Shown in pieces: positions 1 through 33,993 of a stretch of DNA of 33,993 bases; position 1 is the first letter of the stretch; each line of letters begins with the position of its first letter. The notes beneath the pieces are model-generated. The model saw only the letters and a program-made list of their open reading frames with translations. It made no database searches and was not told the origin of the DNA. Made by a program: the position numbers and the translations under genes. Origin of the DNA: Ruminococcaceae bacterium UBA5391 (GTDB lineage Bacteria > Bacillota > Clostridia > Oscillospirales > Acutalibacteraceae). The stretch lies in contig DHOL01000012.1 in the NCBI GenBank assembly GCA_002410755.1, forward strand, positions 12,794 to 46,786, given 5' to 3'.

Positions 1-882
1 GTTCCCTCCGTCTTCCGAGGACTCAAGTACGAGCGGGGACCTTGGCCCCCAGTTGGTGCCAACCGGATTGCAGACGAGGAAGAGACGTCCGTCCACCGTT
101 TTCGTAAGGTCAATTCCACTGTTATTGTTCGGCAGCCCTGTTCGGTACGCACGGCACCAGGAAATACCGCTGTCTGGCGAGTCACTCCGGTAAATCCAGC
201 CTTCGGAACTGCGCATCAGCATGGAAACATGTCCTGGCGACGATTCCCAAAGTGTTGGCTGAATGACGCCGCGCCCAGAATAGGACTGTTCTGAAACGGG
301 GATTTCCCGGGTGCCGGACAAAGCGGAAGCCGTGTTGCCGAGGTCTGCCAGAATTTCATTGCTTTTCTGCCAAGTTTTACCTTCATCATCCGAGCGGTCG
401 ACAAAGCAGCGCCATTCACCGGATTCCAGCGAAGCCGGTGCAAGAAGCCGGCCATCTGAGAGGCGGAGAATGTTATTTCGCACAGGGCCTCTGCCGCCGA
501 TATCTCCCGGGACCAGCTCATGTGGCACCGACCAGTGTTTACCAAAATCGTCCGACTGCGTCAGCCAGGTTTGCCAGGAAGCAATCTCAGCACCTTTTTT
601 GTAAAAAAGCAAAAGGTCCTTGTCCCTGTTGACAAATGGCACGGGATTCCAATGTGGGATATCACCGTCCTGCGTAAGAACACGCGGTTTATCCCAGAAG
701 CCTTCCGTACGCCGGGCACCCCAGATTTTTACGTCGTCTGCACCTTCCCGAGTTCCGGCAAACCATGCTGCAAAAATGCTGCCGTCCGGCAGGATGGAAA
801 GGCTTGAAGCGTGGCAGCTCTGGAATGGCACGTTACTTTCATCAAAAATAAATTCCTTGGAAAAACTGCGGATCCCCTTCAT
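1..882 (-). CDS. BNR/Asp-box sialidase-like protein, partial (C-terminus off the left edge)
   Basis: The frame is open from an ATG at 882 to the window edge, giving 294 residues. The visible part has four Asp-box signatures (S-x-D-x-G-x-x-W type): SDDFGKHW at 110-117, SDDEGKTW at 164-171, SPDSGISW at 235-242, and the start of another at 289. The motif FAGTREGADDVKIWGARR near 41-58 is typical of the predicted-neuraminidase (COG4692-like, BNR_2) group of six-bladed propellers. The classical N-terminal FRIP motif of GH33 sialidases is not seen, so sialidase activity is not assured. There is no signal peptide, so it is probably cytoplasmic. The gene starts 7 bases after the upstream permease, and its Shine-Dalgarno sequence (AAAGGATGA) contains the permease stop codon, implying translational coupling. 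It is the last visible gene of the transporter operon. Propeller enzymes of this kind can act on other acidic sugars, so substrate is open. Confidence 0.8.
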   Translation of the reverse strand, partial: MKGIRSFSKEFIFDESNVPFQSCHASSLSILPDGSIFAAWFAGTREGADDVKIWGARRTEGFWDKPRVLTQDGDIPHWNPVPFVNRDKDLLLFYKKGAEIASWQTWLTQSDDFGKHWSVPHELVPGDIGGRGPVRNNILRLSDGRLLAPASLESGEWRCFVDRSDDEGKTWQKSNEILADLGNTASALSGTREIPVSEQSYSGRGVIQPTLWESSPGHVSMLMRSSEGWIYRSDSPDSGISWCRAYRTGLPNNNSGIDLTKTVDGRLFLVCNPVGTNWGPRSPLVLESSEDGGN

Positions 883-889
883 CTGTACT

Positions 890-1723
890 TCATCCTTTTA
901 TTCCTGAACTTGCAATACCCTGCACGAAATAACGCTGTAAGGCAAGAAAAACAATTAGTGTTGGAACAATGGCCATCATGCAGCCGGCGAGTGCAGTGCC
1001 ATACTGAAATTGAGCATTGGAATTCGCTGTCCCCATAAACTGCGCGATACCAACCGGAAGAGTCTTTAGGTCATCATCACGGATTGCAATCATTGGCCAG
1101 AGAAAACTGTTCCAGTTGCTGATAAAAGTGAGGAATGTCACGGTAGAGAGGGCAGGTTTGGAGAGGGGCAGCATGATTTGTGCGAAAATGCGGAACTCAC
1201 TGCACCCGTCAATTCGTGCGGCTTCCTCAAGCTCATTCGGCAAGCTGTGGAAAAAACTTGTCAAAATAAAAATGCTGGTGACGTTTGCAACAGACGGAAG
1301 GATAATTGCCGTGAGGGTATTCAGCAGTTTAAGCTTTGCGCACATCAGATAAAGTGGGATAACATAAGCTTGGATTGGGATAAGCAGCATGGCTACGACA
1401 GTGCCGTAAAGCACCTTTTTTCCGCGGAACTGAAAACGCCCGAATGCATAAGCTGCGAGCGATGAGCAGATGAGGATAAGCAACGTGCCTGCAACCGTTG
1501 TAATAAGACTATTCTGTCCCCATGCAAGATAGGGGTATTTTTTTAACACCTCGGAATAATTGGAAGCGGTGAAGGCCTTTGGAATCCAGTGCGGAGGATA
1601 GCTGAGGATTTCTGCTTCAGGCTTGAAAGAACATATCAGTCCCCACGCAATTGGAAAGAGAAAGACTGCGGAGACAAGAACCAAGACGAAATATTTCAGA
1701 GAACTTTTTAAGCGCTTTTTCAA
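890..1723 (-). CDS. ABC sugar transporter permease, MalG/CUT1 type
   Basis: Inner-membrane subunit of a carbohydrate importer. The 277-aa product is the usual size for MalG-like permeases, with a first membrane segment at about residues 11-32 followed by several more hydrophobic segments. The cytoplasmic EAA loop that docks on the ATPase is clear at about 164-190 (NELEEAARIDGCSEF, then ILPLSKP-like residues). The start is a TTG at 1723, six bases after the stop of the upstream permease. The next in-frame ATG is more than 100 residues in and would remove two membrane segments, so TTG is favoured. It pairs with the neighbouring MalF-like permease and the lipoprotein upstream. No ATPase gene is present; in many Firmicutes a shared MsiK-like ATPase encoded elsewhere energises such systems (family knowledge). 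Confidence 0.93.
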   Translation of the reverse strand: MKKRLKSSLKYFVLVLVSAVFLFPIAWGLICSFKPEAEILSYPPHWIPKAFTASNYSEVLKKYPYLAWGQNSLITTVAGTLLILICSSLAAYAFGRFQFRGKKVLYGTVVAMLLIPIQAYVIPLYLMCAKLKLLNTLTAIILPSVANVTSIFILTSFFHSLPNELEEAARIDGCSEFRIFAQIMLPLSKPALSTVTFLTFISNWNSFLWPMIAIRDDDLKTLPVGIAQFMGTANSNAQFQYGTALAGCMMAIVPTLIVFLALQRYFVQGIASSGIKG

Positions 1724-1729
1724 TTCTGC

Positions 1730-2662
1730 TCACATCTCTTCACTTTTCATCAGTCTGTTCTGAATCCATATTATCAGAACAAGGATTATCAGAATAGCTA
1801 TTTCAATAGTGGAGCCATAGCCAAGCTCGTAATTTTGAAATGCAGAAGTATAAAGGTACTGTACCATCGTCAGGGTGGATGTTCCCGGGCCGCCGTTCGT
1901 CATGACGTAAATCTGGTCGAAAAGCTGAACCGTGTTGACAAGCGTCAATGTAATAACCATTGAGGTGATTGGCTTCAGCATCGGCAGCGTTATTTTGAAA
2001 AAAGTCTGTGTCTTCGATGCGCCGTCAATCTGGGAAGCTTCATACAATTCATTTGGGATTCCCTGTAGGCCCGCAAGGAACAACACCATGTTGTAGCCGA
2101 TATAAGTCCAGACAACAACAACCGCAACGGAAGCAAGAGCGGTTTTACTGCTTGTGATCCAATGGACGCTGGGACTGCCCATTTGTTTCAGGTAATAGTT
2201 TAAAATGCCGAAGTTGTCGTCGTACATCCAGTTCCAGATGATGCCCACAACGGCTGGAATCAGGACATAGGGGATGATTGCGATTGCCCTGCCCACATTT
2301 CTGCCATGCATCTTTTGGTTTAAAAAAATAGCAAGCAGGAGGCTGAAAAGAATCAGCGGCGGAAGCGTTAAAACGAAGAAAATGAGAGTGTTTAGAAGAG
2401 AAACATGAAAATTTGAATCTGTCAACAGCCTTTTGAAGTTATCGAAGCTGACAAAAACAGGCTTCCCGGCAAGGTCCCATTTGGTAAAGCTAATGAAAAT
2501 CCCTGCAACGCTTGGCCCGAAGCGGAAAATTGTAAAAATAATCAGATATGGAGCCAGAAAAAGAGCGGCCACCTTTCCCTGGGAGCCCCATGGGGACTTC
2601 GTCCGGCTTTTTTTAGGCCGGCACGCCCCGGCAGCACTTGCACTGCTCTGCGTGTTCAGCAT
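1730..2662 (-). CDS. ABC sugar transporter permease, MalF/UgpA type
   Basis: Inner-membrane permease partner of the following MalG-like protein. The 310-aa product has a short basic, Ala/Ser-rich cytoplasmic N-terminus, a first membrane segment at about residues 32-57, and about five more. The EAA loop is readable near residues 205-235 (NELYEASQIDGASKTQTFF, then a TLPMLKP-like end). The ATG at 2662 is preceded by AAGGAG at a 10-base spacing. It lies 89 bases downstream of the binding-protein gene, and that gap holds a 12-bp perfect hairpin likely to set the ratio of binding protein to permease. The family imports oligosaccharides or glycerol-phosphate-type substrates; the actual ligand cannot be read from the sequence. 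Confidence 0.93.
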   Translation of the reverse strand: MLNTQSSASAAGACRPKKSRTKSPWGSQGKVAALFLAPYLIIFTIFRFGPSVAGIFISFTKWDLAGKPVFVSFDNFKRLLTDSNFHVSLLNTLIFFVLTLPPLILFSLLLAIFLNQKMHGRNVGRAIAIIPYVLIPAVVGIIWNWMYDDNFGILNYYLKQMGSPSVHWITSSKTALASVAVVVVWTYIGYNMVLFLAGLQGIPNELYEASQIDGASKTQTFFKITLPMLKPITSMVITLTLVNTVQLFDQIYVMTNGGPGTSTLTMVQYLYTSAFQNYELGYGSTIEIAILIILVLIIWIQNRLMKSEEM

Positions 2663-2704
2663 AAACGCATCACTCCTTGAGGCTGAAATTATTGATGGAA
2701 ATCG

Positions 2705-2739
2705 GCCCGCCCCTGCGCTTTACCTGTGCAGGGGCGGGC
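2705..2739 (-). other. Intercistronic hairpin between binding-protein and permease genes
   Basis: Perfect 12-bp GC-rich inverted repeat (GCCCGCCCCTGC at 2705-2716, GCAGGGGCGGGC at 2728-2739) with an 11-base loop, 12 bases after the binding-protein stop codon on the transcribed strand. No T-run follows, so it is more likely an mRNA 3'-end stabiliser or processing barrier than a full terminator. Such elements commonly keep binding-protein message above permease message. Confidence 0.75.
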
Positions 2740-2751
2740 TTCTCTGATAAA

Positions 2752-4059
2752 TTAGCTGGCGAGCACTTTGTTGATGTCAGTTTCAAGCTGTGTGACGATT
2801 CCTCCTGCATCCCGGTTATTTAGAAGAGCCGACTGGGCAGCAGTGAGAATCGGGCTTGGAGCGGCGCTTGAGAAAATCTTCGTTGCCTTTGGATGGGCGG
2901 GCAGGAAGGTGACATAGTCAAGCTCTGCCTTGTAAGCGTTGATTCCCTTGAGGTTTGTTGCAGCTTTCTGAGCGGCAATGTTGGCTGGAATCTGGCCGGA
3001 GAGCGCCCATTTTGCGGAATTGTCGGAAAGCCATTTTACAAATGTCTGAGCGGCTTTCTGTTTTGTGGAGTTGCTGTTCTTTGGAAGGGCAAGCAGCTCA
3101 GAAGCGCCCCATACCGCTTTCTTTTCAAAAATCTGCGGATAGACTGCGGTGTCCCAGTTAAACGTAACGGTGTTCATGCCGGAAAGCTGCCAGTTGCCGT
3201 CAACCACCATGGCAACGGTCCCGGCCTTAAAGTCGTCGATAGGAGATTTTTCGCCAATCGGTACGACTTTATATTTGTAGGCGAGATCTTCAAAGAATTG
3301 AATGGCATTAGCTGTCTTTGTCTTGTCGAGGGTTATTTTTGTCATATCGCTGGTGAAGGGGTTGTAGCCCTGCTGGTTCATCAGAGCATAGATTTGGTAG
3401 AACGTATGGTGATTTTGCAGGAATCCGAATCCATATTGCTTAACGCTTTTTGCGTTAAATCCGCTTTCCGTGGAATTTTTCCCGCTGGTGTCGACAGTAA
3501 GCTTTTGGGCGTCGGCAATCAGCTCATCCTTTGTAGCAGGGGCTTTGTCGATGCCGGCACTCTTGAAGAGGTCTTTGTTGTAATAGAGAGCGTGCATGTT
3601 GATGTCGAGCGGCACTCCATACAGGACGCCGTCGCTCAGGCAGCCGTCCCATGCTGTTTTAACGTAATCGCTTTCCTTCAAATTCATGGACTTGATGGCA
3701 TTGCTGTCCAGCACGCCCATCTTGACGAATTGGCCCATTTCAAATGTGTGCATGGCAACAACGTCCGGCGTGGAATTAGCCTGGTAATCTGCGAGAAACT
3801 TTGTGAACATATTGGTCCACTGCTGAGAAGTGAAGTTGACTTTAACTGCCGTCTGGCTTGCGTTAAAGTCGCTGACAAGACCTTTCATCTTTTCAAGGTC
3901 TGCTCCAGTCCAGCCGCCATAGAAATTGATTTCCGTCGTCCCTGTTGTAGTCTGGCCGGCGGAAGCAGCCGAGGAACTTTGGGAACCTTTATTCCCGCAG
4001 CCTGTGAACCCTGCTGCTAGAAGTGCGCATGCTGTAAGGATACAAACTAGCCTTTTCAT
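2752..4059 (-). CDS. ABC transporter extracellular sugar-binding lipoprotein (family 1)
   Basis: High-affinity receptor of the CUT1-type importer, anchored outside the membrane. The 435-aa product begins with a lipoprotein signal peptide: basic MKR, a hydrophobic stretch, then a lipobox-like FTGC with the lipidated cysteine at residue 21, followed by a Gly/Ser/Ala/Thr-rich linker to about residue 43. The mature part has the features of family 1 solute-binding proteins, such as INFYGGWTGADLEKM-like text at its start and a G-x-V-A-M-V-V-D-G-N-W motif in the C-terminal half. The ATG at 4059 has GGGAGG upstream. It is the only clearly exported protein among the visible genes, so oligosaccharides are probably imported intact and cut inside. 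Ligand unknown; the gene order with an aldolase and BNR protein suggests a sialic-acid-like or other acidic sugar. Confidence 0.95.
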   Translation of the reverse strand: MKRLVCILTACALLAAGFTGCGNKGSQSSSAASAGQTTTGTTEINFYGGWTGADLEKMKGLVSDFNASQTAVKVNFTSQQWTNMFTKFLADYQANSTPDVVAMHTFEMGQFVKMGVLDSNAIKSMNLKESDYVKTAWDGCLSDGVLYGVPLDINMHALYYNKDLFKSAGIDKAPATKDELIADAQKLTVDTSGKNSTESGFNAKSVKQYGFGFLQNHHTFYQIYALMNQQGYNPFTSDMTKITLDKTKTANAIQFFEDLAYKYKVVPIGEKSPIDDFKAGTVAMVVDGNWQLSGMNTVTFNWDTAVYPQIFEKKAVWGASELLALPKNSNSTKQKAAQTFVKWLSDNSAKWALSGQIPANIAAQKAATNLKGINAYKAELDYVTFLPAHPKATKIFSSAAPSPILTAAQSALLNNRDAGGIVTQLETDINKVLAS

Positions 4060-4131
4060 CTTTATTTCCTCCCATTATTAAAAGATAATAAATGATAAAC
4101 AGCCTTTTTGAGACTGTGGGCTGACACTGTA

Positions 4132-5058
4132 TCAAATACCGAGTTTTGCTTCCATCCTCAAAGTGAGCTCCCGAAGCTGCTCCAGTGCAGTGAAGTCATC
4201 TTTACTGAGCCCGGCCTGTAGGGTTTTGCGGCACCGCTCAGACATTGGTACAAAGTACCGGTTGAGATAAGCCTTTGCATTCTGCGGATAATTTTTCAGC
4301 TCAATGTAAGAGCAAAAAGTGAGGACATTTTGAAGCCTCTGCGAAGTCTCCGGGCTATCCTGCCAGTGCTTTACCAGCCAGGCATAAAGCCTCATCTGAA
4401 AATTTGCCATCACGCCGCTGTACCCGGAAGCACCAGACCGCAGACTGCCAAGCAGTGTAGCGGTATTGGCATTGTAAAGGTGTATTGGTGATCCTTTAAG
4501 AAGCTTCAGCTTTGCTTCAATCTGCGGCAGGCTGCAGCAGGTATCTTTCAGGAAATAAAAGCGACCGGATTTTATGCAGTAGTCGAGGATTGGCGGGGTC
4601 AAAAGACGTTTATATGGGTACGGGCATTCATAAAAGCCAAGCGGGATTTCCTTTGGCAGAACACGAATGAGGTGGTCAAGGCGGTCAAGCAAAATGGAAT
4701 CAGATTCATCCGGCGCTGCAAGGCGATTGCTGATAAGGATGACTGCATCGACGCCGCAGTCCGCAATAGCGGAAAGCTCTCGTTTTTGATCTTCCATACT
4801 GTACGAAATGTGACCGGATGCAACAACCGGCACCCGTCCGGCAGCCTGCTCTACAACAAACCGTGTAAGCTTTGTCCTTTCTTCTAAGGAAAGATAGAAA
4901 ATTTCACTGGACTGGCATGTGGAAAACAGCCCGCCTGCCCCGTTTGTAATATAGAGGTCCGTCAGTTTTCCAAGGGCGGTGTAATCAATCGATCCATCTT
5001 CACGGAAAGGGGTAATCATAGTCGGCCATGCACTGTTGGGAAAAGGAAAATGAGACAT
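4132..5058 (-). CDS. DHDPS/N-acetylneuraminate lyase family aldolase
   Basis: Class I pyruvate-dependent (beta/alpha)8 aldolase. The 308-aa product is the usual family length. The Schiff-base lysine is readable at K171 (FYFLKDTCC) and the catalytic tyrosine at Y143 (GFYECPYPY). The usual GTTGE pyruvate-carboxylate loop is replaced by GAGGLFSTCQSSE near 40-52, which is divergent. A TTG six bases further upstream is in frame, but the GGAGG at 5066-5070 lies 7 bases from the ATG at 5058 and almost touches the TTG, so the ATG is chosen. It is the first gene of the operon, before the binding protein. Placement beside a BNR/sialidase-like protein suggests an N-acetylneuraminate-lyase-like role (Neu5Ac to ManNAc plus pyruvate), but 2-keto-3-deoxy-acid aldolases share the family, so the substrate is not settled. 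Confidence 0.88.
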   Translation of the reverse strand: MSHFPFPNSAWPTMITPFREDGSIDYTALGKLTDLYITNGAGGLFSTCQSSEIFYLSLEERTKLTRFVVEQAAGRVPVVASGHISYSMEDQKRELSAIADCGVDAVILISNRLAAPDESDSILLDRLDHLIRVLPKEIPLGFYECPYPYKRLLTPPILDYCIKSGRFYFLKDTCCSLPQIEAKLKLLKGSPIHLYNANTATLLGSLRSGASGYSGVMANFQMRLYAWLVKHWQDSPETSQRLQNVLTFCSYIELKNYPQNAKAYLNRYFVPMSERCRKTLQAGLSKDDFTALEQLRELTLRMEAKLGI

Positions 5059-5080
5059 ATCCAATCCTCCATCCCATAAT

Positions 5081-5097
5081 ATTCATTATAAATGAAT
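5081..5097. promoter_or_regulatory. Palindromic operator candidate 1 (leader of the leftward operon)
   Basis: Perfect palindrome with 7-bp arms and 3-base centre (ATTCATT-ATA-AATGAAT). Its core TTC-N2-TATAA-N2-GAA is shared with the palindrome at 5134-5148; centres are 52 bp apart, close to five helical turns. It lies in the predicted 5' untranslated region of the aldolase gene, 22 bases upstream of its start codon. Confidence 0.55.
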
Positions 5098-5133
5098 ACA
5101 TGTTTTAATTTGATTCACTAATATAATACAACG

Positions 5134-5148
5134 TTCTATATAATAGAA
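5134..5148. promoter_or_regulatory. Palindromic operator candidate 2 (overlaps the -10 of the leftward promoter)
   Basis: Palindrome with 6-bp arms and 3-base centre (TTCTAT-ATA-ATAGAA on the plus strand), matching the core of the 5081-5097 palindrome at 11 of 15 positions. It overlaps the predicted -10 hexamer and start site of the leftward operon, the position expected for a repressor site. Confidence 0.55.
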
Positions 5149-5173
5149 TAACTGTCTTTTACGCTTTTGTCAA
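5145..5173 (-). promoter_or_regulatory. Sigma-A-like promoter of the aldolase-transporter operon
   Basis: On the minus strand a perfect -35 (TTGACA, 5173-5168) is followed after 17 bases by TATTCT (5150-5145), a 4/6 match to TATAAT. The predicted start site is near 5138, about 80 bases upstream of the aldolase ATG. Confidence 0.65.
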
Positions 5174-5344
5174 TATCTTTAAATAATCTTTAAAAAATCT
5201 GTGCAAGACGTTTATACCTGTGCAGCAAATTTGGAATATGCTGACTTGCTGCTATTATTTGTATTCTTGCAGCCGAAAATGCGGGCATTTGCAGAATCCG
5301 TCAAAAATCAGCCGGTTTCCGGCCTGTTCAGGGAACGGAGAATC

Positions 5345-5353
5345 TGCTACAAT
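5345..5353 (+). promoter_or_regulatory. Candidate extended -10 promoter of the 1097-aa gene
   Basis: TG-C-TACAAT at 5345-5353 is a 5/6 extended -10 element. Only a poor -35 (TGTTCA, 5325-5330) sits 17 bases upstream, as expected for an activator-dependent promoter. It would give a very short leader ending at the strong ribosome binding site. Confidence 0.4.
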
Positions 5354-5365
5354 GGGGAAGAAATT

Positions 5366-5375
5366 AAGGAGGGGG
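5366..5375 (+). promoter_or_regulatory. Ribosome binding site fixing the start at 5385
   Basis: AAGGAGGGGG lies 9 bases before the ATG at 5385. This decides the start against in-frame codons up to 165 bases further upstream, none of which has a comparable site. Confidence 0.85.
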
Positions 5376-5384
5376 AAAGCTGGA

Positions 5385-8300
5385 ATGAAACAGATCTGTT
5401 TTACTGCGGAGTGGGGGACATGGACAGGCTACTTTGCGGAAAAATATCTTGCACGCTATGACTTCAGCGGTCACTTGGAAACGGAAGACGGCACAGTCCT
5501 CCGTGTGGAACGGATTCTTTACCCGAAAGATGCGTGGGGGCCGTTCATCTTTTCAAAGCAATTTATAGAGTATGGGAAAACAGAGTGGGAGTCTCACCTT
5601 TGCAACTGCTTTGATGGTATCCGTGTGACGGCAGAAGCGGACGGAAAGACGGTTTTCCGGATAGTCACGAAAATGGGAACTGCGGAGTTCACGCCGGATA
5701 CATTACAGAAAAATGGCCATCTTGTTTTTCATGTTGGCGAAAAATATGCCATGGCAATTATCCATATTGAACCGGCAGAGCCAGCCTGGAGGGCTGCACC
5801 GCTGCTTCCGGGTGAAGTACGGGTGCCGGGTTCCGCATTCTCAGGGCGTCAGGCGGATTTCTTTGGGGTTCGGGGGGTCGCTGTGCCTCCGGGAGGAATG
5901 GAGTCCGCCTGTTTCCGCATGTCTTTCCCGCAGACGCGGTGCGAGACGGACTGCATGTCTGTTCAATGCCTTTTGCGCTTTCTTATTTCAGAAAGCCCGG
6001 AAAAAGAAAAAAAGGCCCGCGGTCTGCCGAATTTCCTTTTGAAGGTCAATGGAAAAGAAATCTACCGGAATGCAACGTTTACGACCTATCATGACACGAA
6101 TTCGCAGTTCCTGGAGGAAGTTCCTTTTGAGCTTCCCGCAGAGTGTTTTATTTCCGGGGAAAACCGTGTGGAACTGGACAATCTTGACGAAAAATTCACG
6201 GTGCTTGTACCGATGGTTCGTTTTGTGCCGGAGATTCATCATCATATGGAAATTGTCTCCTGCCCAAAGTGGGCTGTAGTGGGGCGGCCATTCTGCATCA
6301 TTGTCCGGTGCACGGCTGGTGCGGCAAGACTCCGCGTCGATTATGATCCCCTGCTGTTTGAGCCGGCCTTGCCGGAGACAGATGTTTCTTCCCGCCACCT
6401 GATGTACCGCGGGAAAATGTACCCGATTCCCGACAACGAAGAGTTCCTTGGTGCGGGTGAGCATGAATTTTATTTCCGCGCAAAACAGCCATCCCGCAAA
6501 GGGACGATCCGGTTTACGGATACCTGGAGCGGCGCTTACGGCGAAGCCGTTATAGGGGAGTGCTGGGCAACTGCCGGTGAAGATGTCCCGTCAAAAGTTG
6601 GGGTGGAAATCAAGACCGGCACACCTTGGCAGTACCGCTACCTTGTCCGGAAAATCCTCAGGGAGCAGCTTGGAAATCTTGTTGTTTTCCGGGACTACCA
6701 TAACCGTTTTACCGGATGGCAGGAACTTTGGGAAGCCGCTGCGGATTGCCGCAAATACGGGTTTTATACCGATGCAATCAGCATGAAAGATCAGGAAATT
6801 GTTGCTTCAGCTTCTGCAGAGCGCTGCCAATGCGCAGGCGGCCACGAATGTACCGGAATTTTTTACGGTGCGCGTGAACCGGAAAACCTCAGCCGCACAA
6901 TGCGCGACGCGGAGACTGCTTCCATAAACCTTCTGCGGACCGTTGCAGAAGGGTATCGGATTCCGGGTGTCCCCGTAGCAACAGGCGATGCGAGCGGGGG
7001 AAGCCGGGAAGCATACCTTGCGGGATTTGATGTGCTGCGCCATGAAACATTTGTCGCCCATAACCTGCTGGTTCTGCCGAATGCGCGCGGTTGTGCTAAG
7101 GCATTCCATAAAAAAATATGGGGTGCCCATATTGCCACACAGCACAATGCACAGCCGGAGCTGGATGATGGCCTGCGCCGTTACTGGCTCGGCTTTGCGC
7201 TTGCCTGGGTAACCGGCGCAAATTTCCTTTTTGAAGAAGACTCCATGTTCCTCTGTTTCAAATATTACCGTATGGTAGGAGATGATTACCTGCCGCGCCG
7301 CAAGCGTGAGCTTTGTGCTGAATTTTATAAGTACACCCAGACGCATCCGCGCCCCGGCAGGCCGAGAGTGAATATTGCTGTAGTCCAGGGGCGCTATGCG
7401 CCGCCGTTCAACGGCATCAGTACGACAAACTACGGCGAACCGCCCAAGGACGAAACCCTGAAGAACGAAAATTTCCCCGTCTGGGGCATGGCCGGTTGCC
7501 GCAAATGGGAATGGGGCTGGCGCCAGCCGGAAAAAGGCTACCATCTGCTTGAGACACTTGCCCCCGACATCTGCCTTAATCCACTGAATCAGGACTCTGC
7601 AAAAGTAAGGCGCTTTTTCAGCGGGGATCCAAAAGGTGAATTTGATTTTCTGCCGGTCGAGGCGGACGGGGAAACCTTTGCGGATTACCGCCTGATGCTC
7701 CTGCTTGCGTGGCATACGATGGAACCAAACACAGAGCAGCAGGGGAAAGATTACTGCAATGACTATGAAAAATTCCTCCATTATGCGGAAGGCGGCGGCA
7801 CACTGTTCCTTTCTGTCCCGCACCTCACAACGCGCTCCGACCGTGAGTTCCTGCTTACCATGGATGACCTGCGGCTCATTTATGGCGGTGATGTTTCGGA
7901 CCTCTGCGGTGTTCGTGTACTTGGCAAGTCAAAGACAGTGTTTTCCGGCGCGTCAGGCAGGGGGAGCCTCACCGGGGTTGATTTAATGCGCAGGCAAAGC
8001 CTAATCCGCCGGCCAAATGTCCGGGCTGATGAGGATGGCCCGTGTTGCCTTGCGGATGTTGAACTCTGCGGGGCGGAGACTGTTGTTGCAGATACTGCGA
8101 GCGGGAAGCCGCTCATTGTGCGGAACCGCGTCGGGAAAGGTTTTGTCTACCTGCTCTGCACCTATGCCTATCCGGGCCACGAAGCGCTTCGGGACTTTAT
8201 GCCGAATTTTCTCGATGAGCTGATAACGCGCTATGTGCCGCGCAGCGTTTCCGTTGAGGATCCATCCGGCGATGTGTACTGGTCCGTCTGGAAATCTTCT

Positions 8301-8678
8301 CCACAAGGAGGCAAGTTGTATCTCCTCAACACTGACTGGACTTCTTCGGGGAACACCCGTGAAGTGGCGGTTCATGCAGGAGGAAGCAGATTCCCGTTTG
8401 CCGTGCGTGAAGGAGAAGTTGAAGAAGTCGCATTTTCGGAATGTGCGGCTCTTTCCTGTAATACTGCCTCGGCCTGCCTGACACCCTGCGCAGATGGGAC
8501 ATTCCTGCTTGATGGCTTTGGAAAAACGGAACTTATGGTTTCTTCTTCCGGCGGCTGCACGGTGACAGTCGGCGGAAAATCCGCAGGGCTTTGCTCCTCT
8601 GCCGGACAGTTCCGCATCCCGGTTGATTTTGATAAATTGGGAAATCACCTTTCTGTGGCCATTTCTTCCCAAGACTGA
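5385..8678 (+). CDS. Large multidomain putative glycosidase, family not recognised
   Basis: I cannot assign this 1097-aa protein to a named family. What can be seen: an N-terminal beta-rich region (about 1-395), including a carbohydrate-binding-like segment near 215-280 (VNGKEIYRNATF, then SGENRVELDNL). A probable (beta/alpha)8 barrel follows (about 405-690), with the acidic strand end NFLFEEDSMF near 613-622, where a clan GH-A-like nucleophile would fall. Next comes a glutamine-amidotransferase-like domain (about 770-960: YRLMLLLAWHTMEPN, YAEGGGTLFLSVPH, VGKGFVYLLCTYAYPG) like the trimerisation domain of GH42 enzymes, then a C-terminal beta domain. There is no signal peptide, so it is probably cytoplasmic. 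It is transcribed alone, divergently from the transporter operon, and ends at a terminator. A glycoside-hydrolase role is inferred from architecture and neighbours; catalytic residues are guesses. Confidence 0.85.
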   Translation: MKQICFTAEWGTWTGYFAEKYLARYDFSGHLETEDGTVLRVERILYPKDAWGPFIFSKQFIEYGKTEWESHLCNCFDGIRVTAEADGKTVFRIVTKMGTAEFTPDTLQKNGHLVFHVGEKYAMAIIHIEPAEPAWRAAPLLPGEVRVPGSAFSGRQADFFGVRGVAVPPGGMESACFRMSFPQTRCETDCMSVQCLLRFLISESPEKEKKARGLPNFLLKVNGKEIYRNATFTTYHDTNSQFLEEVPFELPAECFISGENRVELDNLDEKFTVLVPMVRFVPEIHHHMEIVSCPKWAVVGRPFCIIVRCTAGAARLRVDYDPLLFEPALPETDVSSRHLMYRGKMYPIPDNEEFLGAGEHEFYFRAKQPSRKGTIRFTDTWSGAYGEAVIGECWATAGEDVPSKVGVEIKTGTPWQYRYLVRKILREQLGNLVVFRDYHNRFTGWQELWEAAADCRKYGFYTDAISMKDQEIVASASAERCQCAGGHECTGIFYGAREPENLSRTMRDAETASINLLRTVAEGYRIPGVPVATGDASGGSREAYLAGFDVLRHETFVAHNLLVLPNARGCAKAFHKKIWGAHIATQHNAQPELDDGLRRYWLGFALAWVTGANFLFEEDSMFLCFKYYRMVGDDYLPRRKRELCAEFYKYTQTHPRPGRPRVNIAVVQGRYAPPFNGISTTNYGEPPKDETLKNENFPVWGMAGCRKWEWGWRQPEKGYHLLETLAPDICLNPLNQDSAKVRRFFSGDPKGEFDFLPVEADGETFADYRLMLLLAWHTMEPNTEQQGKDYCNDYEKFLHYAEGGGTLFLSVPHLTTRSDREFLLTMDDLRLIYGGDVSDLCGVRVLGKSKTVFSGASGRGSLTGVDLMRRQSLIRRPNVRADEDGPCCLADVELCGAETVVADTASGKPLIVRNRVGKGFVYLLCTYAYPGHEALRDFMPNFLDELITRYVPRSVSVEDPSGDVYWSVWKSSPQGGKLYLLNTDWTSSGNTREVAVHAGGSRFPFAVREGEVEEVAFSECAALSCNTASACLTPCADGTFLLDGFGKTELMVSSSGGCTVTVGGKSAGLCSSAGQFRIPVDFDKLGNHLSVAISSQD

Positions 8679-8711
8679 TAATTGCCCTTTTTAGGGAGAG
8701 ACAGAAAGAAA

Positions 8712-8750
8712 CCCGGCCGGTTCCGTATGGAGCCAGCCGGGCCTCTTTTT
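8712..8750. terminator. Bidirectional rho-independent terminator between convergent genes
   Basis: A 13-bp stem with one mismatch (8712-8724 with 8729-8741, loop GTAT) is followed on the plus strand by CCTCTTTTT. On the minus strand the stem is followed by TTTCTTTCTG. It sits in the 90-base gap between the stop at 8678 and the GH2 stop at 8769, so it can end both transcripts. Confidence 0.88.
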
Positions 8751-8768
8751 GCCTTTTACTTTTAAATA

Positions 8769-12673
<3,905 letters not shown>

Positions 12674-12701
12674 AATTTCAGGTTACTCCCGCTGTAAATT
12701 T

Positions 12702-13274
12702 TCACGGATTTTCATCCGCGGTGAAGTCATAAAACCGGTTGATTCCCTCACAGGCAGTAATGCCTGCGTAAAATTCATCCGGCACGCAGTCCGCTTTCAC
12801 GGAAAAACTGTTCCCATCAAGTGAGATATCCAGTTTCCCTTTCTGCGGGCACACAGTAAGGTGGATAATTTTTCCCGCCGACACGGAAAATTTCTGCCGC
12901 AGCAGGTTCGTCGGGTGCACATCATTGGCAAGCGGCTCCAAGCTCCAGACATTGACACCGCCTTCATAGGCGACAATCTCCATGTGGCGGCCATAGCGTA
13001 GTTCACCATTTTTGCCCTTGCGAATGTCATTTGTGAGGACAATCAGGGGTGCGCCGTATTTCACAAACGAACAGCGAGTGGAAAGCACGGTGCCGGCGCG
13101 GAATTTCCGGGCCGTAACCATGCTGACATAGTCATAATGACCTGTCGCGGGGTTGCCGCGGTTCACAAGGCATCCGTCCTCCTGCACAAAGCGCGGTGTG
13201 GGTGCAAATTTTGGGGAATAGACGTACTGAAAATCAGACTGGTTCCAGCCGCCTTTTGAAAAAACGGTTTTCAT
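12702..13274 (-). CDS. Small ConA-like beta-sandwich protein, function unknown
   Basis: The 190-aa product is not one I recognise. Alternating hydrophobic strands, glycines, and phrases such as VSMVTARKFRAGTVLSTRCSF, HMEIVAYEGGVNVW and GKLDISLDGNSFSV give the look of a concanavalin/laminin-G-like jelly roll, as in carbohydrate-binding modules and the DUF1080 group. There is no signal peptide, so it would be cytoplasmic and perhaps bind or modify an imported sugar. It starts six bases after the NagB-like stop codon, with AAGGAAG upstream, so it is translated from the same message. A link to DUF1080 3-keto-glycoside hydrolases is possible, since a Gfo/Idh oxidoreductase lies in the same locus, but I see no diagnostic motif. 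Confidence 0.75.
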   Translation of the reverse strand: MKTVFSKGGWNQSDFQYVYSPKFAPTPRFVQEDGCLVNRGNPATGHYDYVSMVTARKFRAGTVLSTRCSFVKYGAPLIVLTNDIRKGKNGELRYGRHMEIVAYEGGVNVWSLEPLANDVHPTNLLRQKFSVSAGKIIHLTVCPQKGKLDISLDGNSFSVKADCVPDEFYAGITACEGINRFYDFTADENP

Positions 13275-13280
13275 AAAAGC

Positions 13281-14060
13281 TCAGGCTTCCTTTCCAATCA
13301 GGCGGCTGCTTTCCGGGTCGAGATAGAGAAATGAATTGTCGTGGCGGCGGAGGACTGTTGCGGGGCACGCTTCGCCGATATCCCAGGTGACCATGCGGCG
13401 GACAGCCTCGGCTTTGGTGGCGGCGGGGACAACGCAATAAAGGCAGGCACCGTTCATCAGCGCAGGGACTGTCAGCGTCAGGGCGTGTGTCGGGACTTCG
13501 CTGAGGGACTGGAAGCAGCCGTCGTGGACCTGCTGGTTGCGGCAGACAGAATCGAGCGGGACGACTTTTACAAGGTGCGGGTCGCTGAAGTCCGCAACAG
13601 GCGGGTCATTAAAAGCAATATGGCCGTTTTCGCCGACGCCGAGGCAGACAATATCAACGGGGTTTTTCCTCAGGAGATCAGCATAACGGGCGCATTCTGC
13701 GTTACGGTCCGGATTTTGGCCGTTCAGGTAGTTGACGGATTTAAACGGGACCTTTGAGAAAATGTGCTCGCGGAGGAAATTGCCGAAACCCTGCGGTGCA
13801 TTGGCGGGCAGGCCAACATATTCGTCCATATGGAAGGCGTTGATGCGGTTCCACTCAATGCCGGGCTCTTTAACGAGGGAAGCCAGCATCTCGTTCTGAG
13901 AAGGCGCCGCAGCGAAAATCATGTTGATTTCGCTTTTCTTTGAGAGCAGCTCGCGGATTTTTGCGGCGCAGTCTTTTGCAGCCGCAGCCCCCATGTCTTC
14001 GCGGCTGTCGTAGCACCTTACGACGAGCTTATCCTTCTTTAATTCACTTGTTATTGCCAT
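13281..14060 (-). CDS. NagB-family sugar-phosphate isomerase/deaminase, divergent
   Basis: Homologue of glucosamine-6-phosphate deaminase (GlcN6P to fructose-6-phosphate and ammonia). The 259-aa product is about the family length and keeps the signature FHMDEYVGL (D79, E80) and GENGHIAFNDP (H147). Two departures stand out. The phosphate-binding loop, normally a GGTP-type sequence, reads AAAPSQNEM near 50-58. The residue matching E. coli E148 is D152, and that matching D141 is N145; Asn at the latter position also occurs in other NagB proteins. It may be a NagB paralogue acting on a different or unphosphorylated amino sugar. AAGGAG lies about 9 bases before the ATG at 14060. It heads the operon with the ConA-like protein, EamA transporter and GH2 enzyme. 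Confidence 0.85.
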   Translation of the reverse strand: MAITSELKKDKLVVRCYDSREDMGAAAAKDCAAKIRELLSKKSEINMIFAAAPSQNEMLASLVKEPGIEWNRINAFHMDEYVGLPANAPQGFGNFLREHIFSKVPFKSVNYLNGQNPDRNAECARYADLLRKNPVDIVCLGVGENGHIAFNDPPVADFSDPHLVKVVPLDSVCRNQQVHDGCFQSLSEVPTHALTLTVPALMNGACLYCVVPAATKAEAVRRMVTWDIGEACPATVLRRHDNSFLYLDPESSRLIGKEA

Positions 14061-14110
14061 TTTGAAATCTCTCCTTTATTTCTTCTCTTCGCCGGCCGGA
14101 AATGCCGACA

Positions 14111-14130
14111 GGTATAATGATCCATATACC
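14111..14130. promoter_or_regulatory. Palindromic operator candidate in the nagB-like leader
   Basis: Arms GGTATA and TATACC, separated by 8 bases, with a symmetric GATC in the middle (GGTATA-N2-GATC-N2-TATACC; 16 of 20 positions symmetric). It lies 51-70 bases upstream of the NagB-like start codon, downstream of the predicted leftward promoter. Confidence 0.5.
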
Positions 14131-14174
14131 ATTCTAGTGACTTTCCTGCTGAATTACTTCCCTTTTTGTACTGC

Positions 14175-14226
14175 AAATTTGACCTTTTCAGCAATATGGC
14201 AAAAATTCATATAAAAGGTCAAGTTT
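14175..14226. promoter_or_regulatory. 14-bp inverted repeat between divergent promoters
   Basis: AAATTTGACCTTTT (14175-14188) and AAAAGGTCAAGTTT (14213-14226) are inverted copies matching at 13 of 14 positions, centres 38 bp apart. The right copy covers the predicted leftward -35 and the -35 zone of the rightward promoter; the left copy covers the predicted leftward start site. One regulator binding both copies could control both operons. Confidence 0.6.
14193..14222 (-). promoter_or_regulatory. Candidate promoter of the nagB-like operon
   Basis: On the minus strand TTGACC (14222-14217) is followed after 18 bases by CATATT (14198-14193): a 5/6 -35 and a 4/6 -10. Position and overlap with the inverted repeat support it, but the -10 is weak. 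Confidence 0.45.
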
Positions 14227-14240
14227 TTTCCCTGACTTTC

Positions 14241-14249
14241 TGCTATAAT
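14241..14249 (+). promoter_or_regulatory. Extended -10 promoter of the amidohydrolase/glycosidase operon
   Basis: TG-C-TATAAT is a perfect extended -10 element. No good -35 is present 16-18 bases upstream; that position holds the right arm of the inverted repeat, which suggests regulator-dependent initiation. The predicted start is near 14256. Confidence 0.65.
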
Positions 14250-14283
14250 AAAAAAGAATTTCCACCTGTCGGAAAATGTAAAA

Positions 14284-14288
14284 GGAGG
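14284..14288 (+). promoter_or_regulatory. Ribosome binding site deciding the start at 14298
   Basis: GGAGG (within AAAGGAGG) is 9 bases from the ATG at 14298 but only 3 bases from the ATG at 14292, so the second ATG is preferred. Confidence 0.7.
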
Positions 14289-14297
14289 ACTATGTTC

Positions 14298-15062
14298 ATG
14301 CGTTCGGCATATCATTTCTTCGACTGCCGTGCTTCTTACGGCATGAGATGCTACCGGGCTCCCGGCAGCTTTTACCGCAAGGAAGATCTGCTCCGCAAGA
14401 TGGCGGATTACAGTATTGACTGTGCACTTGTTTACCATTCCCTTTCTAAAGAATACGACCCGATGGTTGGCAACCATGTGCTCTGCCGGGAAATTAAGGA
14501 TGACAAGAACCTTTTTCCGGTCTGGGCTGTCCAGCCGCACTACACGGGTGAGTTTGACACGCCTTCAAAGCTCCTTGAGGACATGAAGGCAAACGGTGTG
14601 AAGGCGCTTACCATGTTTCCAGCCCCTTCAAGCCAAAACTTCAGCTTTGCGGAATTTACGTGCGGAGAGATTTTCCACATGTGTGAAGAGCACCAGATTC
14701 CGTTCTTTGTCGACATGGATCAGATGGGCGGCATTGCCGCGGTTGACTGGCTCTGTGCGGCGCACCCGAAGCTGCCGCTTGTTGTGACAAAAGTCAATTA
14801 CCGCATTGACCGTGACCTTTATCCCCTGCTTGACAAATACCGTAATTTTTACATTGAGGTATCCGGCTACAAGCCTTTTGAGGGCATTAAGAGCATCTGC
14901 GAGCGCTTCGGGGCCGGCCGCCTGATCTTTGGGACCGGTATGCCGGAGAGCGCGGGCGGAGCAGCTGTCGGCCTTGTGACCTATGCTGACATCACCGACT
15001 CCGAAAAGAACATGATTGCTTCCGGAAATCTTAAGAAACTGCTGGGAGGCGTTGCATTATGA
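14298..15062 (+). CDS. Amidohydrolase_2-fold protein lacking metal ligands (possible pseudoenzyme)
   Basis: The 254-aa product resembles the next protein in layout and belongs with the Amidohydrolase_2 TIM barrels, but its metal-binding positions are gone. Where the partner has DEHNH this protein has FDCRA (C10 and A12 at the two histidine positions). The stretch with the late histidine (AHMGG in the partner) reads VTKVNYR, and the terminal catalytic aspartate (GTDMP) is glycine, G214 (GTGMP). Other surface and core features, such as WAVQP and the ADITDSEKN segment near the end, are kept, so the gene is not simply decaying. Its stop overlaps the start of the canonical partner by four bases (ATGA). 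I infer a non-catalytic or differently catalytic subunit that may form a heteromer with the partner. Confidence 0.85.
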   Translation: MRSAYHFFDCRASYGMRCYRAPGSFYRKEDLLRKMADYSIDCALVYHSLSKEYDPMVGNHVLCREIKDDKNLFPVWAVQPHYTGEFDTPSKLLEDMKANGVKALTMFPAPSSQNFSFAEFTCGEIFHMCEEHQIPFFVDMDQMGGIAAVDWLCAAHPKLPLVVTKVNYRIDRDLYPLLDKYRNFYIEVSGYKPFEGIKSICERFGAGRLIFGTGMPESAGGAAVGLVTYADITDSEKNMIASGNLKKLLGGVAL

Positions 15063-15874
15063 TGAAGATTGCAGACTATGCAAAGGCGGGCCTTCCGATT
15101 AAAGATGTCCCGATTATTGACGAACACAACCACCTGGGGCGCTGGGGTGCTTTTTATGTGCCGGGCGGCGGTACCATTGACCAGATGGTCAACCGCATGG
15201 ATCAGGTGGGCATCTCTAAAATCTGTGTCACGGCGCACGCATCCATAGGCCCGGACTATGTCTACGGAAACAACCTTGTGATGGATGCCCTTAAGCGCTA
15301 TCCGGATCGTGTAATCGGCTATGTGACCGTCAACCCGAACTACCCTGAGGATATGCAGCATGAGCTGGACCGCTGCTTTGCGGTTCCGGGGTTCCGTGCC
15401 ATCAAGTTCCACCCGGAATGCCATGGACAGCCAGTTGACTGCAAGGGCTATGAGGCAGCGTTCGAGGAAGCCGAAAAACGCGGATGCCCTATCCTCATCC
15501 ATGTCTGGGGCGATGATGCTGTCCGCGCAGTGGACGGCCTTGCCCCCCGTTTCCCGCATGCAATCTTTATCATGGCACATATGGGCGGCACGGACGGCCA
15601 TTCCATGGAAAAGGCAGTCGATGTGGTCAACCGCCATCCGAATGTTTACGGAGACGTTGCACTTTCCCGGCCGACGGAAGGAAATATTGAATGGCTTGTA
15701 AAAGAAATCGGCTCCAAGCGCGTCCTTTTTGGTACGGATATGCCGTTCTATGATCCCAGTCACGTAATCGCCCGTGTGGCGCTTGCTGACATTACCGAAG
15801 AAGAGAAAAAAGACATTTTCTACCGCAATGCGGCAAAAATCATGAAACTGGATAATCCGGAATACCGGAAATGA
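15059..15874 (+). CDS. Amidohydrolase_2 family metal-dependent hydrolase
   Basis: Cytoplasmic (beta/alpha)8 metal hydrolase of 271 aa. Canonical ligands are readable: H23 and H25 (IIDEHNHLG), H148 (ILIHVWG), H174 (IMAHMGG) and D227 (LFGTDMPF). Members of this family hydrolyse lactones, decarboxylate aromatic or keto acids, or cleave C-N bonds. In a sugar locus with a Gfo/Idh oxidoreductase, a sugar-lactonase role is the most plausible guess, but no substrate motif is decisive. The start at 15059 overlaps the stop of the degenerate partner (ATGA) and has GGAGG 9 bases upstream, so the two are probably made in equal amounts. A second ATG follows immediately and could also serve. The next gene's ribosome binding site begins 16 bases after the stop. 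Confidence 0.9.
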   Translation: MMKIADYAKAGLPIKDVPIIDEHNHLGRWGAFYVPGGGTIDQMVNRMDQVGISKICVTAHASIGPDYVYGNNLVMDALKRYPDRVIGYVTVNPNYPEDMQHELDRCFAVPGFRAIKFHPECHGQPVDCKGYEAAFEEAEKRGCPILIHVWGDDAVRAVDGLAPRFPHAIFIMAHMGGTDGHSMEKAVDVVNRHPNVYGDVALSRPTEGNIEWLVKEIGSKRVLFGTDMPFYDPSHVIARVALADITEEEKKDIFYRNAAKIMKLDNPEYRK

Positions 15875-15903
15875 AAATAAAAAGATCACGGAGGCTTCGC
15901 AAA

Positions 15904-17847
15904 ATGGATCAACGAATTACTTTCCGCGACTGTTACCTGGAGCAGTCCGGTGACACTTTAGCAGCAGGCAGCGCCGCATTCCGGCGTACCTGGAAAATTA
16001 CGGGCGCAGGGCTTATCCCCCAGACTCTTGAGAATGCACGGACGGGGGAGAACCTTGTCCATCCCGAAGAAGAATCGCTCAGTCCTGCCGACCTCCCACA
16101 GGGAGAAGCGGCAGGGAAACTTTCCCTCTCCGGGGGGAAAGATGATGACTATGGCTTTGCACTGCCGCATCTGCGTGCTGCCCTTACGATAGACTATGAA
16201 AAATTTTCTGTGCGGTATGAATTTAACATTTACCCGGAACTGCCAATCCTTCGTACGCGGATGTTCCTGCGCGGCTGCACAGAAGCGCCGCTTCGGACTG
16301 TCGTAAGACTTGACTTCCTCAGCTTTGCGGAAAAACACTGCGAGTGGGAGAGCATCTCCCTTCGGGCCGTGACCGATTCCCACAACAACCTTGTTCGGAA
16401 ATCGGGCGGCCTTTTCTACTGCAACGAAGCAGGCAAAGTCCCGGGAAACCTTTTGCGCATCCACAGGACCATCCAGAACGATGGGGTTATCCTTATCCGG
16501 GAAGCTCCTGCGCTGGAAGAGCAGGTGCGCTGGATAGGCAGCGACTTTATAGTGTTCCACAGCCGCGTCGCGGCGGTTGCCGCCGGGCTGGATCCTTTGG
16601 AGGATGGAGAAGAGTGGGTGCCGCTTTATGGCAGTGCGGTTGTCCTCTATGAGGGCGGCGACCTCGCATTTGCAAAAGCGCTCCATACTTATTGGGAAGC
16701 ACGCCACCGTTTCCGTCCCGGCTTTGACGGTGCTGTTTTTAGCAACACCTGGGGCGATGACACTGGAGGGCGTAACATCCGGGAAGACTTCCTTGAAAAA
16801 GACATTTCCGCGGCGGCGGAAATGGGCGTTTCCCAATACCAGATTGATGCTGGCTGGGACACTGGCGCACAGGATAAAAAAACCGGGCGCAGTTACTGGA
16901 CAATTAACCGAGCTGCCTTTCCGGAGGATTTCCGTCCGTTTGATGCGCTTGCAGAAAAGCTCGGCGTGACACCGGGCGTCTGGTTTGTCCCCTATACGGA
17001 GGACGGCCACCACTACGGCTGTTACCAGCAGGACGCGCAGGAGCTTGCTGACCTTTGCCTGAAGCATGGAATGCACACGCTGAAATTGGACGGGTTCCGC
17101 CTGCCGGACTACACGACAACCTACCGCTTTGAAAAGATGCTGCAGCTTGTCCTTGAGAAAACAGGCAGCGACGTTTACTTTAACATTGATATTACAAACT
17201 GGCCCCGCACAGGGCTTTTCGGTGCAACACAGTACGGCAATCTCTTCCTTGAAAACCGCTATACCAACCGTATCAACTACTACCCGCACGGCATTCTCCG
17301 GAACCTCTGGATGATTGCACCGTATTTTCCAATCTGCCGCATTCAGGCGGAGTTCCCAAATGTTGCACTGCACTCCGACCTTTACGAGAAAGACCAGCCG
17401 GGCGATGCGCTTTCACCGGAGCGCTGCGGCCAGATCTATGCGCTTGGCTGCGTGCTGTTTGCTTCACCGCTTGCGTGGATGCAGCCCTGCTTTGTCGACG
17501 CAGATATGCGCAAAAGAATCCGCGCGCTGCTTGATTCTGTAAAGGATGCGCGCTGCGGTGCCGTCGGTTCTTTGGAGCTGCCGGTTGGAGAAATCCCGAA
17601 CGGCGTGCATTTCACGGGCTTTCAGGCCCTTGAAAATGAAAACAGCGGATGGCTTCTGCTCCTGCGCGAGAATGCGCCGGAGAACAGCTTCTGCTACCGC
17701 CTGCATGGTGGTGCCGGGGAAGGGTATCGGTTTACGGAAATTGCTTCCACCTGCCAGAGTAGCGTGAAGCCGGTGCAGGGACCTGAGATCAACGTCATGT
17801 TGGCAAAACCATTCTCCTTTGCAGTTTACCGCTATGAGAAAGAGTGA
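15904..17847 (+). CDS. Clan GH-D alpha-glycosidase (GH36/GH27-like)
   Basis: Retaining alpha-glycosidase of 647 aa. An N-terminal beta-sandwich (about 1-270) precedes a TIM barrel whose first strand reads FSNTWGDDTGG (about 279-289). The IDAGWD motif (around D315) corresponds to the IDDGW of GH36 alpha-galactosidases, and the probable nucleophile is D396 in TLKLDGF. An ENR-type strand near 460 may hold the other catalytic residue, but this is uncertain. No signal peptide, so cytoplasmic. The frame extends back to 15871, but GGAGG at 15890-15894 lies 9 bases before the ATG at 15904, which is chosen. The stop overlaps the next gene's GTG by four bases. The likely substrate is an alpha-linked galactose or N-acetylgalactosamine cap; that is inference. 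Confidence 0.86.
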   Translation: MDQRITFRDCYLEQSGDTLAAGSAAFRRTWKITGAGLIPQTLENARTGENLVHPEEESLSPADLPQGEAAGKLSLSGGKDDDYGFALPHLRAALTIDYEKFSVRYEFNIYPELPILRTRMFLRGCTEAPLRTVVRLDFLSFAEKHCEWESISLRAVTDSHNNLVRKSGGLFYCNEAGKVPGNLLRIHRTIQNDGVILIREAPALEEQVRWIGSDFIVFHSRVAAVAAGLDPLEDGEEWVPLYGSAVVLYEGGDLAFAKALHTYWEARHRFRPGFDGAVFSNTWGDDTGGRNIREDFLEKDISAAAEMGVSQYQIDAGWDTGAQDKKTGRSYWTINRAAFPEDFRPFDALAEKLGVTPGVWFVPYTEDGHHYGCYQQDAQELADLCLKHGMHTLKLDGFRLPDYTTTYRFEKMLQLVLEKTGSDVYFNIDITNWPRTGLFGATQYGNLFLENRYTNRINYYPHGILRNLWMIAPYFPICRIQAEFPNVALHSDLYEKDQPGDALSPERCGQIYALGCVLFASPLAWMQPCFVDADMRKRIRALLDSVKDARCGAVGSLELPVGEIPNGVHFTGFQALENENSGWLLLLRENAPENSFCYRLHGGAGEGYRFTEIASTCQSSVKPVQGPEINVMLAKPFSFAVYRYEKE

Positions 17848-19910
17848 AATATAAAATGGGCAAGATGAAAGACGAATTTCTGAACCATCCCCTGCGCATT
17901 GCGGCCATCCAGTTCAGCCAGAGGCCGGAAGACACCATGAAGGTGCCGGAAATCATTGCGGACGGCGGCTTTAATGTTGAGCAGTTACTCCACGTTGTAG
18001 GGAACGGCGGATATGGCCTTTACCAAAAAGAAAAACACTATGATATTCTGAAGCAATACATCGCCGATTCCAAGAAGCGCGGCATCGGCATTATCCTCTA
18101 CGCGAATTCTCATATGGTCGAACCGGGCCAGTACAAACAGCACCCTGACTGGGTGCAGGTCGGCCCGGACAACAACGCTGCTGATGTGTACAGCACCTAT
18201 CTTTATGCCTGTGTCAACAGCCCGTGGAGAGAGCGGTTCTTCCAACGCATCCGCGAAGCGCTGGAGCAGGATATCCGCGGTATTTTCCTCGACGGGCCGA
18301 TTTTTATTGCGCCGGGCTGCCACTGCAAACACTGCCGGAAACTGTTCCTTGAAGAATTCGGGCATTCCATGGATGATGCCACGCAAGGCGAAATCTGCTC
18401 ATTCAAATCGGAGCACATCGCGCGCTTTGTAAAGGATGTCCGCAACGTCATCCGCGAAAGCGGCAAGGATGTTGCACTATACTGCAACTGCCTTGGCCTG
18501 GTGGAAAATGTCACGGGCTGCACGGTCGATGCAGTTTTCCCCTACATTGACCTTGTCGGCTCAGAAGGCGGGTTCCTGTTTTATGGCAACCCGAATGAGG
18601 TTTCGCTCTGGCACGGTTCCGAAACTGCAAAGTTTCTTGAGTCAAAAGCGCAGGGTAAGCCTTACGTTATTTTCAGCGCAGGCAATGACCAGCCGTGGGC
18701 ACGTGAGATGCACACGGTACCGGAGACAAAGCTGCTTTATGCCTCTGCAATTTCAAACGGCGCGAACGTCTGGTATGGCATCCACGGCCTGATTGACAAT
18801 TTCCGGACACCTGCCGGGGAGACGGCGTTCCGTTTTAACCGGTTCCTCGCGAAAAATGAAAAATATTTTGTCAAGACACGCCGCCGTGCGGATACCGCCC
18901 TTTTGTGGTCCCAGCACACGGCCGACCTTTTCCCGGAAGATGTGGCACAGACCGATTTCACCAAAGCGGAGAAGTCAAGCACGCCTCAGTTTGACGGTTC
19001 GTTCCGCAAGGAATTCCGCGGTTCTGCGGAACTACTGTTCCGTATGCACAGCCAGTTTGCAATTATCGACGAGACCTGCGTTAAAAATGGCGACCTCGGC
19101 GAGTTCAAGCTGCTGATTCTCCCGAATACCTGCTGCATCGACGACAAGGCGGCCGCAGGAATCCGCAGGTTCGTCGAAAATGGAGGCAGTGTCATTGCAA
19201 CTCTGGAAAGCGGCCGGTTTGACGGGGACGGGAACCGCATGGCGCATCCACCGCTCTGGGACCTGTTTGGAATTCGCAGTGCTGAGGAAGTCCGGGAAAG
19301 AGAGCCGGGCTGCACCTATATCAAATTTGAGAACGGCCCCCTTGCCGGTATTGCCGGCGGTGAACCTGTTGCGGGTTTTGTCGGCTGCACACTTCGCTGT
19401 AACTTTACTTCGGACGCCAAAACGCTTGCCTCTTCCTTTATTCCGCTTGCAGGCCGTTACGCAAAGTTCCCGACGGAAACCTACCCGAGCATTATTGCAC
19501 GCAGGGTGGGCGAGGGCACGGTTATCTATCTTGCGGGTGGCCTCGGACAGACTTTCTTCAACTTCGGTGTCCCGGAGATGAAAGCTGCCGCGGAAGCTCT
19601 TGTGAAAGCGATTGCGCCGGGTGAACTGCGTGTTGAAAATGCGTTTCCGTCCGTTGAGGTAGAGCTCCGCGGAAAGCCGGGCAAGCCGGTCCGCCTGATC
19701 CATTTTGTGAACCACACGGGCTACATGCGCCGTCCGGTCGACCGTTTTATCCCCAATCCGGGCATCCGCGTCGCCCTGAAGACGGAAGCTCCCGCAAAGC
19801 GCGTATTCTCGCTGTTCCACCCCAAAGAAATCCCGTTTGAGTATAAGGACGGTGAAGTCCGCTTTACCGTTGATCTTGAGGACTACGAGCTCGTCGCCGT
19901 AGAACTGTAA
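17844..19910 (+). CDS. GHL6-like putative glycosidase with GH42-type middle domain
   Basis: The 688-aa product has a (beta/alpha)8-like N-terminal region (about 15-340) resembling hypothetical glycosyl hydrolase 6, with GIFLDGP (D150) and a CHCKHC segment (C159, C161, C164) followed by LFLEEFG. LVGSEGG (E241) is another candidate catalytic strand end. A glutamine-amidotransferase-like domain like the GH42 trimerisation domain follows (about 345-560: FKLLILPNTCCIDD, RFVENGGSVIATLES), then a small beta domain. No signal peptide is seen. The GTG at 17844 overlaps the upstream stop; ATGs at 17856 and 17865 are alternatives and no ribosome binding site clearly decides. Reaction unknown: the architecture is shared by many uncharacterised proteins in sugar loci. 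Confidence 0.85.
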   Translation: MKYKMGKMKDEFLNHPLRIAAIQFSQRPEDTMKVPEIIADGGFNVEQLLHVVGNGGYGLYQKEKHYDILKQYIADSKKRGIGIILYANSHMVEPGQYKQHPDWVQVGPDNNAADVYSTYLYACVNSPWRERFFQRIREALEQDIRGIFLDGPIFIAPGCHCKHCRKLFLEEFGHSMDDATQGEICSFKSEHIARFVKDVRNVIRESGKDVALYCNCLGLVENVTGCTVDAVFPYIDLVGSEGGFLFYGNPNEVSLWHGSETAKFLESKAQGKPYVIFSAGNDQPWAREMHTVPETKLLYASAISNGANVWYGIHGLIDNFRTPAGETAFRFNRFLAKNEKYFVKTRRRADTALLWSQHTADLFPEDVAQTDFTKAEKSSTPQFDGSFRKEFRGSAELLFRMHSQFAIIDETCVKNGDLGEFKLLILPNTCCIDDKAAAGIRRFVENGGSVIATLESGRFDGDGNRMAHPPLWDLFGIRSAEEVREREPGCTYIKFENGPLAGIAGGEPVAGFVGCTLRCNFTSDAKTLASSFIPLAGRYAKFPTETYPSIIARRVGEGTVIYLAGGLGQTFFNFGVPEMKAAAEALVKAIAPGELRVENAFPSVEVELRGKPGKPVRLIHFVNHTGYMRRPVDRFIPNPGIRVALKTEAPAKRVFSLFHPKEIPFEYKDGEVRFTVDLEDYELVAVEL

Positions 19911-19957
19911 AACGGTGTACGGAATGCCCTGATTTGAAAAAGGAAAGGATATCAACC

Positions 19958-22273
19958 ATGAGCCATGCAAGTGTTGAGAACTATCACGGTGAACCTGCCA
20001 TTATGATTGACGGTGTCCCTTATCCCCCCATGGGGATGGTGACGCATATCCAGAAGCCGGATTATCTCCGTCATCTCGGAGAAGCGGGGCTGAAACTTTT
20101 CTTCATCCCATCCGAGACTCGCTGGTTTAACCCCGGAGGCCGGAAATACACCGACAGCAACGGTGTCGAGCGCACCGACCTCAACGGCATCGACCAGTTT
20201 AAGCACGATGTTGAGATGCTCCTCAAAGCTGTGCCGGATGCCTATGTGATTGTCCGCCTGTATCTTAATCCCCCTGTTTCGTGGGTGAAGTCCCACACCG
20301 AAGAGCTGATGCGCTATAATGACGGCTCAACGCAGCCGGCTATTCTTGCAAGCAATGACAGGCTTTACACGCTGCCCGGCATGTATTCCCTTTGCAGTGA
20401 TGTGTGGCGCCATGACGGTGACAAGGCCCTCGGAGAATTTTTCGACGAGATTGAAAAGTTGCCCTATGCGGACCGCATTGTCGGCTTTTTCCTCGGTGCC
20501 GCCGGAACGAACGAATGGTATCCCATCAATCCGCTGACCGACTACGAAAAAAAGATTTATGCAGACTTCTGCCCGCCGTTCCGCAAGGAGTTCGGCAATT
20601 ACCTGCGGAAAAAATATGGGACGGAGGAAAACCTGCGCCGCGCCTGGAGGCGTGACGATGCAAGCTTTGACAACCCGATTATCCCGGACATTGAGGAACG
20701 CGCATTTACCCGCATCGATGACACAATTCTTGACGCGCTGAAGCATTATGAGAGCGCCGCGCGCATTATCGGCAAGAAAATCGACATGAATCCAAAGGCA
20801 AAGTCAAACATGGGCGTTTTTCTTAATGCCGACGATTATCAATATGTTGCCGATTTTTACCATGCGTGGCATCATGGCACGGCAAACACGATTGTCCATT
20901 TTGCCAGGACGGTAAAAAAGCGTTATCCGGATAAGCTGGTCGGCGCATTTTACGGCGCCTACGGCTGTACGGATTTCTTCGATTTCTCCACGGCGGAGGC
21001 TACGCTTTCCATTATGGATTCCGGCTCGGTGGATTTTCTTGCTGCTCCGGGTGTCTACAATGACCGCGAACCCGGTGGCTGTGTTGCACAGCGCGAGATG
21101 AATGACTCGTTCCGCATCCGCAACCAGATCTATATTTCTGAGGAAGACAGCCGCACTCACCGTGAAACCGATTTTTACCGTGACTGCATGGGACTCTATA
21201 CAATAAAAGATACCATTACAACCCTGAAACGTGATTTTGCGCGCAACCTGTGTGAGGAGACCTATGCCTGGTGGATGGACCAGCACGAGGGTGGCGGCCG
21301 CTACATGGACCCGGATATCTACAAACTTTTCAAACGCCAGAGTGAAATTGCAAAGTTTGCCTACAGCCTTGACCGCACAAAAGAAAATGATATTGCACTG
21401 ATTTATGATCAGGAGAGCGTCCACTATGTTTCCCAGAATACCAGCAACACGATGCTCGACTACTACCGGACCTCTGATCTTTCCAGAATCGGCGCGCCCG
21501 TTGACTATTATTTCCACAATGATATGTCGAACCCGAAGATGCGCGACTATAAAATGTATGTGATGATTAACACATTTTGCCTGACGGAAGAGGAGCGCAA
21601 TGCCGTTCACCGCAAGGCCGCAAGGAACCACGCGACGGTTGTCTGGCTGTATGCCCCGGGTTTTATTGACCTTGGCGCCGACCAGCGCATGAGCAACAAA
21701 AACATTGAAAAGACAACGGGTATTGCAGTCGGCCGCATGGACGAAACCCGTTCACCGCGCTTCCGCGTCATAAGCGAAAATCACCCGGCACTGCGCTTTG
21801 CAGACCATGACCGGATTTACGGCTTTATCGACCGTGAAGTCCACAGCAATGTCTGGCCTGGCTCGGTGCTTACAACGCCGTTCCTCAACCCGGCATTCTA
21901 TATTGACGATCCGGACGCAACCGTGCTCGGCCGGTTCTGCCTCGACGGCCAACCAGCCCTTGCCATGAAGGAAACGGGCGGATTTACCAGTGTCTACTGC
22001 ACGTCCCAGATTCTCCGCTCTGAACTGCTTGCTTCGTTTGCCTCGTTTGCCGGGTGCCATCTTTATTCCCATACCGATGACATCGTTTATGCGAACCGCA
22101 ATTTTGTGACAGTCCATGCGCACTTTACCGGCCCACGCACCATCTATTTCCCGGAGGAATGCAGCCCCTACGAAGTTTACGAACGCCGGTTCTACGGGCA
22201 TAATGTCCGACAGATTACCGTGTCCATGCACCGCGGCGATACCCTTATGTTCTCGCTGCGCGGTGAATGCTGA
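19958..22273 (+). CDS. Clan GH-A-like putative glycosidase (GH42-like layout)
   Basis: Putative retaining beta-glycosidase of 771 aa. The barrel carries GAAGTNEWYP with an Asn-Glu pair (N185-E186) typical of the clan GH-A acid/base. IYISEED (E395/E396) fits the nucleophile strand near barrel end. A flavodoxin-like or GATase-like domain follows (about 460-640: NDIALIYDQESVHYV, YKMYVMINTFCLTEEE), and then a C-terminal beta domain, overall like GH42 beta-galactosidases and related families. I cannot name the family; no exact GH42 signature is evident. No signal peptide. A TTG 24 bases upstream is in frame, but AAAGGAAAGG ends shortly before the ATG at 19958, which is preferred. It follows the GHL6-like gene by 47 bases and precedes the LacI gene by 30. 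Confidence 0.86.
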   Translation: MSHASVENYHGEPAIMIDGVPYPPMGMVTHIQKPDYLRHLGEAGLKLFFIPSETRWFNPGGRKYTDSNGVERTDLNGIDQFKHDVEMLLKAVPDAYVIVRLYLNPPVSWVKSHTEELMRYNDGSTQPAILASNDRLYTLPGMYSLCSDVWRHDGDKALGEFFDEIEKLPYADRIVGFFLGAAGTNEWYPINPLTDYEKKIYADFCPPFRKEFGNYLRKKYGTEENLRRAWRRDDASFDNPIIPDIEERAFTRIDDTILDALKHYESAARIIGKKIDMNPKAKSNMGVFLNADDYQYVADFYHAWHHGTANTIVHFARTVKKRYPDKLVGAFYGAYGCTDFFDFSTAEATLSIMDSGSVDFLAAPGVYNDREPGGCVAQREMNDSFRIRNQIYISEEDSRTHRETDFYRDCMGLYTIKDTITTLKRDFARNLCEETYAWWMDQHEGGGRYMDPDIYKLFKRQSEIAKFAYSLDRTKENDIALIYDQESVHYVSQNTSNTMLDYYRTSDLSRIGAPVDYYFHNDMSNPKMRDYKMYVMINTFCLTEEERNAVHRKAARNHATVVWLYAPGFIDLGADQRMSNKNIEKTTGIAVGRMDETRSPRFRVISENHPALRFADHDRIYGFIDREVHSNVWPGSVLTTPFLNPAFYIDDPDATVLGRFCLDGQPALAMKETGGFTSVYCTSQILRSELLASFASFAGCHLYSHTDDIVYANRNFVTVHAHFTGPRTIYFPEECSPYEVYERRFYGHNVRQITVSMHRGDTLMFSLRGEC

Positions 22274-22303
22274 CAACTGGCGGTTCCAGGGAAGGGTGAG
22301 CCA

Positions 22304-23425
22304 ATGGACAGCAGAAGGCGCATAACGATTTCTGACGTTGCAAAAAAAGCAGGTGTTTCCATTGCAACGGTTTCCCGCGTCCTGAACGGGACGGATTATC
22401 CCGTAAAGGACAGCCTGCGGAAGGCAGTCCTCAGAGCGGCAGAACAGATGAACTACACGCCGAATTTTTTTGGCAGGTCGCTTAAAAGCGGGAAAAGCAA
22501 CGATATCGGTGTCATCCTCCCTTCCATGATTAACCCGTTTTACTCCGAAGTTATCGCGGGGACGGAAAAGGAATGCCGTGATGCCGGTTACAACCCGATT
22601 TTTTGCAGCTCGAACAACGAGCCGGAAAAAGAGCTTGAGCAAATCAGGCTCATGAGGAAAAAATGTGTGGAAGGACTGCTGATTTCCACAATCAATGCGG
22701 ACAGCGGCCCTCTCCGGCGCTATATTATGGGAAATTCCAATGTCGTTTTGTTTGACCAGCCTGCGGAAGGCCTTTCCTGCGGCAGCGTCGGCTATGATTT
22801 TACTCTTGCCGGCGCCCTTGCCGCACACTATCTTACCGGGAAAGGTCACCGCAGGATTGCTTTTCTCAGCCCGCCGCTCGACCGCCCGAGCCGCCGCGCA
22901 ATTTTTAAAGGATTCCGCCGTGCACTGGAAGAGTCAGACGTAGGATTTCGCCCGGAGGACCTTATCGTTCTGCCCAGCGAAACCGCTCTGGACGAGAAGG
23001 GAAACTATGAGTTTGAAAATGGCCACCGCCTTGCACGGGCATTCCTGAAAATGCACTGCCCGGCAACGGCTGCTGTTGCCATCAATGACATTACCGCCTT
23101 TGGCGTTATCCAGGAACTGCTCCGGAGCGGCCGCCGGGTGCCCGGCGATATTTCTGTTATGGGTTTCGACAATATTAATTTTTCTGCCATGGTGAATCCT
23201 GCCCTTACAACAGTCAGCCAGCCTTCCTTTGAAATGGGCCGCCTTGCGGCGCGTGTGCTGATTGGCGGGCTTCAGAAAGCAGACCGCCGGGAAGCGGCGG
23301 AGCATATCCTTTTAAAACCGGAGGTTATTGAGCGCGAATCCGTGTGCACCCTTAGACCTGGAACAGATGGGAAAGAGAAATCAATGAAATCCCTTGACAA
23401 TCAGCAAAAGCACCCATATACTTAA
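22304..23425 (+). CDS. LacI-family transcriptional regulator
   Basis: The 373-aa product has an N-terminal LacI helix-turn-helix (about 5-30: ITISDVAKKAGVS, IATVSRVLNG), a hinge helix ending in GRSLKSGK, and a periplasmic-binding-protein-like effector domain (GVILPSMINPFYSEV to GFDNINFSAMVNP). Family knowledge: it represses by binding short palindromes until a sugar ligand is bound. It is the last gene of the glycosidase operon, and a promoter for the next operon overlaps its final codons. A nearly perfect 14-bp palindrome with central ACGT at 23517-23530, a typical LacI-family site, lies in the next leader and is its most likely target. The ATG at 22304 has an AAGGGTGA sequence upstream. Confidence 0.95.
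   Translation: MDSRRRITISDVAKKAGVSIATVSRVLNGTDYPVKDSLRKAVLRAAEQMNYTPNFFGRSLKSGKSNDIGVILPSMINPFYSEVIAGTEKECRDAGYNPIFCSSNNEPEKELEQIRLMRKKCVEGLLISTINADSGPLRRYIMGNSNVVLFDQPAEGLSCGSVGYDFTLAGALAAHYLTGKGHRRIAFLSPPLDRPSRRAIFKGFRRALEESDVGFRPEDLIVLPSETALDEKGNYEFENGHRLARAFLKMHCPATAAVAINDITAFGVIQELLRSGRRVPGDISVMGFDNINFSAMVNPALTTVSQPSFEMGRLAARVLIGGLQKADRREAAEHILLKPEVIERESVCTLRPGTDGKEKSMKSLDNQQKHPYT
23394..23422 (+). promoter_or_regulatory. Sigma-A promoter of the epimerase-nagA-uxu operon
   Basis: Perfect TTGACA (23394-23399), 17-base spacer, TATACT (23417-23422, 5/6). It overlaps the last codons of the LacI gene. The predicted start is near 23429, giving a leader of about 158 bases before the epimerase start. 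Confidence 0.75.
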
Positions 23426-23586
23426 ACTGTGAATATAATTTTTCCGTTTATTCTGCCCCGGAAGGAACATGACGGCCTGTTGCTGCTCAAAAAGGGGCAG
23501 TTCTTTATTGGTAGATAGAAAACGTTTACTAAAAAACTTCGGCCAGCTTTCTGATGGCCGGAAATCATACGGGAGAGTGACAAACT
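23426..23586. promoter_or_regulatory. Leader of the epimerase operon, with inverted repeats
   Basis: No gene is seen here. It contains a 7-bp inverted repeat CTGCCCC (23453-23459) and GGGGCAG (23494-23500) followed by TTCTTTATT, which could act as a weak attenuator. It also has the LacI-type operator (23517-23530) and a hairpin CGGCCA-N9-TGGCCG (23540-23560) just before the ribosome binding site. Confidence 0.5.
23517..23530. promoter_or_regulatory. LacI-family or cre-like operator
   Basis: AGAAAACGTTTACT is a 14-bp near-perfect palindrome centred on ACGT. It fits a LacI-family operator and, except at its outer bases, the catabolite-response element bound by CcpA. It lies about 90 bases downstream of the predicted start, so repression would be by road-block, or a second promoter is present. 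Confidence 0.6.
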
Positions 23587-24876
23587 GTGCACAATGCCGT
23601 GGAGACGGACAGGTTTTACACCGACTATTTTAAGAACAGCCTGATGTCTTTCTGGGACCGTGCAGCCGATCTGGAGAACGGCGGTGTTTTTACCTGCTTT
23701 ACCAATGATGGCTCAAAACTTATCAGCCGTGACAAATACATCTGGTCACAGGGGCGCATGGCGTGGATTTATTCCCGCCTCGCGGATGACATCCGCAAAG
23801 GTGTGCTCTCAAACTATACGGAGGAAGACGCAAAGAAATACCTTAAGCTTGGAAAAAGGACCTGCGAATTCATCCGTGACCATGCAATCCTGGAGCCGAA
23901 GGACGGCGTCTGTGCTTACCTGACGGCGGCGGACGGCACAAAGAAAGAGTCAATCCCCGGAAAGGGGTACTATACCAGTTATTTTGTAGACTGCTTTGTC
24001 ATCATCGGATTTGCAGGCTACGCACGTGTGGCAGAGGACTCGGAGTGGCTTGACCTTGCCCTGAAAGTCTACCGCCGGATGATGTCTTACCTCGACCGTG
24101 GGATTATGGTGTCCGAGCCATACCCGGTTCATGAAGGGTTCCGCACCCACGCAAAGGACATGATCCTTTCCTGCGTAACAAGTGAGCTCTGGAATGCAGC
24201 CCATGTGCTGCATCATCCGCAGGAGGAAGCCCTGAAAAGAAAGAGCCTTTTCCATGTTTCGCAGATCCTTGACACTTTCTTTTCGCCGAAATACGGTGTG
24301 ATTCAGGAGATGCCAGCGGTCAAACCGGAGTATGAGGATACGTTTCTTGCACGGCATATCATGCCGTGCCATGCCCTTGAGTCCATGTGGTTCTGCCTTG
24401 ACATCCTCCAGCAGAGCGGGAAGAAACCAGACGAGCGTATTTTCACAGTGGCGCGCAACAGTTTGCGTCTTGGCTGGGATGAAAAATACGGCGGGATGTT
24501 CCGCTGTGTTGATATTCAGGGCGGCCCGCCGAAGGGGCGCACGTTGCAGGATGGCTATGAGATGCTGATGCGTGATACCTGGGACTCGAAGCTCTGGTGG
24601 ACAAACGCAGAAGCGCTTTACTGCACCCTGCGCTGCTATGCGTTGACAGGAGACCGCTTTTTTGCAGAATACCATGACCGTGTGGCAAAATTTGATTTTA
24701 CCAAGTTCCCGAACCCGGACAAAAAGATTGGCGAGTGGATTCAGATTCTGGACCGTCAAGGCCGTCCGATGAACAAGCTGGTTGCCCTTCCGGTCAAGGA
24801 TCCGTTCCACATCATGCGTGATTTCCTGCGCATTGCAGAGCTTCTGCATGACTGTCCGAACCTTGCATGGGACTAA
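23587..24876 (+). CDS. AGE-family sugar epimerase/isomerase
   Basis: Member of the N-acylglucosamine 2-epimerase (alpha/alpha)6-barrel family, 429 aa, the usual length. Catalytic-histidine motifs are readable as PCHALESMW (H262) and DPFHIMRDF (H408, R411). AGE enzymes interconvert unphosphorylated sugars, classically ManNAc and GlcNAc; cellobiose, mannose and sulfoquinovose isomerases share the fold. A ManNAc role would connect the NAL-family aldolase to the NagA-like enzyme that follows. The start is a GTG at 23587 with GGGAG 11 bases upstream; no nearby ATG keeps the N-terminal conserved region. It is the first gene of the operon running into uxuB-uxuA. The substrate is not fixed by the sequence. 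Confidence 0.88.
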   Translation: MHNAVETDRFYTDYFKNSLMSFWDRAADLENGGVFTCFTNDGSKLISRDKYIWSQGRMAWIYSRLADDIRKGVLSNYTEEDAKKYLKLGKRTCEFIRDHAILEPKDGVCAYLTAADGTKKESIPGKGYYTSYFVDCFVIIGFAGYARVAEDSEWLDLALKVYRRMMSYLDRGIMVSEPYPVHEGFRTHAKDMILSCVTSELWNAAHVLHHPQEEALKRKSLFHVSQILDTFFSPKYGVIQEMPAVKPEYEDTFLARHIMPCHALESMWFCLDILQQSGKKPDERIFTVARNSLRLGWDEKYGGMFRCVDIQGGPPKGRTLQDGYEMLMRDTWDSKLWWTNAEALYCTLRCYALTGDRFFAEYHDRVAKFDFTKFPNPDKKIGEWIQILDRQGRPMNKLVALPVKDPFHIMRDFLRIAELLHDCPNLAWD

Positions 24877-24985
24877 AGCTCTAAAAGCTTCCGGCACAGG
24901 AAAGATATGCCTGCACTGCCGAAATGAACGGTGGGGAAGCGAAAGGCTTCTAAATGAAAATATTTTTAGAAAAGGAGCTGAAACA

Positions 24986-26188
24986 ATGAAACAGATGATC
25001 CGGAACGTCCGGCTTATTTGCAGGGATCAGGTCGTGACCGGCTACCTTGTAGTCTCTGACGGGAAGATCGCCGAAGTGGGCCGCGGCCCGTCCCCGCAGG
25101 CGCCGGAGGGCTTTTTGGTAATCGACGGCAAAGGTCTTTTTCTCTCGCCCGGATTTTTTGAGTTGCATACCCACGGCGCCGGCGGCTCCGATTTCCTTGA
25201 TGAATCCCCGGATGACATGGTTACGGCCGCAATGACTCACCTTCAGCACGGGACGACCAGTATCCTTCCGACAACCGTTGCTGCCTCGCGGAAAGAAATG
25301 ATCCGCTGCATCGACAATTTCAAGTCGGTGAAAAAGAACATGAAGGACGGCCCGAATATGGTTGGGCTCCATATGGAGGGGCCGTACCTGAGCCCCCTGC
25401 AGAAGGGCGCAATCGACGAAAAATACATCCGCAACCCGAACCCCGCCGAGTACCAGGAAATGGTGGAGCGCGCAGAAGGCGGCATTGCCCGCTGGACGGT
25501 TGCACCGGAGCTTCCCGGTGCCCTTGAAATGGGCGACTATCTTGTTAAGAACCATATCCTGCCGTCCATTGGCCATTCTAATGCGGAATATTCTCATGTT
25601 CTTGCGGCGTACCAGCATGGTTTTACCCATGTAACGCACCTGTATTCCGGCATGTCTACCATTATCCGCCGGGGCGGGTTCCGTTTCCTCGGCGTGACGG
25701 AAAGCGCCTATGCAGTTGAAGGCCTTACGGTTGAGGTTATTGCGGACGGCTGCCACCTGCCTCCGGAATTGCTGCGCACGGTTTACCGTCTCAAAGGGCC
25801 GGACAAGGTCTGCCTGGTGTGCGACTCCATGCGCTGCGCAGGAACCAATGCAACCGAAACAGAACTCGGAAGCCGTGACAGCGGACAGAAGGTCATTGTT
25901 GAGGACGGCGTTGCAAAGATGCCTGACCGGACGGCTTTTGCCGGCAGCATTGCTACGGATGACCGTCTGGTACGCGTGATGCATTACAAAGCCGGTGTTC
26001 CGCTGTACGACTGCATTAACATGATGTGCCTTACCCCCGCAAAAGTTATGGGGATGGACAACAGGAAAGGGAGCCTGGAATCCGGAAAAGACGCCGACCT
26101 TGTCCTGTTTGACGATAATATCAACATTAAGGCCGTTTTTGTCGGCGGGAAGCTCGTTTTCCAACAAAAACCGGAAAGGGTGGAATAA
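24986..26188 (+). CDS. nagA: NagA-like N-acetylglucosamine-6-phosphate deacetylase, divergent
   Basis: Metal-dependent amidohydrolase expected to remove acetyl from an N-acetylamino sugar (phosphate). The 400-aa product keeps H61/H63 (ELHTHGAGG), E131 (LHMEGPYLSP), H197 (IGHSNAEY), H218 (THLYSGM), H257 (DGCH) and the catalytic D280 (LVCDSM). Differences from E. coli NagA lie in substrate-binding parts: THLYNAM becomes THLYSGM, the GREPG loop becomes RRGGF, and DATAPAG becomes DSMRCAG. It may therefore accept a different amino sugar. An open frame extends upstream into the epimerase gene, but AGGAG at 24973-24977 lies 8 bases before the ATG at 24986. The 109-base gap before it holds two short hairpins (24876-24890 and 24936-24950). 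Confidence 0.87.
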   Translation: MKQMIRNVRLICRDQVVTGYLVVSDGKIAEVGRGPSPQAPEGFLVIDGKGLFLSPGFFELHTHGAGGSDFLDESPDDMVTAAMTHLQHGTTSILPTTVAASRKEMIRCIDNFKSVKKNMKDGPNMVGLHMEGPYLSPLQKGAIDEKYIRNPNPAEYQEMVERAEGGIARWTVAPELPGALEMGDYLVKNHILPSIGHSNAEYSHVLAAYQHGFTHVTHLYSGMSTIIRRGGFRFLGVTESAYAVEGLTVEVIADGCHLPPELLRTVYRLKGPDKVCLVCDSMRCAGTNATETELGSRDSGQKVIVEDGVAKMPDRTAFAGSIATDDRLVRVMHYKAGVPLYDCINMMCLTPAKVMGMDNRKGSLESGKDADLVLFDDNINIKAVFVGGKLVFQQKPERVE

Positions 26189-26190
26189 AA

Positions 26191-27204
26191 ATGGTACGGT
26201 TTGGCGTAATCGGATGCGGCACAATTTCCTCAATTTTTTTTGGAGCTGTGAAGCAGCTTCCGGAAGCGAAGGTGACGCGTGCATTCGATGCAAACCCGGA
26301 GCGCGCGAAGGCTTTTGCGGAAAAGGCCGGTGCGCTCCCCTGTGCAAGCATGGAAGAGCTGATGGCTTCGTCCGATGTAGATGCGGTTTATATCGGCACA
26401 CCGAGCGGTATGCATGCTGACTGTGCCGTTCGTGCTGCGAACGCCGGAAAGCATATTGTCGTTGAAAAGCCAATTGGCATCACAGAGGAACAACTTGACG
26501 CAATCGAAGCAGCCTGCAAGAAAAACAAAGTAAAACTCTGTGCCATCTCGCAGCTCTATTTTTCGGATGACTACCAGAAGATGAAGAAAGCTCTTTCGGA
26601 GGGGCGCTTCGGGAAGACTTTTCTTGCGAACCTCACAATGAAATATTTCCGCAGTGATGAATATTATCAGAATGGCGGTTGGCGCGGGACCTGGAAATTT
26701 GACGGCGGCGGCGCCCTGATGAATCAGGGCATCCACGGCGTTGGACTGTTGCTCGGCCTGATGGGCGCACCGAAGTCGGTCACCGCCCTCACCCGTACCT
26801 TTGTCCATCCGATTGAAGTGGAAGACACTGCCATAGCAATTGTCGAATTCCAGAATGGTACCATTGGGAATATTATTGCGACAACCTCCGTCCAGCCGGC
26901 AAAACCCCGTATACTGACTGTCCACGGAACAAAAGGAACGGTTACCCTGACGGAAGACAAAATTACCGAGTGGAGTATTGCCGGTGAGGAAAACACGGAA
27001 ATACACAGCGGCCCAATCCGCTCCTCTGCTTCTAATCCGACCAATATTTCTTCTGAACTGCACCGTCGTCAACTTGCAGACTTTATCCATGCTGTTGAGA
27101 CAGACGGACACCCGGTACTGGGCGTTGCGGAAGGCCGTATGCCGGTCGACCTGATCCTTGGCATCTACCGCTCTTCCAAAGAAGGAAAAACCATTCATTT
27201 TTAA
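26191..27204 (+). CDS. Gfo/Idh/MocA-family NAD(P)-dependent oxidoreductase
   Basis: Rossmann-fold sugar or inositol dehydrogenase of 337 aa. The dinucleotide-binding loop is GVIGCGTIS (5-13), the conserved EKP is at 92-94 and the catalytic GGGALMNQGIH segment spans about 172-182, with H182 the likely active-site histidine. Members oxidise or reduce a ring hydroxyl, often at C1 or C3; one branch acts on 2,7-anhydro-sialic acid. The start is an ATG two bases after the NagA-like stop, with an AAAGGGTGG sequence inside the end of that gene, so they are coupled. It is directly followed by a PLP-dependent aminotransferase. Substrate unknown. Confidence 0.92.
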   Translation: MVRFGVIGCGTISSIFFGAVKQLPEAKVTRAFDANPERAKAFAEKAGALPCASMEELMASSDVDAVYIGTPSGMHADCAVRAANAGKHIVVEKPIGITEEQLDAIEAACKKNKVKLCAISQLYFSDDYQKMKKALSEGRFGKTFLANLTMKYFRSDEYYQNGGWRGTWKFDGGGALMNQGIHGVGLLLGLMGAPKSVTALTRTFVHPIEVEDTAIAIVEFQNGTIGNIIATTSVQPAKPRILTVHGTKGTVTLTEDKITEWSIAGEENTEIHSGPIRSSASNPTNISSELHRRQLADFIHAVETDGHPVLGVAEGRMPVDLILGIYRSSKEGKTIHF

Positions 27205-27232
27205 TTGAGACAAATTTTAAGGAGGATATAAA

Positions 27233-28531
27233 ATGAGTAAACTAGCTGTCCTCGGCGGAGAAAAAGCTGTCCGCCTCGACTATGAAAAAGTTGCAAACCG
27301 CCCGCTCGTAACAGAGAAAGGCCTGAATGATTCTGTTGCCCTGATGAAGAAGGGCGAAATTTCCCAGTCCCCGACCGTTAAGGCTTTTGAAAAGCGCTTT
27401 GCCGATTATGTTGGTGCAAAGTATGCTGTTGCCACAAACAACGGCACGGCTTCCCTGGACTGCGGCCTCTTTGCTGTTGGTGTCCGCCCCGGTGAAGAAG
27501 TCATTGTCCCATCCTACACATTCTGGGCCACAGTTGTGCCGATTATTGCTGAACATGCCGTCCCGGTCTTCTGTGATGTTGACCCTGAGACCTTCACCAT
27601 TGACCCGGCCGATATTGAGAAGAAAATCACCCCTAAAACAAAGGCAATTATGCTCGTCCATGTCTGGGGCAACCCGGCCAATATGGATGCTGTTATGAAA
27701 GTTGCCCGGAAGCATAATTTGAAAGTTATCGAAGACTGCTCTCATGCACACGGTGCCAAATACCGCGGAACAAATGTCGGCCTGATTGGCGACGTCGGCT
27801 GCTACAGTATGCAGGCTTCCAAGCTCCTCTGCGGCGGCGAGGCGGGCATCCTTGTCACCAACAACCGCGAATGCTATGAGCGTGCCCTTTCCCTTGGGCA
27901 ATATGACCGCATTTCCGGCCTGCCGGAAGATTCCGTCTACCGCCAGTACATGCTGACCGGCATGGGGCACAAGTACCGTCCGCATCCGGTTGCAATCGCA
28001 ATCGCGAATGCAAACCTGGACGAGCTTGATGAGCGCAACGCCATCCGCAACAGCAACGCGGAAGCTTTTGCAAAGAGCATTGCCGATATCCCCTTCATCC
28101 GTCCGCAAAAGGCAAATGAAGGTGCTGAGCGCGAATATTCCTATCAGTATTATTTCTACGATAAGGATAAATTTAGCGGTATCCGCACCATTTCGTTCCT
28201 CAAAGCCCTGAGCGCTGAGGGCGTTATCTGCGGCTACTGCGGCTATGGACGTCTGCACAAGGCTCCCCTGTTCCTTCAGGGCGGTGCCTACGGAGACTGC
28301 GGCGCACACAAGACGCCGGTCAGCCTGCCGGTGACAGAACTCCTTGCGGAGCAGACTTTCCTTGCTGCACCGCGTTTTGAGAACAAGTGCCCGGAGCTTA
28401 TGAAGCAGTATGCTGAAGCTTATCACAAGGTTGCAGCCAACATGAATGCCCTTGCCGATTTTGATAAGAAATATGATGCAACTGCCATGCAGAAGCACCT
28501 CAGCGGGCGCAGTGTCGCACTGTTTAAGTAA
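27233..28531 (+). CDS. DegT/DnrJ/EryC1/StrS-family PLP aminotransferase
   Basis: Fold-type I PLP enzyme of 432 aa that normally transaminates keto-sugars or keto-cyclitols. The PLP-binding aspartate is D168 (VIEDCSHAHG), and the internal-aldimine lysine is K197 (SMQASKLLCGGEAG), so it should be active rather than a sensory homologue. The N-terminus (LAVLGGEKAV) is typical of the branch containing scyllo-inosose aminotransferases. AAGGAGG precedes the ATG. Following a Gfo/Idh oxidoreductase in a sugar-degradation operon, it may work in reverse, removing an amino group from an amino sugar or moving it to a keto acid, but a biosynthetic role cannot be ruled out. A GC-rich hairpin separates it from uxuB. 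Confidence 0.92.
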   Translation: MSKLAVLGGEKAVRLDYEKVANRPLVTEKGLNDSVALMKKGEISQSPTVKAFEKRFADYVGAKYAVATNNGTASLDCGLFAVGVRPGEEVIVPSYTFWATVVPIIAEHAVPVFCDVDPETFTIDPADIEKKITPKTKAIMLVHVWGNPANMDAVMKVARKHNLKVIEDCSHAHGAKYRGTNVGLIGDVGCYSMQASKLLCGGEAGILVTNNRECYERALSLGQYDRISGLPEDSVYRQYMLTGMGHKYRPHPVAIAIANANLDELDERNAIRNSNAEAFAKSIADIPFIRPQKANEGAEREYSYQYYFYDKDKFSGIRTISFLKALSAEGVICGYCGYGRLHKAPLFLQGGAYGDCGAHKTPVSLPVTELLAEQTFLAAPRFENKCPELMKQYAEAYHKVAANMNALADFDKKYDATAMQKHLSGRSVALFK

Positions 28532-28614
28532 TCGGAGAGGTCCGGTTCCGGCATAGACAGCCAGCCGAAAGCGGTCTTAACCTGTACGACTGCCAAAAAC
28601 CTTACCGTGTTTTG

Positions 28615-28647
28615 GGGCGGGGAAGGGCCTGCGCCCTTTCTCCGCCC
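28615..28647 (+). other. Intercistronic hairpin before uxuB (partial terminator or processing site)
   Basis: Left arm 28615-28628 pairs with right arm 28633-28647 with one bulge and a 4-base loop, giving about 13 bp, then CTATTTCTCTCT. The T-run is interrupted, so incomplete termination or message processing is more likely than full termination. It lies in the 147-base gap after the aminotransferase gene; I see no strong promoter after it. Confidence 0.65.
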
Positions 28648-28665
28648 TATTTCTCTCTGGAAAGA

Positions 28666-28670
28666 AGGAG
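28666..28670 (+). promoter_or_regulatory. Ribosome binding site supporting the TTG start of uxuB
   Basis: AGGAG sits 8 bases before a TTG at 28679. The frame is open further upstream, but that part runs through the hairpin and has no comparable site. Confidence 0.75.
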
Positions 28671-28678
28671 AAAACAAA

Positions 28679-30313
28679 TTGCTAAACCTTGACAGAAGCT
28701 CTTTAAAGGAACCGGAAACTTGGACAAAGCTGGGTTTTAAGCTGCCGGAGTTTAACCCGCAGAGAGTGGCCGATAATACGGCGAAAAATCCCGAGTGGGT
28801 TCATTTTGGCTCAGGAAATATTTTCCGCAGCTTTATTGCGGCACTCAACCAGAAGCTCTTGGATGAAAAGAAGACGGAGACCGGAATTATCGCTGTAGAT
28901 ACCTATGATCCGGAAGTTATCAAGCGCGTTTACCGTCCCCATGACAATATGAGCATCCTCGTCCTGATGAATGCGGACGGCACCTTGGACAAAGAAGTGA
29001 TTGCAAGCGTTGGGGAGTCCCTTTACGGTGACCCTGAGTGCCCGGAGGACTGGGAAAAGCTGAAAACTGCTTTCCGTTCCCCAACGTTAAAAATGGCGAG
29101 CTTTACCATTACGGAGAAGGGGTACCGCCTGCGCAGCCTTTCAGGTGATTATCTGCCGGATATTGCAGGTGACCTGCAAAACGGCCCAGCCGCACCAAAG
29201 CATGTGATGGCCAAAGTCTGTGCCCTGGCCTATGAGCGTTACCGCGCCGGAAGGCTGCCCATTGCACTTGTCAGTATGGACAACTGCTCCCACAACGGAG
29301 AAAAGCTTGAAGCATCCGTACTTGAGGTCGCAGACAAGTGGGCGGAAAACGGCCTGGTTGACAAGGATTTCCCCGCTTATCTGCGGAATGAAGCGTTTGT
29401 CACTTTCCCGTGGACCATGATTGACAAGATTACACCGCGCCCGTCGGATGCAATCCGGGCGGAACTGGAAAAATCGGGCATCGGCGGCATGAATGTAATT
29501 GTGACGGCAAAGAAGACCTATATTGCCCCGTTCGTCAACGCGGAAAGCCCACAGTACCTTGTTGTAGAAGACCGTTTTCCAAACGGCAGACCACCGCTGG
29601 AAGCCGCCGGTGTGCTGTTTACTGACCGTGCGACCGTGGAGAAAACGGAGCGCATGAAAGTGACAACCTGCCTTAACCCACTGCATACTGCCCTTGCAAT
29701 TTTCGGATGTCTGCTTGGCTACAAGACTATTGCGGAAGAAATGCGTGACAAGGACCTTGTTGCGCTTGTAAAGCGCATTGGTTACCAGGAAGGCATGCCT
29801 GTCGTTGTCAACCCTGGCGTCCTCGACCCGAAGGCATTTCTCGACGAAGTGGTTGAGAAGCGCCTGCCAAACCCCTACATTCCCGATACGCCTCAGCGCA
29901 TTGCGACGGATACTTCCCAGAAGATCCCTGTGCGTTACGGCGAGACGATTAAGTCCTATGCGGCAAACCCTAGTCTTGATGTAAATTCACTTCACTGTAT
30001 TCCGCTTGTGATTGCGGCATGGTTCCGCTATCTTCTCGGTGTGGATGACAGTGGCACCGCAATGGCCGTCAGCCCGGATCCGCTGCTTGGTGACATGAAA
30101 GAGGCGCTGTCCGGTGTACGCGTCGGCGATCCGTCTTCTGCAGACGGAAAGCTTACACCGCTGCTTGCAAACAGCAAGCTTTTTGGGCTTGACCTTAACA
30201 AGGCCGGCCTCGGCGGAATCGTTGAAAAAGATTTTAAGCAGATGCTCCGCGGCAGGAATGCTGTTCGCGAAACCCTTTCGCAGTGCATCAGAGAGAAGGA
30301 AGCGATTGACTGA
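28679..30313 (+). CDS. uxuB: Fructuronate reductase (mannitol dehydrogenase family)
   Basis: NAD-dependent reductase converting D-fructuronate to D-mannonate in hexuronate degradation. The 544-aa product has the N-terminal dinucleotide motif HFGSGNIFR (about 42-50) and the catalytic stretch K327-x5-N333-x2-H336 ([14 protein letters not shown]), which define the long-chain polyol dehydrogenase family. UxuA immediately downstream, overlapping by one base (TGATG), makes fructuronate rather than mannitol or tagaturonate the best call. The start is TTG. The glucuronate isomerase UxuC that would feed it is not in the window. At 544 aa it is somewhat longer than E. coli UxuB. Confidence 0.9.
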
Positions 30314-31395
30314 TGAAAATGACATTCCGCTGGTTCGGTGAGAAGGACGATAGTATCTCCCTTTCACAGATCCGGCAGATTCCCGGCGTTTCCGGCATTG
30401 TCGGTGCGCTGTATGATGTCCCGGTCGGCGAAGTCTGGCCGATGGATGAAATTATGGCCCTCAAAAAGCAGGCGAACGATGCCGGCCTTGAGTTTGAGGT
30501 CGTCGAGAGTGTAAACGTCCACGAGGACATTAAGCTCGGTGCCTCTACCCGCGACCGCTATATTGAAAATTACAGGCAGTGCATCCGTAACCTTGCAAAA
30601 GCGGGCGTCAAGGTAATCTGCTACAACTTCATGCCGGTATTTGACTGGCTCCGTTCCAATCTTGCGCTGCCGCTGCCGGACGGCTCCAATGCAATGGCCT
30701 ATTCCGATGAAGTAATCCGGAAGCTCACGCCCGCTAAGCTTGTGGAGCAGGTGGCGGATACGTCAAACGGCTTTGTGCTTCCCGGCTGGGAGCCGGACCG
30801 CCTTGCGGAACTGCGCAGCGTCATGGAGCAGTACCAGAGCATTGACCGCAACAAGCTGGCTGCAAACCTTAAGTATTTTCTGGAAGGCATTATCCCCGTC
30901 TGTGAGGAGACCGGTATCAAAATGGCCATCCATCCGGACGATCCGCCATGGACTCTGTTTGGCCTTCCGCGTATTGTCTGCAATGGGAAAGACCTTGAAG
31001 CGATTGTCAACATGGTGGACAGCCCCTGCAACTGCCTGACGCTTTGCAGCGGCTCACTCGGTTCCAACCCTGAGAATAATATCCCGGAGCTTGTGCGCCG
31101 CTTCGGTTCCCGTGGGAAGATTGCGTTTGCCCATGTCCGCAACGTCAAGCACTGTGGCACGCGCACATTCCACGAGTCTGCGCATCTTTCCTCGGAAGGT
31201 TCCCTCGACCTCTATGAAATTATGAAAGCCTATTATGACGTTGGCTTCGACGGGTATGTCCGTCCGGACCACGGGCGCATGATCTGGGGCGAAAAAGCAC
31301 GCCCCGGCTATGGTCTTTATGACCGTGCACTCGGCGCTACTTACCTCAATGGTCTGTGGGAAGCCATTTGCAAGGAAGAAACCCGGAAAGGCTGA
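30313..31395 (+). CDS. uxuA: Mannonate dehydratase
   Basis: Metal-dependent dehydratase with a xylose-isomerase-like barrel, converting D-mannonate to 2-keto-3-deoxygluconate (KDG). The 360-aa product is within the usual length range. The expected metal ligands are readable: H207 (MAIHPDDPP), C245 (LTLCSGS), H274 (AFAHVRN) and D319 (RPDHGR). The N-terminal [13 protein letters not shown] motif is characteristic of UxuA. Its ATG overlaps the uxuB stop by one base, so the two are coupled. The KDG formed would go to the kinase and aldolase further right. The AraC gene starts 24 bases downstream. Confidence 0.97.
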
Positions 31396-31418
31396 CCTTT
31401 TGTGCAAAGGAAGCTTTT

Positions 31419-32339
31419 ATGAAGGGAGAAATTAAGTTGAATTCCGAAACAGACAGCCTGAACAGGCAGTGCCCCGGGTGCCTGCATGAGCCGGACGGTA
31501 TTTCCGGACAGTTCATGCTGAAAAGGATTACACGGGAAAACAGCGGTGATTTCTCCCTCCCATTCCCCGGTATGGTGCAGCTGGACTACGTTGTGCGTGG
31601 CAAGCCGGCTGTTACCGTCGGCGGCAGGGAGATTGGGCTGGAAAAAGGCAGCCTTCTGGCTGCTCCACCAGGCACGGAATGTGTGCTTTCCGCAAAGGAT
31701 GGAAGAGATTTTGAGCTTTTGCAGATTGCGTTTCTGCCGACATTCCTTAATTCGGGGAACTGCACGGACGCTTATCTTGCGCCGTTCCTGTCCAGATGCA
31801 GTCATTCTTGGAAAGGGGATACATGCGGCGGGGAGCGGCAATACGAGCTGGAAGAGCTTCTCCGGGAAGTTTCCGGAGAGTACCGTGCCCACAGGGAAGG
31901 CTGCCGGCTTACAATCCGTGCAGACCTTGTGCGCCTCCTTGTCTATTTCCGCCGCCTGCTTGAAAAGGGCAGGGAACACACGGCTGTACCCGGCACGCCG
32001 AAAGAATCGGTCCTATGTTCCCTGCGGTATATCCGTAACCACTTTACGGAACAGATTTCCCTTGACCAAATGGCGCGCATGGTAATGCTGTCACCATCTT
32101 ATTACAGCCATCTTTTTAAATTGGCAACAAAAAAGACGTTTGTGGAGTATATCAATCTGCTCCGTATTCAGAAGGCAATGGACCTGCTCCGGGACACAGA
32201 CGGCCTGATTGTTGATATCTGTTATGAATGCGGGTTCCAGAGTGTAAATCACTTTAACCGTATGTTTAAGAGCCTTGTGGGCACTTCCCCGAGGGAATAC
32301 CGGAAGCGCAAGCGGAATGTACTGGTTGCCGTCTGCTAA
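31419..32339 (+). CDS. AraC-family transcriptional regulator
   Basis: The 306-aa product has an N-terminal cupin-like sensing part (about 40-110: YVVRGKPAVTVGGREIGLEKGSL-type text) and a C-terminal pair of helix-turn-helices (about 200-295: ISLDQMARMVMLSPSYYSHLFK; IVDICYECGFQSVNHFNRMFK; GTSPREYRK). Family knowledge: it is usually an activator that responds to a sugar. Encoded directly after uxuA, it probably controls the uxu or eda-kdgK genes, or the poorly matched extended -10 promoters elsewhere in the window. The ATG at 31419 has AAAGG 8 bases upstream; a TTG at 31437 after AAGGGAG is an alternative start. Confidence 0.93.
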   Translation: MKGEIKLNSETDSLNRQCPGCLHEPDGISGQFMLKRITRENSGDFSLPFPGMVQLDYVVRGKPAVTVGGREIGLEKGSLLAAPPGTECVLSAKDGRDFELLQIAFLPTFLNSGNCTDAYLAPFLSRCSHSWKGDTCGGERQYELEELLREVSGEYRAHREGCRLTIRADLVRLLVYFRRLLEKGREHTAVPGTPKESVLCSLRYIRNHFTEQISLDQMARMVMLSPSYYSHLFKLATKKTFVEYINLLRIQKAMDLLRDTDGLIVDICYECGFQSVNHFNRMFKSLVGTSPREYRKRKRNVLVAVC

Positions 32340-32618
32340 AGGCCATAGATGAAAAATATTTACCAGACTTGCAAGATGGTCCCTTCATAAAAGTATCATC
32401 CGCCGGCAAATGATGCTGAAAGCAATTCCTATCGTCCTGGCAGACGGAAACTCTGTCCTGAGAATTAGGGGAAGCGGAGAGCTTCCCACCAACGAAGTTT
32501 AGCCGGAAAAGGTTCGCATGCGCTGGAAAGCGCGGCGGGCACTTTCCCGGCGTTTTGAAATTTGCCCCCGCTTTGGGGGGATACACGGCATTTCCCGATT
32601 AAGGAGGCTTAAAAATCA
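32340..32618 (+). promoter_or_regulatory. Hairpin-rich leader upstream of eda (possible structured RNA)
   Basis: No gene is seen in these 279 bases. Predicted stems by eye: AGTATCAT/ATGATGCT (32392-32399 with 32410-32417); a long-range AATTC/GAATT (32424-32428 with 32462-32466) enclosing a bulged 6-bp stem (32439-32444 with 32452-32458); a perfect GGGAAGC/GCTTCCC stem with a 5-base loop (32469-32475 with 32481-32487); GCGCT/AGCGC with a GGAA (GNRA-type) tetraloop (32520-32533); and CCCCC/GGGGG (32565-32579). None is followed by a clear T-run. It could be a cis-regulatory RNA or a set of read-through barriers. A weak TTGCAA/TATCAT promoter with 19-base spacing (32369-32399) is possible. Confidence 0.45.
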
Positions 32619-33257
32619 ATGAATCATGTTACAGAACAACTTGCAAAGCTGAAGATACTTCCCGTTGTCACAGTAGAAAATCCGGATGATGCTGTGCCGC
32701 TTGCCGGAGCGCTGGCTGCGGGCGGCATTCCGGCGGCAGAAATCACATTCCGCACAAGCGGTGCTGCCGAAACGATTCGGAACGCATCCTGCGCCTATCC
32801 GGACATGCTGATTGGTGCGGGTACTGTGCTGACTCCGGAGCAGGTGGATGCTGCGAGGGAAGCCGGTGCAAAATTCATTGTCTCCCCCGGGTTCGATGCG
32901 GAGACAGTATGTTACTGTCTCAAGACTGGTCTTCCGGTTTTTCCCGGATGCGCGACAGCTACGGAGGTTCAGCAGGCACTCCGACTCGGCCTTAGCGTCC
33001 TGAAGTTTTTCCCTGCGGAAGCTGCCGGAGGCCTGCGTACCTTGAAGGCACTTTCCGCCCCGTTCCCTCAGGTGCGTTGGATGCCAACGGGCGGAATTAA
33101 CCTTGGCAACCTTGCGGATTACCTTGCTTTCCCACGCGTAATTGCCTGTGGCGGGAGCTATCTTACGGCGAAGGATGATATCCGCGCGAAAGACTGGGCA
33201 AAAATTACTGATATCTGCTGTAGGACCGTGCAGTTAATCCGCGGTATGCCCGTGTAA
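32619..33257 (+). CDS. eda: KDPG aldolase
   Basis: Class I aldolase splitting 2-keto-3-deoxy-6-phosphogluconate into pyruvate and glyceraldehyde-3-phosphate, the last step of hexuronate breakdown. The 212-aa product has the usual length and residues: E41 and R45 (AEITFRT), the Schiff-base K129 (LKFFPAE), GAGTVL and the phosphate-binding PTGGI. KHG aldolase activity is common in the family. The ATG at 32619 is preceded by AAGGAGG at an 11-base spacing. The kinase gene starts 31 bases downstream. Together with uxuB and uxuA this gives nearly the full Ashwell route. Confidence 0.95.
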   Translation: MNHVTEQLAKLKILPVVTVENPDDAVPLAGALAAGGIPAAEITFRTSGAAETIRNASCAYPDMLIGAGTVLTPEQVDAAREAGAKFIVSPGFDAETVCYCLKTGLPVFPGCATATEVQQALRLGLSVLKFFPAEAAGGLRTLKALSAPFPQVRWMPTGGINLGNLADYLAFPRVIACGGSYLTAKDDIRAKDWAKITDICCRTVQLIRGMPV

Positions 33258-33288
33258 GCAAAAAATGTCTCAGAAGGAGCTCTTTATA

Positions 33289-33993
33289 ATGAAAGTACTG
33301 ACATTCGGTGAAATGATGCTTCGGCTTAAGCCGCCGGAATACCAGCGTATCCTTCAGGCAAGTTCATTTGAGGCGACTTATGGCGGTGCGGAGGCGAACG
33401 TCGCGATTTCGCTTGCCCTCCTCGGCGATGATGCAGCTTATGTGACAAAACTGCCGGAAAACCCGCTGGGCGAAGCGGCGGTTGGCACCCTGCGCCGCTA
33501 TGGTGTTGATACGGACCGTGTGCTACGCGGCGGGCCGCGCCTTGGTACCTATTATTTTGAAAAAGGGACGAATTTACGCCCGACCAGTGTCGTTTATGAC
33601 CGCGCAGGAAGCTCCATTTCCACGGCGGAACGCAGGGAGTTCGACTGGCCAAAGCTGCTTGACAGCATTGGCATGTTCTATTTTTCCGGAGTTACACCTG
33701 CGGTTTCGGAAGAGCTGGAAGGCGCGCTGGAGGATGCACTCCGGTACTGCCATTCGCATGGGATTAAAGTCATTTGTGACCTCAATTACCGCGGAAAAAT
33801 GTGGACGCCGGAAAAAGCGCGCTCTGTCATGGGAAAACTAATGAACTACGTTGACATCTGCATTGCAAACGATGAGGACTTCGAGGCTTCCCTTGGCATC
33901 CGCGCGTTCGACGGCGATCTTTCTCATGGCCTTGAGCAGATTGCGGATTACCGCGCGGGGATGGCGGAAATCATGAAGCGGTATCCGAACTGC
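33289..33993 (+). CDS. kdgK: 2-keto-3-deoxygluconate kinase, PfkB/ribokinase family, partial (cut by the right edge)
   Basis: Sugar kinase that phosphorylates KDG to KDPG for the preceding aldolase. 235 residues are visible and the frame is open at the edge. The N-terminus MKVLTFGEMMLRLKPP and the GGAEANVAISLALLG motif (about 32-46) are typical of PfkB kinases of the KdgK group. ICDLNYRGKMW (about 163-173) and the IANDEDF motif follow. The C-terminal anion hole and catalytic aspartate (GxGD) lie beyond the window, so activity cannot be confirmed. AGAAGGAGC lies upstream of the ATG. Confidence 0.9.
   Translation, partial: MKVLTFGEMMLRLKPPEYQRILQASSFEATYGGAEANVAISLALLGDDAAYVTKLPENPLGEAAVGTLRRYGVDTDRVLRGGPRLGTYYFEKGTNLRPTSVVYDRAGSSISTAERREFDWPKLLDSIGMFYFSGVTPAVSEELEGALEDALRYCHSHGIKVICDLNYRGKMWTPEKARSVMGKLMNYVDICIANDEDFEASLGIRAFDGDLSHGLEQIADYRAGMAEIMKRYPNC

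Follow-up and report, generated by a model that had tools for sequence, protein, structure and literature searches.

Two adjacent genes on the forward strand of the window, the whole 33,993-nucleotide stretch of DNA that was analysed, encode amidohydrolase-like proteins, here called P1 and P2. P1 (14298..15062, with its TGA at 15060-15062) encodes 254 amino acids and P2 (15059..15874, with its ATG at 15059) encodes 271; both reading frames lie where the initial annotation had placed them, and the 4-base overlap that it described is the shared ATGA. A Shine-Dalgarno-like AGGAGG, read directly at 14283..14288 on the same strand, is separated by 9 nt from the ATG at 14298 and by 3 nt from another possible start at 14292, and the former is preferred as the start of P1 because of this spacing. 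Both proteins belong to PF04909 (Amidohydro_2; cut-off 26.4 bits), P1 with a score of 35.3 and P2 with 127.2 bits, and no NCBIfam model was matched by either at E 0.001.

P1 and P2 form the start of a co-directional gene run. The run encodes three large proteins, of which one has a melibiase match below threshold, another has a GHL6 domain and a GH42 trimerisation domain and the remaining one matches nothing in Pfam, together with a LacI regulator, a GlcNAc 2-epimerase-like protein and a Gfo/Idh/MocA-type oxidoreductase. NagA (TIGR00221), the mannonate dehydratase UxuA and KDPG aldolase were all found above cut-off, while a DegT-type protein resembling sugar aminotransferases scored below the NCBIfam cut-offs, as did a fructuronate-reductase-like dehydrogenase below its own. 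From its gene content, the locus is read as one of uronate and amino-sugar catabolism. At 19958-22270 the run encodes a 771-aa protein that matched no Pfam or NCBIfam model at E 0.001. Divergent from the run, on the reverse strand at 13281-14057, lies a gene for a NagB-like protein that scores well under the equivalog cut-offs for glucosamine-6-phosphate deaminase and whose substrate may be another amino sugar phosphate.

The metal ligands were read from an alignment of P1 with 126 homologous domains, 65 of them degenerate and 61 partners. P2 carries the complete ligand set exactly as the initial annotation gave it, with the HxH pair H23 and H25 (15125..15133), H148 (15500..15502), H174 (15578..15580) and the catalytic aspartate D227 (15737..15739). 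P1 keeps none of the five. R11 and S13 (14328..14336, with the A12 codon between them) replace the HxH ligands, D139 (14712..14714) replaces H148 of P2, K165 (14790..14792) replaces H174 and G214 (14937..14939) stands in place of the catalytic aspartate. The earlier statement that P1 has lost every ligand is thus borne out, and both the VTKVNYR strand, from residue 163, and G214 had been read correctly; C10 and A12, which had been set against the HxH pair, are present in the protein and lie one residue out of register. To judge from its residues, P1 is not a metal-dependent hydrolase with the classical metal site.

A genome scan using the P1 sequence alone returned no relative. An alignment-based scan of one genome per species, restricted to P1-type sequences, returned 65 loci from at least eight phyla, which include Clostridia and other Bacillota, Armatimonadota, Chloroflexota, Bacteroidota, Ignavibacteria, Balneolaceae, Rhodothermaceae, Spirochaetes, Latescibacterota and Planctomycetota, with one actinobacterium (Jiangella) among them. 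The degenerate rows keep none of the five ligands in 44 loci and one in 21, and none keeps two, so that the coordinated loss proposed from the single copy is fixed across homologues at no more than one ligand in all 65 rows. The one ligand kept is the strand-5 histidine in 14 of the 21 single-ligand rows, all of them from Chloroflexota. A protein search with P1 found 38 relatives, 24 of which entered one alignment and 34 another. Among the 34, the HxH pair is found in none (a histidine at its first position in two, at its second in none), a histidine at 139 in one and at 165 in none, and position 214 is Gly in 27, Cys in three, Asn in two and Ser or Ala in one each, never Asp. On the partner side, 58 of the 61 proteins that were read carry all five ligands; two others are truncated (L010 and L048) and the third has Gly at position 148 (L071).

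Across these alignments, the ligand loss of P1 is neither chance nor the property of one bad copy. The loss of all ligands in the window copy is what a duplicate decaying into a pseudogene would also present, but such a gene is hardly to be expected with an intact frame, a ribosome site and relatives in several phyla, in a family whose mean identity is at least that of its partner and which has invariant residues of its own; this explanation is scarcely credible.

The fold of P1 was predicted as a barrel with a pLDDT of 95.8, related to the amidohydrolases as the initial annotation had supposed, and the model of a natural fusion of the two types contains two amidohydrolase barrels (pLDDT 92.1, pTM 0.91). 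The best structural matches to P1 and to the fusion model are 3irs (BB4693) and 3cjp (CAC3332), two uncharacterised Amidohydro_2 proteins to which the profile of the P1 family also gives its best matches. Unlike the paired P1 and P2, these were deposited as single proteins.

The genetic association of P1 with P2-type genes bears on its role. In four loci (L013, L021, L052 and L066) the contig ends 0-13 nt after the P1-type ORF, leaving 61 of the 65 evaluable, and a ligand-bearing partner gene was found in all 61; homologues of P1 that regularly stood without one, which would have told against the pairing first proposed, were thus never met. The partner is adjacent in 37 loci, fused in 22 and separated by other genes in two. 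In the adjacent loci it is the next gene, the ORF ends lying between -199 and +77 nt apart, save in one case (L072) in which the ORF reaches back to an upstream start codon, giving a distance of -612 nt. The 22 fusions all have the degenerate half first and span 434-623 aa, mostly about 540, one of them (L048) running off its contig. In the remaining two loci (L023 and L025) the partner lies downstream in the same gene run, beyond one or two genes of heparinase II/III type, a label assigned by Pfam scan in the former and by similarity in the latter.

The same picture was obtained from profile searches in genomes related to that of the window. In 300 genomes of the family and 398 of the phylum, all 14 distinct P1-profile matches of at least 100 bits adjoin a partner-family gene; one of the 14 (L125) has an interrupted frame, and the partner's ligands were read in seven of them besides the window, in L125 only in part. 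Reciprocally, the seven best matches of a P2-type profile in the 300 genomes (238-386 bits) are exactly the partners of P1-type genes. The next matches, at 173-211 bits (two copies in G252, one each in G150 and G088, and a second copy in G162), have a degenerate domain next to them or in the same chain, and from 157 bits downwards the matches include both genes without a family neighbour and members of other pairs. The bacterial family of the window has a natural fusion of its own, a 560-aa P1-type/P2-type protein in G150 (L084, 613-2295). Taken together, these data give good support to an obligate genetic association of the P1 type with a ligand-bearing paralogue, whose activity is judged from its ligands. 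The proposal that the two products form an active/inactive heteromer is likewise well supported, on the strength of complete linkage and natural fusion, and the natural fusions make such a heteromer much likelier than could have been known from the window alone. For a physical complex, the fusions and the pTM of 0.91 of the fusion model are indirect evidence. Fusion and linkage show a partnership, not a mechanism.

Among the possible mechanisms, P1 might be a metal-free catalyst in its own right, such as an isomerase of lactones or sugars, that hands its product to P2 or receives that of P2. One structure to compare is 4mup, the metal-free galactarolactone isomerase Atu3138. Like P1 it has an amidohydrolase barrel, and it belongs to sugar-acid catabolism; at 10-14% identity it is a structural neighbour only, and it is not known to have a partner. 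Independent enzymes need no locking together or fusion across lineages, and here the pairing is complete wherever it could be judged. An independent catalytic role for P1 is therefore considered unlikely, if worth keeping in mind.

The joint history of the two types was compared in 47 of the 65 loci, after five truncated rows and loci more than 85% identical had been dropped; 45 of these have a partner. Over 990 locus pairs the mean pairwise identity is 0.36 for the P1 type and 0.32 for the partners, with a correlation of r = 0.93 that is taken only as a sign of their travelling together, since relatedness inflates such a correlation. In a FastTree phylogeny the subclades of the P1 type and of the partners match. 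In the one locus whose coding DNA was compared with the window (L124), the identity is 46% for P1 and 56% for P2, opposite to the general trend. The dN/dS ratios of P1 and P2 against that locus were uninformative, with synonymous sites saturated.

The residues that P1 itself conserves bear on what it does for its partner. R172 (14811..14813), an arginine after strand 6, is present in all 34 rows of the protein search and in 64 of the 65 loci, the other having a gap; at the same column Arg occurs in 16 of the 61 partners, and the residue lies outside the pattern used for the scan. After strand 3 lies the family signature PH(H/Y)TGE, represented in P1 by H81-Y-T83-G-E85 (14538..14552), in which the G-E is an insertion and the column of the glutamate is a gap in 53 of the 61 partners. 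The scan pattern included the motif PH(Y/H)T(G/D)(E/D), so the presence of H81 and T83 in 65 of 65 loci is no independent evidence. In the 34 rows of the protein search, H81 is kept in 31 (two Asp and one Pro otherwise), T83 in 32, and an acidic residue fills position 85 throughout (27 Glu, seven Asp); D9 and H47 are invariant. The loops after strands 2, 3 and 6, with H47, PHxTGE and R172, thus hold some of the most conserved residues of P1.

These residues could suggest that P1 is still a metalloenzyme, with a metal site relocated to D9, H47, H81 and E85. Such a site would draw on the full conservation of D9 and H47, on H81 in 31 of 34 rows and on an acidic residue at 85 in all 34. It would have to be reconciled with the replacement of all five classical positions, and D9 recurs in the partner, whose five ligands do not include it; a relocated site is accordingly rated as very improbable.

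P1 could also be a structural or allosteric subunit only, required for P2 to fold, to assemble into oligomers or to be regulated. In such a role it would resemble the inactive dihydroorotase found in the aspartate transcarbamoylase of Pseudomonas. Two published sources describe the inactive dihydroorotase of class A aspartate transcarbamoylases and the defective DHOase-like domain of yeast URA2 (PMC4581275, PMC11818841), which are like P1 in being amidohydrolase-superfamily pseudoenzymes kept as a subunit or as a fused domain. The inactive dihydroorotase has an unrelated transcarbamoylase as its partner, whereas that of P1 is an active-type paralogue of the same family. Pairing and fusion are what a purely structural subunit would predict, yet the conserved loops carrying H47, PHxTGE and R172 are left unexplained by it, and we regard this reading as improbable.

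Another parallel is offered by ACMSD, which, with related Amidohydro_2 decarboxylases (PDB 4ifk, 2hbv, 2dvt and 3s4t), is among the known systems nearest to P1 and P2. Arg239 from the adjacent subunit of ACMSD is described as essential, and it lies 11 residues after His228 (PMC11650718). The R172 column lies 10 residues after the position of H174 in P2, and the loop of P1 itself is shorter, at seven residues in 62 of the 65 rows; the correspondence between Arg239 and R172 is one of spacing, not of residue alignment across strand 6. By profile, the position of R172 is aligned with an arginine of the gamma-resorcylate decarboxylase 3s4t, an enzyme for which a trans arginine was not found in the literature passages retrieved (PMC7862292). 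ACMSD is a dimer of identical, metal-bearing subunits, while the P1-P2 system has a metal-free partner, and its two members are encoded by separate genes or as halves of a single chain.

On this analogy, P1 and P2 may form an obligate heterodimer, with the active site of P2 completed by the metal-free P1, a proposal that we hold to be about evenly balanced between true and false. A homodimeric Amidohydro_2 ancestor would have given rise to P1 and P2 as subunits of one enzyme. P2 would hold the sole metal site of the heterodimer and do the chemistry; P1 has lost its own site permanently and would be retained as the partner of P2, with which it is encoded, in some lineages within the same chain. 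Residues at the top of the P1 barrel, with Arg172 foremost as a candidate for reaching into the partner's active site and the H81-T83-E85 loop beside it, would complete that site across the interface, in the manner of Arg239 of the neighbouring ACMSD subunit, and could possibly hold an acidic sugar substrate. Against such a trans-acting role, conserved polar residues at the barrel top would fit a pocket of P1's own equally well, three of the 34 independent rows are without H81 and two without T83, and relative to L124 P1 is less conserved than P2.

Across the 65 loci, neighbours of the Gfo/Idh/MocA type were counted in 22, aminotransferases (class III or the DegT kind) in 26 and proteins of heparinase II/III type in 15; these counts refer to sequence clusters labelled by Pfam scans of one to three members each, with flanks of unequal length and some loci closely related. 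The window itself holds a Gfo/Idh/MocA-type gene and an aminotransferase. As a fair guess and no more, the substrate would be an acidic sugar or an amino sugar set free from a glycan that contains uronate. In ten loci a protein of about 793 aa with no Pfam match is encoded (L058, 2435-4813, and relatives); in most of these Bacteroidota and Ignavibacteria loci its gene is the next one after the fusion gene.

Those relatives of P1 that bear a telling name are called "amidohydrolase family protein" or "metal-dependent hydrolase", of which the usual sense is impossible for them. Should the enzyme be the pair, assays of a P2-type protein by itself may show no activity or a misleading one. No description of active/inactive Amidohydro_2 pairs was found in the open-licence literature, which is weak evidence of novelty, and the passages available from a paper on bile salt hydrolases (PMC13081902) mention no inactive partner.

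The arrangement extends beyond P1 and P2: further active/inactive pairs occur in the window genome and in its phylum. In the window genome (71% complete), five PF04909 places were found, all within three such pairs. The pairs on contigs C3 and C6 have the opposite order, with the ligand-bearing gene first, and their degenerate members belong to a different lineage, marked by GxWPFR. In the 300 genomes, all seven matches to this lineage of at least 200 bits have a partner-type reading upstream; five of these partners carry all five ligands, one is the fragment on C6 and one is the reading at G038:C85, which has three in-frame TGA codons.

Tandem pairs of the phylum show a graded loss, with the ligand readings HHENH, HHHSD, HHQSD, HHYHD and NFSHC beside HHHHD. 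Among 15 tandem pairs, 14 combine a member that has all five ligands with one that has fewer, and the fifteenth is the broken, fusion-like L125, with three positions readable in its ligand-bearing part; the pairs had been chosen for visible adjacent matches, and "one intact, one defective" is a description of them rather than an unbiased rate. As a control, ten solitary genes were read, giving HHHHD in seven, HHHHE in two and HHCHD in one, so departures at a single position also occur without a partner. A tandem survey of PF04909 in the 398 genomes, with at most five candidates scored per genome, was kept out of the counts. In the FastTree phylogeny, which covers distant domains, the P1-type clade has a support of 0.97 and the deeper nodes are weak, which makes the number of origins approximate. 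The defective members are scattered across the tree, which makes it probable that one member of a tandem pair has lost ligands on several occasions.

These pairs may reflect a recurrent design of Amidohydro_2 proteins, in which a homodimer sharing active-site residues across its interface duplicates and one copy loses its metal site, to survive as a trans-acting half; the P1 type, the GxWPFR type and the partial-loss pairs L132, L134 and L135 would be candidate repeats of it. This proposal is put forward tentatively, as falling slightly short of an even chance. If true, it would define a class of enzymes with composite active sites that databases have entered as two separate amidohydrolases. 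The graded losses in other pairs, with the natural fusions, would make the step from homodimer to heterodimer directly testable inside a single fold.

Tandem Amidohydro_2 pairs with partial ligand loss in one member lie at L132 5113-6599, L134 5235-6769, L135 4677-6230 and L133 4545-5994, and all four are possible evolutionary intermediates. The GxWPFR-type pair on contig C3 (L006, 3858-5537) follows closely on an ORF in which a GDS motif was noted by eye. On contig C6, the GxWPFR-type degenerate gene (L008, 6289-7038) has the end fragment of its partner upstream and an aminotransferase-like ORF downstream, likewise by eye.
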